Positions 1 to 64,000 of a stretch of DNA of 64,000 bases are shown here, one piece after another. Under the pieces are notes generated by a model. That model saw only the letters and a program-made list of their open reading frames with translations, did not search any database and was not told where the DNA came from. The translations under genes were made by a program, and so were the position numbers. Source of the stretch: Burkholderiales bacterium (GTDB lineage Bacteria; Pseudomonadota; Gammaproteobacteria; Burkholderiales; Burkholderiaceae_C). The DNA lies in assembly GCA_947381415.1 (NCBI GenBank), contig CANCVB010000006.1:1-64000 (forward strand), in the 5' to 3' direction. Position 1 is the stretch's first letter, and every line of letters starts with the position of its first letter.

Positions 1-11
1 CATGGGCGGGT

Positions 12-37
12 GAAACCTTTGGTGGCCACGCAGCGAA
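12..37 (+). promoter_or_regulatory. ECF (SigF-type) promoter of bufA1
   Basis: GAAACC at 12-17, a spacer of exactly 16 bases, and CGAA at 34-37. The same architecture with GTAACC or GTAACT occurs before the ECF sigma gene and before bufA2 in this window, and it agrees with the GTAACC-N16-CGAA promoter recalled for Caulobacter SigF. The -35 differs at one base. Transcription would begin near 44, leaving a leader of about 58 bases. The assignment is inferred from motif and spacing. Confidence 0.72.
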
Positions 38-101
38 TTGGTCTGGCAGCAAGCCCTTTTGGCCTTGTCTGTTGATTGCACACCCACCAAGGAGCTTTTT
101 C

Positions 102-416
102 ATGCAAACCCTGTCCCACACCACCTCCCCCTCTGGCAAAGCCCTGTTGGCCCTGGCCCTGGGTCTTGCCTTGAGCCTGTCCGCTGTCCCTTCACAGGCC
201 AAAGACGCCAAGACCGAGAAATGCTTTGGCGTGGCCCTCAAAGGGCAAAACGATTGCGCTGCGGGTGCTGGCACCACCTGTGCGGGCTCCTCCGCCAAAG
301 ACCACCAGGCCAATGCTTGGAAGTTGGTGCCCAGCGGCACCTGTGTGAAAACCGCCTCCATGACCTCGCCCACGGGCTTTGGCCAGCTCCAAGCATTCAA
401 AGCCAAAAAGGGCTGA
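102..416 (+). CDS. bufA1: BufA1 (DUF2282) periplasmic bufferin-type metallophore precursor
   Basis: A 104-residue precursor with a Sec signal peptide (hydrophobic stretch about residues 13-30, probable cleavage after PSQA). The short secreted domain carries four cysteines in the contexts KCFG, NDCAA, TTCAG and GTCVK, the DUF2282 pattern. Family members are ribosomal peptides whose cysteines are modified by an MNIO enzyme with a BufC partner; they bind copper in the periplasm. The ATG at 102 is preceded by AAGGAG at good spacing, so I prefer it to a TTG at 72. The maturase gene starts 5 bases after the stop. Modification and copper binding are known for the family and inferred here. Confidence 0.9.
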
Positions 417-421
417 ACCCC

Positions 422-1252
422 ATGGCACTGCCTGTGGGCGTGGGCATCGGTCTCAAGACCGCCTATGTGAACGAGGTGCTGAGCGCGCCCATTGGCGCTT
501 TGGGTTTTGTCGAGGTGCATGCCGAAAACTACCTGGTCGCTGGCGGTCCGTTTCACCGCCATTTGAGCGCGGTACGCAGCCAGAGGGCTTTGTCTTTGCA
601 TGGCGTGAGTTTGTCGTTGGGCGGCAGCGAAGCCTTGGACACCCAGCACCTGCAAGACCTGCGTCAGCTGATCGACCGCTACCAGCCGGCGCAGTTCTCT
701 GAACACCTGGCCTGGTCCACCCACGGCGCACATTACCTGCCCGACTTGCTGCCACTGGCTTACAACGACGCCAGCTTGGCGCGGGTGTGTGCCCATGTGG
801 ACCAAACCCAAGAAGCGCTCGGCGTGCGTTTGCTGCTGGAGAACCCCGCCACCTATGTGGCGTTTGAAGCCAGCGAACACGCCGAGGCCGATTTTTTGAG
901 CGAGGTGGTGCGGCGCACCGGCTGCGGCTTGCTTTTGGACGTGAGCAACGCCGTGGTGTCCTGCACCAACCACCAGCGCGATTTGCACCGCTATTTGGGC
1001 GAACTGCCTTTGGACGCGGTGGAGCAAATTCATTTGGCGGGCTTTGCCACTGAAGAGGACTCGTTGGGCGAAGCCTTGTTGATCGACAGCCACGACGCAG
1101 CCATTGCCGATTCGGTGTGGGCGGCGTATGAATGGGTGCTGGCACGCACAGGCGCAGTGCCCACCCTCATCGAGCGTGACCAACAGCTACCGCCCTTCGC
1201 CTTGTTGATGCATGAGGTGCAAACCGCGCAAACCTGTCTGGCGGCTTTGTGA
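422..1252 (+). CDS. bufB1: MNIO-family bufferin maturase (DUF692)
   Basis: A 276-residue DUF692/MNIO enzyme with a TIM-barrel fold and a multinuclear iron site. Visible family motifs, in order, are SLHGVSLSLG, FSEHLAW, LLLENPATYV, LLLDVSNAVV, QIHLAG, LIDSHD and TLIER, which supply the usual His/Glu/Asp/Asn ligands. The enzyme is expected to oxidise precursor cysteines, forming thiooxazole-type rings on BufA1. It starts 5 bases after bufA1 and its TGA overlaps the GTG of bufC by four bases, implying coupled translation. An open frame continues upstream to position 38, but that part overlaps bufA1 and lacks family similarity. Confidence 0.92.
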   Translation: MALPVGVGIGLKTAYVNEVLSAPIGALGFVEVHAENYLVAGGPFHRHLSAVRSQRALSLHGVSLSLGGSEALDTQHLQDLRQLIDRYQPAQFSEHLAWSTHGAHYLPDLLPLAYNDASLARVCAHVDQTQEALGVRLLLENPATYVAFEASEHAEADFLSEVVRRTGCGLLLDVSNAVVSCTNHQRDLHRYLGELPLDAVEQIHLAGFATEEDSLGEALLIDSHDAAIADSVWAAYEWVLARTGAVPTLIERDQQLPPFALLMHEVQTAQTCLAAL

Positions 1253-2109
1253 AAACGCAGGCCATGTCATCCCCGGTGCGCGAGCGCCAGCGCCCGCCCA
1301 CGCCAGACAGTGCGGCGGCGTGGGTGCGGGCTTTGCAAGACAGCGAGGCCCCCTTGCCCAGTGGCCTTGTGAGCGCCAACGGCTCCAGTGTGGCGCAGCG
1401 TTTTGCCATCCACCGCAACAACGTGCTCAGTGCCTGCGTGCAGGCCTTGGCCGACACCTTTCCCGTCTGCCAAGCCTTGGTGGGCGAGGCTTTTTTCTCT
1501 GCCATGGCGCTGGCGTTTGCCCAGCAACACCTGCCGCGCACGCGCAAGCTGGCTTTTTATGGCAAGGGTTTTGCAGCGTTTGTGCGCGGGTTTGCACCTG
1601 CGCAGTCGCTGCCGTATGTGGCCGATGTGGCGCAGCTGGAAATGGCGCGGGTACAGGCCTACCACGCAGCCGATGCCGAGGGCGTGTCCCCCGCTCTTTT
1701 GCACGCGGCGCTGCACCCCGACGCCGACCTGCCCGCGTGGCGCTTGGCCTTGCATCCCAGCTTGCACCTGATCGATTCGCCCACGGCCGCGCGCTCGCTG
1801 TGGCAAGCCCACCAGCACGGTGCAGCGCAACGCGACGCCTTGTTGGCCGACATCGATCTGCGCCGCCCCGAATGCGCAGCCGTGTTTCGAAGCGGCGACG
1901 CGGTGTTGTGCATTCCCCTGGCTGCCGCCGAGATGGGCTTGCTGCGCGGCCTGCAAGCCAGACAGACCTTGGGCGAGGCCATGTCCCAAGCCACCGCCAG
2001 TACCGAGGGCGATGCCCTTGACATGACCCACACGCTGGCGCTGTTGCTACAGCACCACCTCATCACCGATGTGATGCCACCCCTTTCTGAACACCCCCAC
2101 GGAGACTGA
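1249..2109 (+). CDS. bufC1: BufC/HvfC-type RiPP maturation partner (DUF2063)
   Basis: A 286-residue protein with the DUF2063 N-terminal domain (residues about 22-110, including RFAIHRNNVLSACVQALADTFPVCQALVGEAFF) and a C-terminal winged-helix-like part. In MNIO systems this protein presents the precursor peptide to the maturase. The start is GTG at 1249, overlapping the bufB1 stop as GTGA. The gene has a standalone form here, whereas the opposite-strand cluster fuses the same two domains in one polypeptide. Confidence 0.88.
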   Translation: MKTQAMSSPVRERQRPPTPDSAAAWVRALQDSEAPLPSGLVSANGSSVAQRFAIHRNNVLSACVQALADTFPVCQALVGEAFFSAMALAFAQQHLPRTRKLAFYGKGFAAFVRGFAPAQSLPYVADVAQLEMARVQAYHAADAEGVSPALLHAALHPDADLPAWRLALHPSLHLIDSPTAARSLWQAHQHGAAQRDALLADIDLRRPECAAVFRSGDAVLCIPLAAAEMGLLRGLQARQTLGEAMSQATASTEGDALDMTHTLALLLQHHLITDVMPPLSEHPHGD

Positions 2110-2110
2110 G

Positions 2111-2629
2111 ATGAACAAACCGAAGACAAGGCCCCAACACCGGTTGGTGCAGCTGTACCAAGGCTGGCTGGCCCCCGTGGTGCAGCAGATGAACCACTTG
2201 CCCTACAGCCCCTTGGCTTTCTTGGCGCGGTTTTCCATCGCGGCGGTGTTTTGGCAATCGGGCCAAACCAAGGTGCAAGGTTTTGCCATCAACATCATCA
2301 GCGGCACCTACCAACTCGGCTGGCCGCACTTGGCCGATGGCGTGGTGGATTTGTTCGAGTCCGAATACCACTTGCCCCTGCTGCCCCCCGAACTGGCCGC
2401 CACCCTGGCCGCGCTGGGCGAGCATGTGTTGCCCGTGTTCATCTTGCTGGGCTTGGCCACGCGCTGGTCGGCACTGGCGCTCTTGGGCATGACCTTGGTG
2501 ATTCAGTGGTTCGTTTACCCCAGCGCTTACGCCACCCATGGGGTGTGGGCCAGTGTGCTGTTGCTGCTCATCAGCCAAGGGCCGGGCAAGTGGTCGGTGG
2601 ACCAGTGGCTTGACGCCCGATTCAACTGA
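2111..2629 (+). CDS. DoxX-family membrane protein of the bufferin operon
   Basis: A 172-residue integral membrane protein of the DoxX family with about four hydrophobic segments (near residues 34-50, 98-118, 120-140 and 140-160). It starts one base after the bufC1 stop and ends the operon bufA1-bufB1-bufC1-doxX. DoxX proteins are regular partners of DUF2282/DUF692 operons, but their biochemical role is not settled; a redox or membrane-export role is a guess. The last 8 bases overlap the end of the convergent bufB-bufC fusion gene. Confidence 0.85.
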   Translation: MNKPKTRPQHRLVQLYQGWLAPVVQQMNHLPYSPLAFLARFSIAAVFWQSGQTKVQGFAINIISGTYQLGWPHLADGVVDLFESEYHLPLLPPELAATLAALGEHVLPVFILLGLATRWSALALLGMTLVIQWFVYPSAYATHGVWASVLLLLISQGPGKWSVDQWLDARFN

Positions 2630-4328
2630 CGCGCAGGAGCCCTTGACTCAACCAGCTTTGCAGCCAAGCGCCCAGCACCTCGGGCGTGGGCAAAACATCG
2701 GTGTCGGCAAAGCGCTCTGCGGCTTCTTGGATGGACGCGCCTTCAGCCAGCGCTTGCATGAAGCGGTATTGCGCGGCGTCCAAGCGCATGAAGTGGGGTT
2801 GAAAGTGCCAGCGCCACACCACCAGGCCCGCGCCGCTGTCATCGCGTTGCACCGCGGGCACCTCGGTGTCGTCGTCGATGGCTCGCCACAATTTCACCGC
2901 GTTGCTTTGGCTGTGGCGCAGCACCACGCTGGGGTGCAAAGGCGCGGCCATGGTCAAGCAGGCGACCTCGCCCTCGGCGTCGGGCTGCAGTGCGTCAAGG
3001 GCAAAGGCCGGTACATCGGCCCCGTCAAAGCGGGTGCGCAAATCCCAATCGAGTTGCGCCAACTCAGCCAGCTCGAGGTTGTCGGGATAGGTCTGTTGCA
3101 AAAACGCGGGCAACTTGTCGCCATAGCGGCCCAGGTTGCGCAAGGCGGGCGGCTGCGCCACTGCGAACTCGCTGGCGTGCTGCTCGAACAGCTCACCCAT
3201 GTAGGCGCTGGTTTTGGCAAAGCTGTCGCGCAGCACCTCACACAAGCGCAAGCGGTAGGCGCGGTGGTAAATGCCCAAGCGCGCATGTGCGGTGTCGCTG
3301 ACGCTTGGGGCCAGGCGCAGCAGGGCTGGCGCTTCTTCGGGAAGTGGGTCTTGCAACACGCTGGTGACCCAGTCCTTTTGTAACGCCAGCAGATCGGGGG
3401 CTTCGGAGCCGTCATTGCGGCGTTGCGCTCGCTCCTCGACATGACAGAACACAGAGGGCTTGGCCATGCTCGCCATGACGCTACCTGCCGTGCCGATATT
3501 CGCTTTGGCAATCGCCCTGGCTTGGTCCAACTCCGCCAGCAACGCAGGCAGAGGCGGGATGTCGTCATCGCGCTCGATCATGGTGGCCACCGCGCCAAAA
3601 CGGCGGCAGGCGGCGGCGTACAAAGCCCAGACCGCGTCACACACCGGATGGTCGTGGGTGTCGATGATGTGGGTGGGGTTGCGGCTGTGGCCAGCCAAAT
3701 GGATTTGCTGCACCCGGTGCGCGGGCAAGGCGTTCAGGTAGTCCAACGGGTCAAAGCCGTGGTTCACGGCTGAGACGTAAACATTGTTCACATCGACCAG
3801 CAGCAAGCAGTCGGCCTCTTGCGCCACATGGCTCAAAAATGCCCACTCGGTAGCGCCGCTGTGGGCAAAGCTCACATAGCTGGAGACGTTTTCCACCACC
3901 AAGCGGCGTTGCAAGATGTCTTGCGCTTGCGAGATGTGCGCGATCAAGCGTCTGGCGGCCTCTTCGGTGTACGGCAAGGGGTTCAAGTCATGCAACACGG
4001 TGTTGCCCAAGCCGCTCCAACACAAATGGTCGGACACCCACAGGGGCTGCACACGGTCAGCGAGTTGTTTGACCTGTTGCAAATAGGCCAGGTTCAGGCC
4101 ATCGGCGCTGCCCAGGGACATGGCCACGCCGTGCATGGCCAAAGGATGGTCGCGGCGGATGAAGTCCAGCATCTGGAGAGGCCGACCCCCCTCGACCAAA
4201 AAATTGTCGGTGATGATTTCCAGCCAATCCAGGGGCTGGCGCTCGCGCTGGAAATCGGGGTAATGCGGGGTGCGCAAACCCAGGCCAAAGCCTGGGCTTG
4301 CGACGCACAAAGACGTCAAAGACTTCAC
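2622..4328 (-). CDS. Fused MNIO maturase-BufC protein (BufB2-BufC2)
   Basis: A 568-residue two-domain protein. Residues about 10-280 form a DUF692/MNIO maturase (AMHGVAMSLG, VSDHLCWS, VVENVSSYV, VDVNNVYVS, QIHLAGHS, IIDTHDHPV, MIERDDD). Residues about 308-568 form a DUF2063/BufC protein (LGIYHRAYRLRLCEVLRDSF). The joint is a 23-residue stretch encoded by a palindromic repeat-like segment. The GTG at 4328 overlaps the bufA2 TGA (GTGA), so I use it rather than the longer open frame to 4475, which runs through bufA2. Fusion of precursor-modifying enzyme and peptide carrier fits their joint function. Confidence 0.88.
   Translation of the reverse strand: MKSLTSLCVASPGFGLGLRTPHYPDFQRERQPLDWLEIITDNFLVEGGRPLQMLDFIRRDHPLAMHGVAMSLGSADGLNLAYLQQVKQLADRVQPLWVSDHLCWSGLGNTVLHDLNPLPYTEEAARRLIAHISQAQDILQRRLVVENVSSYVSFAHSGATEWAFLSHVAQEADCLLLVDVNNVYVSAVNHGFDPLDYLNALPAHRVQQIHLAGHSRNPTHIIDTHDHPVCDAVWALYAAACRRFGAVATMIERDDDIPPLPALLAELDQARAIAKANIGTAGSVMASMAKPSVFCHVEERAQRRNDGSEAPDLLALQKDWVTSVLQDPLPEEAPALLRLAPSVSDTAHARLGIYHRAYRLRLCEVLRDSFAKTSAYMGELFEQHASEFAVAQPPALRNLGRYGDKLPAFLQQTYPDNLELAELAQLDWDLRTRFDGADVPAFALDALQPDAEGEVACLTMAAPLHPSVVLRHSQSNAVKLWRAIDDDTEVPAVQRDDSGAGLVVWRWHFQPHFMRLDAAQYRFMQALAEGASIQEAAERFADTDVLPTPEVLGAWLQSWLSQGLLRVS
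3411..3479. repeat. REP-like palindromic segment in the fusion linker
   Basis: The boundary pieces GTCATTGCG (3411-3419) and CGCCATGAC (3471-3479) are inverted with 8 of 9 matches. An inner ATGAC at 3440-3444 mirrors GTCAT at 3411-3415. The peptide encoded on the minus strand contains SVFCHVEERAQRRNDG, which resembles translations of dispersed GTCATTGCGAG-type palindromic repeats known in other bacteria. It sits exactly between the MNIO and DUF2063 domains. I found no second copy in the window, so its repeat status is inferred. Confidence 0.5.
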
Positions 4329-4603
4329 AGGTCGCCGATGGTGCCTTTGGAAGACAGGCATTTGGCGGCGCTGACGGCTTTGAAGCCATGGCCTTTGCAA
4401 GCGTTTTGGCCTTTGCAGCTGTTCTCGGCCGTTTTGCAATCGCTGTTGCCTTTGCAGTCGTGGATGTTGTAGCAATGCACGGTGTCGTTGGCGGCAACGG
4501 CTTTGCCCATGGAACCCATGGGGGCGTCAGCGGCAAATGCACTGGCGGACAAGGCCAAAACCGCAGCGGCCATGGCGAAGGAAGTGGTGGAAGTGGTTTT
4601 CAT
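4325..4603 (-). CDS. bufA2: BufA2-type periplasmic bufferin metallophore precursor
   Basis: A 92-residue precursor with a signal peptide (about residues 8-24, ALSASAFAA) and a cysteine-rich, lysine-rich mature part. Six cysteines lie in VHCYN, HDCKG, SDCKT, NSCKG, NACKG and AKCLS; the CKG repeats separate it from the four-cysteine DUF2282 type of bufA1. The ATG at 4603 follows GGAGCTTTTC, almost the same ribosome-binding leader as bufA1. It is translationally coupled to the fused maturase downstream. Copper binding after cysteine modification is family knowledge, not visible directly. Confidence 0.85.
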   Translation of the reverse strand: MKTTSTTSFAMAAAVLALSASAFAADAPMGSMGKAVAANDTVHCYNIHDCKGNSDCKTAENSCKGQNACKGHGFKAVSAAKCLSSKGTIGDL

Positions 4604-4678
4604 GAAAAGCTCCAAAAGGACAAGGTTGAGAAATGGCCGCAGCATGCATCGCCTGATGTGGCCACGGTCATGAAGCAA

Positions 4679-4704
4679 TTCGCCACACCCTGTCCAGAAG
4701 TTAC
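4679..4704 (-). promoter_or_regulatory. ECF (SigF-type) promoter of bufA2
   Basis: Read on the minus strand: GTAACT (4704-4699), 16 bases, CGAA (4682-4679). The spacing is identical to that of the bufA1 and sigma-gene promoters, with a one-base change in the -35. Transcription would start near 4672, giving a leader of about 70 bases before bufA2. It is back-to-back with the sigma-gene promoter, whose -35 lies about 64 bases away. Confidence 0.75.
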
Positions 4705-4767
4705 AGTGGCGAGCCTCTTTTGCGCCTGCTTTTTTTCAGGTGTAATGCCTCGTCAATTTGAATCCGC

Positions 4768-4793
4768 GTAACCTTTTCTGCCTTTTCCACGAA
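4768..4793 (+). promoter_or_regulatory. ECF (SigF-type) promoter of the sigma gene itself
   Basis: GTAACC at 4768-4773, a 16-base spacer, and CGAA at 4790-4793. This is an exact match to the SigF consensus recalled from Caulobacter and indicates autoregulation. The -10 ends only 10 bases before the ATG at 4804, so the transcript would have almost no leader. Confidence 0.78.
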
Positions 4794-4803
4794 GTAGTCT
4801 CTG

Positions 4804-5361
4804 ATGCAACAAGACATCCATTTGATTGAAGTGCAGTTGCATGCCCAATGGCTGCGCGCCATCGAAGGTGATGGCGCGGTTTACACCCAAGTGTTGTTGG
4901 CCTTGAGCCATTTGCTGCGCGGCTTCATGCGACGCCGCATGCAAACCCACCCCAACGACGTGGAAGATTTGGTACAGGAAACTTTGATGGCGATTCACCA
5001 AAAGCGACACACCTACGACACCCAACAGCCCTTGACGGCCTGGGTGTTTGCGATCGCACGCTACAAATGGATAGACCATTTGCGGGTGCATGGCCGGCGC
5101 ACGCCGCCCATGGAGGACATTGACGACTGGGCCGATCTTCTGAGCACAGACAATGAACACCATGACTGTGATTCTCGACACGACTTGAAGCACATGTTGT
5201 CTGAATTGCCCGAGAAACAGCGTGTGGCCATTGAGCACACCCGCTTGCAGGGCGCGTCCATCGCGCAAACGGCTTTGCTGACCGGACAAAGCGAGGCAGC
5301 GGTCAAGGTGAACGTGCACCGTGGTCTGAAAACATTGAGTCAAAAGTGGAGCACCTCATGA
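4804..5361 (+). CDS. ECF RNA polymerase sigma factor (SigF-like)
   Basis: A 185-residue ECF sigma factor. Region 2 is around residues 45-100 (NDVEDLVQETLMAIH, LTAWVFAIARYKWIDHLR). Region 4 is around residues 125-180 (LPEKQRVAIEHTRLQG, then the helix-turn-helix TGQSEAAVKVNVHRG). The downstream gene is a DUF1109 anti-sigma factor overlapping by four bases (ATGA), the arrangement of Caulobacter sigF-nrsF. Its own promoter and the two bufferin promoters share one motif, so these are its likely targets. A GTG at 4831 is an alternative start if the transcript is not leaderless. Confidence 0.9.
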   Translation: MQQDIHLIEVQLHAQWLRAIEGDGAVYTQVLLALSHLLRGFMRRRMQTHPNDVEDLVQETLMAIHQKRHTYDTQQPLTAWVFAIARYKWIDHLRVHGRRTPPMEDIDDWADLLSTDNEHHDCDSRHDLKHMLSELPEKQRVAIEHTRLQGASIAQTALLTGQSEAAVKVNVHRGLKTLSQKWSTS

Positions 5362-5993
5362 AAACCCATGAATTGATTGGCTTGTTGGCCAGCGACGCGG
5401 CCCTTCCCACGCAAAGCCAGTGGCGGCTGCCTGCCTCCGTCCTGATGGCTGGCTTGCTCAGCCTGGCCTTGGTGGCGGGGGTCTGGGGCTTGCACCATGA
5501 CTTGCCTGGCCTGTTTCAAAGCGACAGCTTCCAACTCAAACTGCTGTGGGTGTTGGTGCTGATGGTCGGCAGTGCCTGGGTCTTGCGCCGTGTCGCGCGG
5601 CCATCGCAACGCATGGGCCAGGGTATTTATGTGCTGGTCTTGGCCTTTTTGGCCATGGACCTGGCCGGGGCCAATGCCATGCTGCAGGCGCAACCCGATC
5701 AGCGCCTGGCCTTGATGCTGGGCCGCTCTTGGTGGGCCTGTCCTTTGAGCATCACCGTCATCTCTTTGCCTTGGATGGGCGTGTGGATGCAGTACCTGCG
5801 CCAGATGGCACCCACCCGCCTAGCACTGAGTGGTGCGGTGGCCGGTTTGCTCTCGGGCGTGACGGCCACGGCTTTTTACAGCCTGCACTGCACGGAAACC
5901 TCGTTTGCGTTTTTCAGTGTGTGGTATTTCGCCGGCATGGCCCTGAGCACCTTGTTGGGCGCGGTCTTGGGTGCGTGGTTTTTGCGCTGGTGA
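5358..5993 (+). CDS. nrsF: NrsF/DUF1109-family anti-sigma factor
   Basis: A 211-residue membrane protein with about six hydrophobic segments (starting near residues 27, 61, 88, 125, 155 and 190), typical of DUF1109. Family members hold the cognate ECF sigma at the membrane and release it under metal stress, by a route thought to involve conserved cysteines. Cysteines here are in WWACPLS and LHCTETS. The start is ATG at 5358, overlapping the sigma TGA. The gene ends one base before the end of the convergent metH gene, leaving no room for a terminator. Confidence 0.87.
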   Translation: MKTHELIGLLASDAALPTQSQWRLPASVLMAGLLSLALVAGVWGLHHDLPGLFQSDSFQLKLLWVLVLMVGSAWVLRRVARPSQRMGQGIYVLVLAFLAMDLAGANAMLQAQPDQRLALMLGRSWWACPLSITVISLPWMGVWMQYLRQMAPTRLALSGAVAGLLSGVTATAFYSLHCTETSFAFFSVWYFAGMALSTLLGAVLGAWFLRW

Positions 5994-5994
5994 C

Positions 5995-8789
5995 TTACAG
6001 GTTGGGCGCGAGCAAGCGCTGCAAGTCTTTCTCGGCCACGCCTTGGCGCTGGGCCAGGTCGTGCACCTGGTCGTCGCCGATGCGGCCCACATTGAAATAC
6101 CGGGCCTCGGGGTGGGACAGGTAAAAACCACTCACGCTGGCCGCAGGTGTCATGGCCATGCTGTCGGTCAGGGTCATGCCAATGTCTTGGCATTGCAGCA
6201 ACTCGAACATCTGTTGTTTCACGCTGTGGTCGGGGCAGGCGGGGTAGCCCGGTGCAGGGCGTATGCCTTGGTATTGTTCTTTGACCAGTGCTTCATGGCT
6301 CAACTGCTCGGCGGCGGCATAGCCCCACAGATCGCGGCGCACACGGGCGTGCATGCACTCGGCAAAGGCCTCGGCCAAACGGTCGGCCAAGGCCTTGAGC
6401 ATGATGGCGCTGTAGTCGTCGTGGTCGTCCATGAAGTACTTTTCTTTGGCGTCCACGCCCAAGCCCGCGGTCACCGCGAACAAGCCCACATGGTCTGCGC
6501 CTTGGCCCACAGGCGCCACAAAGTCGGAGAGACAGCGGTTGGGGTTGTGCGCGCCATCGCGCAGTGGTTTTTCGGTTTGCTGGCGCAGGCCGTACCAGGT
6601 GAGCGCTTTGTGTGTCCGACTCTCGTCGGTCCAGAGCACGATGTCGTCGCCCACGCTGTTGGCCGGGTACAGGCCCACCACCGCATGGGCTTGCAACCAA
6701 CGCCCTTCAATCAGGCGCTTCAACATGCGCTTGCCGTCACTGAAGACGCGCTGCGCCTCGGTGCCCACCACCTCGTCTTTCAAAATGGCCGGAAACGGTC
6801 CTGCCAGGTCCCAGGTTTGGAAGAACGGGCCCCAGTCGATGAAGGGCTCGAGTTCGGCGAGGTCAAAGTTTTTGAACACCCGCTTGCCGATGAACTTGGG
6901 GGCGGTGGCTTGGTAAGACGCCCAATCCAAGCGTGGCGCATTGGCACGCGCTTTGGCCAGTGGCAACAGGGGAGTTTGTTTTTTGTTGGCGTGTTGCTCG
7001 CGCACTTTCGCATAGTCGGTGTTCAAGTCTTGGATGTACTGCGCGGCTTGGTCGCTCAACAAACCTTGGGCCACGCCCACGCTGCGTGAAGCGTCTGGCA
7101 CATAGACCACCGGGCCTTCATAGTGCGGGGCAATCTTCACCGCCGTGTGCACACGGCTGCAGGTGGCGCCCCCGATGAGCAGCGGGATTTTGCGCAAGCG
7201 AAAGTAATCGTCCTTTTGCATTTCACCCGCCACATACTGCATCTCTTCCAAGGAGGGCGTGATGAGGCCAGACAGGCCAATGATGTCGGCACCTTCGACC
7301 TTGGCTCTGGCCAAAATTTCGTGGCAAGGCACCATCACACCCATGTTGACCACGTCGAAGTTGTTGCACTGCAAGACCACGGTGACGATGTTCTTGCCAA
7401 TGTCGTGCACATCGCCCTTGACGGTGGCGATGACGATCTTGCCCTTGGTTTTCACATCCTCGCCAGCGGCTTCTTGCTGGCGTTTTTCTTCTTCGATGTA
7501 GGGAATCAGGTGGGCCACGGCCTGCTTCATCACGCGCGCGCTTTTCACCACCTGTGGCAAGAACATCTTGCCCTGACCAAACAAATCACCCACCACGTTC
7601 ATGCCGTCCATGAGTGGGCCTTCGATCACATGCAGCGGCCGCCCGCCACGGGCCAACACCTCTTGATAAGCGGCTTCGGTGTCTTCGTTGATGAAGTCGG
7701 TGATGCCATGCACCAGCGCGTGGCTGAGTTTGTGCGACACGCTCACGGGTGCTTCGGGCGTGCCACGCCAAGCGAGTTTGGCGCTGTCGTCCTTGGCCGC
7801 ACCTTTGGCGCTCTCGGCCACTTCAATCAGGCGCTCACCTGCAGTGAGGTGCTCTTCGCCGTCTTTGTATCGCGGCGTTCTGTTCAAGACCACGTCTTCG
7901 ACACGCTCGCGCAGCCTGGGTTCGAGGTCGTCGTACACCCCCACCATGCCCGCGTTGACGATGCCCATGTCCATGCCCGCTTGAATCGCGTGGTACAAAA
8001 ACACGGTGTGTATGGCTTCGCGCACCGGGTCGTTGCCACGGAAAGAAAAACTCACGTTCGACACGCCACCACTCACCTTGGCGCCGGGCAGGTTCTGTTT
8101 GATCCAGCGCGTGGCGTTGATGAAGTCCACCGCGTAGTTGTCGTGCTCTTCAATGCCGGTGGCGATGGCGAAGATGTTGGGGTCAAAAATAATGTCTTCG
8201 GGCGCAAAGCCCACCTCGTCCACCAACACGCGGTAAGCGCGCTCGCAAATCTCCACTTTGCGTTGGTAGGTGTCGGCCTGGCCTTGTTCATCGAAGGCCA
8301 TGACCACAGCGGCCGCACCATAGCGCTTGATCAATTTGGCTTGGCGTTTGAATTCGTCCAAACCCTCTTTCATGCTGATGGAGTTGACGATGCCTTTGCC
8401 TTGGATGCAGCGCAGCCCCGCTTCGATCACGCTCCACTTGCTGCTGTCGATCATGATGGGCACACGGGCGATGTCGGGTTCAGACGCAATGAGATTCAAA
8501 AACCGCACCATGGCCGCCTGACTGTCGAGCATGGCCTCGTCCATGTTGATGTCGATGATTTGCGCGCCGTTTTCCACCTGTTGCCGCGCCACCGCCAAAG
8601 CCTGCTCGTACTCGCCATTCAAGACCATGCGGGCAAAGGCCTTGGAGCCGGTGACGTTGGTGCGCTCGCCGATGTTGACAAAGGTGGCTTGCTGCGCCGT
8701 GCCTGTGCCGTGATCGCTGGCGGTCACGCCAATGCGAACCGGCTCCAGGCCTGAGAGCAACATGGGGGGAACGGCTGTGTGTGGGGTCG

Positions 8790-8793
<4 letters not shown>
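5995..8793 (-). CDS. metH: Methionine synthase, C-terminal part (folate, cobalamin and activation domains)
   Basis: A 932-residue protein covering MetH modules 2-4. The pterin-binding domain starts [16 protein letters not shown] (about residues 38-55). The cobalamin-binding Rossmann module has GDVHDIGKN, with the His that ligates cobalt, near residue 480. The AdoMet reactivation domain has [12 protein letters not shown] near residue 885. The homocysteine-binding zinc module is encoded by the separate upstream gene, which overlaps this start by four bases (ATGA). Two-gene MetH is common in Burkholderiales, so this is not a frameshift. It transfers the methyl group of 5-methyl-tetrahydrofolate to homocysteine via cobalamin. 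Confidence 0.96.
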
Positions 8794-9884
<1,091 letters not shown>

Positions 9885-9889
9885 GGTCA

Positions 9890-9920
9890 GGATTCTAGAA
9901 GCTTACCGTGGTTAGAATCC
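9890..9920. promoter_or_regulatory. Divergent promoter region with mirrored -10 elements
   Basis: GGATTCTA (9890-9897) and TAGAATCC (9913-9920) form an 8-base inverted repeat. Each arm holds TAGAAT in the outward direction: minus strand towards metH, plus strand towards the 45-residue peptide gene. Both look like sigma-70 -10 elements, and the -35 regions would overlap the opposite unit. The symmetry may simply reflect two facing -10 boxes. Confidence 0.5.
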
Positions 9921-9944
9921 ACATCCCATTGATGGAGTACCCCT

Positions 9945-10082
9945 ATGTCAGATGCACACGACCATGCCGGCGAAGAACAAGATGTTGTTGAAGCCATTGT
10001 TCCCATGATGCCTTATGTGTTGCCCATTGGTGGCGGCATTTTGATTTTCTTGCTGGCCTTTATCGCCATCTTCATGGCCTGA
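9945..10082 (+). CDS. Small single-span membrane protein, 45 residues
   Basis: ATG at 9945 after GATGGAG, ending TGA at 10080-10082. The product begins MSDAHDHAGEEQDVVEAIVP, is acidic for its first 20 residues, then has one hydrophobic helix (about residues 22-45) rich in Gly, Ile, Leu and Phe that reaches the C-terminus. A TAGAAT -10 upstream, a plausible ribosome-binding site and a terminator 25 bases after the stop support a genuine gene. I do not recognise the family. Its hydrophobic helix suggests an inner-membrane regulator or complex subunit, but no function can be assigned. Confidence 0.6.
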   Translation: MSDAHDHAGEEQDVVEAIVPMMPYVLPIGGGILIFLLAFIAIFMA

Positions 10083-10107
10083 GTTCCCTGGCCACGCATC
10101 TTCTCTC

Positions 10108-10132
10108 AGCGCCTCTTCCACGGCGCTTTTTT
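10108..10132 (+). terminator. Rho-independent terminator after the small membrane gene
   Basis: Stem AGCGCC (10108-10113) with GGCGCT (10122-10127), an 8-base loop, and a run of T from 10127 to 10132. Confidence 0.75.
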
Positions 10133-10209
10133 ATTGGCTTGAGGTGAATTCCTTGTCTTGCCTTTAAGGCAGGGCATTGACCTTAACCAATTGAAGTTAG
10201 GAGTTCTCC

Positions 10210-12060
10210 ATGAATGCACCCGTCCCCCAAGGAACCGGGCTGAATACCCCGTCTTTTGTCAAAAACCCCAAGCTCATCGCCTGGGTCGCCGACATGGTGG
10301 CCTTGTGCAAACCCGCTGCTGTCCATTGGTGCGACGGCAGCCAGGCCGAGTACCAACAGCTGTGCCAAGTGCTGGTGGACGCGGGCACCTTCAAACAACT
10401 CAACGCCGCCAAACGCCCCAACTCCTTTTTAGCTTGCTCCGACCCCTCCGACGTGGCCCGCGTCGAAGACCGCACCTACATCTGCTCCGAACACAAGGAA
10501 AGCGCCGGCCCCACCAACAACTGGATGGCCCCCGCCGAGATGCGCCAAACCCTGCAACCCCTGTTTGACGGCTGCATGGCGGGACGCACCATGTACGTGG
10601 TGCCCTTCTCCATGGGCCCCTTGGGCAGCCCGATTGCCCACATCGGCATCGAACTCTCGGACAGCGCCTATGTGGCGGTGAACATGAAGATCATGACCCG
10701 CATGGGCCAAGCGGTGTATGAGGTGCTGGGCGAGAACGGCGAGTTCGTGCCCTGTGTGCACACCGTGGGCGCACCGTTGAAAGCGGGCGACCAGGACGTT
10801 CGCTGGCCTTGCAACAAGACCAAGTACATCGTGCACTACCCCGAGACCCGCGAGATCTGGTCTTATGGTTCTGGCTACGGCGGCAACGCCTTGCTGGGCA
10901 AAAAATGCTTTGCCCTGCGCATCGCCTCCAACATGGGGCGCGACCAAGGCTGGCTGGCCGAGCACATGCTCATCTTGGGCGTGACCAACCCCGAAGGCCA
11001 AAAATACCATGTGGCCGCGGCCTTCCCCAGCGCTTGCGGCAAAACCAATTTCGCCATGCTGATTCCACCTGCGGGCATGCCGGGCTGGAAAGTCACCACC
11101 ATCGGTGACGACATCGCCTGGATCAAACCCGGTGCCGACGGCCGCTTGCGCGCCATCAACCCCGAAGCGGGCTACTTTGGCGTGGCCCCTGGCACCAACA
11201 CCTTGACCAACCCCAACTGCATGGCCAGCTTGGACCGTGACGTGATCTTCACCAATGTGGCGCTGACCGACGACGGCGACGTCTGGTGGGAAGGCATGGG
11301 CGAGGCGCCCGCCCACTGCATCGACTGGCAGGGCCAAGACTGGACGCCTGCCATCGCCAAAGAAACCGGCGCCAAAGCCGCCCACCCCAATGCCCGCTTC
11401 ACCGTGGCCGCCACCAACAACCCGGCGCTCGACAGCGCTTGGGACGACCCCGCTGGCGTGGTGATCGACGCCTTCATTTTTGGCGGTCGCCGCTCCACCA
11501 CCGTGCCCTTGGTCACCGAGGCGCGCAACTGGGTGGAGGGCGTGTACATGGCCGCCACCATGGGTTCGGAAACCACCGCAGCCGCTGCGGGCCAGCAAGG
11601 CGTGGTGCGCCGCGACCCCTTTGCCATGTTGCCTTTTGCGGGCTACAACATGAGCGACTACTTCCAACACTGGCTCAAGCTGGGCCACCAACTGCAGGCC
11701 AGCGGTGCCAAATTGCCCGCCATTTACTGTGTCAACTGGTTCCGTAAAGGCGAGGACGGCAAGTTCGTCTGGCCAGGCTACGGCGAGAACATGCGCGTGC
11801 TGAAGTGGATGATCGACCGCATCGAAGGCAAAACCGCTGGCAGCGAGAACGTGTTCGGCATCAGTCCCCAGTACGCGGAGCTCAACTGGAACGGCCTGAG
11901 CTTTACCGCGGAGCAGTTCAACACCGTGACCCACATCGACAAAACCGCTTGGCAAGCAGAGTTGGACCTGCACGAAGAACTGTTCCAGCAACTGGCCCAC
12001 CACCTGCCGCCAGAGCTGCCCGCCACCAAAGCCGCCATCGCCCAGCGTTTAGGCGCTTGA
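10210..12060 (+). CDS. pckG: Phosphoenolpyruvate carboxykinase (GTP)
   Basis: A 616-residue GTP-dependent PEPCK, converting oxaloacetate and GTP to phosphoenolpyruvate and CO2 in gluconeogenesis. The phosphate-binding loop [13 protein letters not shown] is near residue 280. Other family blocks include [36 protein letters not shown] and [12 protein letters not shown]. Length matches the family. TTAGGAG precedes the ATG. A 13-base palindrome (TGCCTT-T-AAGGCA, 10159-10171) lies in the leader. The last 12 bases overlap the end of convergent rsmA. Together with maeB further on, it points to growth on organic acids. Confidence 0.97.
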
Positions 12061-12831
12061 CAAGCTGCTGGCGCTGACGCGCTGTGCCAGCAGCACATAC
12101 TCGGCCACAGGCACTTCTTCGGCGCGGCGCTGCACATCAAAGTCAGGCGCCACGCCGCGGTCTTGCAACCACTTGCCCAAGGTGTGTCTGAGCAGTTTGC
12201 GCCGCTGACTGAAAGCCACTTGAACCAATTCACTCAGCAGCGCCACAGGCAAAGGCGCGGGCTGGGAATGCGGAACCATGCGCACCACCGCGCTGTCCAC
12301 CCTCGGTGGCGGCTCAAACGCCAGCGGGCCGACGGCCAACACCATCTCCATGGCATAGCGCCACTGCAGCATCACACTCAAGCGCCCATAAGCCGCGCTG
12401 GACGGTTCGGCCACCATGCGCTCGACCACTTCTTTTTGCAGCATGAAGTGCTGGTCTTGAATCACCGCCACATGGTCTAACAGGTGAAACAAAATGGGCG
12501 TGGAGATGTTGTAAGGCAAATTCCCCACCACCCGTAGTTGTGGTGTTCCCAGACTGGCGGCCAGTGCGGTGACATTCACTTTCAACACATCGGCTTCATG
12601 CACCGTCAGCTGTTTGTGCTGGCGCAAACGCGCAGCCAAATCACGGTCCAACTCAATCACATGCAAATGACCCAAGCGCTCTGCCAGTGGCTGGGTCATG
12701 GCCGCCAAGCCAGGGCCAATCTCCACCATCAACTCCCCGTTGTGAGGGTTTATCGCATCAACGATGTCGGCAATGACCGCTTGATCGGTTAAAAAATGCT
12801 GACCAAAACGCTTGCGGGCTTGGTGTTTCAC
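12049..12831 (-). CDS. rsmA: 16S rRNA dimethyladenosine transferase KsgA
   Basis: A 260-residue methyltransferase that dimethylates A1518 and A1519 of 16S rRNA late in 30S assembly. Seen are RFGQHFLTD at the N-terminus, the SAM-binding loop [10 protein letters not shown] and the catalytic NLPYNIS motif. It directly follows surA, whose stop lies just next to the rsmA start, as in the lptD-surA-(pdxA)-rsmA cluster of other proteobacteria; pdxA is absent here. Confidence 0.96.
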
Positions 12832-14226
12832 TTATTGCGGGGTTTCGCGGTATTCGACATAAGCACGGCCACGCACTTCGCGTTCCCAGTTTTTATAGGC
12901 TTCTTCAAATTTTTTATCACGCAAAATATTGCGTGCCATGTCTTGCTGCTCGCGCAAACTCAAAGGGGCCTCGCGCCTTTCCAGCACTTGTATCAAATGC
13001 ACTCCAAAGCGCGAAACCAACGGGTCGCCAACTTGACCTGGCGCCAATTTGCCCATGGCTTCTTCAAATTCAGGCACCATCATGCCGGGGTTGGCCCAGC
13101 CTAAGTCGCCACCTTGGTTGGCGCTGCCGTCTTGGGAGTGCTCTTTGGCCAAGGCCTCAAATTCGGCCAAACCCAATTCGATTTGTCGCTTGAACGTGGC
13201 CAGTTGGGCGCGCGCAGCGTCTTGACTGAGTTTGCCACCAGGCCGCAACAAAATGTGGCGCGCGTGGGTTTGCGTGACCGTGGTTGGCAGGGCATTGGAA
13301 CTGCGTCTGTCCAAGAGTTTTAACAAATGAAGCCCAGCAGCAGATCGCACGGGGCCCAGCAACTGACCCACCGCGGCGTCTTTGACAGCTTCCACAAACA
13401 AACTGGGGTAGCGGCTGGGGGGGCGCATGCCCAGCACACCACCATTGCTGCGGTCTGCCGCCTTGGAAAATTGCACCGCCAACCTGGCGAAGTCTTCGCC
13501 GGCCTTGAGTCTGCGCATCACTTCATCGGCTTTGGTGAGTTGTTGGGCCACTTGGTCGGCGCTGGCGTTTTCAGGAAGTTCAAACAAAATATGCGCGATA
13601 TTGATGTCGGCATTGGGGTTGGCGGCGTTATTGCGCTCTTGCAAAAAGGCATCGATCTCGTAGTCTTGGATTTTGATGCGTGCATTGACCTCTCGCTCGC
13701 GCACCCTTTGCAACAGCATTTGGCGGCGCACTTGGGTCCGGTATTGCTCCCACGACAAGCCTTGTTCTTGCAGGCGCTGCTGCAATTGTTCAATATTCAG
13801 TTGGTTGCGCTGAGCGGTTTTCTCAATGGCCAGTGCCAACTCATCGCTGCTGATTTGCATACCAAATTGTTTGGCAACGCCCATTTGAGCCGCCTCATCA
13901 ATCAAGGTCTCCATGGCTTCCATCAACAAATTGGTGCGGCCCAGTTTGGCCGCAGCGGGGTCGGCCATGGCAGCCAGCCGGTTGACCTCTTGGTTGGTGA
14001 TGGGCTCGTTATCAACCACGGCCACAATGAAGTCTGATGCACGCGAGCCCTCGACAGACAGCGCCAATGACGAGGGCGACGCGCGCATGCTCAAACCCGG
14101 TGCGACCGCACCGGGGGCAGGTTTGATGGTTTGCGATTGGGCCACCATTGAAGCACCCACGCAGTACACACCCAAGCAGGCTAAGCGCAAACAATGCGGC
14201 AAACGGGTCATAGAAAAATCAGTCAT
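12832..14226 (-). CDS. surA: Periplasmic peptidyl-prolyl isomerase and chaperone SurA
   Basis: About 464 residues. A signal peptide (MTRLPHCLRLACLG...VAQSQ) is followed by the SurA N-terminal chaperone domain (VAVVDNEPITNQEVNRL...), then two parvulin domains (INIAHILFELPENAS... and TQTHARHILLRPGGKLSQD...). SurA escorts outer-membrane proteins, including LptD. The ATG at 14226 overlaps the end of lptD by 8 bases; an ATG at 14211, 7 bases after the lptD stop, would give a cleaner signal peptide and is an equally good start. Co-transcription with lptD fits SurA's role in LptD folding. Confidence 0.92.
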   Translation of the reverse strand: MTDFSMTRLPHCLRLACLGVYCVGASMVAQSQTIKPAPGAVAPGLSMRASPSSLALSVEGSRASDFIVAVVDNEPITNQEVNRLAAMADPAAAKLGRTNLLMEAMETLIDEAAQMGVAKQFGMQISSDELALAIEKTAQRNQLNIEQLQQRLQEQGLSWEQYRTQVRRQMLLQRVREREVNARIKIQDYEIDAFLQERNNAANPNADINIAHILFELPENASADQVAQQLTKADEVMRRLKAGEDFARLAVQFSKAADRSNGGVLGMRPPSRYPSLFVEAVKDAAVGQLLGPVRSAAGLHLLKLLDRRSSNALPTTVTQTHARHILLRPGGKLSQDAARAQLATFKRQIELGLAEFEALAKEHSQDGSANQGGDLGWANPGMMVPEFEEAMGKLAPGQVGDPLVSRFGVHLIQVLERREAPLSLREQQDMARNILRDKKFEEAYKNWEREVRGRAYVEYRETPQ

Positions 14227-16633
14227 ATTGGCCAAATCGGCTGGGGGTTTGATGCAGGTTTTCACGCAAGTTTTGGTAGCGCGGGATATTGTTTTTCAAG
14301 GTCGACAAAGGATTGATGCCGACACGAGAAAAGTCGTTGAACTCCAATTGGAACATCAAACGGCTGTTGGGGCTGTCGATCAACGACACTTGGCTGCGCG
14401 AGACCACCACACGGCCCACCCAACACCCCGCATCGTATTCAAGACCCGCCAAGGTTTCAATGAAGCGTTTTTCAATCATGCTGTAGTTGCCACGCCCGAC
14501 GCTGAACCAGCGCTGATCACCCAGGCCGCGACCCCGGCCATTGTCGACACCACGGTCGCCCCATAAATCATTCAAGGGCCACTGCCACGCGACATCCAAG
14601 GTGGTCGAAATCGAACGCTGGTAGCGGTAAGACGCCGTCAACACACGGTAGCTGCTGGGGTTGTAGCGCATGCCCACGGAAGAGCGCTCGGAGATCGCCG
14701 TCTCGGGGTTGTATTGAACAATGCTGTCTAGCGCCCAACGCGGCGTTAAGTAGGTGCTGGCACCCAACAATATGTCGCTGTAACTGTCCGTGACTGGCGT
14801 GTCGTTGGGGGTCAGCAATACCTTTTGGTCTTTGAAGCGAAAGCGCTGCGCCACACCAAAACGCGCACCCTCACCGCCTGTTTCAGGGTCAATCAAACGC
14901 GAAGTTGCACCCAACGTTAAGGTATGGCTGTCTGATACACGGTCTTGTCCCGAGAACGCATTTTCGGTGAAGATGGTGGCGAAATTAAAGTCATTCGAGC
15001 CCGTGTCGTAATTGGGCAAATCACTTTGTGCACGAAAAGGTGTGTTGACGTAATAAGCACGCGGCTCTAAGGTTTGTGTCCATGCCGAGCCAAACCATTG
15101 GCTGGCGCGTTCAAATACCACCCCGCTGTCAAAGCTAAAAGTAGGCACAGTGACATTGGCGTTGTCGCTGGCTGCGCTGGTACCGTAAGTGCCTTTGTAG
15201 GTTTCGTCGTACTGGTATTGACGACTCTGCAGCATCAACTTAGGCGTGATGTAACCATAAGGTGTGAGCATGGGTGCGCTGACCTGTGTGAGCAAGACCA
15301 TGCGCTGCGCATTGGGTTGCTTACATGCTGCAGCAGAAGCGGTTGAAGTTTGGGCGCAATACCAGACCCTGTCCGCACTGAAGCGCGTGGCTTCAGCACC
15401 CACAGACATGTCTAAGCCCCCCACATCCGAGCGCAAATAATTGGCATTGACCTGTGGCAAGCGATTAAATGGGGGCGCAATCGGGTCGGTGACGTCTTGC
15501 AAAGTCTGGTACTGCGTCACCGCGGTCGATGTGCTGAAAGTGCCCTTGGCCCAAGCCAAGGTGGCCGATGAAGGCAACAAGCGTTGTGTCAGCGGTCCGC
15601 CTGACACAGTAGAGAAGTCTTTCCAATAATTGTCGTCACTGACGCGGTTGATATTGAACCCAAACCCTATGGGTTGACTGGTGTCGGCCCAACCATTGTG
15701 CTGATGCGAATAGCCCCAGCGGTCCTTGCCACGCAAGGCGTCTTGCGGCATGAGGTTGAGTTTGGCCACGCCGTCAAACGGTGTGTTGGGTATTTTTCGC
15801 TCTAGATAGCGAAATTCTGTGTCAAACCGGGTGCCACGCTTGGCCATCGAGGTGGTGGTGATGGTCATGTCGCGGTTGGGTGCGAGGTTGACATAGTAGG
15901 GAATGCTTGCCTCTACGCCGCCTTTGTTGTCAATCGCAAAAGCGGGTGGCAACCAACCCGATTTGCGTTGCGCACTCAAAGGAAAGCTGAACGACGGTAT
16001 GGGCAACAACGGCACGTCCATGAAACGCAACACCCCATCTTGTGCAACGCCTTCGTTTAAATCGTTGTCAAAGCTGATTTTTTCTGCCTGCACAACCCAA
16101 TCGGGCAACCACGATGGCCCAGGCTTGCGTGTACACGTGGTGTAGGTGGCTTTTTTGGCAACCGCATGTTTGTCGTCAATAAAGTCCATGCGTTCGGCTT
16201 GCCCATGCCCTTCAGCGCGTAAGAAGGTGTAAGACGGGTTGAGAAAAAAACCGCTGAAAGCGTCCACCTGCAAATCCAACAAGCTGCCTTGGTAACGGTT
16301 GCCACCACGGTTGAGGTAAACATTGCCACTGGCACGCGCTCGGTCATCGGGTTGGTAATAGTCAATCGCGTCTGCACGGATCAAGGTATCGCCTTTGCGC
16401 AACACACTGTTGCCCTGCAAAGATATATCCAAATCACTTCGGCCTGTTATAAAGTCACTTTCTACAAAGCTGGGCAACTGTTGGCGGGTTTGCGGTGTCA
16501 AACGCTCGACCAAGCCCGTGCTAGGCTTGAGTTTGAGGGACGGTTCGCCTCCCTGCGCCAAAGCCGGCAAACATTTCAAGCCAATGCAAGGCAATACGCT
16601 GATGAACACTGACAATCGAAAAATATTGCGCAT
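14219..16633 (-). CDS. lptD: LPS-assembly outer-membrane protein LptD
   Basis: An 804-residue LptD. There is a signal peptide at residues 1-27 (LPALAQ), a periplasmic OstA-like jellyroll (about residues 60-200, with RADAIDYYQPDDRARASGNV), and a long beta-barrel to the C-terminus ending FGQYD. The cysteine pair CTRKPG...WCAQTS/CKQPN could provide the inter-domain disulphides. It inserts lipopolysaccharide into the outer leaflet. It heads the lptD-surA-rsmA unit; amgK starts 51 bases away in the other direction. Confidence 0.95.
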   Translation of the reverse strand: MRNIFRLSVFISVLPCIGLKCLPALAQGGEPSLKLKPSTGLVERLTPQTRQQLPSFVESDFITGRSDLDISLQGNSVLRKGDTLIRADAIDYYQPDDRARASGNVYLNRGGNRYQGSLLDLQVDAFSGFFLNPSYTFLRAEGHGQAERMDFIDDKHAVAKKATYTTCTRKPGPSWLPDWVVQAEKISFDNDLNEGVAQDGVLRFMDVPLLPIPSFSFPLSAQRKSGWLPPAFAIDNKGGVEASIPYYVNLAPNRDMTITTTSMAKRGTRFDTEFRYLERKIPNTPFDGVAKLNLMPQDALRGKDRWGYSHQHNGWADTSQPIGFGFNINRVSDDNYWKDFSTVSGGPLTQRLLPSSATLAWAKGTFSTSTAVTQYQTLQDVTDPIAPPFNRLPQVNANYLRSDVGGLDMSVGAEATRFSADRVWYCAQTSTASAAACKQPNAQRMVLLTQVSAPMLTPYGYITPKLMLQSRQYQYDETYKGTYGTSAASDNANVTVPTFSFDSGVVFERASQWFGSAWTQTLEPRAYYVNTPFRAQSDLPNYDTGSNDFNFATIFTENAFSGQDRVSDSHTLTLGATSRLIDPETGGEGARFGVAQRFRFKDQKVLLTPNDTPVTDSYSDILLGASTYLTPRWALDSIVQYNPETAISERSSVGMRYNPSSYRVLTASYRYQRSISTTLDVAWQWPLNDLWGDRGVDNGRGRGLGDQRWFSVGRGNYSMIEKRFIETLAGLEYDAGCWVGRVVVSRSQVSLIDSPNSRLMFQLEFNDFSRVGINPLSTLKNNIPRYQNLRENLHQTPSRFGQYD

Positions 16634-16684
16634 GAAAGAAGACGATGGCGCCCGAATGGGCTGTTTGTAGAATTTAGATTATCC

Positions 16685-17803
16685 ATGAGCCCAACTGCCC
16701 ACAACTTTGCTGCTGATTCGTCTTTGGGTGCTGCCATCCAAGGGCTGGGTTGGCAAGATAACTCCCGCGCCCAAGCTTTCGCAGATTGGCTGGGGTCGCT
16801 GGTCTTGCCCCACAGACTGCAAGCTGACAGCGTGCGAGCAGCCAGCGCGGACGCCAGTTTTCGCCGATATTTCCGGGTAGATGCGCAAGGCCACAGCCTC
16901 ATCATCATGGATGCCCCACCTGACAAGGAAAACAGCCAACCGTTTGTCGCAATTGCGTCTTTGATGCAAGCGGCTGGTTTGTTGGTACCCACCATACGGG
17001 CATGGGATGAAGAAAAGGGCTTTATGTTGCTCGACGATTTGGGGCAGCACACCATGATGCAAGTCTTGGACACGGCGCATCCCGATCGCAACACCGGCTT
17101 GTTCACCCGCGCAATAGATGCCCTGTTGACTTGGCAGCAAGCATCGCGTGCGCAGGTACTGCCACCCTACGACGCCGCGCTGTTGCAGCGTGAATTACAA
17201 CTGTTTCCCGATTGGTACATCACGCAGTACCGCGGCAAACACTTGGACGCGGCGCAATCACAGGCTTTGCAAACCAGTTTTTCTTTGTTGGTGACACGCA
17301 ATTTGGCCGCGCCCATGGTGTTTGTTCACCGCGACTTCATGCCACGCAATTTGATGATGCCTTGGGACGCGCAAGAGACGCGCTTGGGCGTGCTGGATTT
17401 TCAAGATGCCGTGTATGGGCCCATCACCTATGACATTGCCAGTTTGATGCGTGACGCATTTGTCAGCTGGGAGGAGGATGTCTGTCTTGATGTGACTGTG
17501 CGGTATTGGGAGCGCGCCCGTGCATTGGGTTTATTGGACCATGAGGGTTGGCACAGTGATTTTGGCGCTTTTTACAGCGCGGTAGAGTGGATGGGCTTGC
17601 AACGCCATTTGAAAGTTGCCGGGATTTTTGCGCGCTTGACCTTGCGCGATGGCAAGCCTAAATACTTGGCAGATACGCCCCGCTTCATCAGCTATATCCG
17701 GTCCACTTGCAGCCGTTACAGAGAACTCAAGCCGCTGTTGCGTTTGATCGACGAGATTGAAGGCCACCAGTCGGTCAGTGGTTTTGCTTACGGTCGGATG
17801 TAA
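16685..17803 (+). CDS. amgK: Anomeric MurNAc/GlcNAc kinase AmgK (aminoglycoside-phosphotransferase fold)
   Basis: A 372-residue APH-family kinase with the catalytic HRDFMPRNLM loop (near residue 217) and the metal-binding LDFQDAVYGP (near residue 238). A divergent position next to lptD is the standard place for amgK in Pseudomonas and many betaproteobacteria. There it phosphorylates MurNAc at the anomeric carbon for peptidoglycan recycling, and MurU then adds UMP. A murU-like gene is in this window at 62616-63374 instead of adjacent. Substrate is inferred from family and context. Confidence 0.85.
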   Translation: MSPTAHNFAADSSLGAAIQGLGWQDNSRAQAFADWLGSLVLPHRLQADSVRAASADASFRRYFRVDAQGHSLIIMDAPPDKENSQPFVAIASLMQAAGLLVPTIRAWDEEKGFMLLDDLGQHTMMQVLDTAHPDRNTGLFTRAIDALLTWQQASRAQVLPPYDAALLQRELQLFPDWYITQYRGKHLDAAQSQALQTSFSLLVTRNLAAPMVFVHRDFMPRNLMMPWDAQETRLGVLDFQDAVYGPITYDIASLMRDAFVSWEEDVCLDVTVRYWERARALGLLDHEGWHSDFGAFYSAVEWMGLQRHLKVAGIFARLTLRDGKPKYLADTPRFISYIRSTCSRYRELKPLLRLIDEIEGHQSVSGFAYGRM

Positions 17804-17808
17804 ACAAG

Positions 17809-18513
17809 GTGCCCCGCTTCTTTTGCGCTTTGCCATTGCAAACCGGTCTGTCTGTGGACTTGCCCGACGATACCAGTCGTCACATCCAAGTGCTGCGCAT
17901 GCAACCCGGCGACACGGTCACGCTTTTTGATGGCTTGGGTGGGGAGTACAGCGCCTGCATCCTTCATATGGGTCGGCAAACGGTACACGCACGCATCGAT
18001 ACACACCTCGCCACCGAACGAGAAAGCGCTGTTCACAGCCATGTGGTGATGGGAATGCCCGCTAACGAACGCATGGACTGGTTGGTGGAAAAGGCCACCG
18101 AGTTGGGTGTGTCACGCATCACACCGCTCATGACGGCCCATGGTGTGTTGCGGCTGAATGCCGAAAGAGCGGTAAAGAGGCAGCTGCATTGGCAAGCCAT
18201 TGCGCAATCGGCCTGCGCACAGTCAGGGCGCAACCGCATTCCCACCATTGATGTTCCCATGCATTGGTCTGTGTGGTTGGATGCTTTGCGCCCCGATGAA
18301 ACGTCACATCGTTGGGTGCTTTCCTTGTCTGTCGATCAAACACCCTTGCCTGTGCTTAACTCACCAGTGATGGTGCTGAGTGGTCCAGAAGGCGGTTTGA
18401 GCAGAGAAGAAGAAGCCCAAGCCATTGCCAAAGGGTTTCAACCGTTGCGCTTGGGGTCAAGGGTGTTGCGCGCAGAAACCGCGCCGCTTGCCATGCTGTC
18501 GCAGTGGCTTTAA
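17809..18513 (+). CDS. rsmE: 16S rRNA (uracil1498-N3)-methyltransferase
   Basis: A 234-residue SPOUT methyltransferase with the RsmE N-terminal PUA-like part (HIQVLRMQPGDTVTLFDGLGGEY) and the knot motifs MVLSGPEGGLSREEEAQA and LRLGSRVLRAETAPLAML. Start GTG at 17809, five bases after amgK, so probably co-transcribed with it. The final 4 bases overlap the end of the convergent hydrolase gene. Confidence 0.95.
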   Translation: MPRFFCALPLQTGLSVDLPDDTSRHIQVLRMQPGDTVTLFDGLGGEYSACILHMGRQTVHARIDTHLATERESAVHSHVVMGMPANERMDWLVEKATELGVSRITPLMTAHGVLRLNAERAVKRQLHWQAIAQSACAQSGRNRIPTIDVPMHWSVWLDALRPDETSHRWVLSLSVDQTPLPVLNSPVMVLSGPEGGLSREEEAQAIAKGFQPLRLGSRVLRAETAPLAMLSQWL

Positions 18514-19367
18514 GACACGTAGCGCGCATCTAGCCACGCCAACAATTTCGCGATGACCGAGGCTTTTTCGGGATCGTTGAAAATTTCGTGGTACATCACA
18601 TTAAAGCAATGCGATTGCACCACGCCTGAGGGCGCCAGACGGGCAAATTCCGCACTGGCTTGCGGCAAGACCAATTGATCCTGCCCGGCGTACAGCAACA
18701 ACGTGGGTGTTTGCCACGCGTGAGCTTGCAAAATTGTCTTGGCGCCTTCTTTCAAAATCCAAGCAGCCAAGCCCGCAGCGATTTGGCGATGTACCAAGGG
18801 GTCTTGTTGGTAGGCGCGTACCACCTGTGCATCGCGTGCCACCCATGCTGTTTTAACGCCGTTGTCGACCCGCAGATGGGGAAACAGCTTGGGCAAGCTT
18901 GCGAGCAAGATTTTTTGAACCAGATTGGTTTGTGCGCCCAGCGCAGGTGAACTCATGACCAGGCTGTCGATGTGCGGTATGCCATGCGCCACTGCACTTG
19001 CCGCAACCAAACCGCCCATGCTGTGCCCCAACACGATGATGGGTGAAGGCGTCAAACTGCGGACATGTTCCAAGACAAACGCCAGATCCTCAACCAACTG
19101 TTGGGGGTGTGTCAAATTACCGCGTACGCCGCTGGACAATCCGTGGCCATGGTGGTCATACCCAAACACCGCATAGCCTGCAGCCTGTAAGGCACTGGCC
19201 ACATGGCCATAGCGTCCCATGTGCTCGCCAAGACCATGCACCAAGAGAACAGTCGCACGCGGTGTCTCTGGCGCTTGAGGCCAAGCGTAAAACGCCAAGT
19301 TGTCATCCCCTCTGACGAGCAGGGTGGTTTGAGGCTTTTGTGCCAATTGTTCAGCAATGGAAGACAT
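18510..19367 (-). CDS. Alpha/beta hydrolase, monoacylglycerol-lipase type
   Basis: A 285-residue serine hydrolase. The oxyanion region is LLVHGLGEHMGRY, the nucleophile elbow is GHSMGG, and acidic and His catalytic candidates lie in YAGQDQLV and MYHEIFND near the C-terminus. It matches the Hydrolase_4/lysophospholipase group. It lies 6 bases after metW, in the same direction as metX-metW, so it may be transcribed with them. The substrate is unknown. Confidence 0.85.
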   Translation of the reverse strand: MSSIAEQLAQKPQTTLLVRGDDNLAFYAWPQAPETPRATVLLVHGLGEHMGRYGHVASALQAAGYAVFGYDHHGHGLSSGVRGNLTHPQQLVEDLAFVLEHVRSLTPSPIIVLGHSMGGLVAASAVAHGIPHIDSLVMSSPALGAQTNLVQKILLASLPKLFPHLRVDNGVKTAWVARDAQVVRAYQQDPLVHRQIAAGLAAWILKEGAKTILQAHAWQTPTLLLYAGQDQLVLPQASAEFARLAPSGVVQSHCFNVMYHEIFNDPEKASVIAKLLAWLDARYVS

Positions 19368-19373
19368 GGCGCA

Positions 19374-19961
19374 TTAGAGAGTAGGGGAAGACAATTGGAA
19401 CACAGCGGTTGTTGCACGGGCATTGGGCCACCAACGCACCACGGCATCATCTTGCAGGCCAAAAGCATCTTGGATATGCAACTGGTTTTTTTTCGCCAAG
19501 GCTAAAAAATCTTGATAGGTTGCTACGCGGATATTGGGGGTGTCATACCACTGATAGGGTAATTTTCGCGTCACAGGCATCCATCCTTGCAACACACTTA
19601 GCCGGTTGGGCCAGTGGGCGAAGTTGGGAAATGTCACTATGCCCATGCGCCCAACCCTGAGGGTTTCTTGCAGCATGGTTTCAGCATTGCGTAAATGCTG
19701 CAAAGTGTCTATTTGCAAAACGACATCAAAGCTTTGGTCACCAAACATCGGCAGGCCTTGGTCTAAGTTCAGCTGAATCACTTCCACGCCGCGTTGTATG
19801 CACGACAGAACATTGGCGTCATCGATTTCTACGCCATAACCGCTACACCCATGGTGGTGCTGCAAATGTGCCAGCAGGGTGCCATCCCCACAGCCCAGAT
19901 CGAGTACCCGGCTGCCATAAGGCACCATGCGGACCACTGCGTCTCGCAAAACAGTGTTCAT
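19374..19961 (-). CDS. metW: Methionine biosynthesis protein MetW
   Basis: A 195-residue SAM-methyltransferase-fold protein ([15 protein letters not shown]; motif [13 protein letters not shown]). MetW is found almost always beside MetX, and the two are thought to act together in homoserine acylation. The start ATG overlaps the metX stop by four bases. Its own biochemical activity is not established. Confidence 0.93.
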
Positions 19962-21088
19962 GCCAAGTCCTCTTTAGCGATGCGCTCAAAATACGCACGA
20001 ACCAATGATAAGTAGCGTGGGTCTTCCAGCAAAAATGCATCATGGCCATGGGGTGCATCTATCTCTGCATAACTGACCTGGCGTTGGTTGGCAACCAATG
20101 CCTCTACCATTTCGCGGCTGCGGGCGGGTGTAAAACGCCAATCGGTGGTGAAACTGACCATCAGGAAATGGGCTTTGGCACGGGCCAAAGCTGCTTGTAA
20201 ATTTCCTTGGTACGCTGCCGCAGGGTCAAAATAATCTAAGGCGCGGGTGATCAGCAAGTAGGTGTTGGCATCAAAATATTCACTGAATTTTTCACCCTGG
20301 TAGCGCAAATAGCTTTCGATTTGAAACTCAATGTCTTGGGTGCTGTATTTGAAAGCTTCGCCTGATTGAAGCTTGCGACCAAATTTGCTGTTCATCACAT
20401 CATCACTCAAGTAGGTGATGTGGCCCAACATGCGTGCAATTCTTAAACCACGATGGGGCACCACCTCATGTGCATAAAAATGACCGCCATGAAAGTCCGG
20501 GTCGGTGACGATGGCGCGGCGCGCTACTTCATTGAACGCAATATTTTCTGCATTCAAATTGGGCGCACTGGCAATCACCACGGCATGGCGAATGCGCTCT
20601 GGGTATTGCAAACTCCAGCTTAAGGCCTGCATGCCCCCAAGGCTGCCACCCATGACGGCGGCCAATTGCTCAATCCCCAAAGCCTGCACCAAACGCGCTT
20701 GGGCATCGACCCAATCTTCGACCGTGACCACCGGAAAGTCAGCGCCATATATCCGACCGGTGAGTGGATTGACATGCATGGGCCCGGTAGAACCAAAGCA
20801 AGAACCGAGATTGTTCACCCCAATGACAAAAAACCGGTTGGTATCCACGGGCTTACCGGGACCGATCATGTTGTCCCACCAACCTTCGCTTTTTTCCTGC
20901 CCTGGGTACACCCCTGCCACATGGTGTGAAGCGTTCAAGGCATGGCAAATCAAAACGGCGTTGTCTCGCTTGGCATTGAGCGAACCATAGGTTTCGTAGG
21001 TAAGTTGGTAAGGCGCCAGAGTGCCCCCACTTTGCAAGGGCAAAGCTTGGTCAAAAGACATGACTGAAGGCGTAGCAATGAATGACAT
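19958..21088 (-). CDS. metX: Homoserine O-acyltransferase MetX
   Basis: A 376-residue alpha/beta-hydrolase-fold acyltransferase that activates homoserine with acetyl- or succinyl-CoA, the first committed methionine step. Nucleophile motif [10 protein letters not shown]; acid and His candidates in [10 protein letters not shown] and APHGHDAFL. Many betaproteobacterial MetX proteins are annotated as succinyl-specific; the donor cannot be read here with confidence. The ATG at 21088 directly follows the riboswitch hairpin and a U run; TTG at 21091 or ATG at 21061 are alternatives. Confidence 0.94.
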
Positions 21089-21089
21089 C

Positions 21090-21182
21090 AAAAACCCAAC
21101 ATGGCTAAAAACGGCATGCTTGGTGTGTCGTCTTTAGCTGAACTTGTTAACGCGCCCGCAAGCTGAAGCAAATCGGCGCCTT
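21090..21182 (-). promoter_or_regulatory. SAM-II (SAM-alpha) riboswitch and expression platform for metX
   Basis: Minus strand. Stem P1 is GCGCC against GGCGC and the conserved GATTTG follows the first arm. Loop segment AGCTTG pairs with downstream CAAGTT to form the pseudoknot, and the conserved GCTAAAG is at 21138-21132. These are the SAM-II features. Further on, CCAAGCATG (21123-21115) pairs with CATGTTGG (21103-21096) ahead of five T, directly before the ATG. GCTAAAGACG (21138-21129) can pair instead with CGTTTTTAGC (21113-21104), an exclusive alternative. This indicates repression of metX by S-adenosylmethionine at translation or termination. Confidence 0.82.
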
Positions 21183-21185
21183 TAA

Positions 21186-21191
21186 AGTATA
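21186..21191 (-). promoter_or_regulatory. -10 element of the metX riboswitch transcript
   Basis: TATACT on the minus strand. Transcription from it would start near 21180, at the first arm of the riboswitch P1 stem. A convincing -35 hexamer is not visible. Confidence 0.5.
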
Positions 21192-21320
21192 GCGAAACTT
21201 GTACCTTGTAACTACAGCATAGACGCAGCTTTGCGTGTTCACCCAAGCGAGCGCCACGGCTATTTATGTGTTTTGCTGGTTGCTGTGGCTTCCTTCAAGA
21301 ATGGTGTGGATTTTGCTTTA

Positions 21321-21362
21321 TTTTGGTGCAGTTCTGTTTTATCGCTGTTTTTTGCACCAAAA
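21321..21362. repeat. Inverted repeat upstream of amtB
   Basis: TTTTGGTGCA (21321-21330) and TGCACCAAAA (21353-21362) are perfect 10-base arms separated by 22 bases, ending 26 bases before the amtB start. The half-sites GGTGCA/TGCACC resemble NtrC half-sites, but spacing and orientation are not those of a standard NtrC site and no sigma-54 promoter was seen. It could be an operator or a leader hairpin. Confidence 0.6.
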
Positions 21363-21388
21363 TTAACCATTATTCCCTCGGAGATCTC

Positions 21389-22591
21389 ATGGACGCACCC
21401 AAACAGGGCATTGACGCTTTGTTCATTTTGCTTGGCGCCATCATGGTTTTGGCCATGCACGCTGGTTTTGCCTTTTTGGAACTGGGCACCGTACGTAAAA
21501 AGAACCAAGTCAATGCCTTGGTAAAAATTCTGGTGGACTTCAGTGTCTCGACCGTGGTGTATTTTGTGGTGGGCTATAGCGTGGCTTATGGCACCACGTT
21601 TTTTGTCAGCGCCAGCAGTCTTGCCCAGCAGAATGGTTATGAGCTGGTCAAATTTTTCTTTTTACTCACCTTTGCCGCGGCCATCCCCGCCATTGTATCT
21701 GGCGGCATTGCTGAACGTGCTCGCTTTTATCCTCAATTGCTTGCAACTGCTGTTATTGTTGGGTTTATTTACCCTTTCTACGAAGGCATCGTCTGGAACC
21801 AACACTGGGGATTCCAAGCATGGTTGAAAGCAATGACTGGCGAAGAGTTTCATGATTTCGCAGGCTCTGTGGTGGTTCATGCGGTCGGCGGCTGGATTGC
21901 ACTGCCTGCTATTTTGCTGCTTGGCGCCAGAAGCAACCGCTATAAAAAAGACGGGGCCATTTCAGCGCACCCCCCTTCAAGCATTCCTTTTTTGGCTTTA
22001 GGCGCTTGGATTTTGTGTGTGGGTTGGTTTGGGTTTAATGTGATGAGCGCCCAAACCATAGACAAAGTTTCCGGCTTGGTCGCTGTCAATAGCCTCATGG
22101 CCATGGTTGGCGGCACCCTGACCGCTTTATGGGTAGGCAAAAATGACCCTGGTTTTGTTCACAACGGCCCTTTGGCCGGCTTGGTCGCAGTCTGTGCGGG
22201 CTCGGACATCATGCACCCCTTTGGCGCACTGGTAGTCGGCGGCGTGGCCGGTGCTTTGTTTGTTGCCATGTTCACATTGACGCAAAACCGCTGGAAAATT
22301 GACGATGTCTTAGGTGTTTGGCCACTGCATGGACTGTGTGGCACATGGGGCGGCATTGCTGCTGGGATTTTTGGTCTACCCGCCTTGGGTGGATTGGGTG
22401 GCGTGAATCTTTCAGCACAAATTGTGGGTACGTTGGCAGGCATTGTTTGGGCTGTGGCTGGTTCATGGCTTTTGTATGGCCTGCTTAAATCCACGCTGGG
22501 CTTGCGCTTGAGCCAAGAAGAAGAGTTTGAAGGCGCTGATTTAAGTATTCACCAAATCAATGCCAGCCCTGAGCGAGAGGTTAGTTGGTAG
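21389..22591 (+). CDS. amtB: Ammonium transporter Amt
   Basis: A 400-residue Amt/MEP/Rh channel with about 11 membrane helices. The twin pore histidines are visible in VVHAVGGW and PLHGLCGTWGG. The ATG at 21389 follows CTCGGAGATCTC. An upstream extension to 21266 is open but lacks family similarity. No glnK lies beside it, unlike the usual glnK-amtB pair. Divergent from metX across a 300-base intergenic region. Confidence 0.95.
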   Translation: MDAPKQGIDALFILLGAIMVLAMHAGFAFLELGTVRKKNQVNALVKILVDFSVSTVVYFVVGYSVAYGTTFFVSASSLAQQNGYELVKFFFLLTFAAAIPAIVSGGIAERARFYPQLLATAVIVGFIYPFYEGIVWNQHWGFQAWLKAMTGEEFHDFAGSVVVHAVGGWIALPAILLLGARSNRYKKDGAISAHPPSSIPFLALGAWILCVGWFGFNVMSAQTIDKVSGLVAVNSLMAMVGGTLTALWVGKNDPGFVHNGPLAGLVAVCAGSDIMHPFGALVVGGVAGALFVAMFTLTQNRWKIDDVLGVWPLHGLCGTWGGIAAGIFGLPALGGLGGVNLSAQIVGTLAGIVWAVAGSWLLYGLLKSTLGLRLSQEEEFEGADLSIHQINASPEREVSW

Positions 22592-22663
22592 TTTCTGTGG
22601 TTTTTTGCTCGTTATTGTGGCAAATTGAGGATAAACACTTGGTTTTTAGCCCCAAAACTGTCT

Positions 22664-22669
22664 CATAAT
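22664..22669 (+). promoter_or_regulatory. Possible -10 element of the RRM gene
   Basis: CATAAT, with a start expected near 22676 and hence a leader of about 125 bases. The best upstream hexamer, TTGGTT, has a 19-base spacer, so confidence is low. Confidence 0.35.
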
Positions 22670-22759
22670 GGTTCGGACTGTGTGAGGCACTTGGGTGCTG
22701 GCACGGCTTGCGGGTGATAGGTTAGTTTCGCTTCTTGACTTTCGTGGACAGGTGCAATC

Positions 22760-22798
22760 GGGACTCCGTCGCTTTTTTATTTGTTTTTATGGAGTCCC
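22760..22798 (+). promoter_or_regulatory. Hairpin sequestering the Shine-Dalgarno of the RRM gene
   Basis: GGGACTCC (22760-22767) pairs perfectly with GGAGTCCC (22791-22798) across a U-rich 23-base loop. The 3' arm contains GGAG, the only ribosome-binding site, 7 bases before the ATG at 22802. The structure should lower translation unless melted, cleaved or bound by a protein. Temperature control or autoregulation are hypotheses. Confidence 0.7.
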
Positions 22799-22801
22799 TG
22801 A

Positions 22802-23287
22802 ATGGGCAACAAACTGTACGTTGGCAATTTGCCGTATTCCGTGCGCGATGGCGACTTGGAACAATCTTTTGGTCAATTTGGCACTGTCACCAGCGCCAAA
22901 GTCATGATGGAACGCGACACAGGTCGTTCCAAAGGCTTTGGCTTTGTTGAAATGGGCAGCGATGCCGAAGCACAAGCGGCTATCAATGGCATGAATGGCC
23001 AACCACTGGGAGGTCGCAGCCTGGTGGTGAATGAAGCCAGACCCATGGAACCTCGTCCCCCTCGCAGCGGTGGTGGTGGTTACGGCGGTGGCTATGGTGG
23101 TGGCGGCGGCCGTGATGGCGGCGGCGGCTATGGCGGCGGCGGTGGTCGTCGTGAAGGCGGTGGTGGCTACGGTGGCGGTGGTCGTCGTGAAGGCGCCGGT
23201 GGCGGTAACGATGGCAACTTTCGCAGCCCCTACGGTGGTGGCGGTGCTCGCCAAAACAACAGCTCTTCTGGACGCAACGACTATTAA
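22802..23287 (+). CDS. RRM-domain RNA-binding protein with Gly-rich tail
   Basis: A 161-residue protein of the bacterial cold-inducible RNA-binding (Rbp) type. One RRM fills residues 1-82, with RNP2 KLYVGNLPY and RNP1 KGFGFVEM. It is followed by a Gly/Tyr/Arg-rich tail (GGGGYGGG and GRREGGGG repeats) and the end SSSGRNDY. It binds single-stranded RNA; family members are often induced by cold. The DNA of the tail is GGT/GGC repeat-rich, which may vary in length between strains. A strong terminator follows. Confidence 0.93.
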   Translation: MGNKLYVGNLPYSVRDGDLEQSFGQFGTVTSAKVMMERDTGRSKGFGFVEMGSDAEAQAAINGMNGQPLGGRSLVVNEARPMEPRPPRSGGGGYGGGYGGGGGRDGGGGYGGGGGRREGGGGYGGGGRREGAGGGNDGNFRSPYGGGGARQNNSSSGRNDY

Positions 23288-23311
23288 GTTACTCGCTTGA
23301 CTTGATACCCA

Positions 23312-23339
23312 AAGGGCTTGGTATTCCAAGCCCTTTTTT
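23312..23339 (+). terminator. Rho-independent terminator after the RRM gene
   Basis: AAGGGCTTGG (23312-23321), loop TATT, CCAAGCCCTT (23326-23335) and T to 23339. It reaches the first base of the convergent lptC stop codon, so on the minus strand it lies just beyond lptC and could serve both genes. Confidence 0.9.
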
Positions 23340-23974
23340 CATGGCCGCTTTTGCGGCACCAAAAGCGCTTTCACCCTGCCTTGGAGCTGAAAGCGTTGAT
23401 GGAGGTTATCTGCGTTTAAGGTGTTGGCAGAAAAGCGATTCTCGCCTCGCTCAATTTTCACAGGCGCATAAGTCACCAATCGGTCCGTGTTGGCAAACAT
23501 ATGAATAAACTCACTCCGCAATGTCAATGCGGGCTCTTGTCCCATACCCTCTTTGCGTACAACAGCTTGGCCAAAAAGTTGTATTTCCGAACCGTCTTCG
23601 TTAGACAAAGAACGCTTGGCCGAAGCGGTGGTTAATCGCCCCGTTTGTGAAACCGCATAAACCACGGGCTGCTCTATCAGATTGGTCAAGGTATCAGGGT
23701 AATGCACAGACGAACCACCTTGAAGAAAAGACTTCAGCTTACCTTCCAGTGAATACACTTTCAATGTGAATTGATGGGCAAAATAATCTGGCTCGTGCGA
23801 CGGCGCCACCGCAAATCCGGAGGTCACTGCCTGTGGCGCATTGCGCACCAACCACACGCTGACCCATAACAACACAGCCAGCAACAGCATCGGCAACCAG
23901 GCCACAGCTGCTTCCAATTGCGCGCGCCAAACACTCGTTTTGGGTGACGAAGACAAGCGGGGCAAACTGTTCAC
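23339..23974 (-). CDS. lptC: LPS export protein LptC
   Basis: A 211-residue bitopic protein with a single N-terminal membrane helix (about residues 22-45, WLPMLLLAVLLWVSVWLV) and a periplasmic OstA-type domain (FTLKVYSLEGKLKSFLQGGSSVHYPDT). LptC passes lipopolysaccharide from LptBFG to LptA. The start overlaps the kdsC stop (ATGA). lptA and lptB, which often follow lptC, are not here. Confidence 0.9.
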   Translation of the reverse strand: MNSLPRLSSSPKTSVWRAQLEAAVAWLPMLLLAVLLWVSVWLVRNAPQAVTSGFAVAPSHEPDYFAHQFTLKVYSLEGKLKSFLQGGSSVHYPDTLTNLIEQPVVYAVSQTGRLTTASAKRSLSNEDGSEIQLFGQAVVRKEGMGQEPALTLRSEFIHMFANTDRLVTYAPVKIERGENRFSANTLNADNLHQRFQLQGRVKALLVPQKRP

Positions 23975-24519
23975 TGCAGCGCCTCTTGCAACAAGACATC
24001 GTAATGTCCGTTCGCTTTCAATAGAAGGTCACAAAGCTCTCGCACAGCACCCTGGCCAGCCAACTGACGCGTCACCCAATCCACACGATTTAAAACCTCG
24101 GGATGTGCGTTCGGTGGTGCACAAGAAAACACGGCAGGAATCAGCATAGGCAAGTCAGGCCAATCATCGCCCATGGCGGCCACCTGCGACCAAGAGAGGC
24201 CTAGCTTTTGAAGCACTTGTTCAGCCGCAGGTTTTTTATCATGCACGCCTGCATGGATATTTTCAACGCCTAAATCTGACAAACGCTTGCGCAAAGCAGG
24301 GCTGTCGCGCCCAGAAATGATGGCCACTGAAATACCGCTGGCTTGCAAAAGTTTGATGCCGTGACCATCTAAGGTATTGAATGTTTTGGTTTGCTCGCCT
24401 TGGTCTGTGTAAACCAAATCCCCACGCGTTAAGACACCATCAACATCCAGTAGCAAGAGCTTGACTGTTCGTGCCTTCTGTAGCAGTTCAGGTGATGCAA
24501 CGGCGTATGTAGACATCAA
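23971..24519 (-). CDS. kdsC: 3-deoxy-D-manno-octulosonate-8-phosphate phosphatase
   Basis: A 182-residue HAD phosphatase of the KdsC type. Nucleophile and general acid are in LLLDVDGVLTRGDL. AIISGRDS is motif II, and GDDWPDLPML is the magnesium-binding motif. It makes KDO for the LPS core. It overlaps both kdsD and lptC by four bases. Confidence 0.95.
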   Translation of the reverse strand: MMSTYAVASPELLQKARTVKLLLLDVDGVLTRGDLVYTDQGEQTKTFNTLDGHGIKLLQASGISVAIISGRDSPALRKRLSDLGVENIHAGVHDKKPAAEQVLQKLGLSWSQVAAMGDDWPDLPMLIPAVFSCAPPNAHPEVLNRVDWVTRQLAGQGAVRELCDLLLKANGHYDVLLQEALQ

Positions 24520-25514
24520 ATCACCTTGGCTCGCATCAAATCATTGCTATTGACAGCGCCACACAAATGGTCATGCGCATCAACCACCAATAAGCAGGTT
24601 ATTCGCTTTTGCTCCATTCGTTGTGCGGCTTCGGCCGCTAAGGCATCGCGGTGTATGGTGCTGGCTTGGGTGTTCATCACGTCTTTGGCTTTTAAGGCTC
24701 TGACATCGACGCCTTTTTCAATCAAGCGTCTCAGATCACCATCGGTAAAGATACCCAATATGTGCCCTGCTGCATCCACCACGGCGGACGCCCCAAGGCC
24801 TTTTTGACTCATCACCCGCATCAGGTCCAAACAGTCTGTGTCTGGCGCAACACTGGGCACGGCGTCCCCACTTCGCATGACATCACTGACATGGGTCAAT
24901 AGTCGACGCCCCAGTGATCCACCAGGATGTGAGCGTGCAAAGTCAGTCGATTTGAATCCGCGCGCATCGAGCACCGCAACCGCCAGCGCATCTCCTAACG
25001 CCAATTGCGCGGTTGTGCTGGCAGTAGGTGCCAGGTTCATCGGGCACGCTTCTTTCTCTACGGCGCTGTCCAACACCATGTGGGCATGTTTTGCCAGTGT
25101 CGAATGTGGATTGCCCGTCATGGCAATCAACACAATGCCTTGGCGCTTGATCATGGGCAAAATGGCCGAGAGCTCTTCGCTTTCACCGCTGTTGGAGAGC
25201 GCTATCACCACATCGTCTTTGGTGACCATGCCCAAATCGCCATGGCTGGCTTCAGCAGGATGGACAAAGAATGCTGGCGTACCCGTTGAAGCCAATGTGG
25301 CGGCAATTTTTCTGCCGATATGGCCACTTTTACCCATGCCCATCACAACCACGCGTCCTTTGACATGGAGCAACGCATAAACCGCTTGAACAAAATCAGG
25401 CCCGAGCCGAGACTTCAGCGCGATGAGCGCGTCGGCTTCGATCGTGAGGACTTGGGCAGCCAATGTCAATATGGCTTCACGCTGTTCGCTGGTGGGGGAG
25501 TTCATCGCCATCAT
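24516..25514 (-). CDS. kdsD: D-arabinose-5-phosphate isomerase
   Basis: About 332 residues. The N-terminal SIS domain has GMGKSGHIGRKIAATLASTGTPAFFVHPAEASHGDLGM. Two CBS domains follow (about residues 200-332; LGIFTDGDLRRLIEKG, CGAVNSNDLMRAK). It converts ribulose 5-phosphate to arabinose 5-phosphate for KDO synthesis. The frame is open to 25541 but overlaps mnmE there; ATG at 25514 is just after the mnmE stop and 25505 is also possible. The Shine-Dalgarno is weak. Confidence 0.94.
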   Translation of the reverse strand: MMAMNSPTSEQREAILTLAAQVLTIEADALIALKSRLGPDFVQAVYALLHVKGRVVVMGMGKSGHIGRKIAATLASTGTPAFFVHPAEASHGDLGMVTKDDVVIALSNSGESEELSAILPMIKRQGIVLIAMTGNPHSTLAKHAHMVLDSAVEKEACPMNLAPTASTTAQLALGDALAVAVLDARGFKSTDFARSHPGGSLGRRLLTHVSDVMRSGDAVPSVAPDTDCLDLMRVMSQKGLGASAVVDAAGHILGIFTDGDLRRLIEKGVDVRALKAKDVMNTQASTIHRDALAAEAAQRMEQKRITCLLVVDAHDHLCGAVNSNDLMRAKVI

Positions 25515-25525
25515 TATGCTGTGGC

Positions 25526-26938
25526 CTATTTTCCAATGCAAAACTTTGAAAAAATATGGCCCAATAAATCATCTGCATTCATGGCACCCGTCAGCAAGGA
25601 AAGCTGTTGTTGGGCACAACGCAAATCTTCTGCCAGCAAATCCAGTGCAGGTGGATGGTGTTTCAAATGCGTCAACGCATTGTCTGTATGGGTTTTGACA
25701 ACGTCTAATGCTTGCACATGTCTGTCGCGCGCCGAGAAAACCCCTTCTTGGAAATTGGCTTTCCAACCCACACTTTTAAGCAAAAACGCTTTCAAAGCAT
25801 CAAGGCCTTGCGCCGTTTTCGCTGAGATGCAAATGGCATTGTCCTCAGGCACAGGGTATTCTTGCGTGTCCACCAAATCGGACTTGTTAAAGACATGTAG
25901 CAAAGGCGTGTTGTTGAACTTTTTTTGCTGTATTTGCCTGTTCAGCAGGCTTTGTGCATGCACATAGTGTGTATCTTGCATGCGGCTCAAGTCATAGACC
26001 AGCAAGACCACGTCCGCGTCTTCTACCTGAGACCACGCGCGTGACATCCCTATTTTTTCAACTTCATCTGCGCTTTGCGCATCACGCAGGCCGGCCGTGT
26101 CCACCACATGCACGGGTATGCCTTCAATCGAAATGGTTTGGGTCAATACATCACGCGTGGTGCCTGGAATGGACGTCACGATGGCCGTGTCTTGTCCCGT
26201 TAAAGCATTCAACAAAGAGCTTTTACCCGCGTTCGGCTGCCCCGCAATAACCAATTTCATGCCATCGCGCAACAATGCGCCTTGCCTGGCTTGTTCAGCC
26301 AGTTTTTGCACCTCAGCCACGATGGCACGGAGTTGAGAGGCGACATCTGCTTTCTCTACAAAATCGATGTCCTCTTCTGGAAAGTCCAGACAGGCTTCAA
26401 CCAGCATTCGTATATGCAATAAGCGGGCTTGAAGCTTATCGACCTCGACTGAAAAGCTGCCCACCAATGACCGATTGGCCCCCCGTACCGCGAGTTGCGT
26501 TTGCGCATCGATCAAGTCCGAAACCGCTTCTGCCTGTGCCAAATCCATTTTGTGATTTAAAAAAGCGCGCTGGGTAAATTCACCAGGCATGGCTCTTCTC
26601 AAGCCCTGGAGCGGAGCCGCACCGCTGGCCGCAAATGCCATGCAGCGTTCAACCAGCATGGCCAGCACGACCGGGCCCCCATGCCCTTGAAGCTCAAGCA
26701 CATCTTCGCCCGTGTAACTGTTCGGCGCCGGGAAATACAGCGCCAACACCTGGTCCAGATTCAGACCTTCTGCATCCTTAATCCATACCAAGTGTGCATG
26801 TCTGGGTTGTAAAACTTGCGCACAAAGGGCATTGGCATATGCGTGCAAATCTTTACCGCTGATGCGAACCACCCCCACAGCGCCTTTGCCAGCAGGCGTG
26901 GCGATGGCGATGATGGGCGCATCGCGTTCGCTCAGCAT
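25526..26938 (-). CDS. mnmE: tRNA modification GTPase MnmE
   Basis: A 470-residue protein. The N-terminal formyl-THF-binding domain includes ERDAPIIAIATPAGKGAVGVVRISG. The inserted G domain has GQPNAGKSSLLN (P-loop), GTTRD, DTAGLRD and NKSD. The C-terminus is the canonical FCIGK. With MnmG (35763-37718 here) it forms the enzyme that installs the cmnm5 group on wobble uridine. It follows yidC by three bases. Confidence 0.97.
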   Translation of the reverse strand: MLSERDAPIIAIATPAGKGAVGVVRISGKDLHAYANALCAQVLQPRHAHLVWIKDAEGLNLDQVLALYFPAPNSYTGEDVLELQGHGGPVVLAMLVERCMAFAASGAAPLQGLRRAMPGEFTQRAFLNHKMDLAQAEAVSDLIDAQTQLAVRGANRSLVGSFSVEVDKLQARLLHIRMLVEACLDFPEEDIDFVEKADVASQLRAIVAEVQKLAEQARQGALLRDGMKLVIAGQPNAGKSSLLNALTGQDTAIVTSIPGTTRDVLTQTISIEGIPVHVVDTAGLRDAQSADEVEKIGMSRAWSQVEDADVVLLVYDLSRMQDTHYVHAQSLLNRQIQQKKFNNTPLLHVFNKSDLVDTQEYPVPEDNAICISAKTAQGLDALKAFLLKSVGWKANFQEGVFSARDRHVQALDVVKTHTDNALTHLKHHPPALDLLAEDLRCAQQQLSLLTGAMNADDLLGHIFSKFCIGK

Positions 26939-26941
26939 GGT

Positions 26942-28603
26942 TTAATTCAAAACACCCAACTGCTTATTGATCATCCACTGTTGGGCAATCGACAAAATAT
27001 TGTTCGACAACCAGTACAAAACCAATCCTGCAGGGAAAAAGAAAAACATCACGCTAAAGGCCAGCGGCATGAACCACATCATTTTGGCTTGCACAGGGTC
27101 TGGCGGCGTGGGGTTTAACCAAGTTTGCAACAATGAAGTGGCTGTCATCAGCAAAGGCAGAATAAACCAAGGATCAGGTGCGGCCAAATCGTGTATCCAC
27201 CCAATCCAAGGTGCATTGCGCATTTCAACGGATGACAGTAAAACCCAGTACAGCGCGATGAAGAAAGGAATTTGTACCGCAATAGGCAAACAGCCGCCCA
27301 GCGGATTGACCTTTTCCTCGCGGTAAATTTTCATCATCTCCATTTGCATTTGCTGCGGGTTGTCCTTTAAGCGTTCGCGCATTTCCATGATTTTGGGATT
27401 GATGGCTTTCATTTTGCCCATGCTTTTATAGGCTTGCGAGTTCAACCAGTAAAAGCCGATTTTGAGCAGCACCACCAATGCAACGATAGACCAACCCCAG
27501 TTGCCAATCAAGCCAAACAATTTGTCTAACAACCAATACAGTGGCTTGGCCAAAATAGTGAGCCATCCATAATCTTTGACCAGCTCCAAGCCTGGGTATA
27601 AATTCTCAAGCAGTTTTTCTTCTTGCGGCCCAACAAACAAACGGGTCTGATGAATCAATTTGCTGTCATTTGCCACCGATGGCAGGGGTACCACCATGCC
27701 CACGGAATACAGGTTGTTGTCTATCTTTCGCGCATAGAGGTCGCGGTTTTGCGCGTCATCCATCAACCATGCTGTTGCAAAATAATGTTGAACCATGGCG
27801 ACATAACCCAGTTCAGATTTCTTTTCGAAATCAGCCTTGTTTTTCTCGATGTCGGAAAACTCGATTTTTTGGTATTTCTTGCTGCTGGTGTAGACCGCCG
27901 GCCCTGTAAAGGTGGAGTAAAAGGAAGATTCACCTTCAGGCTTATTGCCATCTCTGACCAGTTGCAAATACATTTGCGGCGCGATGACTTGGCCTGATTG
28001 GTTGACTATTTCGTGTTGTACACCGATGACGTAGCTCTTTTTTTGCAGCGTATAGGTTTTGATCAGTTTGACGCCACCAGAGACGTCAGACTCAAAACGC
28101 AAAACCAAACTGTCTTCACCCTCTTTGAACTTGCTTGAGGAAACAAGGTGCATCGGGCTTTTATGGGTAGGCCAGGTGTTGCCGGCAGGTGCGCCGACCA
28201 AGCCTGTTTGCGCCAAATACACGCGCTCTTTGGAGTTGTCCATCAGCACGACATTGCTTTCTGGATGGTGCGCGTCTTTGTGTTGAAGTAACTCGGCGCG
28301 CGTCAAGCTTGCGCCGAAGGCGTCAAATCGCAATTTCAAAACATCGGTTTCAATTTCCAGTGCTTGTGCATGGGCTGGCGTGTCGGCACTCGTGAGCTCA
28401 ACCGGCAGACTTGCCGTCGCTTCTGGCGTTACAGGGTTGGGGGTGGTTCCGCTGGCAGCTACGCCAGCTGTGCTGGTTGCAGTCGGATTGACACTGGGAA
28501 AAAACGTTGGTTTTTTGCCGTTATGTATCTGCCACTGATCCCACAGCATCACCAATGAAAAACCAAAAACAACCCAAAGTATGGTGCGGCGAATATCGTT
28601 CAT
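26942..28603 (-). CDS. yidC: Membrane protein insertase YidC
   Basis: A 553-residue YidC of the Gram-negative type: an N-terminal membrane anchor (residues 7-22), a large periplasmic beta-supersandwich domain (about 60-340), and five conserved C-terminal membrane helices with GGCLPIAVQIPFFIALYWVL and MPLAFSVMFFFFPAGLVLYW. It inserts inner-membrane proteins alone or with Sec. Its start overlaps the yidD stop. Confidence 0.97.
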   Translation of the reverse strand: MNDIRRTILWVVFGFSLVMLWDQWQIHNGKKPTFFPSVNPTATSTAGVAASGTTPNPVTPEATASLPVELTSADTPAHAQALEIETDVLKLRFDAFGASLTRAELLQHKDAHHPESNVVLMDNSKERVYLAQTGLVGAPAGNTWPTHKSPMHLVSSSKFKEGEDSLVLRFESDVSGGVKLIKTYTLQKKSYVIGVQHEIVNQSGQVIAPQMYLQLVRDGNKPEGESSFYSTFTGPAVYTSSKKYQKIEFSDIEKNKADFEKKSELGYVAMVQHYFATAWLMDDAQNRDLYARKIDNNLYSVGMVVPLPSVANDSKLIHQTRLFVGPQEEKLLENLYPGLELVKDYGWLTILAKPLYWLLDKLFGLIGNWGWSIVALVVLLKIGFYWLNSQAYKSMGKMKAINPKIMEMRERLKDNPQQMQMEMMKIYREEKVNPLGGCLPIAVQIPFFIALYWVLLSSVEMRNAPWIGWIHDLAAPDPWFILPLLMTATSLLQTWLNPTPPDPVQAKMMWFMPLAFSVMFFFFPAGLVLYWLSNNILSIAQQWMINKQLGVLN

Positions 28604-28872
28604 GGTGTGTCTGCAATCGAAGGCGATGTGGATGAAAGGGTATGGGTGGTGCTGTTCGGGTTGGGTACGGGGTCATGTCCCCCATCACACCATGGATGGC
28701 AACGACTCAAGCGGCGAAAGCTTAAGTAACTTCCTTTTGCTGCGCCGTGTAAATCTAGCGCCTCTAAAGCGTAGGCTGAACAAGTTGGTGTGAAGCGGCA
28801 CGATGAGCCAAGCCAAGGGCTGAGCAATAAGCGATAGCCTTTGACCAAGAAAACCAAGATTTGTTGCATCAT
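28600..28872 (-). CDS. yidD: Membrane protein insertion efficiency factor YidD
   Basis: A 90-residue YidD with the conserved cysteine pattern SCRFTPTCSAYALEAL and RLSRCHPWCDGGHDPVP. It is coupled by ATGA overlaps to rnpA upstream and yidC downstream. The C-terminal 20 residues (Ser/Thr/Pro-rich) are variable in the family. Confidence 0.93.
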   Translation of the reverse strand: MMQQILVFLVKGYRLLLSPWLGSSCRFTPTCSAYALEALDLHGAAKGSYLSFRRLSRCHPWCDGGHDPVPNPNSTTHTLSSTSPSIADTP

Positions 28873-29231
28873 GCTGCAACACCATGCTGCATCAGTTTGT
28901 ACAGCTCGGTCCTGACGGCGTGTCGCAAGTTTGGCGAGCTTGCACTGATGAAGTGCTTGGTATCAAAGGTTTTGCGCAAGCGAATGACACGGTCCGCGGT
29001 GGGCAAGTCTGTTACCCATGGTTCACGTCCCAAGGCGTAAATTTGTCGCTTGATCAAATTTCTTGTCACAGCTTTGCGTGCCCATCGTTTGGGCACCACG
29101 GCGCCAATGCGGCTTTTTTCGCCGCTGGTTTGCTGGTGCAAAGCGAAATGTGAAGTCACTGCAACAACGCCCGCAGACATGACTGCATCAAAGTCGGCGC
29201 GCTGTGTCAGTTTGTCCACGAGGCAAGGCAA
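28869..29231 (-). CDS. rnpA: Ribonuclease P protein component
   Basis: A 120-residue basic protein with RADFDAV near the start and the RNase P signature KRWARKAVTRNLIKRQIYAL, here with Leu in the usual RNR position (RNL). It works with the RNase P RNA, not present in this window, in tRNA 5' maturation. It sits 27 bases after rpmH, as is nearly universal near oriC. The start could also be the GTG four codons further in. Confidence 0.92.
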   Translation of the reverse strand: MPCLVDKLTQRADFDAVMSAGVVAVTSHFALHQQTSGEKSRIGAVVPKRWARKAVTRNLIKRQIYALGREPWVTDLPTADRVIRLRKTFDTKHFISASSPNLRHAVRTELYKLMQHGVAA

Positions 29232-29258
29232 GAGGCTCGCAAACCTAAACGCACGGGC

Positions 29259-29393
29259 TTAAACAGCCAAGCGTTTGCGGCCTTTGGCTCGACGAGCGTT
29301 GATAACGGCGCGTCCTCCACGGGTTTTCATGCGCACCAAAAAGCCATGGGTGCGAGCGCGTCGGGTTTTAGAGGGTTGGTATGTGCGTTTCAT
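29259..29393 (-). CDS. rpmH: 50S ribosomal protein L34
   Basis: A 44-residue L34, [20 protein letters not shown] and onwards, ending GRKRLAV, with typical length and composition. It is the first gene of the leftward unit rpmH-rnpA-yidD-yidC. The promoter is visible upstream at 29427-29455. Confidence 0.97.
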
Positions 29394-29426
29394 GTGAGAT
29401 AGCCAAAAGCGTATGGGAAACCTGAG

Positions 29427-29455
29427 ATTATCCCTCAAATAAAAGGCATCACCAA
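29427..29455 (-). promoter_or_regulatory. Sigma-70 promoter of rpmH
   Basis: Minus strand: TTGGTG (29455-29450), a 17-base spacer, GATAAT (29432-29427). The leader would be about 28 bases. Spacing is ideal and both hexamers are near consensus. Confidence 0.7.
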
Positions 29456-29458
29456 GCT

Positions 29459-29481
29459 TTCTTCAAGCAATGCTTGAAGAA
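29459..29481. repeat. 23-base palindrome in the rpmH-dnaA region
   Basis: Arms TTCTTCAAGCA (29459-29469) and TGCTTGAAGAA (29471-29481) are perfectly inverted around one base. It touches the upstream side of the rpmH -35 and lies 33 bases before the first DnaA box. No U run follows on either strand, so a protein-binding site is more likely than a terminator. Confidence 0.65.
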
Positions 29482-29584
29482 GCAGTGGTTTCCGTCGGTG
29501 ATATTTATTTTTCTGTGGATAATTTTTTAATAAAGCGTCTCATTCCACGTTTAAAATACGATTTATCCACAGATTGGTTTTGCC
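29482..29584. other. oriC: Chromosomal origin region, dnaA-proximal part
   Basis: AT-rich DNA between rpmH and dnaA with two perfect DnaA boxes in opposite orientation: TGTGGATAA at 29514-29522 and TTATCCACA at 29563-29571. The stretch between is very AT-rich (ATTTTTTAATAAAG), as expected for an unwinding element. Gene orientation switches at this point. It may be the origin, a dnaA autoregulatory region, or both. Confidence 0.7.
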
Positions 29585-30997
29585 TTGAACGATCCTTTGC
29601 TACCGCCGCGACCAACAAGCCCCTCCTCTGATGCGGGCGAGGCTTTATGGCAAGCGTGTGTGGATCAATTGGCTCAAGAATTGCCAGAGCAGCAGTTCAA
29701 TACATGGATTCGTCCCTTAAGCGCCAAATTTTCTGACGACTTTTCTCGTATTCAAATCGAAGTTGCCAACCGTTTTAAATTAGATTGGATACGCGCCCAA
29801 TACGCGGGGCGTCTGTCAGAGCTGCTGTTGCAGTTGTATGGGCAATCGATTCACATTGATTTTTCCCTGGCCCCTAAAGAGGCGCCCCCTCGCCAGTCTG
29901 TGACGCGTATTTTGGCTGATGTTGAAGAGCTTTCGCCTGTTGTCAACGCCCATTCTGATGGCGGAATACAAGGCTTTAAAAACCGCATCAACACCAGTTT
30001 GTGCTTCGACAATTTGGTAGAAGGCACGGCAAACCGCATGGCCCGAGCCGCCGCCATGCATGTGGCCAATGTTCCCGGCCAGCTCTACAACCCCTTGTTT
30101 ATTTATGGCGGTGTGGGTTTGGGCAAAACCCATTTGATGCATGCTGTAGGTAACCAATTGCTGCTCAATCGCCCAGATGCCAAGGTTTTGTATATCCACG
30201 CCGAGCAATTTGTGTCAGATGTGGTCAAGGCCTATCAACGAAAAACCTTCGATGAATTCAAACAGTATTACCACTCTTTGGACCTGTTGCTGATTGACGA
30301 TGTTCAATTTTTTGCCAATAAAGACCGCACACAAGAAGAGTTTTTCAATGCGTTTGAAGCGCTATTGACCAAAAAATCACATATTGTGATGACCAGTGAC
30401 ACCTACCCCAAAGGGCTCACTGATATCCATGAGCGCTTGGTTTCCCGGTTTGACTCGGGTTTAACGGTGGCCATAGAGCCGCCAGAGCTTGAAATGCGCG
30501 TGGCTATTTTGATCGCCAAGGCGCGCAGCGAAGGCGCCGAGATGCCTGAAGAAGTTGCTTTTTTTGTTGCCAAAAATGTTCGCTCCAACGTGAGAGAGCT
30601 CGAAGGCGCACTGCGTAAAATATTGGCTTATTCCCGATTTAACCAAAAAGACGTCTCTATTCAATTGGCCAGAGACGCATTAAGAGACCTATTGTCGATT
30701 CAAAATCGCCAAATTTCAGTAGAAAATATCCAAAAAACCGTCGCGGACTATTACAAAATCAAAGTTGCAGACATGTATTCAAAAAAGCGACCTGCGTCGA
30801 TAGCCAGGCCGCGTCAAATTGCCATGTATTTAGCCAAAGAATTGACCCAGAAAAGCCTGCCAGAAATTGGTGAACTCTTTGGTGGTCGCGACCATACCAC
30901 CGTGTTACATGCGGTTCGCAAAATCTCTGCAGAACGCCAAACACTGAGCGACCTGAACCAGCAGTTGCATGTACTTGAACAAACACTCAAAGGATAA
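29585..30997 (+). CDS. dnaA: Chromosomal replication initiator DnaA
   Basis: A 470-residue DnaA. Domain I spans about 18-95 ([25 protein letters not shown]). The AAA+ domain has Walker [16 protein letters not shown] and Walker [10 protein letters not shown]. Domain IV carries the DnaA signature [16 protein letters not shown]. The start is TTG at 29585, since no ATG or GTG lies nearby in frame; a rare start could limit expression. A DnaA box ends 13 bases upstream, consistent with autorepression. Confidence 0.96.
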
Positions 30998-31239
30998 ACC
31001 GATTGGCTGCGCATGCAAACCCTGTGAACAGTTTTGGCATAACCCTTGGGTTATCCACAAGACCAGGCCGAATTCTGAAGTTATCCCTGTTGGCGTTTGT
31101 CGATCGAGGGGTGTTTCACACACGGTTTGCAGGTCATCAAGTTGTTGAAATAAAAGTGGAAAATACACTTTTCCACACCGATTGATGCCCCTTACTACTA
31201 CCACTATTGAGATATAAAGACATTAAAGAAGAGGATGAC
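30998..31239. other. dnaA-dnaN intergenic region with DnaA boxes and palindromes
   Basis: Contains a perfect DnaA box TTATCCACA (31051-31059), a near box TTATCCCTG (31081-31089) and TTTTCCACA (31169-31177). Palindromes are ATAACCC-TT-GGGTTAT (31039-31054), which runs into the first box, and GTGGAAAA-N5-TTTTCCAC (31156-31176). It is a second candidate origin element, or the DnaA-responsive promoter of dnaN. Confidence 0.6.
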
Positions 31240-32346
31240 ATGATTGTTTTGAAGGCCAGTCAAGAAAACATTGTTGCTGCGTTGCAATCCGTGGTGGGTA
31301 TTGTTGAACGCCGTCACACATTGCCTATTTTGGCCAACGTGATGATTCAAAAAACGCCACAATCGGTTCAACTCACCAGCAGTGATTTAGAGATTCAAAT
31401 TCGCACAGATGCAGATCTGGGTGGTGACAAGTCCAGCTTCACGACCACAGTTGGTGCGCGTAAATTGATGGATATTTTGCGCTCTATGCCCAGTGACCAA
31501 ATGGTCAGCTTGGAGTCGCAGCAAAGTAAATTGATTTTGAAAAGTGGCAAAAGCCGCTTCACTTTACAAACCTTACCTGCTGAAGATTTCCCTTTGGTGC
31601 AAGAGTCACCCAACTTTGGCCCGCTCTTTAGCATTCCTCAGAAAACCTTGAAAGAGTTGTTGCATCAAGTCTCTTTTGCAATGGCTGTTCACGATATTCG
31701 TTACTACCTCAACGGTATTTTGTTTGTCGCAGAAGGCAAGCAATTGAGTTTGGTTGCAACCGACGGCCACCGCCTGGCCTACACATCGGCCACCCTTGAG
31801 GTGGAAGTTCCAAAGCAGGAAGTGATATTGCCGCGCAAAACGGTTTTGGAATTGCTGCGTTTGTTGAGCGACAAAGAAGGCATGATTGACATGCAATTTG
31901 CCAACAACCAAGCCAAGTTCATTTTTGAAGGCAAGGAATTTGTGACCAAATTGGTCGAAGGAAAATTTCCAGACTACAACCGCGTTATTCCCAAGAACCA
32001 CAAAAACACCGTTACGCTAGGTCGCTTGAGTTTGCTGAGTACTTTGCAAAGAACCGCTATTTTGACCAGTGACAAGTTCAAAGGTGTGCGTATCAGTTTA
32101 GAAATAGGCATGCTTCGTGTTGCGGCCAGTAATGCCGAACAAGAAGAGGCGGTGGATGAAATCGAAATTGATTACAACGGTGACAGCATTGAAATTGGTT
32201 TCAATGTCACATACCTGATTGATGTATTGACAAACATGTCACAGGACATGGTTCGCATGGACTTGGCTGATTCCAACAGTTCAGTGCTTGTCACCATGGC
32301 GGAAAATCCCAATTTCAAGTACGTCGTCATGCCCATGCGCATTTAA
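31240..32346 (+). CDS. dnaN: DNA polymerase III sliding clamp, beta subunit
   Basis: A 368-residue DnaN of the usual length with three clamp domains and the C-terminal YVVMPMRI typical of the family. The ATG at 31240 follows AAGAAGAGG; the open frame to 31207 is a non-conserved extension. Lies between dnaA and gyrB, as in most proteobacteria that lack recF here. Confidence 0.97.
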   Translation: MIVLKASQENIVAALQSVVGIVERRHTLPILANVMIQKTPQSVQLTSSDLEIQIRTDADLGGDKSSFTTTVGARKLMDILRSMPSDQMVSLESQQSKLILKSGKSRFTLQTLPAEDFPLVQESPNFGPLFSIPQKTLKELLHQVSFAMAVHDIRYYLNGILFVAEGKQLSLVATDGHRLAYTSATLEVEVPKQEVILPRKTVLELLRLLSDKEGMIDMQFANNQAKFIFEGKEFVTKLVEGKFPDYNRVIPKNHKNTVTLGRLSLLSTLQRTAILTSDKFKGVRISLEIGMLRVAASNAEQEEAVDEIEIDYNGDSIEIGFNVTYLIDVLTNMSQDMVRMDLADSNSSVLVTMAENPNFKYVVMPMRI

Positions 32347-32384
32347 TGCATTGCCCCTTTTGTGCTTTTGGCACAGTGAATTGA

Positions 32385-34961
<2,577 letters not shown>

Positions 34962-34969
34962 TTATTCGC

Positions 34970-35764
34970 TTAAGCAGCCCTTACGCCACTGAGTCGGTGT
35001 TGTGTAATGCTTTGGCTGATGGCCTGGCGTTGAGCGGTAAGAAAATCTTGCAGCCCTGCTTTGACGGCATTGCTTTGACCCGGATGACAGCCCATGGCTT
35101 GGGCAATGGCCATGAAGGGGGGACTTAACATGTGCAGTTGCGGGTGCGTTTCCAACACCTGAGACAGTGCGTGTTGCAGGCCCGCCGCGACCGCATGTCC
35201 CTCGGCCAAAAACAGCGGAACCACATCCTGTGTCGATGCGGCGCGCACCAACTGGGCTTTTTGAATATGACGGCTGAGGAACAAGTCGTAAGCGCTGCCC
35301 AGCCCTACAACGATATGCTTATCGACCTGATCGACCTCTTGCACTGTTGTTATGCCCATGTCTTTTCTCACCAGATAGCACGCATCGATATGCAAATAGG
35401 CTGATGTAAAAGCAATGTCTTTGGCGCGTGCAGGGTCGATGGCAAAAAACCCAATGTCTGCGGTTTTGTTTGCGACTGCGGCAACCGATGCTTTGGCCGT
35501 TTGAACCACCTGCATTTGAAGATCAAGGCTGTGCTCGTCTGCCAAGGCTTGCGCCAGTTCCACGCTGATACCTTGCAGCTGATGGTTGTCTGGGTCTTGC
35601 TGTGCCAGCAAGGCGTTTCCCAAGTTAATGCAAACGCGAAGTACACCGCTGGGTGCAAGTTCATGAATCCAAGTCATGGTGTCAGTGGATGTGGCTGGTG
35701 TGATCGCAGATTGTGTCATTGAAGCCCGACGCATAAAATCGTCTGTTTCGTTCAAGGCGTCCAT
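34970..35764 (-). CDS. Family-3 substrate-binding-like protein without a signal peptide
   Basis: Up to 264 residues resembling the amino-acid-binding SBP_bac_3 fold ([16 protein letters not shown]..., [71 protein letters not shown]). No signal peptide or lipobox is visible from any start, and no permease genes are adjacent. The longest start (ATG 35764) shares its CATG with the divergent mnmG ATG; ATG at 35719 or 35677 may be the real start. Periplasmic location is therefore doubtful; a cytoplasmic sensor or degenerate transporter part is possible. Confidence 0.7.
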
Positions 35765-37718
35765 GATTTATCCAGAGAGTTTCGATGTGTTGGTGGTGGG
35801 TGGTGGCCATGCGGGCACAGAAGCGGCACTGGCTGCTGCGCGCATGGGCTGTCGCACCTTGCTGCTCACCCACAATATTGAAACCTTGGGTCAAATGAGT
35901 TGCAATCCGTCTATTGGTGGTATTGGCAAAGGCCATTTGGTCAGAGAGTTGGATGCCATGGGTGGTGCGATGGCCTTGGCCACCGACATCGCCGGCATAC
36001 AGTTTCGGATTTTGAACCGCTCCAAAGGTCCGGCGGTTCGCGCTACCCGCGCCCAAGCCGACCGTGTTTTGTACAAAGCAGCCATTCGGCGTCGGCTGGA
36101 AACACAGCCGAATTTGTGGCTTTTCCAACAAGCGGTGGACGACCTCATGCTTGAGGGGTCAAGGGTTGTTGGCGCAATCACGCAAGTGGGTATATGCTTT
36201 CGCGCCAAGACCGTGGTTTTAACGGCCGGTACATTTTTGGATGGGAAAATCCATGTCGGCTTGGACAACTATGCCGCAGGCCGCGCAGGAGACCCGCCCT
36301 CTGGTCGACTGTCGGCCAGGTTGAAAGAACTTCGCTTGCCGCAAGGCCGATTGAAAACAGGTACCCCGCCCCGCATTGATGGCCGCAGCATTGACTTCTC
36401 CAAATGCACCGAGCAGGCGGGGGACGGCATGCCAGGTGGAGAGTCTGCGCAGGTGCCGGTCTTTAGTTTCATGGGGCGTGCAGACATGCACCCCGAGCAA
36501 CGCCCTTGTTGGATTACCCATACCAATGAACGCACCCATGACATTATTCGATCAGGCTTTGACCGAAGCCCAATGTTCACCGGCAAGATCGATGGTGTTG
36601 GGCCCCGTTACTGCCCAAGCGTTGAAGACAAAATCAACCGTTTTGCCGACAAGACCAGCCACCAAATTTTCCTTGAACCCGAGGGCTTGACCACAGACGA
36701 GTATTACCCCAATGGCATTTCTACCAGCCTGCCTTTTGATGTGCAGTTGGGCTTGGTTCGCTCAATATCGGGTTTGGAAAACGCCCATATTTTGCGGCCC
36801 GGCTATGCAATTGAATACGATTATTTTGACCCGCGTGAGCTCAAACTCAGCTTTGAAACCAAGGCGATAGAAGGCTTGTTTTTTGCTGGACAAATCAACG
36901 GCACCACCGGCTACGAGGAGGCGGCTGCACAAGGCTTGTACGCCGGCACGAATGCCGCCTTGCAATGCAAGGGCCTGCCCGCATGGACGCCAAAGCGTGA
37001 CGAGGCCTATCTGGGTGTATTGGTTGATGACCTGGTAAGTCAAGGTGTTGTTGAGCCGTATCGAATGTTTACCAGCCGAGCCGAGTACCGACTCAAATTG
37101 CGAGAAGACAATGCCGACATGCGCTTGACAGAGCTTGGGCGAAAAATGGGCCTGGTTGGCGATGCGCAGTGGGACAGTTTCAACCGCAAGCGTGACGCTG
37201 TTTCACGTGAAACGCAGCGTTTGCGGACTTTGTGGGTGAGCCCTGCCAATCTGTCTGCGGCGGAGTCTGAGCGCGTTTTGGGTAAAGCCATTGACCATGA
37301 ATACAGCTTGGCGGATTTGCTGAGACGGCCGCAAGTGGGCTATGCTGATTTGATGGCCATGGACGGTGGGCGATTTGAGTCCCCCGACATTGCCGCCCTT
37401 GACGCTGTTTCACGTGAAACAGTGATCGAGCAAATCGACATAGCAGCCAAGTACGCGGGCTATATTGACCGCCAAAATGATGAGGTCGAGCGTGCGGCCC
37501 ATTATGAAAACATGGCGCTGCCCGCAGACCTCGACTATTTGGCCATTGCGGCGCTGAGTATTGAGGTGCGGCAAAAGCTTGATAAACACCGCCCCGAAAC
37601 CTTGGGCCAGGCCTCACGTATATCGGGCGTGACGCCTGCCGCGATTTCATTGCTGTTGGTGCATTTGCGCCGTGCGCGCATGGGCCAATTTGCGGACCGT
37701 GGCAAGGCGGCGGCTTGA
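35763..37718 (+). CDS. mnmG: tRNA uridine-5-carboxymethylaminomethyl modification enzyme MnmG
   Basis: A 651-residue FAD enzyme: [22 protein letters not shown] for the nucleotide, [23 protein letters not shown], the family signature [24 protein letters not shown], and the C-terminal MnmE/tRNA-binding part. It partners MnmE. The coding region contains two parS sites, whose bases encode ordinary family residues. The open frame extends upstream to 35676 but ATG 35763 gives the conserved N-terminus. Confidence 0.96.
37199..37214. promoter_or_regulatory. parS: parS site inside mnmG (15 of 16)
   Basis: TGTTTCACGTGAAACG, one base off the palindromic ParB-binding consensus TGTTTCACGTGAAACA. About 7.6 kb from the DnaA boxes and 2.7 kb before parB. 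Confidence 0.88.
37406..37421. promoter_or_regulatory. parS: parS site inside mnmG (perfect)
   Basis: TGTTTCACGTGAAACA, a perfect 16-base parS within the mnmG reading frame (encoding VSRET), 192 bases after the first copy. Confidence 0.95.
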
Positions 37719-38359
37719 GCGCTGACTTGGCGTTGCGGCTTGGGCGGGGGTGTGAGGCCCTGGGTTTGCGATTGTCCGATCTGCAAAACCAGCAGTTGCT
37801 CGGTTATATGGAACTGTTGCAAAAGTGGAACCGGGTCTACAACCTGACATCGGTGAAAGACCCCGAACAGATGCTGACGCAGCATGTATTGGACTGTTTG
37901 GCCGTGGTTCGCCCTTTGCAAGAAAAATTGCCACAGGCCAAGCGGATCTTGGATGTGGGTGCGGGTGGCGGTCTGCCGTCGGTGATCTTGGCCATCGTTT
38001 GCCCGCAGTGGCGCGTGTTAGCGGTAGACGCGGTCGCCAAAAAAACAGCGTTTATACAAAGCTCATCCCATGCTTTGGGCTTATCGAATCTACAGGCGCG
38101 GCATACACGGGTGGAGTCCCTGGACCAAACCTTTGACGTGGTGTGCTCGCGGGCCTACGCCTCCTTGACAGACTTTGTGCGCAGCACGCGCGGTTGTGTG
38201 GCGTCGGACGGTTGGTGGATGGCCATGAAGGGGCAGGTTCCGCAAGAGGAAATCCAAACGCTGCCTAGCGATATTGAGGTGGAGCCAGTGCAGTTGTTGA
38301 CGGTTCCGGACCTAGACGCGCAGCGCTGCTTGGTGTGGATGCGCCCTAAAAAGACCTAG
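37715..38359 (+). CDS. rsmG: 16S rRNA (guanine527-N7)-methyltransferase
   Basis: A 214-residue SAM-dependent methyltransferase with [17 protein letters not shown] and VCSRAYASL. The start is TTG at 37715, overlapping the mnmG TGA (TTGA), so expression is coupled to mnmG. Loss of the enzyme gives low-level streptomycin resistance in other species. Confidence 0.94.
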
Positions 38360-38381
38360 CAAACCTTGTTGCGCTATTCAA

Positions 38382-38397
38382 GGTTTCACGTGAAACA
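38382..38397. promoter_or_regulatory. parS: parS site between rsmG and the LysE gene (15 of 16)
   Basis: GGTTTCACGTGAAACA, with the first base differing from consensus. It is the only intergenic one of the three parS copies and is 700 bases before parA, so ParB binding may also affect local transcription. Confidence 0.88.
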
Positions 38398-38464
38398 GTG
38401 AAAAAACAAGTCAACTTGCGCGGCATTGGCTTACACTCTGCCCTCCCCGCAAAAGGATAAACCC

Positions 38465-39079
38465 ATGGTTGGTATCGCAGACTATCCCGCATTTGTGCTG
38501 GCGGTCATTGTTTTTTTGGCCATTCCAGGCCCTGGCAATTTGGCCTTGTTAACCTCGACCGCCAAAGGGGGTTTGCGCGCAGGCTTGGCGGCCACCTTGG
38601 GCGTGATGGCTGGCGATCAGGTGTTGATGTGGGCGGCGGTGGCAGGTGTGGCCGCTGTTTTGGCCACGCAGCCAGAACTGTTTCAAGCTTTTCAGTGGTT
38701 GGGTGCGGCGTATTTGTCTTATGTGGGTTACAAAATGTGGACGGCCAAAGAAGGCGATGCGCCCGTCATTGACATTGCGGTTGGCCAGTATTTTCGACAG
38801 TCACTGTGGATCACCTTGCTAAACCCCAAGGCCATCATGTTCTACATGGCATTTTTCCCATTGTTCATCGATCCACAAGCACACGCTGGCGTCCTCACCT
38901 TTGGCTTCATGGCCTTGACGGTTGCTGCCTTGACTTTTTTGTATGGTTTTTTGGTGTGTTTGCTGGCGCAACGTTTGTCCTCACGGTTGCAGCAGCGTCC
39001 TTGGATAGGCCGGGCGCTACAAAAATTGGGCGGTGGTTTGTTGGTGGGGTTTGGTTTGAAACTGGTGTTGAGTAAATAA
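38465..39079 (+). CDS. LysE-family amino-acid exporter
   Basis: A 204-residue membrane protein with about six helices and the LysE/RhtB hallmark AIPGPGNLALLTSTAKGGLRAGLAATLGVMAGD near the N-terminus. LNPKAIMFYMAFFPLFID is the second conserved block. It starts after AAAGGA; an ATG at 38426 is possible but lacks family similarity. It is placed between rsmG and parA, splitting the usual gid-par run. The substrate is unknown; neutral or basic amino acids are typical. Confidence 0.92.
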   Translation: MVGIADYPAFVLAVIVFLAIPGPGNLALLTSTAKGGLRAGLAATLGVMAGDQVLMWAAVAGVAAVLATQPELFQAFQWLGAAYLSYVGYKMWTAKEGDAPVIDIAVGQYFRQSLWITLLNPKAIMFYMAFFPLFIDPQAHAGVLTFGFMALTVAALTFLYGFLVCLLAQRLSSRLQQRPWIGRALQKLGGGLLVGFGLKLVLSK

Positions 39080-39081
39080 AC

Positions 39082-39879
39082 ATGGCCAAAATATTTTGTG
39101 TCGCAAACCAAAAAGGCGGCGTGGGCAAGACCACGACCACGGTCAATTTATCTGCGGCGCTGGCCGCCATTGGCCAACGTGTTTTGATGGTTGACTTGGA
39201 CCCCCAAGGCAATGCCACCATGGGCTCTGGCGTTGACAAACGTCAGTTGGCCAACACCGTCTATGACGTGTTGCTGGGTGAAAGCAGCATTGCTCAGGCG
39301 CGGGTGAGCAGTGCATGGGGCGAGGCTGCGGCCAAACCCCAGTCGCCCAAGTACCATGTGCTGGGCGCCAACCGCGAATTGGCTGGCGCCGAGGTGGAGT
39401 TGGTCAGTCTTGCGCAGCGCGAGATGCGACTCAAACTTGCGTTGCAAGAAGTCGATACCGAGTACGACATTGTGCTTATAGATTGCCCGCCCTCGTTGTC
39501 TTTGCTGACCCTGAATGGCTTGTGTTCCGCAAACGGTGTGATCGTGCCCACGCAGTGTGAATATTTCGCGCTCGAGGGTTTGACCGATTTGGTTAACACC
39601 ATCAAACAGGTGCATGCCAACCTCAACCATGATTTGAAAATCATTGGGCTGTTGCGGGTGATGTTTGACCCACGCATCACCTTGCAAATGCAGGTGAGCG
39701 ACCAACTCAAAGCGCATTTTGGTGACAAGGTGTTCAATACCTTGATACCGCGTAATGTGCGTTTGGCAGAGGCGCCCAGCTACGGTCTGCCATGTGTGGT
39801 GTTTGACCCCAGCGCCAAGGGCAGCTTGGCCTTCATCGACTTTGCCAAAGAGTTGGTCGTTCGTTTCGAATCTTTCTGA
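39082..39879 (+). CDS. parA: Chromosome partitioning ATPase ParA (Soj)
   Basis: A 265-residue ParA with the deviant Walker A KGGVGKTTTTVNLSAAL, DLDPQGNATMGSGVD, and LIDCPPSLSLLTLN. It starts 2 bases after the LysE gene and is followed after 14 bases by parB. It binds DNA dynamically and moves ParB-parS complexes. Confidence 0.97.
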   Translation: MAKIFCVANQKGGVGKTTTTVNLSAALAAIGQRVLMVDLDPQGNATMGSGVDKRQLANTVYDVLLGESSIAQARVSSAWGEAAAKPQSPKYHVLGANRELAGAEVELVSLAQREMRLKLALQEVDTEYDIVLIDCPPSLSLLTLNGLCSANGVIVPTQCEYFALEGLTDLVNTIKQVHANLNHDLKIIGLLRVMFDPRITLQMQVSDQLKAHFGDKVFNTLIPRNVRLAEAPSYGLPCVVFDPSAKGSLAFIDFAKELVVRFESF

Positions 39880-39893
39880 TCCACAGGACAAGC

Positions 39894-40805
39894 ATGGCAA
39901 CCAAAAAAATCAAAGGACTGGGCAGAGGACTCGAGGCATTGTTAGGCCCGACGGCCAGCGACACCCCCAAAGCGGCTGACGATCGAGAGCCATCGAGTTT
40001 GTCACTGGAGGTGATGGTCGCCGGTGTGTACCAGCCACGTACCCGAATGGACGAAGGCAGCTTGTACGAGTTGGCCGAGAGCATCAAATCGCAAGGCATC
40101 ATGCAGCCGATTTTGGTTCGCAAGGTGGTGACGGGCAGCCATGCCGGTAAATACGAAATCATTGCCGGTGAACGTCGTTTCAGGGCGGCGAAATTGGCAG
40201 GCTTGACCGAGGTGCCGGTGCTGGTGCGTGATGTGCCCGACCAAGCGGCGGCGGCCATGGCCTTGATTGAAAACATGCAACGCGAAAACCTCAACCCTTT
40301 GGAGGAGGCGCAAGGTTTGCAGCGCCTGATCAAAGAGTTTGGTTTGACCCATGAAGACGCAGCGCAAGCCGTGGGCCGCTCCCGCAGTGCGGCGAGCAAC
40401 CTGCTGCGTTTGCTGAATTTGGCAGACCCTGTGCAATCCATGTTGATGGCGGGCGACTTGGACATGGGCCATGCCAGAGCCTTGTTGTCTTTGGACAAAG
40501 CCGCACAAATCACCGCGGCCAATCAAATCAGTGCGAAAAAACTCTCTGTGCGAGAGGCGGAAAGCTTGGCGAAAAAAATTGGCGCAGAGTTTTCCTTGGT
40601 GGCGCAAAAACCCCAAAAAGAAAAATCTCGTGACTTAAAACGCGTCGAAGAAGAACTGGCCGATCTGCTCACCGCGCAAGTGGAAATCCGCATCAAAAAA
40701 ACCGTTAAACGCCATGGGCGGCGCGAGGAAATGGGCGAGGTCGCGATCGCATTTGGCTCATTGGACGCGCTCAATGGCATCATCGACAAATTGCGCGCGG
40801 TTTAA
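39894..40805 (+). CDS. parB: Chromosome partitioning protein ParB (Spo0J)
   Basis: A 303-residue ParB. The N-terminal KGLGRGLEALLG contacts ParA. The CTPase domain has IIAGERRFRAAKLAGL and ALIENMQRENLNPLEEAQGL. A helix-turn-helix follows (THEDAAQAVGRSRSAASNLLRLL), and a C-terminal dimer domain. Its parS sites lie 1.5-2.7 kb upstream. Confidence 0.97.
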   Translation: MATKKIKGLGRGLEALLGPTASDTPKAADDREPSSLSLEVMVAGVYQPRTRMDEGSLYELAESIKSQGIMQPILVRKVVTGSHAGKYEIIAGERRFRAAKLAGLTEVPVLVRDVPDQAAAAMALIENMQRENLNPLEEAQGLQRLIKEFGLTHEDAAQAVGRSRSAASNLLRLLNLADPVQSMLMAGDLDMGHARALLSLDKAAQITAANQISAKKLSVREAESLAKKIGAEFSLVAQKPQKEKSRDLKRVEEELADLLTAQVEIRIKKTVKRHGRREEMGEVAIAFGSLDALNGIIDKLRAV

Positions 40806-40885
40806 AGGGCTTTCGCGTTTTCCTTAGCAGACATGTTCTTGTATACAGAGAATAATTCCCAACCACCTAGTTCACACAAACACCC

Positions 40886-42232
40886 ATGATCACCACATTC
40901 ACCCGTCGCACCCTTACCGCTTCTGTGTTGGCTTTGCTGGCACACACGGCCCTTGCCCAAGAGACCTTCAAAATTGGCATCGTCAGTTTCTTGTCTGGCC
41001 AAGCCGCGGAAAGCTTTGGCATACCGGCGGTCAATGGCGCCAAGGTCCTGGTCGAGGCTTTCAACAAAGGGCAAGCGCCTGCACCCTACGACAAACCCGG
41101 CATCGGCGGTTTGCCCATCGAGGCGATTTACCTGGACGAAGCGGGCGGTGCAACCAAGCAGGTGCAAGAGTTGCGCAACCTTTATGAGCGCGACAAAGTC
41201 GATGTGGTGGTGGGCTATGTGGGCTCAGGTGACTGCTTGGCGGTCGCACCCGTTGCTGAAGAACTGAAGAAATTTTTGATTTTGTACGACTGTGGCACGC
41301 CACGGATATTTGAAGACAACACGTTTCGCTATGTGTTTCGCACCGCGGCCCATGCCACCATGGACAACGTGTCCATGGCGCGCTACCTTAAAGCGCGCAA
41401 TATTCCGGTGAAAACCTATAACCTCATCAACCAAGACTACGCTTGGGGCCAAGATTCGCGCAAAGACTTTATGTTATCGATGGCCAATTTGTACCCCGAA
41501 GCCAAGCCCGGCGTAGACCAGTTACCCAAGTTTGGCGCGGGTCAGTACGGCACGGAAATTTCTGCGCTGATGTCCCAACCCGCTGATTTGGTGCATTCGA
41601 GTTTGTGGGGCGGTGATTTGCAAGCCTTTGTGTTGCAAGCGGGACCGCGTGGTTTATTCAAAAAATCACAAGTCGTCTTGACAGCAGGCGACCATGTTTT
41701 GCCGGGTCTGGGCGAAAAAATGCCCGACGGCACGATTTTGGGCGCTCGCGGCGCATACGGTTTGATGGCGCCTCCCTCACCGCTCAACACCTGGTTTTGG
41801 GACCTCTACAGCAAAGCCAATAATGTTTATCCCGTGCAAGCCCCTTACCGCATGGCGCAGGCCCTCATGGGCTTGAAGCTGGCTGCCGAAAAAGCCATGG
41901 CCGCCAACAAAGGCAAGAAACCGTCTACCGAAGTCTTGGCCGCATCCTTGCGCGGCAGCGAATGGATGTCACCTGGTGGCAAGATTCGCATGGCCCTCTC
42001 CAACGGTCAGCAAGCCATTCAAGACTCGGCCATCGGGCGCACCCAATGGGACCCTGCGAAAAAAATGGTCGTGCTCAACGACATTCAACGCTTTGATGCA
42101 GAGTGCGTGAACCCGCCGCTCAATGTCAAATCGGAAGACTGGCTGAAGTCGGGTTTTGCGGGTGCCAAGTGCGACGCCAAGCCTGCCGCGTCGGACGCGA
42201 AAGCGGTCGACAAAAAGCCCGCGAAAAAATAA
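40886..42232 (+). CDS. ABC transporter substrate-binding protein, branched-chain amino-acid/amide type
   Basis: A 448-residue periplasmic protein with a signal peptide (residues 1-24, LLAHTALA|QE) and the Peripla_BP_6 fold (FKIGIVSFLSGQAAESFGIPAVNGAKVLVEAFNKG...). Five cysteines are unusual for a short-chain binder, and the C-terminus is a Lys/Ala tail. It heads a five-gene HAAT-family operon with two permeases and two ATPases. The substrate cannot be read; leucine-like amino acids, amides or urea are family options. Confidence 0.9.
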   Translation: MITTFTRRTLTASVLALLAHTALAQETFKIGIVSFLSGQAAESFGIPAVNGAKVLVEAFNKGQAPAPYDKPGIGGLPIEAIYLDEAGGATKQVQELRNLYERDKVDVVVGYVGSGDCLAVAPVAEELKKFLILYDCGTPRIFEDNTFRYVFRTAAHATMDNVSMARYLKARNIPVKTYNLINQDYAWGQDSRKDFMLSMANLYPEAKPGVDQLPKFGAGQYGTEISALMSQPADLVHSSLWGGDLQAFVLQAGPRGLFKKSQVVLTAGDHVLPGLGEKMPDGTILGARGAYGLMAPPSPLNTWFWDLYSKANNVYPVQAPYRMAQALMGLKLAAEKAMAANKGKKPSTEVLAASLRGSEWMSPGGKIRMALSNGQQAIQDSAIGRTQWDPAKKMVVLNDIQRFDAECVNPPLNVKSEDWLKSGFAGAKCDAKPAASDAKAVDKKPAKK

Positions 42233-42238
42233 GCCGTT

Positions 42239-43135
42239 GTGAATTTAGCGCTCACCATTGCGATTGATGGCGTGACCTATGCGTCATGGTTGTTCATCGT
42301 TGCCTTGGGCCTCACCTTGGTGTTTGGGGTCTTGAAGATTCTCAATATCGCCCATGGCAGCTTTTATGCGTTGGGTGCCTATGCGACCGCGACCTTGGTC
42401 ACCATCGCTTCGACGTGGGCCTTGCCACCGGCCATGTCTTTGGTCGCCATGTTGCTGGCAGCGGTCTTGGTCGCAGTCTTGGTCGCCCCCCTGACAGAGC
42501 GCGGCTTGCTGCGTTTTTTTTACGGCCGTGATGAGGTTTTGTTGGTGTTGGTCACCTATGCCATGTTTTTGATGATGGAAGACATCACCAAACTGGTCTG
42601 GGGTGCCAACCCCTACTATGTGTCAGAGCCCTATGGCTTGTTTGGCAATATTGAAATTGGCAGCCAAACCTATGTTGGCTACGACTTCATGTTGGTCGCT
42701 TTGGCATTGGTGGTTGGCTTGGGCGTGTGGTGGGGTTTGAACCGCACACGCTTTGGCAAGATCGTGACCGCCGTGATTCACAGTGCCGAGGTGGCATCAA
42801 GCATGGGTATACAGGTTTCGCGGGTCTACATGTTGGCATTTGCGGTGGGCATCTTTTTGGCGGCTTTGGGTGGCGCATTCACCGCGCCTATGCTGTCGGT
42901 GCAACCCGGCTTGTCGGTTGGTGTCATCATCATTTCGTTTGCGGTGGTCATCATCGGTGGCTTGGGCAGTATCGAGGGTGCGGCCATCGGCGCATTGATC
43001 GTCGGATTGGCGCGCGCATTGGCGGTACATGTTTGGCCTGTCGCCGAACTGTTTTCGGTGTATTTGGTCATGGCCTTGGTGCTGATGTTTCGTCCACAAG
43101 GTTTATTTCAGCGCATCCAAGCGCGGAAAATTTAA
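42239..43135 (+). CDS. Branched-chain amino-acid ABC transporter permease LivH type
   Basis: A 298-residue permease with about eight membrane helices and the LivH motif GLTLVFGVLKILNIAHGSFYALGAYATA. The start is GTG at 42239, 6 bases after the binding-protein gene. The C-terminal half has IIGGLGSIEGAAIGALIVG, typical of the HAAT permeases. Confidence 0.93.
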   Translation: MNLALTIAIDGVTYASWLFIVALGLTLVFGVLKILNIAHGSFYALGAYATATLVTIASTWALPPAMSLVAMLLAAVLVAVLVAPLTERGLLRFFYGRDEVLLVLVTYAMFLMMEDITKLVWGANPYYVSEPYGLFGNIEIGSQTYVGYDFMLVALALVVGLGVWWGLNRTRFGKIVTAVIHSAEVASSMGIQVSRVYMLAFAVGIFLAALGGAFTAPMLSVQPGLSVGVIIISFAVVIIGGLGSIEGAAIGALIVGLARALAVHVWPVAELFSVYLVMALVLMFRPQGLFQRIQARKI

Positions 43136-43138
43136 GCC

Positions 43139-44089
43139 ATGGCAAGCAAACAATTGTCAGGGCGTGCAGGCTTTGCTTTGCTGGTGTTGGCGGGCTTGGG
43201 CTATGCCCTGCCCTCATGGATGCAATTCATGTTGACCCTGGCCATGGCCAATGGCTTGGTGTCCTTGGGCATTGTGTTGCTGATGCGAGGCGGCGTGGTC
43301 GCCTTTGGTCAGGGCTTGATGTCGGCCATTGGCGGCTATGCCGCGGCACTGGTGTTTTTGCATTGGGGCGTGACGGACGCGGTCTTGCTGGCCGTGTTGG
43401 GCGGCGCGAGTGCCATGGTCCTGACTGCCCCGTTTGCGTTTTTGCTGGCGCGTTACCGCGGCATTTTCTTTTCTATGCTGAGCCTGGCTTTGTCCATGGT
43501 GGGCTATGGTTTGCTGGTGAAAACCGAATCCTTGGGCGGCTCTGATGGTTTCAACATGGGCCGCGTCACGCTGTTGGGCCACACATTGGCAGATGGCGAC
43601 GTGCGCTTTGGCTTGTATGCCACCACCTTGGTCTTGACGGTGGTGTGTGCGGTCTTGGCGCGGATGTATTTTGTATCCAGCCGAGGCGTGGTCACCCGCG
43701 CGGTGCGCGACAACGAATTGCGTGTCGAGTATTTGGGCGGGTCGGTCAGCCAAATCATGCGTTTGAACTTTGTCTTGGCGGCCTTTTTGGGCGGCATGGG
43801 CGGCGCCTTGGCCGTCATGGCGCTCGGGCATATCGATCCCAATTTCAGTTACTGGACCACCTCGGGCGAATTTGTGTTTGTCGCGATTTTGGCGGGCAGC
43901 CAAAGCGTGGTGGCGGTGATGTTGTCGTCCCTGGTGTTGGAGGTGGTGCGTTCGTTTTCCAGCGCTTATTTCCCCAACACCTGGCAATTGGCATTGGGTA
44001 TCTTTCTGTTGCTGGTGATTCGTTTCATGCCCTTGGGCTTGGGCTCGTTATGGAGCAAGACCGATAAACCCTCGGAGAATCAAGCATGA
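43139..44089 (+). CDS. Branched-chain amino-acid ABC transporter permease LivM type
   Basis: A 316-residue permease with about nine membrane helices, LMRGGVVAFGQGLMSAIGGYAAAL and RAVRDNELRVEYLGGSVSQIMRLNFVLAAFLGGMGGALA, the cytoplasmic coupling loop of LivM. Its stop overlaps the start of the first ATPase gene (ATGA). Confidence 0.93.
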   Translation: MASKQLSGRAGFALLVLAGLGYALPSWMQFMLTLAMANGLVSLGIVLLMRGGVVAFGQGLMSAIGGYAAALVFLHWGVTDAVLLAVLGGASAMVLTAPFAFLLARYRGIFFSMLSLALSMVGYGLLVKTESLGGSDGFNMGRVTLLGHTLADGDVRFGLYATTLVLTVVCAVLARMYFVSSRGVVTRAVRDNELRVEYLGGSVSQIMRLNFVLAAFLGGMGGALAVMALGHIDPNFSYWTTSGEFVFVAILAGSQSVVAVMLSSLVLEVVRSFSSAYFPNTWQLALGIFLLLVIRFMPLGLGSLWSKTDKPSENQA

Positions 44090-44859
44090 GCCAAGAACCC
44101 TTGTTACACGCCCAAGGCCTGAACAAACAATTTGGCGCAGTGGTGGCGGCCCACGATGTGGATGTGCGGGTCAATGTCGGTGAGCGCGTGAGTTTGATTG
44201 GCAGCAACGGCGCGGGCAAAACCACGTTTGTGAACATGATCACCGGCTATGTGCGTGCCGACAGTGGCCGCATTTTGCTGGGCAACACCGACATCAGTCG
44301 CCTGGACCCGCGAGAAATTACCCGCATGGGTGTGGCGCGTTCGTTTCAAATACCGCAGCTCTACCCCAGCATGACGGTTTTGGAAAACATGTTGGTGGCC
44401 TTGGCGTGCCATGAAGCCCGCTTGTCGAGTTGGTTGCCAGCGGCCTCGCCAAAGCGCGTTCAACGTGCGGATGAGGTGTTGTCGCGTTTTAAGCTTTTGC
44501 GTCATCGCGAGCGCTTGGTGGCGGAGCTGCCGGGCGGGTTGCGCAAACTCATTGACATCGCTTTGGCCATGACAGGTTCGCCGCGTTTATTGCTGTTGGA
44601 TGAGCCCACCAGTGGCGTGGCAGCCGAGGAAAAATTTCCCATGATGGACACCATCATGCAAGCTTTACAGGGCCAAGCCTTGACCGTCTTGTTTGTCGAA
44701 CACGACATGGACATCGTCAACCGTTACTGCGACAGGGTGGTGGCGTTTTACAGTGGTCGCATCATTGCGGACGATGTGCCCGCGGTGGCGCTGGCACAAA
44801 CCGATGTTCGCCGTTACGTCACTGGCGAGCGTTTGCCTGAGGATGCGCCCCATGCTTGA
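44086..44859 (+). CDS. ABC transporter ATPase, LivG type
   Basis: A 257-residue ATPase with Walker A GSNGAGKTTFVNMITG and Walker B LLLLDEPTSGV. The signature loop reads ELPGGLRKLIDIALAM, with P and L where LSGGQ has S and Q, which is less canonical. AVAAEEK before the H-loop fits the LivG group. It overlaps livM-like and livF-like genes on both sides, so the operon is translationally coupled. Confidence 0.92.
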   Translation: MSQEPLLHAQGLNKQFGAVVAAHDVDVRVNVGERVSLIGSNGAGKTTFVNMITGYVRADSGRILLGNTDISRLDPREITRMGVARSFQIPQLYPSMTVLENMLVALACHEARLSSWLPAASPKRVQRADEVLSRFKLLRHRERLVAELPGGLRKLIDIALAMTGSPRLLLLDEPTSGVAAEEKFPMMDTIMQALQGQALTVLFVEHDMDIVNRYCDRVVAFYSGRIIADDVPAVALAQTDVRRYVTGERLPEDAPHA

Positions 44860-45493
44860 GGTTCGCGAGTTGCATGTGGATATTGCCTCGGCGCAAGTCT
44901 TGCGCGGACTGCGCTTGCAAGTGGCCAAGGGGCAGATGGTGGGTCTGGTCGGGCGCAATGGCGCGGGCAAAACCAGCACCTTGCGCAGCATCATGGGTCA
45001 TTTGACGCCGCACCAAGGGCAGATACTTTTTGAGGGGCAGGATTTGCTGAAGTTACCTGCGCATGCGCGGGCGGGTTTGGGCATTGGCTATATGCCTGAA
45101 GACCGTGGCTTGGTGCCAGAACTCACGGTAGAAGAAAACATGGTGTTGCCATTGTGGGTCAGTCCCACGCTGGACGTGAGAGAACGCTTGGTATGGGTGT
45201 ACTCGGTTTTGCCCGAACTCAAAGCCATGTCGGATCGGCGTGCGTTGCTGCTGTCGGGTGGACAACAAAAATTGGTGGCCTTGGCGCGTGCCTTGGCCGT
45301 GGGTACACGTTTGTTGTTGCTCGACGAGCCTTTTGAGGGCGTGGCGCCAGCCTTGTCTATGCGCTTGTCCGAAGTGATTGGTCAGCTCAAGTCCACCGAT
45401 TTGTCGGTCTTGATTGCCCAATCAGATGTCAACCACGCCAATGAACTGCTGGACGCGCAAGTCGTGATTGAGCGCGGCGCAAACCAGGCTTAG
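44852..45493 (+). CDS. ABC transporter ATPase, LivF type
   Basis: A 213-residue ATPase, slightly short for LivF. Walker A VGRNGAGKTSTLRSIMGHL, signature LSGGQQKLVALARAL and Walker B LLLLDEPFEGVAP. ATG at 44852 overlaps the preceding gene by 8 bases; the open frame further upstream is in the LivG region and out of family. The last 4 bases overlap the convergent oxidase gene. Confidence 0.92.
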   Translation: MLEVRELHVDIASAQVLRGLRLQVAKGQMVGLVGRNGAGKTSTLRSIMGHLTPHQGQILFEGQDLLKLPAHARAGLGIGYMPEDRGLVPELTVEENMVLPLWVSPTLDVRERLVWVYSVLPELKAMSDRRALLLSGGQQKLVALARALAVGTRLLLLDEPFEGVAPALSMRLSEVIGQLKSTDLSVLIAQSDVNHANELLDAQVVIERGANQA

Positions 45494-46917
45494 TACAAAA
45501 ACACCTTGCCCGGGTTCATGATGTTGTGCGGGTCCAGCGCATGCTTGATGGTGCGCATCATGGCCACCGCACCCACACCCGCTTCAGTGACCAAGAAGTC
45601 CATTTTGTGCAAACCAATGCCGTGTTCACCTGTGCAAGTCCCCTCCAAGGCCAAGGCGCGGGCCACGAGTTGGTTGTTCAGGTCTTCGGCCGTGGCGCGT
45701 TCATGGTCGCTGTTGGGGTCGATCAAATAGCCAAAGTGGAAATTGCCGTCGCCCACATGGCCGACCAGGAAATACGGGATGCCAGAGGCGTCCACTTCAG
45801 CCACCGAGTCCAGCAGGCAATCGGCCAATCGAGAGATGGGCACACAGGTGTCGGTGCTGATGGCACGGCAACTGGGGCGGCTTTGGATGCCTGCGAAGTA
45901 GGTGTTGTGCCGCGCGGTCCACAAGCGGGTGCGTTCCTCGGGGGTGGTGGCCCATTCAAACGCATGGCCTTCATGCTCGGTGGCAATCTCTTGCACGGTT
46001 TCGGCCTGCTCTTTCACGCTGGCCGGCGAGCCGTGGAACTCCATGAGCAACATGGGTTGTTCGGGCAGGCTGAGCTTGGAGTGGGCATTGACCATGCGCA
46101 CCGCGTTGGCGTCGATCAACTCCACGCGGGCAATGGGAATGCCCATTTGGATGATTTGAATGGTGGTGCGCACCGCGGCTTCAATGCTGGGGAAGGAGCA
46201 GGTGGCCGCCGACACCGCTTCAGGCAGCGGGTACAGCTTGACGGTGATCTCGGTGATGACGCCCAAGGTGCCCTCGCTGCCCACCATCAAGCGGGTGAGG
46301 TCGTAGCCTGCAGACGATTTGCGCGCGCGCGTACCGGTGCGAATCACCTCGCCGCTGGCAGTGACGACCTCTAAGCCCAGCACGTTTTCGCGCATGGTGC
46401 CGTAGCGAACCGCGTTCGTGCCACTGGCGCGGGTGGCGCTCATGCCGCCGATCGTGGCGTCCGCGCCAGGGTCGATGGGGAAAAACAAACCGGTGCTTTT
46501 CACTTCCTCGTTGAGTTGCTTGCGGGTGACGCCGGCTTGCACCGTGACCGTCAGGTCTTCCGCATTGATGGACAAGACCTTGTTCATGCGCCCCATGTCG
46601 ATGCTGATGCCGCCTTGTACCGCCAGCAAATGGCCCTCTAACGAGGTGCCCACGCCAAACGGGATGATGGGCACCCGGTGGGCCGCTGCCATGCGCACGG
46701 TTTGCGCCACATCGTCGGTGCATTCGGCAAACACCACAGCCGCAGGGGGTGGCACGGTGGTGTAGGCCGACTCATCGCGCCCGTGCTGCTCGCGCACCAC
46801 CAGTGCGGTGCTGCAACGCTCACCAAAGTGGGCTTTGAGTTCAGCGATCAGTGCGGGTGGCACTTCGCGTTGGTTGACCTCGGGGATCAAATGTTGGACG
46901 GCGGTAGGGGCATTCAT
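45490..46917 (-). CDS. FAD-binding D-lactate/glycolate-type oxidase
   Basis: A 475-residue GlcD/Dld-family flavoenzyme. The PCMH FAD-binding domain includes PFGVGTSLEGHLLAVQGGISIDMGRMNKVLSI and GADATIGGMSATRASGTNAVRYGTMRENVLGLEVV. The C-terminal domain has GHVGDGNFHFGYLIDP and GTCTGEHGIGLHKMDFL, ending MNPGKVF. It oxidises a 2-hydroxy acid, most likely D-lactate, passing electrons to quinone or cytochrome. Single-gene form without glcE/glcF points to D-lactate dehydrogenase (cytochrome). Confidence 0.88.
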   Translation of the reverse strand: MNAPTAVQHLIPEVNQREVPPALIAELKAHFGERCSTALVVREQHGRDESAYTTVPPPAAVVFAECTDDVAQTVRMAAAHRVPIIPFGVGTSLEGHLLAVQGGISIDMGRMNKVLSINAEDLTVTVQAGVTRKQLNEEVKSTGLFFPIDPGADATIGGMSATRASGTNAVRYGTMRENVLGLEVVTASGEVIRTGTRARKSSAGYDLTRLMVGSEGTLGVITEITVKLYPLPEAVSAATCSFPSIEAAVRTTIQIIQMGIPIARVELIDANAVRMVNAHSKLSLPEQPMLLMEFHGSPASVKEQAETVQEIATEHEGHAFEWATTPEERTRLWTARHNTYFAGIQSRPSCRAISTDTCVPISRLADCLLDSVAEVDASGIPYFLVGHVGDGNFHFGYLIDPNSDHERATAEDLNNQLVARALALEGTCTGEHGIGLHKMDFLVTEAGVGAVAMMRTIKHALDPHNIMNPGKVFLY

Positions 46918-46990
46918 GGCGGCATCTCCTTAGGCGTTTCGCATTCTATGTAGGAAGCCGCTGTTTGGCTGTCACCTGAGATGCACGGCG

Positions 46991-47887
46991 TCAAGGCTTG
47001 GGGGGTAATTCAATGCCAGGGAATATTTTGATCACTGCGCTGTCGTCTTCTTTGGCAAAACCCGCGCTGCTGGCTTGCATGAACATTTGGTGCGCGGTGC
47101 TCGACAGCGGCAAGGGAAATTTACTCGCCCGCGCCATGTCCAACACCAGCCCCAGGTCTTTGACAAAGATGTCGACCGCAGACAGCGGCGTGTAGTCGCC
47201 GGCCAACACATGGGCCATGCGGTTTTCAAACATCCAGCTGTTGCCCGCGCTGTGGGTGATGACCTCATACAAAGCCGCAGGGTCCACACCCTCGCGCAAA
47301 CCCAGTGCCATGGCCTCGGCCGCAGCCGCGATGTGCACACCGGCCAACAGTTGGTTGATGATCTTGACTTTGCTGCCAGCACCCGCGCTGTCGCCAAGTT
47401 TGTAGACCGAGGCGGCCATGGCTTGCAACAACGGCTCGCACAGTGCATAGGCCTGCGGTTTGCCAGCCGTCATCATGGTCATTTGCCCACTGGCGGCCTT
47501 GGCCGCGCCACCAGAAATCGGCGCGTCCACATACTGCAAGCCCAGAGTTTCCAGACGCGCCTCCAAGGCCACTGACCAGTTGGGGTCGACGGTAGAGCAC
47601 ATCACAAACACACTGCCCTTGGCCAGGGTGGCCGCCGCGCCTTGCGCGCCAAACAGCACATCCTCGGTTTGGGCGGCATTCACCACCACACTCACCACGG
47701 CTTGGCATGATTTGCCCACCTCGGCGGGCGAGGCGCAGGCCACACCGCCTTGGGCGGCAAACGCCTCGGCCACACCTGGGCGCGCGTCACACACAAACAC
47801 CTCGAAACCTGCGCGTCGCAAACTGCCCGCCATGCCTTGACCCATGGCGCCCAACCCGATCACACCCACTTGTTTCACTGTTTGCAT
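46991..47887 (-). CDS. 3-hydroxyisobutyrate-dehydrogenase-family NAD(P) oxidoreductase
   Basis: A 298-residue beta-hydroxyacid dehydrogenase: N-terminal VGVIGLGAMGQGMAGSLRRAG, substrate loop VDAPISGGAAKAASG, catalytic Lys in GAGSKVKIINQLL. ATG at 47887 follows CAGGAGCG; an open frame to 48280 is an extension over the divergent gene. The sequence fits the L-threonate dehydrogenase (LtnD) or tartronate-semialdehyde-reductase groups. Substrate is not assigned. Confidence 0.88.
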   Translation of the reverse strand: MQTVKQVGVIGLGAMGQGMAGSLRRAGFEVFVCDARPGVAEAFAAQGGVACASPAEVGKSCQAVVSVVVNAAQTEDVLFGAQGAAATLAKGSVFVMCSTVDPNWSVALEARLETLGLQYVDAPISGGAAKAASGQMTMMTAGKPQAYALCEPLLQAMAASVYKLGDSAGAGSKVKIINQLLAGVHIAAAAEAMALGLREGVDPAALYEVITHSAGNSWMFENRMAHVLAGDYTPLSAVDIFVKDLGLVLDMARASKFPLPLSSTAHQMFMQASSAGFAKEDDSAVIKIFPGIELPPKP

Positions 47888-47966
47888 GCATCGCTCCTGA
47901 AAACCCCTAAGCGTAGCCGAGTTGCGCCGGTGCTGAGAGAATGCAGCCAATCTCAGGGACAAGCAC

Positions 47967-48530
47967 ATGGCGAATCGACTCACACAAATTGCTACGCGCA
48001 CAGGCGACGATGGCACCACCGGCTTGGGCGACAACCGCCGCGTCAGCAAAAACAGCTTGCGCGTGCATGCCATGGGTGAGGTCGATGAACTCAACTCGCA
48101 CATCGGTGTTTTGTTGTGTGAAGACATGCCCGAGGGCTTACGCAGAGTGCTTATCGAAGTGCAGCACCAGTTGTTCAACCTGGGCGGCGAACTGAGCATC
48201 CCGGGCTTTGAGTTGCTGAAAGCGGCCTCGGTGGTGGCGCTCGACGATGCGCTGAATGAACACAATGCATCCTTGCCCAAACTGCAAGAATTTATTTTGC
48301 CCGCGGGCTCGCGGGCGGCATCTCTCGCACATGTTTGCCGTACCGTGGCGCGGCGCGCCGAGCGCGCGGTGGTGGCCTTGGGTGCAGAAGAGGCCTTGAA
48401 CGATACCCCGCGTCAGTACCTCAACCGTTTATCGGACCTGATGTTTGTGTTGGCGCGTGTACTCAATCGCATGCATGGGGGTGATGATGTGTATTGGAAA
48501 AGCGAACGCTTGAACAGCCAGCAGGCATGA
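47967..48530 (+). CDS. Cob(I)alamin adenosyltransferase, PduO type
   Basis: A 187-residue adenosyltransferase with the ATP-binding N-terminus TRTGDDGTTGLGDNRRVSKN, VHAMGEVDELNSHIG, and AGSRAASLAHVCRTVARRAER with NRLSDLMFVLAR. It makes adenosylcobalamin. With MetH in the window it shows cobalamin use, but no adenosylcobalamin-dependent enzyme is seen here. It overlaps the next gene by four bases. Confidence 0.94.
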   Translation: MANRLTQIATRTGDDGTTGLGDNRRVSKNSLRVHAMGEVDELNSHIGVLLCEDMPEGLRRVLIEVQHQLFNLGGELSIPGFELLKAASVVALDDALNEHNASLPKLQEFILPAGSRAASLAHVCRTVARRAERAVVALGAEEALNDTPRQYLNRLSDLMFVLARVLNRMHGGDDVYWKSERLNSQQA

Positions 48531-48859
48531 CACCGATGACGCGCATGGCTTGTGGCCTGTACCTGGCTTGTCTGTCGGCCCACAACTGGGCAGACACCTA
48601 TCACTTGCTTTGCGAAGTGGCTTACATGCCTACCCGCAGCACATGGGCGCGCGAGGTGGCGCTCGATGTGCTGGACGCGACCCCCACCCGCGTCGTCATC
48701 GATGGCGTTCAGGCCTATAGCTTTGCCATCAACGGTGCGCAACTGTTGACCGCGATTGACAATGAGCGCATCGCGCTGGACTTGGACGCCTTGACATGGC
48801 AAAGCGATTTTCGTGACATGGCCTTTGGGCAAGGCCGGTGCAGCGCGCAAACCCCTTAG
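48527..48859 (+). CDS. Small exported protein of unknown family
   Basis: 110 residues. The N-terminus MTPMTRMACGLYLACLSAHNWA looks like a signal peptide. The rest is compact, with three further cysteines or cysteine positions (LLCEV, GRCSAQ), and no motif I recognise. Start ATG 48527 overlaps the adenosyltransferase stop (ATGA), so it is translationally coupled to it. Codon use matches neighbours. Function is unknown. Confidence 0.65.
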   Translation: MTPMTRMACGLYLACLSAHNWADTYHLLCEVAYMPTRSTWAREVALDVLDATPTRVVIDGVQAYSFAINGAQLLTAIDNERIALDLDALTWQSDFRDMAFGQGRCSAQTP

Positions 48860-48877
48860 CCACCACAGGAGCACAGT

Positions 48878-49108
48878 GTGTTGACCGAATGGAGCTTGTT
48901 GTTGGCCATGGCCAACCCCGCGTCTGCCGCCTGCACCCAGGCTGGCGGCACTTTGACGGTGGTGCGCACAGACAAAGGCGAGCAGGGCATGTGCACCCTG
49001 CCTTCGGGTGTGGTGTGCGAAGAATGGGCGTTCTTCAAAGGGGCGTGCCCCGCGCCTTCACAAGCGCCACCGTCAGCATCCGCGCCGCCTGTGCGTCGGC
49101 GTGACTGA
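48878..49108 (+). CDS. DUF333-family small exported protein
   Basis: 76 residues. A short hydrophobic start (residues 6-17) is followed by the DUF333 pattern ACTQAGGTLTVVRTDKGEQGMCTLPSGVVCEEWAFFKGAC with four cysteines, and a Pro/Ala tail. DUF333 proteins are sometimes labelled putative hemolysin, without good support. The start is GTG at 48878 after AGGAG. It ends 6 bases before the convergent thioesterase gene. Confidence 0.75.
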   Translation: MLTEWSLLLAMANPASAACTQAGGTLTVVRTDKGEQGMCTLPSGVVCEEWAFFKGACPAPSQAPPSASAPPVRRRD

Positions 49109-49114
49109 GCCGCG

Positions 49115-49537
49115 TTAGCGCGGCGCCAACACCGACAAGGTCAGGCGCGAGACGCAGCTGGTGCGGCCTTGGTCGTCGGTCATGTCAATTTGCCACACCT
49201 GTGTGCTGCGACCGATGTGAACGGGCCGTGCAATGCCATTCACCCAGCCCTCACCCACGCCGCGAATATGGTTGGCGTTGATGTCCAGGCCCACGATACG
49301 GTGGCCAATGGGTGTGGAATAGTCCGCGCCACACGAGCCCAGCGTCTCGGCCAGCATCACGCTTGAGCCGCCGTGGATCACGCCATAAGGCTGGCGCGTG
49401 CGCTCGTCCACGGGAATGCGCCCACGGATAAAGTCGGGGCCGATTTCAAGGAACTCGATGCCCAAGCGCTCGGCGGCGGTGGCGATGTGGGTAGTGGTCA
49501 ATATCTCGGTGCTGATGGGCTTGGTCCAAATTGCCAT
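49115..49537 (-). CDS. PaaI/YbdB-type hotdog thioesterase
   Basis: A 140-residue hotdog-fold protein with YGVIHGGSSVMLAETLGSCGAD, the thioesterase active-site block. It is likely to hydrolyse aromatic or acyl-CoA thioesters. It is divergent from acetoacetyl-CoA synthetase. An open frame continues to 49684, but the extension lies over the neighbouring gene and lacks family features. Confidence 0.9.
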   Translation of the reverse strand: MAIWTKPISTEILTTTHIATAAERLGIEFLEIGPDFIRGRIPVDERTRQPYGVIHGGSSVMLAETLGSCGADYSTPIGHRIVGLDINANHIRGVGEGWVNGIARPVHIGRSTQVWQIDMTDDQGRTSCVSRLTLSVLAPR

Positions 49538-49581
49538 GACAATGCGCTTCTCATTCAAAACAAAGCCACATCTTAGTAGCC

Positions 49582-51666
49582 ATGAACACCTCTGCCAGCG
49601 CCTCGCCACCCTTTGTCCCGCAAATGCGCCTGTACCAGCAATGGCTGGCTGAACACCGGCAGTTGCAGTTTGACGATTACCCATCCATGTGGCATTGGTC
49701 GGTCACCCACCTGGAGGACTTTTGGCAATCGGCCTGGGATTACCTGGGACTGCAGTCGCCCACCCCCCACTCGGTGGTGCTGGAGCGCAATGTCATGCCC
49801 GGCGCGCGCTGGTTTGTCGGCGCGCAGGTGAACTACGCCCAGCAGGTGATGCGCCATGTGGATGCGGCACATGCGGCAGGCATGGCCGCCATCATCAGCA
49901 ACAACGAACGTGGCGAGCGGCGTGAAATGTCGTGGCCCGAGCTCAAGCGCCAAGTCGCGGCGCTGGCTTTGCATTTGCAAGCCCAAGGCGTGCAGCCAGG
50001 CGACCGTGTGGCGGCGTATTTGCCCAATATTGCGCAAACCATGGTGGCGTTTTTGGCGGTGACCAGCATTGGCGGTATTTGGAGCGTATGTGCGCCCGAC
50101 ATGGGCACCAACGCGGTATTGGATCGGTTCAAGCAGATCAGCCCCAAGGTGTTGATCGCCATCGACGGCGTCACCTATGGTGGCAAAGATTTGGAACGCC
50201 ACAGCGTGGTGAGCGAGTTGCGTGCGGCTTTGCCAAGCATCACGCATGTGGTGGTTTACCGCAACTTGGGCGGCGTACCCGTGCCGGATCACTGCACCGA
50301 TTGGGGCGACATCATGCAGCGCAATGACGCAGCCACCCAAGCGTTTGAACCCCTGTGGATGCCCTTCAACCACCCGCTGTGGATTGTGTATTCCAGCGGC
50401 ACCACCGGCTTGCCCAAGCCCTTGGTGCATGACCATGGCGGCACCATGCTCAACGGCATGGCGCACAAAAACCTGCACTACGACGTGGCCTGCAGCTACG
50501 AGCCCAATTCCTGGGGTGAGAAGTTTCTGTGGTACTCCTCCACCGGTTGGGTGATGTGGAATGCCCAGCTCAGTGGCTTGCTCAGCGGCACCACCTGCGT
50601 GATTTACGACGGCAACCCTGGCGGCTCTAAAGACAAGCCCGACTGGGGCGTGTTGTGGCGTTATGCCGCGCAAGAGGGCGTGACGTTTTTTGGTGGCGGT
50701 GCGGCGTACTTTGCCAACTGCATGAAAGCCGGCATCGATCTCGCGGCCATAGACGGTTTGCACACGGTGCGCGCTTTGGGCACCACGGGCTCACCATTGA
50801 GCGCCGAGGTGCAGCAATGGGGCACCACGCAGTTTCAACAGGTGTATGCCAAAGCGGGGGTGAGCAAGCCCGATATTTGGTGGTGCAATATTTCAGGGGG
50901 TACCGATGCCGGTGCCTATGTGGGCGGTCACCGCGAACTGCCCATGGTGGCGGGTGAAATGCAGTGCCGCTTATTGGGCGTGAGTGTCGAGGCATGGAAC
51001 GAGCAAGGTCAACCAGTGATCGACGAGGTGGGCGAGTTGGTGGTGACCCAGCCCTTGCCCTGCATGCCCCCCTTCTTTTGGGGCGACACCGAGAACCAGC
51101 GCTACCTGGGCAGTTATTTCGACACCTACCCGCCAGGCGTAGGCCGCCACCCCGGCGGTGGCAACTTGCCCGCCGAGGCGGGCGCGGTGTGGCGGCACGG
51201 CGACTGGCTCAAGATCACGCCCGAGGGCCGCGCCATCATTTACGGGCGCAGCGATGCCACCATCAACCGCCACGGTTTGCGCATGGGCACCAGCGAGTTG
51301 TACAGCGCCGTCGAAGCCCTGCCCGAGGTCTTGGACAGCATGGTGGTGGACTTGGAGTATTTGGGCAAAGACAGCTACATGCCCTTGTTCGTGGTGCTGC
51401 GCGAAGGCCTGACCTTGGACGACGCGTTGCGCCAGCGTTTGAGTGGTGCTATTCGTACCGCACTCAGTCCCCGCTTTGTGCCCGACGAGATGTTCCAAGT
51501 GGCTGAAATTCCACGAACGCTGTCGGGCAAAAAACAAGAGCTGCCCATCAAGAAGCTGATGCTGGGTCAGCCGCTAGAGAAAGTGCTGAACAAAGACGCC
51601 ATGGCCAACCCCGGTTGCTTGGATTGGTATGTGGCGATGGCGAAGCGGCATTTGGCGCGGGTTTGA
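49582..51666 (+). CDS. Acetoacetate-CoA ligase
   Basis: A 694-residue ANL-superfamily synthetase. ATP motif WIVYSSGTTGLPKPLVHDHGG, adenylate motif YGRSDATINRHGLRMGTSELYSAVE, and the regulatory lysine region RTLSGKKQELPIKKL. Length and the N-terminal MWHWSVTHLEDFWQSAWDY fit acetoacetyl-CoA synthetase (AacS). It activates acetoacetate, for ketone or poly-hydroxybutyrate metabolism. Confidence 0.93.
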   Translation: MNTSASASPPFVPQMRLYQQWLAEHRQLQFDDYPSMWHWSVTHLEDFWQSAWDYLGLQSPTPHSVVLERNVMPGARWFVGAQVNYAQQVMRHVDAAHAAGMAAIISNNERGERREMSWPELKRQVAALALHLQAQGVQPGDRVAAYLPNIAQTMVAFLAVTSIGGIWSVCAPDMGTNAVLDRFKQISPKVLIAIDGVTYGGKDLERHSVVSELRAALPSITHVVVYRNLGGVPVPDHCTDWGDIMQRNDAATQAFEPLWMPFNHPLWIVYSSGTTGLPKPLVHDHGGTMLNGMAHKNLHYDVACSYEPNSWGEKFLWYSSTGWVMWNAQLSGLLSGTTCVIYDGNPGGSKDKPDWGVLWRYAAQEGVTFFGGGAAYFANCMKAGIDLAAIDGLHTVRALGTTGSPLSAEVQQWGTTQFQQVYAKAGVSKPDIWWCNISGGTDAGAYVGGHRELPMVAGEMQCRLLGVSVEAWNEQGQPVIDEVGELVVTQPLPCMPPFFWGDTENQRYLGSYFDTYPPGVGRHPGGGNLPAEAGAVWRHGDWLKITPEGRAIIYGRSDATINRHGLRMGTSELYSAVEALPEVLDSMVVDLEYLGKDSYMPLFVVLREGLTLDDALRQRLSGAIRTALSPRFVPDEMFQVAEIPRTLSGKKQELPIKKLMLGQPLEKVLNKDAMANPGCLDWYVAMAKRHLARV

Positions 51667-51679
51667 TGGGGGTCAGGTT

Positions 51680-52915
51680 TCAACGAGGTTGAACCATCGT
51701 TGCCGCTCTAGTGCCTCGCAATGCCAGCAGAAGAAAGATGCTGGAAGCTACCGCAATGGTTACGGGCAAGCCCGTGCTGGGGTGCAAGAGTGTTGCACCG
51801 CCAGCAATCAGGGGGCCGACCAAGCTACCAACTCCCCAAGCAAAGCCGGCAGATGCGTTCGCTGCTACTAAAGAGTGCTTACCGAACCGCTGGCCAATTT
51901 GAATTAACGCAAGTGTGTAGACACCACCGGACACAGCACCTAATAAGGCTAGTGCAGACCACAATATCCAAGGAAATCCCATAAATGTGGGCAGCAGCAG
52001 ACTCAGTGTCAAAGTTCCTGAACCACACAAGATGAACAGAACGCTCGCTTTCGTGCGATCAGCCAGCCATCCTATGCCCGTCTGCAGTGCAGCATCGCCT
52101 AAAAGTACCACTGGGACCATTAGAGTTGCGACTCCAACGACATATCCGTGGTGCAAACCATAGATGGGTAACAGTGACAGTATGACTGCATCGAACAGCG
52201 CAAAGAACAAAACCCCGGAATAGAGGTCCGGCGCCGTGCGGACGCACTCCCAAATCGATCCGTTCGCGGACTCCTCGGAATGCACAACTGGATTGATTCG
52301 AAAAAGAGTACAAAACAGAGCGGCTGAAATCAAATGAATCGTCAACGACATTGCTCCAGGCAAGAGGCTATTGATATCAATGATCGTCAGAACAGCCGAT
52401 CCGCAAAGTTGGCAAATCGTGAAAGTCGTTGTGTAAACCGCAACGGCTCTTCCACGGTAAGTATGCGGTGACAGCTCAATAACCAGCGTTTCTCCGATGG
52501 CAATCAAGATGCCAGCCGCCGCACCCATAAGAACCCTCAGCAAAAACCAGGCAAAGATATGTGCGGTGACATCTAGAAGCGCGATGCTGACGGCAGACAC
52601 CCCAATGCATGCAAGCATCGTATAGCGCTTGCCGAGTGCAGCAGATATGCTGCGCACGAACGGTGCAGTCAACACAAAACCCAGCGCTGGTGCTGCCGCC
52701 ATCAGCCCGATCAACAACTCACTATTCCCATGCATGTTGAGTCTCAGCGATACAAGAGGAATGGTCAGTCCAGTGGAAAATCCTGCAACCGCGACACTCA
52801 CAACCACTGCTATAAGCATTCCCATTCGACCCTGCTGAATAACTTCGCTATGGAGGCGCGAATCCACCAAAGCCGTTTCCGTCGGCCCACTTGACGGCGT
52901 AGGTAGATTACTCAA
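51680..52915 (-). CDS. MFS transporter
   Basis: A 411-residue major facilitator with about 12 membrane helices. The loop 2-3 region reads RSISAALGKRYTMLACIG, and the equivalent second-half loop is GWLADRTKASVLF. Codon and base usage are much less G/C-biased in third positions than in the neighbouring genes, suggesting later acquisition. It overlaps a 70-residue ORF by four bases. Substrate is unknown; drug or sugar efflux are options. Confidence 0.88.
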   Translation of the reverse strand: MSNLPTPSSGPTETALVDSRLHSEVIQQGRMGMLIAVVVSVAVAGFSTGLTIPLVSLRLNMHGNSELLIGLMAAAPALGFVLTAPFVRSISAALGKRYTMLACIGVSAVSIALLDVTAHIFAWFLLRVLMGAAAGILIAIGETLVIELSPHTYRGRAVAVYTTTFTICQLCGSAVLTIIDINSLLPGAMSLTIHLISAALFCTLFRINPVVHSEESANGSIWECVRTAPDLYSGVLFFALFDAVILSLLPIYGLHHGYVVGVATLMVPVVLLGDAALQTGIGWLADRTKASVLFILCGSGTLTLSLLLPTFMGFPWILWSALALLGAVSGGVYTLALIQIGQRFGKHSLVAANASAGFAWGVGSLVGPLIAGGATLLHPSTGLPVTIAVASSIFLLLALRGTRAATMVQPR

Positions 52916-53124
52916 GGGGCGACACTTTCAGCTTCGGTTACGAAAGGTGCTACCAAATGCATATAAATATCCCGCTGAGGAAGAGTTGCACCAGAGGGAG
53001 AGAGACCAAAGCCCGCCGAGAAAGCCACAAAATCGTCGTGTCTTCGGCCTGACAAACTTTGACGCGCAACCCTTTCGGCGATGGCATCGGCCTCGCGCTC
53101 GCACCACGCTTTTTTAGAACACAT
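52912..53124 (-). CDS. Small hypothetical protein upstream of the MFS gene
   Basis: 70 residues, MCSKKAWCEREADAIAERVA and onwards, ending TEAESVAP, without signal peptide or membrane helix. Its stop overlaps the MFS start (ATGA), which supports translation. The ribosome-binding site before ATG 53124 is poor (AT-rich GTAAAAA). I do not recognise the family. Composition is similar to the MFS gene, so both may have arrived together. Confidence 0.5.
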   Translation of the reverse strand: MCSKKAWCEREADAIAERVARQSLSGRRHDDFVAFSAGFGLSPSGATLPQRDIYMHLVAPFVTEAESVAP

Positions 53125-53483
53125 TTTTTACGCTTTCTGTATTACCGAAAAAAAGAAAAGTTTTTATAAACTAGTTCTAAATCTGTGACCTTATTGGTGA
53201 GTGCAGTTGTCTTCTGAGTACCCAAGAGTTTGAGCGGTACCGGGCCAGGCTAGCCTATTACCAAATTTATAACACGAGACCCAATATTTTCATCAGAAGT
53301 GTTGATTTCAGCTTCAATCTGAGCAATTTTGAATAAATCTTGCGGCTGCTGCCAAGTCTAGACGATTGGGATATGTGCTCTGGCCGGTATGTTGCGGCCA
53401 AATAGCAAAGTCGCCCCATACACAGGACATGGCCAGCCAATTAACATTACCGGTCAAGCACACAGCAGCCAACCGGAGCATTC
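53125..53483. other. AT-rich 359-base intergenic region
   Basis: No convincing ORF, tRNA or terminator seen. It is notably AT-rich against its surroundings, like the MFS gene beside it. One inverted repeat, TGGCCG (53381-53386) and CGGCCA (53395-53400), lies about 85 bases before gcdH and could be an operator. Confidence 0.5.
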
Positions 53484-54680
53484 ATGGCCAAGACCGCATT
53501 CCACTGGGACGACCCGTTTTTACTGCAGCAGCAGCTCTCTGAAGACGAGCGCATGATCCAAGAGGCCGCTCGTGCCTATTGCCAAGACAAACTGCTGCCC
53601 CGCGTCACCGAAGCCTTTCGCCATGAAAAAACCGATGTCGCCATCTTTCGGGAAATGGGCGCGCTGGGCCTGATCGGACCGACCATCCCCACCCAGTACG
53701 GCGGCCCGGGCCTGAGCTACGTGGCCTATGGCTTGATTGCTCGCGAGGTCGAGCGCGTCGACTCTGGCTACCGCTCCATGATGAGCGTGCAGTCGTCCTT
53801 GGTGATGACGCCCATCTTCGAATTCGGCACCGAAGCCCAGCGCCAAAAATACCTGCCCAAACTCGCCACTGGCGAGTGGATCGGTTGCTTTGGCCTGACC
53901 GAACCCGACCACGGCTCGGACCCGGCCAGCATGGCCAGCCGTGCGCACAAGGTCCAAGGCGGCTACAAGCTCAGTGGCAACAAAATGTGGATCTCCAACT
54001 CGCCCATTGCCGATGTGTTTGTGGTGTGGGCCAAAGAGGTGAGTGAGTCGGGCGCGGTCGGCCCCATCCGTGGCTTTGTGCTGGAAAAAGGCATGAAGGG
54101 CTTGAGCGCACCGGCCATCCACAGCAAAGTGGGTTTGCGCGCCTCCATCACTGGCGAAATCGTCATGGACGGTGTGTTTGTGCCCGAGGACAACGCCTTC
54201 CCCGAGGTGCAAGGCTTGAAAGGCCCGTTCACTTGCCTCAACAGCGCCCGCTACGGCATTGCTTGGGGCGCTTTGGGCGCGGCCGAAGACTGTTTCCACC
54301 GCGCGCGCCAATACACCTTGGACCGCCAACAGTTTGGCCGCCCACTGGCCGCCAACCAGCTCATCCAAAAGAAACTGGCCGACATGCAAACCGACATTTC
54401 ACTCGGCTTGCAAGGTTGCTTGCGCTTGGGCCGCATGAAAGACGAGGGCACGGCCAGCGTGGAAATCACCTCCATCTTGAAGCGCAACTCCTGCGGCAAG
54501 GCGCTGGACATCGCCCGCATGGCGCGCGACATGATGGGTGGCAATGGCATCAGCGACGAGTTTGGCGTGGCCCGCCATTTGGTGAACTTGGAAGTGGTCA
54601 ACACCTACGAGGGCACGCATGACATTCATGCACTCATCCTGGGGCGTGCCATCACCGGTATCGCGGCTTTCGCCAACTGA
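53484..54680 (+). CDS. gcdH: Glutaryl-CoA dehydrogenase
   Basis: A 398-residue acyl-CoA dehydrogenase. FAD and substrate motifs [33 protein letters not shown], and the C-terminal [44 protein letters not shown], whose Glu in YEGTHD is the catalytic base of GcdH. The overall sequence and length match glutaryl-CoA dehydrogenase, which forms crotonyl-CoA in lysine and tryptophan breakdown. No LysR or CoA-transferase gene is adjacent. Confidence 0.94.
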
Positions 54681-54706
54681 AGGGGCGCGCCCCCGATAAT
54701 CGGGGC

Positions 54707-55831
54707 ATGAGCAAGAAGCAGCGAATCGTGGTGGGCCTGAGCGGCGGCGTGGACTCGGCCGTCACCGCCCTCTTGCTCCAACAGCAAGGCCACGAGGTGG
54801 TCGGCATCTTCATGAAGAACTGGGAAGATGACGATGACGACGAGTACTGCTCGTCCAACCAAGACTTCATTGACGCAGCGGCCGTGGCCGACGTCATCGG
54901 CATCGAGATCGAGCATGTCAACTTCGCGGCCGACTACAAAGACCGTGTGTTTGCCGAGTTCTTGCGCGAGTACCAGGCGGGTCGCACCCCCAACCCCGAT
55001 ATTTTGTGCAACGCGGAAATCAAATTCAAAGCGTTTTTAGACCATGCCCTGCGCTTAGGTGCTGACAAAATTGCCACCGGTCACTATGCGCGTGTGCGCC
55101 ACAACCCGAACACCGGTTTGCACGAATTGCTCAAGGGCGTGGACAGCAGCAAAGACCAAAGCTATTTTTTGCATCGCCTCACCCAAGCCCAGTTGTCGCA
55201 AACCTGGTTCCCCGTGGGCGAGATTGAAAAAACCGAGGTGCGCCGCTTGGCCGATGAGGCAGGCCTGCCCAACGCCCGCAAAAAAGACTCCACCGGTATT
55301 TGCTTCATTGGCGAGCGGCCCTTCAGAGAATTTTTGAACCGCTACATCGCCAAAGCTCCAGGCCCCATCAAGTCGGACGCGGGGCGTGTGATTGGCCGCC
55401 ACGAGGGCCTGAGTTTTTACACCTTGGGCCAGCGCCAAGGTTTGGGCATCGGCGGCATCAAAGAAAAGGGCGCGCAGCGCGGCGGCGGCGAGCACGCCCC
55501 ATGGTTTGTGGCGCGCAAAGACATGGCGAACAACACCTTGTGGGTGGTGCAAGGCCACGACCACCCGTGGTTGCTGTCGCCACAGTTGCAAGCCGATGAC
55601 CTGAGTTGGATCGCGGGCAGCCCCCCGCTGGCCGGCGGTTTTCAGGCCAAAACCCGCTACCGCCAGCAAGACGCGGCATGCGTGTTGTCTTGGCCAGGTG
55701 CGCACATGCAACTGGATTTTCCCCAGGCGCAATGGGCGGTCACGCCAGGGCAGTCGGCCGTGCTGTACGACGGCGAGGTGTGTTTGGGCGGTGGCGTGAT
55801 CCGTGCGGGTGCGGGCACTGTTATGAATTGA
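54707..55831 (+). CDS. mnmA: tRNA-specific 2-thiouridylase MnmA
   Basis: A 374-residue MnmA. PP-loop [32 protein letters not shown] at the N-terminus, catalytic cysteines in [12 protein letters not shown] and [12 protein letters not shown], and a C-terminal beta-barrel. It thiolates wobble U34, complementing MnmE and MnmG, which are also in this window. Confidence 0.97.
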
Positions 55832-55915
55832 TAAATATTCAATTTCAGATGTTGAAGCACACTTAAATAGCAGCTTAAACTGTGGCGTCATTCCTTGCTT
55901 TGAGAAAGCGCAGCC

Positions 55916-56569
55916 ATGAACCGTCGACAGTTTCACACCAGCAGTTGGCTCAGTGTCATCACCCTAGCCGCTTGGGCGCGCAACGCCCAGGCACTGAATC
56001 TGGCGGATCTGAGCAGCGCGGACGCCTCCTCGGGTTTGAAAGCCGCTTTGGAAAAAGGCGCGATCGCCGCCGTGGGTTTGCTCGGCGTGACCGACGGCTT
56101 CATGGGCAACGACAAGGTGCGCATCGCTTTACCGGGCTATTTGAACGATGCCGCCAGTTGGATGAAAAAACTGGGGCAAGGCAAGAAAGTCGATGAACTG
56201 GTGTTGGCCATGAACCGCGCCGCGGAAAGTGCGGTGCCCATGGCCAAAGACTTGCTGGTGGATGCGGTGAAAGCCATGAGCGTGGCAGACGCGAAATCTA
56301 TTTTGCAAGGCGGCAATACGGCCGCCACCCAATACTTCAGCAGCAAAACCCGCGAGCCTTTGGGCGCCCAGTTTTTACCCATCATCACCCAAGCCACGGC
56401 CAAAGTGGGCTTGGTCAAGCCGCAAGACGCGTCTTTGGAGCATTACGTGACGGGCAAGTCGTTGGATGGCTTGTATTGGATGATTGGCGAGGAAGAAAAA
56501 AACCTTCGCCAAGACCCCCTGAGCGCGGGCAGTGACTTGCTGCGCAAGGTCTTTGGTGCCTTGAAATAG
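55916..56569 (+). CDS. DUF4197-family exported protein
   Basis: 217 residues with a signal peptide (about residues 1-27, AARNAQA) and the DUF4197 domain (GLKAALEKGAIAAVGLLGVTDGFMGNDKVRIALPGYLNDA ... SLDGLYWMIGEEEKNLRQDP). Predicted helical and periplasmic; function unknown. A strong bidirectional terminator follows. Confidence 0.85.
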   Translation: MNRRQFHTSSWLSVITLAAWARNAQALNLADLSSADASSGLKAALEKGAIAAVGLLGVTDGFMGNDKVRIALPGYLNDAASWMKKLGQGKKVDELVLAMNRAAESAVPMAKDLLVDAVKAMSVADAKSILQGGNTAATQYFSSKTREPLGAQFLPIITQATAKVGLVKPQDASLEHYVTGKSLDGLYWMIGEEEKNLRQDPLSAGSDLLRKVFGALK

Positions 56570-56578
56570 GCAAGAAAA

Positions 56579-56600
56579 AAGCCCCGCATGGCGGGGCTTT
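56579..56600 (+). terminator. Bidirectional terminator between the DUF4197 and barstar genes
   Basis: AAGCCCCGC (56579-56587), loop ATG, GCGGGGCTT (56591-56599), with A run before and T after, so it can end both converging transcripts. Confidence 0.88.
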
Positions 56601-56623
56601 GGGGCTGGGAGACCGTTGAGGCT

Positions 56624-57196
56624 TTAAGCCGCTGTCAGCCAGTAACCTGCATTGAAGGGGCTGCTCATGCGCAAGGCCAAGGGAGACACATCCACCAATT
56701 TGTCGGTGGGCATTTTCTCGCCGTCGCCCAAATCGATGCCAGCCGTTTGTGTGGCGTCGGCAGGGCGGTCAGCGGCCGCGGCGCGTGCCACAGAGAACGA
56801 ATAGAAACAGCGGAAAGAGATTTTCCGCTCGGACCAGTACTCTGCGGCCTCGCGGAACACGTCGAGGAGTTGTTCACGCGCTTCTTTGTCAAATTTGGCG
56901 TGGGCTGGAATGTGCTCTAACACCAAGACGAAGCCAGGCTGTACACCAGATTTGTGCAAAGCGTCGGTCATGTGGTCGAACAAGGCGTCAAAGTTCTTGC
57001 TGGCCAGGCTGGGAAAGGTGAACTGCAAAGCCGTCATGTCCAAAATATCTTGCTTGCTTTGGGCGCCGGCCAAATTGGCGTACAGAAAGTGATAACCCAG
57101 TTGAGCAGCCGAAGATTGCAGGTCAGCCACGCCAAAGGCGCGGATAGACTGAACAATATTGGTTTTTACCGTACGAAGAGGCAGGTCTGTTGCCAC
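56624..57196 (-). CDS. Barstar-family (barnase-inhibitor-like) protein
   Basis: 190 residues. The stretch around residues 60-100 (SKNFDALFDHMTDALHKSGVQPGFVLVLEHIPAHAK) fits the barstar fold, in which a Asp/Glu-rich helix blocks the active site of barnase-type ribonucleases. No barnase-like gene is adjacent, so this is an orphan inhibitor or a protein with another partner. The start is GTG at 57196 after AAGGGA. A GGGGAAGC/GCTTCCCC hairpin lies 22-42 bases upstream. Confidence 0.75.
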   Translation of the reverse strand: MATDLPLRTVKTNIVQSIRAFGVADLQSSAAQLGYHFLYANLAGAQSKQDILDMTALQFTFPSLASKNFDALFDHMTDALHKSGVQPGFVLVLEHIPAHAKFDKEAREQLLDVFREAAEYWSERKISFRCFYSFSVARAAAADRPADATQTAGIDLGDGEKMPTDKLVDVSPLALRMSSPFNAGYWLTAA

Positions 57197-57218
57197 AGCA
57201 ATCCCTTAAGTTGAGTGT

Positions 57219-57238
57219 GGGGAAGCGGAGGCTTCCCC
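57219..57238 (-). repeat. Leader hairpin upstream of the barstar-like gene
   Basis: GGGGAAGC (57219-57226) and GCTTCCCC (57231-57238) form an 8-base stem with a 4-base loop. No U run follows on the minus strand. It may stabilise the transcript or regulate it. Confidence 0.5.
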
Positions 57239-57371
57239 CGAGTTAACCCGAGTGTTGAAGCCGTGAATTATCCGGCAACACGCACAAATTTGCAAGGATT
57301 GACAGACTTGGCTATGGCCTCAAGAGGGTTAAACCCCTCAGTCAAGTTGGCGACCACTATCTCAATAAAGC

Positions 57372-59693
57372 TTATTTTATAGAGTTGATGTCGGCGACGG
57401 TGATCGCAGTCATATTGACAATCCGGCGAACCGTGGTGCTGGCGGTGAGAATTTGCACGGGTTTGGCCGCCCCTAACAGCACCGGGCCGATGGCAATATT
57501 GCCGCCAGCCGCCGTTTTGAGCAGGTTGTAGGCGATATTGGCCGCGTCCAAATTGGGCAAAACGAGCAAATTGGCATCGCTGTGCAAAGTGGTGTTGGGC
57601 ATGAGGCTGCGACGCGCGGGGGTGTCGATGGCGACATCGCCATGCATTTCGCCGTCAATTTCAAGCCAGGGGGCCTGCGCTTGCACCAGCGCCAAGGTGT
57701 GGCGCATTTTGACGGCGGTGGCGTGGTTGCTGCTGCCAAAGTTGGAGTGCGACAGCAACGCGGCTTTGGGCACCACACCAAAGCGCTTCATTTCTTCAGC
57801 TGCCATGAGGGTGATTTCGGCCAGTTGCTCGGCAGTCGGGTCGTAGTTGATGTGGGTGTCGACCAAAAACACCTGGCGATCAGGCAACAGCAAGGCGTTC
57901 ATACAGGCATAGGTGCTGATGCCTTTGCGCAAACCGATGACTTGATCGATGTAGTGCAAATGCGCGTCCGGCGTGGTCCAGGTGCCGCAAATCAAACCAT
58001 CGACCTCGCCCTTGTGCAGCATCATCGCGCCGATCAAGGTTAAACGCCTGCGCATATCGATTTTGGCCAACTGCTCCGTCACACCTTTGCGCGCGGTGAG
58101 CTGGTGGTAGGTCTGCCAAAAATCTTTGTAACGGCGATCGTCTTCCACATTGACCACCTCATAGTCAACGCCTTCGGTCAAGCGCAAGCCAAACCGCTCG
58201 ATGCGTTGCGCGATGATGGCGGGGCGACCAATCAAGGTGGGTTTCGCCAAGCCTTCATCCCACACGATTTGTGCGGCACGCAGCACCCGTTCGTCCTCGC
58301 CCTCGGCAAAACAAATGCGCTTTTTCAAGCCCCGCTTGGCAGCGGCAAAAATGGGTTTCATGGCGGAGCCAGACGCATACACCAGCGATTGCAATTTCTC
58401 GCGGTAGGCGTCCATGTCGGTGATGGGGCGTTGTGCCACGCCGCTGGCAATCGCGGCTTGCACCACGGCTGGCGCGATCTTCATCATCAAGCGCGGGTCA
58501 AAGGGTTTGGGAATCAGGTACTCGGGGCCAAACGCCAAGGTCTCTCCTGCATAAGCGGCGGCGACCACCTCGCTTTGCTCGGCTTGCGCGAGTTCGGCGA
58601 TGGCGTGCACCGCCGCGATTTCCATCTCTGAGGTGATGGTGGATGCGCCCGCGTCCAAAGCACCTCGGAAAATGTAGGGGAAGCACAAAACATTGTTGAC
58701 TTGGTTGGGGTAGTCGGTGCGGCCCGTGGCCATGATCGCGTCGCTGCGTACTTTCAGCACTTCCTCGGGCAAGATTTCAGGCGTGGGGTTGGCCAAGGCC
58801 ATGATGAGCGGCTTGGCGGCCATCTTGGCCACCATCTCGGGTTTCAAGACGCCGCCTGCGGACAGACCCAAGAACACATCGGCGTCACCGATCACGTCGT
58901 CCAACGTGCGCTTGTCGGTGGCTTGAACGAATTGAATCTTGTCCTCGTCCATCAACTCGGTGCGACCTTCGTAAACCACACCCGCCAAGTCGGTGACCCA
59001 GATGTTCTTGCGCGGCATGCCCAGCTTGACCAACATGCCCAAGCAGGCCAGAGCCGCTGCGCCCGCGCCAGAGGCGACCAATTTCACTTGGGCAATGTCT
59101 TTGCCCACCACTTTCAAGCCGTTCAAGATGGCCGCACCCACCACGATGGCGGTGCCGTGTTGGTCGTCGTGAAACACCGGAATCTTCATGCGCTCGCGCA
59201 GTTTGCGCTCCACATAAAAACAATCGGGCGCTTTGATGTCTTCCAAATTGATGCCACCAAAGGTGGGCTCTAAAGCGGCAATGATGTCGACCAGTTTGTC
59301 CGGGTCTTTCTCATTCACCTCGATGTCAAACACATCGATGCCCGCGAACTTTTTGAACAACACGCCCTTGCCTTCCATCACCGGTTTGGCGGCCAAGGGG
59401 CCGATGTCACCCAAGCCCAGCACGGCCGTGCCGTTGGTGATGACGGCGACCAGGTTGCCACGGCTGGTGTACTTGTAGGCGTTGTTCGGGTCTTTGACGA
59501 TTTCTTCGCAAGGTGCGGCCACGCCAGGGGAGTAGGCCAGCGACAAATCGTGCTGGTTGAGTAACTGCTTGGTGGCTTGAATCGCCACTTTGCCGGGGGT
59601 GGGGAACTCGTGGTATTCCAATGCAGCGCGGCGCAATTGGGCGCGGGCTTGCGCACTGGTGTGGTCGGTCGGGGGAAGGTTGGGGCTGGCCAT
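57372..59693 (-). CDS. maeB: NADP-dependent malic enzyme with phosphotransacetylase-like domain
   Basis: A 773-residue two-domain MaeB. The malic-enzyme part (residues about 15-430) has [44 protein letters not shown] and [12 protein letters not shown]-like [16 protein letters not shown]. The C-terminal PTA-like domain (about 440-773) has [16 protein letters not shown] and regulates activity by acetyl-CoA in the family. It converts malate to pyruvate and NADPH. The ATG at 59693 follows GGAGTTCCAC, better than the ATG at 59705. Confidence 0.95.
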
Positions 59694-59762
59694 GTGGAAC
59701 TCCAAAGGCCGCCAGAGGCAGGGTGTCTGGCAAGCCGTGCCGATTCTAGGCGGGTATGGTTG

Positions 59763-60395
59763 TCAGAATTTGTAGGTGTATTCAGCGATCAAGGCATCGC
59801 TGTCGCGCTTGCGGGTTTGCACATTCCATGCGCGAACAAAACGAAACTCTATTTCATGGTGCGCATCAAAATCGTAGCTGGGACCCAGACGAAACTTGTT
59901 CATGTCGTGGCCAGACGTGCCATCCAAGGTGCGTTGAAAACGCAATCCCGCCATGAAGCCGAAAGCGCCGCGTTCGAAATGGATGCCGGTATCCACGTAG
60001 GTGTAATTGAAGTTCTCAACGGTGGTGAGTTCTCGCCCCACCAGACCACGCACAAACAGCGCCCAAGTGTCATCCAGCTCAAAATTCTTGCGCACACGCA
60101 AAGCCAATTTTTTAACATGCACTTTTTCATTGACACCGTCTTGGATGTTGTTCTCGCGCTCACCTTCAAGCAGCACATCCACTTTGTGGATAAACCCCTC
60201 TTCAAAACGCAATCCAGGCACCAAGGTGAGCGAATTGGCATGGCCCGCACCAAAGGCCATTTTTTGATGCTCAAACTCCAAACCCAGCGAAGGCTTGCCG
60301 CCCCACAGTTCGGTATCAGCCCAAGCATGGCCAGAAAGCAAAACCACCAGTGTGGTGATGCACAGAACGCGTAAAGAATTGGTCATCCGAGTCAC
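59763..60395 (-). CDS. Small outer-membrane beta-barrel protein
   Basis: 210 residues with a signal peptide (about 1-26, LSGHAWA) and alternating amphipathic strands. The C-terminus is a Phe (YTYKF), a common end of outer-membrane proteins. Its start overlaps the pepP stop (ATGA at 60395) or lies 9 bases later (ATG 60386). I do not recognise the family; it may be a small porin or an adhesin-like barrel. Confidence 0.65.
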   Translation of the reverse strand: MTRMTNSLRVLCITTLVVLLSGHAWADTELWGGKPSLGLEFEHQKMAFGAGHANSLTLVPGLRFEEGFIHKVDVLLEGERENNIQDGVNEKVHVKKLALRVRKNFELDDTWALFVRGLVGRELTTVENFNYTYVDTGIHFERGAFGFMAGLRFQRTLDGTSGHDMNKFRLGPSYDFDAHHEIEFRFVRAWNVQTRKRDSDALIAEYTYKF

Positions 60396-61783
60396 CCTGC
60401 CATCAAGGCTTCAATCTCAGTCACTTCTACCGGTACATCGCGGGTGATGAGCTCGCACCCTGTCGCCGTGACGATGGCGTCATCCTCGATGCGAATGCCG
60501 ATGTGCCAAAACGCCTCGGGCACATCGTCCGAAGGGCGCACATACAGGCCAGGCTCGAGTGTGAGCACCATGCCGGGGTGCAAGACGCGGCTGGGGCGGG
60601 CTTGCACCATGACGCCTGTGAGCGGGTCGGCCTTGGGCGCAGAGGTGTTGGCCTCGCCAGGCTCCACATAGCTGCCGCAGTCGTGCACGTCCATGCCCAG
60701 CCAGTGGCTGGTGCGGTGCATGTAAAAAGGCGCATAGGCTTTCTTTTCCAGCACGTCTTCCAAGGAGCCGTGCTTGGCGGTTTGCAGCAGGCCCAGGTCC
60801 AACAAACCTTGCGACAAGACGCGCAAAGCGGCCTCGTGCGGGTCGTTGAAACGCGCACCCGCTTGGGTGGCAGCCACCGACGCATGTTGCGCGGCCAGCA
60901 CCACTTGGTACAGGTCTTTTTGCGGGCCGCTGAACACACCGTTGGCAGGGAAGGTGCGGGTGATGTCAGACGCGTAGCCATCGAGTTCACACCCGGCATC
61001 AATCAACACCAACTCGCCATCGCGAATCGGTGCAGCGTCTGCGCGGTAATGCAGCACACAGGCGTTGGCGCCTGCGGCCACGATGGAGGTGTAGGCGGGG
61101 AACTGAGAACCCTGTTGTCGAAACGCGTGCAACAACTCGGCGTCCAAATGGTATTCGCGCACATCCTGACCCGCACGCAACATGCGGGCGCTGGTTTGCA
61201 TGGCGCGCACATGGGCATGGGCGCTGATGCGCGCTGCACGGCGCATGGTGTCTTGTTCATGCGCATCTTTCACCAAGCGCATTTCATCGAGCAAATGGCA
61301 CAGGTCTTGTTGCGCGGATGGGCAGGACACGCCCATGCGCACCCTGGCACGCACCTTGGACAACCAGCTGTCAATTTGTGTGGTCAAGCCCTCGTGCGTG
61401 GCAAAGGGGAACCAGACCGTGCTTTGGTTTTCCAGCAACTTGGGCAGTTCGCTGTCGAGCTCAGTCACCGACACGGCCTTCGTCACACCCAAGGCAGCAG
61501 GCGCGGCTTGCGGTCCCAAACGGATGCCATCCCAAATCTCGCGCTCCAAATCCTTGGGTTGGCAAAACAAGGTGGTGTGGCCATTGGCCGCGATGACCAA
61601 CCAGGCGTTGGGCTCGGTAAAGCCCGTTAAGTAATAGAAGTAGCTGTCGTGTCGGTAAGGGAAATCGCTGTCGCGGTTGCGCGCGCGCTCAGGGGCGGTG
61701 GGGATGATGGCGACGCCGCCAGCGCCCTTTTCACGGATGAGGGCAGCCAATGCGGCGCGGCGTTGCGTATAAATGGAAGTCAT
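60392..61783 (-). CDS. pepP: Xaa-Pro aminopeptidase
   Basis: A 463-residue M24B peptidase with an N-terminal creatinase domain (residues 1-170) and the pita-bread catalytic domain. Metal ligands lie in VLIDAGCELDGYASDITRTFP, SHWLGMDVHDCGSY, LTLEPGLY and IRIEDDAIVT. It removes an N-terminal residue before proline. Confidence 0.95.
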   Translation of the reverse strand: MTSIYTQRRAALAALIREKGAGGVAIIPTAPERARNRDSDFPYRHDSYFYYLTGFTEPNAWLVIAANGHTTLFCQPKDLEREIWDGIRLGPQAAPAALGVTKAVSVTELDSELPKLLENQSTVWFPFATHEGLTTQIDSWLSKVRARVRMGVSCPSAQQDLCHLLDEMRLVKDAHEQDTMRRAARISAHAHVRAMQTSARMLRAGQDVREYHLDAELLHAFRQQGSQFPAYTSIVAAGANACVLHYRADAAPIRDGELVLIDAGCELDGYASDITRTFPANGVFSGPQKDLYQVVLAAQHASVAATQAGARFNDPHEAALRVLSQGLLDLGLLQTAKHGSLEDVLEKKAYAPFYMHRTSHWLGMDVHDCGSYVEPGEANTSAPKADPLTGVMVQARPSRVLHPGMVLTLEPGLYVRPSDDVPEAFWHIGIRIEDDAIVTATGCELITRDVPVEVTEIEALMAG

Positions 61784-61888
61784 GGCGGGATTGTAGGAGG
61801 GGTGTCAAAGTCGGCTTGACTGGAGCTTGAATGTAAAACGAGTGTGTGGTTGTTTGCGCAATAAAGCCACGCGCAGGTTGCTAAGTCA

Positions 61889-61917
61889 TTGCCACAAGTC
61901 TTTTAAAAGACTATATT
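61889..61917 (+). promoter_or_regulatory. Promoter and operator of the toxin-antitoxin operon
   Basis: TTGCCA (61889-61894), a 17-base spacer, TATATT (61912-61917). The spacer holds a perfect 16-base palindrome, AGTCTTTT-AAAAGACT (61897-61912), the classic place for an antitoxin dimer to repress transcription. Only six bases separate the -10 from the ATG at 61924, so the mRNA should be leaderless. Confidence 0.75.
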
Positions 61918-61923
61918 CAGTCC

Positions 61924-62199
61924 ATGCATTACTCCACCCAAATCAAACCCATCAGCTACCTGAAAACCCATGCGGCACAGGTGTTGGCACAAATCACGGC
62001 TGACCGCGAACCCTTGGTCATCACACAAAACGGCGAAGCCCGGGCGGTGCTGCAAGACGTGGCCTCCTATGAGGAAACCCAAGACACCTTGGCCTTGTTG
62101 AAGCTGTTGGCCTTGGGCAATCAAGAAGTGGCTGATGGCAACACCAAACCGCTGACCGATGTGGTGAAACGTTTGCGGGCCAAACACCCCAATACGTGA
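61924..62199 (+). CDS. Type II antitoxin, Phd/YefM family
   Basis: A 91-residue antitoxin with the Phd/YefM DNA-binding N-terminus (TQIKPISYLKTHAAQVLAQITADREPLVITQNGEARAVLQDVASYEETQDTL) and a variable, probably disordered, toxin-binding C-terminus. Its stop overlaps the toxin start (GTGA). It should bind the palindrome in its own promoter. Confidence 0.9.
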   Translation: MHYSTQIKPISYLKTHAAQVLAQITADREPLVITQNGEARAVLQDVASYEETQDTLALLKLLALGNQEVADGNTKPLTDVVKRLRAKHPNT

Positions 62200-62564
62200 G
62201 AAATGAAGCGGGCATGGCTGATCCGTCAAACGCTTATGAAGTGCTGCTCACCCAGGGGGCAGAGCAAGATTTGGAAGCCTTGTTTGACCACATTGCAGAA
62301 AACGACAGCGTGGCCAATGCCCACCGTTTGTTGGACCACTTGATAGAGGTCGCGCAAAGCTTGTCCAAACTGCCGGAACGAGGCAGCCGCCCCAAAGAGT
62401 TGCTGGCTGTTGGCATCAAAGATTACCGCCAAGTGTTTTTCAAGCCCTACCGCTTGATTTACCGTTTGCACGGCCAGCAAGTGGTGGTGTATCTCATAGC
62501 GGACGGGCGGCGCGACATGCCTGCCTTGTTGAGCCGCAGGTTATTGGGGCACAGCGTCCGATAA
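62196..62564 (+). CDS. Type II toxin, ParE/RelE family
   Basis: 122 residues of the ParE/RelE fold: VLLTQGAEQDLEALFDHIAENDS, DYRQVFFKPYRLIYRLHGQQVVVYLIADGRRDM. The start is GTG at 62196, coupled to the antitoxin stop, or ATG at 62214. Whether it poisons gyrase (ParE) or cleaves mRNA (RelE) cannot be told from sequence alone; the gene order antitoxin-toxin is normal. Confidence 0.88.
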   Translation: MRNEAGMADPSNAYEVLLTQGAEQDLEALFDHIAENDSVANAHRLLDHLIEVAQSLSKLPERGSRPKELLAVGIKDYRQVFFKPYRLIYRLHGQQVVVYLIADGRRDMPALLSRRLLGHSVR

Positions 62565-62615
62565 AGAGGGCCTAGTCGCTTGTTTGTTGCAAAGAGGGTC
62601 TGATGACCCGCGCCC

Positions 62616-63374
62616 TCAAGCGTTCAACTGCGCCAATCGCTCAGGCGTGCCCACATCGACCCACAGGCCTTCATACAGAGATGCACTGACCAAGCCCTGA
62701 TCCATGGCGGCCCTGAGCATGGCGGCCAAGGGGGCTTTCACGCCTTCGGGGTTGCCGGCAGGAATGGGGCACCAAGCAGCCTCAAAGAAAGCACGTTTGT
62801 AAAGCGCGATGGTGCTGAAAGTGAAAAGCGCTTGACCCTGGGCCTTGGGCAAATTCAAGGCCAAACCCTCAGCCGACAAACCAAAGTCGCCGCCGGGGTT
62901 GTGCGCAGGGTTGGGGACCAGCCAGAGATGCGCCAGTTGTGAGCTGGCTTTGAAGCGGTCATGAGCGTCTGCGGCAAACACAAAGTCGGGCGCAAACACA
63001 TCGCCTGCCGCCACCCAAAACACCTCAGCCAACTGCGGCAAGGCGCGCACAATGCCGCCCGCGGTTTCCAGCGCCCCGCCAAAATCCCGGCCTTCGTGGG
63101 AGTAAGACAAGTTCACCACCCTGTGGTCGGGCGCCACAAACTGTGCGCCGAAATAAGTTGAAATCTGCTCACCCAACCACGCGGTATTGATCACCGCATC
63201 ACGCACCCCCCCCGCTGCCAAGGCCTGCAAGGGGTAGCACAGCAAAGGCTTGCCCTGCACTTGCAGCAAGGGTTTGGGCGTGGAGTCGGTGAGCGGGCGC
63301 ATGCGCTCGCCCCGCCCGGCGGCCAGCAGCATGGCTTGGGCGGCTAAGGTCAAAGTCGGGGGCATGTCGGGCAT
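62616..63374 (-). CDS. murU: MurNAc-alpha-1-phosphate uridylyltransferase (MurU) type nucleotidyltransferase
   Basis: A 252-residue NDP-sugar pyrophosphorylase. N-terminal AMLLAAGRGERMRPLTDSTPKPLLQVQGKPLLCY and GDVFAPDFVF; the C-terminus has YEGLWVDVGTPERLAQLNA. It fits MurU, which with AmgK recycles MurNAc to UDP-MurNAc and bypasses fosfomycin-sensitive MurA. Start at 63374 or 63365; a longer open frame to 63695 overlaps divergent tkt. A glucose- or mannose-1-phosphate enzyme is possible but less likely. Confidence 0.8.
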   Translation of the reverse strand: MPDMPPTLTLAAQAMLLAAGRGERMRPLTDSTPKPLLQVQGKPLLCYPLQALAAGGVRDAVINTAWLGEQISTYFGAQFVAPDHRVVNLSYSHEGRDFGGALETAGGIVRALPQLAEVFWVAAGDVFAPDFVFAADAHDRFKASSQLAHLWLVPNPAHNPGGDFGLSAEGLALNLPKAQGQALFTFSTIALYKRAFFEAAWCPIPAGNPEGVKAPLAAMLRAAMDQGLVSASLYEGLWVDVGTPERLAQLNA

Positions 63375-63467
63375 GTGGCGCAGTGTAGCCAGCCGCTTAG
63401 TCTTGGACAAAAAAGATTTGGTTAAAATCGCCGACCCTCTACCCCCCACTACATACACGGAGCTTCC

Positions 63468-64000
63468 ATGGCCAACCACCAACAAATGGCCAGTGCGATT
63501 CGCGCACTGGCAATGGATGCGGTACAACTTGCCAACTCGGGGCACCCCGGCGCGCCCATGGGCATGGCAGACATCGCAGTGGCCTTGTGGGGCGAGCACC
63601 TGAAACACAACCCCCAGCATCCTCACTGGGCCGACCGCGACCGCTTTGTGCTGTCCAACGGCCACGGCTCCATGCTGATTTACGCACTCTTGCACCTCAC
63701 GGGCTACGACCTACCCATGAGCGAGCTGAAAAACTTCCGCCAGTTGCACAGCAAAACCGCAGGCCACCCCGAGGTGGGCATCACTCCAGGCGTGGAAACC
63801 ACCACCGGCCCGCTGGGTCAAGGCATCACCAACGCGGTGGGCATGGCGCTGGCTGAAAAACTCTTGGCCAGTGAATTCAACCGCCCCGGCCACGCCATCG
63901 TCGACCACCACACCTATGTGTTCATGGGTGACGGTTGCATGATGGAAGGCATCAGCCACGAGGCCTGCGCTTTGGCAGGCGCTTGGAAACTGAACAAGCT
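63468..64000 (+). CDS. tkt: Transketolase, N-terminal part (runs off the window)
   Basis: The first 177 residues, with [35 protein letters not shown] and [27 protein letters not shown], and [19 protein letters not shown] and [16 protein letters not shown], the thiamine-diphosphate Gly-Asp-Gly motif. It transfers two-carbon ketol units in the pentose phosphate pathway. A TAAAAT element at 63423-63428 is a likely -10. It is divergent from murU. Confidence 0.95.

Follow-up and report, generated by a model that had tools for sequence, protein, structure and literature searches.

Three transcription units, a bufferin-1 operon, a bufferin-2 operon and sigF-nrsF, lie in 6 kb of the window (the whole 64,000-nucleotide stretch of DNA that was analysed). 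The bufferin-1 operon has the gene order bufA1-bufB1-bufC1-doxX on the + strand. Its first gene, bufA1 (102..416), encodes a 104-aa DUF2282 precursor with four cysteines and a signal peptide, the latter judged by eye from the sequence (PF10048, 79.3 bits, cut-off 22.4; a profile search of the protein gave no NCBIfam match). The MNIO maturase (DUF692) encoded by bufB1 (422..1252) scores 322.2 bits with PF05114 and 350.3 bits with NF050167, MNIO_BufB (cut-off 310). The DUF2063 partner protein (PME type 1) of bufC1 (1249..2109; PF09836, 74 bits, cut-off 27.2) and the DoxX-family membrane protein (2111..2629; PF07681, 65.1 bits, cut-off 23.6) scored under the cut-offs of the NCBIfam HvfC and HvfX models, respectively. 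Precursor, MNIO and DUF2063 partner are thus all present, as in a bufferin-1 pathway.

The bufferin-2 operon lies on the − strand and likewise holds a precursor, an MNIO and a DUF2063 partner. The 92-aa precursor encoded by bufA2 (4325..4603) matches NF050166, Cu_RiPP_BufA2, at 100.8 bits (cut-off 60), has no Pfam match, and carries six cysteines, all invariant among the 15 sequences compared. Starting at a GTG codon that overlaps the bufA2 stop, bufB2C2 (2622..4328) encodes a 568-aa MNIO maturase fused to its DUF2063 partner (NF050167, 369.2 bits, cut-off 310), with PF05114 at residues 14-274 and PF09836 at 343-410, each above the Pfam cut-off. PDB searches recovered MNIO relatives and nothing beyond. 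The families named in the original prediction hold, namely DUF2282, MNIO, DUF2063, DoxX, NrsF and the sigma-70 regions by Pfam, and BufA2 and two BufB-type MNIOs by NCBIfam; its bufferin-2 operon is there too, but with bufB and bufC as a single fusion gene and not as separate ones. The whole assembly has two MNIO genes, both inside the locus, which supports, for this assembly, the proposal of a complete local regulon.

The sigF gene (4804..5361, + strand) encodes a 185-aa ECF sigma factor with regions 2 and 4 (PF04542, 49.4 bits; PF08281, 48.2 bits; both above cut-off) that shares 40-64% identity with sigmas linked to nrsF in family relatives. Its stop is overlapped by the start of nrsF (5358..5993, + strand), so that the two form one operon. 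NrsF is a 211-aa membrane anti-sigma factor matching PF06532 (DUF1109) at 169.3 bits (cut-off 26.8); with the NCBIfam equivalog model NF042994 it reaches 111.6 bits, under the cut-off of 300. Its Cys128 and Cys178 are invariant across eight aligned NrsFs, and among 70 NrsF-like ORFs cysteine fills the first of these positions in 63 of 68 occupied rows and the second in 61 of 69. Sigma factor, NrsF-family anti-sigma in the same operon, paired conserved cysteines and the promoter form described below are features of an ECF16 module.

Each unit is preceded by an ECF16/SigF-type promoter in which exactly 16 bases separate the two elements, as the original prediction had it: GAAACC-N16-CGAA before the bufferin-1 operon (12-37, + strand; 64 bases from the CGAA end to the bufA1 start), GTAACT-N16-CGAA before the bufferin-2 operon (4704-4679, − strand; 75 bases to bufA2) and GTAACC-N16-CGAA before sigF-nrsF (4768-4793, + strand; 10 bases to sigF). 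Written as GTAAC-N17-CGAA, the form is exact before sigF and bufA2 and has one change (GAAAC) before bufA1. With the bufA1 promoter starting at contig base 12, the sequence gives no view of what lies 5′ of the element. Against 0.30 expected sites, the window has three of GWAACY-N16-CGAA, and none of 100 dinucleotide shuffles gave three or more.

The form might have been frequent at random positions of the genome, which was named beforehand as grounds for giving up the proposal; the check did not refute it. In the 2.51 Mb scanned (40 contigs) there are 11 GWAACY sites, and only the three at the locus precede genes; the other eight lie within ORFs of at least 170 aa on either strand (one spans an ORF start), the ORFs being mechanically called and not annotated genes. 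A wider sigma-F regulon, such as the msrPQ control of Caulobacter, was rejected, no further GWAACY site standing before any gene. The looser GNAACY-N16-CGAA has 32 sites, below its reversed control (46+63), so the promoter string itself is not enriched in the genome. GCAACY or GGAACY begins 21 sites, of which 20 were placed relative to ORFs (C36:3131, GCAACC, was left out); two stand before long ORFs, at L001 (GCAACT) and L004 (GGAACT), and were left uncounted, since at the second base they differ from the promoter forms considered.

Across genomes, the bufferin-2 promoter form tracks NrsF. GTAACY-N16-CGAA lies in the 600 bases before the BufA2 match in 13 of 18 NrsF-bearing genomes, but in none of 24 that lack NrsF (Fisher 3.4e-7), where the 11 NrsF-bearing genomes outside the window's family were found only through their NrsF and the NrsF-lacking genomes all lie within that family. 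Inside the family alone, all 7 NrsF-bearing genomes have it (four from a 150-genome family sample and three added by a set of 84 from the genus), compared with 0 of the 24 lacking NrsF. Any other spacer from 10 to 23 gave no match in either set, and the best of 1,998 permuted patterns reached 1 of the 18. BufA2 occurs in 4 of the 84 genomes of the genus, in all four with adjoining sigF-nrsF and the motif, and in two of the seven family members (G138 and G071) the motif still precedes a bufferin-2 operon that is on a separate contig from nrsF. Four of the five NrsF-bearing genomes that lack the strict form carry GTAACN-N16-CGTA; G808 has neither form in the stretch tested but a CGTA form before its other bufA2 copy. 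Where the sites lie in the genome, the scan of spacers, the permuted patterns and the coupling to NrsF led us to reject chance as the origin of the promoter strings. As read from promoter form, predicted sigma-F control of bufferin 2 recurs in relatives, contrary to a published survey whose available text places sigma/NrsF genes in Buf1 clusters and not in Buf2 clusters (PMC12452194).

Shared ancestry was considered as an explanation of the bufA2 promoter form. On a quick BufB2 tree (10 of 39 inner branches starred), with the five CGTA genomes entered as without the strict form, promoter state changes at least eight times and the gene fusion at least once, both being minimum counts. On the eight changes lineage was rejected, the promoter form following the regulator and not ancestry; an independent-pairs test (treekit) yielded only three pairs, on starred branches, which puts significance out of reach. 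The MNIO-DUF2063 fusion was also rejected as the novelty of the window: carried by 9 of the 36 Buf2 loci that entered the test (37 of 42 Buf2 genomes were entered, the five CGTA genomes being left out, and L147 was dropped for want of any MNIO match) with one change on the tree, it is a clade-wide trait.

In most genomes lacking NrsF, BufA2 goes with signs of a second ECF system. GTAAGR-N15/16-CGAC stands before bufA2 in 18 of these 24 genomes, and 21 of them have a TIGR02943-family sigma; the relative G077 combines that promoter form, such a sigma and a small NF052368-type anti-sigma. GCATCC-N16-CGTA strings also occur before bufA2, in 8 of the 24. The window has no GTAAGR-N15/16-CGAC site and a TIGR02943 profile search of its genome gave no match over cut-off, so that both sigma and promoter of this second mode of bufferin regulation are missing. 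Two promoter forms and two sigma families, split by NrsF, make the bufferin operons appear rewired between ECF systems. The regulator would be gained, lost or swapped, a few bases would change at −35 and −10, and the same Buf2 pathway would come under the other regulator. On balance we favour the view that bufferin operons are portable cargo, repeatedly re-wired between SigF/NrsF and the TIGR02943-family sigma, the window being a case in which SigF/NrsF may have taken both classes and with them the genome's whole MNIO capacity.

For the locus as a whole we propose, with a probability of about 0.7, a self-contained, copper-signalled SigF/NrsF (ECF16-type) stress module that drives two bufferin pathways. 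Gene families, promoters, genome-wide placement of the promoter form and its coupling to NrsF at bufA2 come from the sequences analysed, whereas the signal, the release of sigma-F, the chemistry of modification, the binding of metal and the protective effect are carried over from Caulobacter and related systems. By this analogy, NrsF would keep sigma-F at the inner membrane and let it go when a signal in the periplasm, copper excess being the likeliest, acts through the two conserved cysteines of NrsF. Through the three GWAACY-N16-CGAA promoters, free sigma-F would then switch on sigF-nrsF, bufA1-bufB1-bufC1-doxX and bufA2-bufB2C2. Before export, precursor cysteines would be converted to thiooxazole by the respective maturase and its DUF2063 partner (a protein of its own in the first pathway, fused to the maturase in the second), a chemistry described for other bufferin members (PMC12668002), and two distinct periplasmic copper chelators would remove the signal. 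That copper is the signal is likewise suggested by Caulobacter, whose sigma-F is copper-induced and required for copper tolerance (PMC8224329); for Sinorhizobium ECF16 promoters the available text reports no response to peroxide, cadmium or chromate (PMC6180224).

The locus could also be a true SigF/NrsF regulon that responds chiefly to reactive chlorine or some other thiol oxidant, with the bufferins acting in an oxidative response as protectants that are sacrificed or that limit metal. In Brucella (PMC8315932) and perchlorate reducers (PMC4623255), ECF16 systems are described as serving in defence from hypochlorous acid or hypochlorite and go together with msrPQ/yedYZ and a Met-rich protein, and in relatives sigma-F sites stand before Met-rich and cytochrome-b-like proteins; yet this genome has no GWAACY site before any other gene, hence no msrPQ or Met-rich target is seen in it, and we regard an oxidant as an unlikely main signal. 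It is very improbable that sigma-F drives only bufferin 1 and sigF-nrsF, bufferin 2 being a neighbour whose promoter likeness comes from the shared divergent region: this would suit the survey's assignment of sigma/NrsF genes to Buf1 clusters (PMC12452194), but the bufA2 motif is kept where the operon is off the nrsF contig (G138, G071) or distant on the same contig (G569), and in G751, G862 and G756 a bufA2 that is located downstream of nrsF has a motif of its own. We give hardly any credence to the three strings being remnants or chance, with the bufferin operons under a copper two-component, MerR or TIGR02943-type regulator: the string is no commoner genome-wide than its reversed control and most NrsF-lacking relatives have the other ECF-like form (18 of 24), but that form and a TIGR02943 match over cut-off are absent from window and genome, respectively, and the promoter form is coupled to NrsF (13 of 18 against 0 of 24).

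Only recently were bufferins recognised as a large class of copper-buffering peptides, and how they are regulated is, to our knowledge, established in few organisms. The locus suggests that one SigF/NrsF membrane switch can govern both bufferin classes. Sigma-F control of Buf1 is already known from Caulobacter; what appears new, judging from sequence, is bufferin 2 with the SigF/NrsF promoter form. A single anti-sigma switch over both classes, if true, would mean revising the view that confines sigma/NrsF genes to Buf1 clusters. From the two promoter forms, the ECF system behind a bufferin operon could be predicted by sequence, and the pair would offer a natural case of promoter rewiring a few base changes apart.

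The closest known system is that of Caulobacter crescentus, with sigF-nrsF, GTAACC-N16-CGAA promoters and a DUF2282-DUF692-DUF2063-DoxX operon adjoining sigF (PMC3511200, PMC8224329). There sigma-F regulates two DUF2282-DUF692-DUF2063 (Buf1) operons (PMC3511200), and the Caulobacter promoter form given in the original prediction is right. The NrsF cysteines are 50 residues apart in both (C131/C181 in Caulobacter, C128/C178 in the window). According to the available text, the second Caulobacter operon is bufferin 1 again (DUF2282) and located elsewhere, and YedY/msrPQ genes are also controlled, whereas in the window the second pathway makes bufferin 2 and has a fused maturase, everything fits into 6 kb, and no other target was found in the genome. 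Brucella BcrS/AbcS (PMC8315932) and the perchlorate-reducer SigF/NrsF (PMC4623255) likewise pair an ECF16-type sigma with an NrsF-family anti-sigma, and Brucella shares two conserved cysteines (C129, C179) and (T/C)GTAAC-N17-CGAA promoters; unlike the window, both are tied to the hypochlorite defence described above, and the available text of the two reports mentions no bufferin target. Among relatives, the system comparable to gig of Cupriavidus metallidurans and to the Neisseria sigma-E/MseR operon is that of G077, whose sigma, anti-sigma and promoter form the window lacks. We take the Neisseria operon to contain bufferin-like genes. Both gigPABT-rpoQ-rsqA (PMC10304878) and the Neisseria operon (PMC3240639) resemble the window in having an ECF sigma and anti-sigma beside or in the operon; copper and gold induce gig, whose operons belong to the bufferin clusters (PMC12452194), and RpoQ control of gig is called unproven in the report (PMC10304878). 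With the Buf2 clusters of the survey (PMC12452194; NF050166) the window shares a BufA2 precursor with six cysteines, a BufB-type MNIO and a DUF2063 partner; unlike those clusters, as far as the survey's available text describes them, its bufferin-2 operon adjoins sigF-nrsF, has the SigF promoter form, and carries MNIO and DUF2063 in one protein.

The window is the beginning of its contig in a 2.51-Mb genome of 40 contigs, and its genes were assigned to families by curated Pfam and NCBIfam cut-offs. On the forward strand lie the bufferin-1 (Buf1) precursor gene bufA1 (102-416; DUF2282 over the Pfam cut-off, no NCBIfam match), the MNIO maturase gene bufB1 (422-1252; MNIO over the Pfam cut-off, NCBIfam MNIO_BufB 350.3 bits, cut-off 310), bufC1 (1249-2109) and doxX (2111-2629), the last two over the Pfam cut-offs for DUF2063 and DoxX and not reaching the NCBIfam HvfC and HvfX models, respectively. 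The bufferin-2 (Buf2) operon runs on the reverse strand, with bufA2 (4603-4325; NCBIfam Cu_RiPP_BufA2 100.8 bits, cut-off 60, no Pfam match) and bufB2C2 (4328-2622; MNIO and DUF2063 over the Pfam cut-offs, MNIO_BufB 369.2 bits, cut-off 310). Forward-strand sigF (4804-5361; sigma-70 regions 2 and 4 over the Pfam cut-offs) and nrsF (5358-5993; NrsF over the Pfam cut-off, NCBIfam equivalog not reached at 111.6 of 300 bits) complete the locus. Directly past nrsF, the opposite strand (5995-9884, -) holds two ORFs (8790-9884 and 5995-8793) that, read by eye, resemble the two parts of a split cobalamin-dependent methionine synthase.

All three transcription units, those of bufA1, bufA2 and sigF, are preceded by GWAACY-N16-CGAA, as the original prediction had held, and three such strings occurred in none of 100 shuffles of the window. 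Genome-wide, GNAACY-N16-CGAA is not enriched in general, with 32 sites compared with 109 for its reversed form; 11 of the 32 are of the GWAACY form, three of them local and eight elsewhere. In the genome-wide scan that had been called for, all eight fell within ORFs 170 aa or longer, one of them straddling the ORF start; judged against ORFs, only the local three GWAACY sites of the genome occupy promoter positions. The only two MNIO genes (PF05114) of the genome are also at this locus, and 'self-contained' is a fair description of the module for this assembly. The finding as a whole stands, with predicted SigF control of Buf1 as its known part and of Buf2 as its new part.

Of 150 sampled genomes of the family, 26 have NrsF (PF06532), 28 have BufA2 above the NF050166 cut-off, and four, the window's genome among them, have both. 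Within the genus the counts were 16 and 4 of 84, and all four BufA2 genes adjoin sigF-nrsF and have the motif. Order and phylum samples had NrsF over cut-off in 56/399 and 75/398 genomes; among the 120 of these NrsF-bearing genomes not already scanned, BufA2 was over cut-off in 3/80 and 8/40. We compared 18 genomes having both NrsF and BufA2 with 24 BufA2 genomes of the family sample that lack NrsF. GTAACY-N16-CGAA occurred in the 600 bases preceding the BufA2 match in 13/18 versus 0/24 (Fisher 3.4e-7), although the fair contrast is that within the window's family (7/7 versus 0/24, p 3.8e-7), because genomes from outside it entered only through NrsF. Control spacers of 10-15 and 17-23 gave zero matches in both sets, and the best of 1,998 permuted patterns matched one genome.

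The motif is kept where Buf2 and nrsF are on different contigs (genomes G138 and G071) or far apart on one contig (G569). Three genomes (G751, G862, G756) have nrsF followed by a bufA2 with its own motif, and two (G774, G865) have bufA2 divergent from bufA1 and close to sigF. Loci fetched from G751, G756, G774 and G865 (L197, L208, L187, L189) carry bufA1 and doxX near the Buf2 operon, with no MNIO recognised next to bufA1 in the stretch fetched; a single maturase may serve two precursor classes there. Adjacent bufferin-1-like and bufferin-2 operons were also seen in three NrsF-lacking genomes (G103, G012, G006; loci L128, L132, L135), so such double loci are not tied to SigF.

Four further NrsF-bearing genomes have GTAACN-N16-CGTA upstream of bufA2, and another (G808) has neither form in the tested stretch, its other bufA2 copy having a CGTA form upstream. 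The nrsF loci fetched from these five genomes have no CGTA form upstream of the sigma gene, and their Buf2 is therefore not assignable to the NrsF-linked sigma.

Shared ancestry as the source of the promoter state was assessed on a BufB2 tree made by a quick method (42 rows including one outgroup row; 10 of 39 inner branches starred). With the five CGTA genomes scored as without the sigma-F promoter, the fewest changes were eight, and shared ancestry was rejected on this count. The fusion of MNIO and DUF2063 partner into one protein, as in bufB2C2, takes at least one change on the tree. In an independent-pairs test, pairs on starred branches were too few to reach significance. The fusion occurs in 9 of 36 Buf2 loci tested, and no mention of it was found in the available part of a published survey (PMC12452194).

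A second form, GTAAGR-N15/16-CGAC, is present in the 400 bases preceding bufA2 in 18/24 NrsF-lacking versus 0/18 NrsF-bearing genomes; about 1,500 permuted patterns gave a mean of 0.13 and a best of 9, from a string overlapping the form by one shift. TGTAAGR-N15/16-CGACNNA is rare, with one to three sites per genome and seven in total in G103, G077 and G033: upstream of bufA2 and of a bufA1-like gene in both G103 and G077, within a sigma gene in G077, and ahead of ORFs read by eye as a YedY/MsrP-type protein in G033 and as DsbD-like in G103. A TIGR02943 sigma gene (232.7 bits, cut-off 162.2) and a small anti-sigma gene (NF052368, 64 bits, cut-off 50) lie divergent to the bufA1-like gene of G077. 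TIGR02943 is over cut-off in 21/24 NrsF-lacking versus 1/18 NrsF-bearing genomes (p 9e-8; within the family 21/24 versus 1/7, p 7e-4), a co-occurrence from which we infer that this sigma would recognise the GTAAGR form. The sole NrsF-bearing exception, G027, has both systems: its Buf2 adjoins nrsF and has the sigma-F form, while its TIGR02943 sigma gene is near another bufA1-like gene with a GTAAGA-form site between, ~750 bases before the bufA1 match. Putative SigF control of Buf2, a new element as read from these promoters, is seen repeatedly among genomes, in alternation with another ECF-like promoter form. Separately, GCATCC-N16-CGTA was seen upstream of bufA2 in 8/24 NrsF-lacking genomes (G116, G060, G096, G007, G143, G030, G062, G054) and 0/18 NrsF-bearing ones.

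In a genome of the same genus (G931, locus L242:9250-10428) an MNIO operon preceded by GTAACC-N16-CGAA is transcribed divergently from sigF-nrsF. Its 81-aa precursor is HvfA/oxazolin-like (NF050137 26.8 bits, cut-off 19.5, full HvfA model not reached) and its MNIO is HvfB-type (NF003818 395.2 bits, cut-off 360); this would be a third precursor class with this regulator type. L243, L245 and L246 (G909, G906, G930) share the layout of motif and MNIO, the family scan of precursor and MNIO covering L242 only. Three exported MNIO precursor classes therefore appear to be associated with a single type of regulator. By eye, sigma-F sites at other nrsF loci precede cytochrome-b-like ORFs (L092, L097, L212, L215), ORFs with Met-rich KDSM repeats (L240, L244, L213, L216) and a thioredoxin-like ORF (L110); the stretches fetched of these nine loci showed no bufferin gene. 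L212 (G266) also holds a tandem pair of nrsF genes (7974-9356), with GTAACC-N16-CGAA before sigF-nrsF and again before the second nrsF.

Eight aligned NrsF sequences all share the cysteines numbered C128 and C178 in the window's protein, and the columns of these two hold Cys in 63/68 and 61/69 occupied rows among 70 NrsF-like ORFs; C131 and C181 are required for Caulobacter NrsF (PMC3511200). By analogy with Caulobacter, where according to the available text the sigma-F regulon, including sigF and nrsF, is copper-induced and copper sensitivity is seen in a sigF mutant (PMC8224329), the signal would be periplasmic copper. This is less certain because chromate and cadmium also trigger that regulon (PMC3511200) and because other ECF16 systems protect against hypochlorous acid or hypochlorite (PMC8315932, PMC4623255).

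No report of Buf2 under SigF was found in the available text of open-licence PMC papers, among the matches listed. Caulobacter sigma-F, as described in the available part of PMC3511200, controls CC2907-2905 and CC3254-3257 from GTAACC-N16-CGAA, both comprising DUF2282, DUF692 and DUF2063 genes, with DoxX too in CC3254-3257. The YedY gene CC2748 has the same promoter under partial sigma-F control, and sigF-nrsF has it too, yet its sigma-F dependence is only partial (PMC3511200). Sinorhizobium RpoE7 is a further ECF16 case: it has GTAAC promoters, includes genes for DUF692 and DUF2063 proteins, and shows no induction by peroxide, cadmium or chromate (PMC6180224). Given these precedents, the Buf1 half of the window and its regulator add one more member to an already known type, which the Buf2 half does not.
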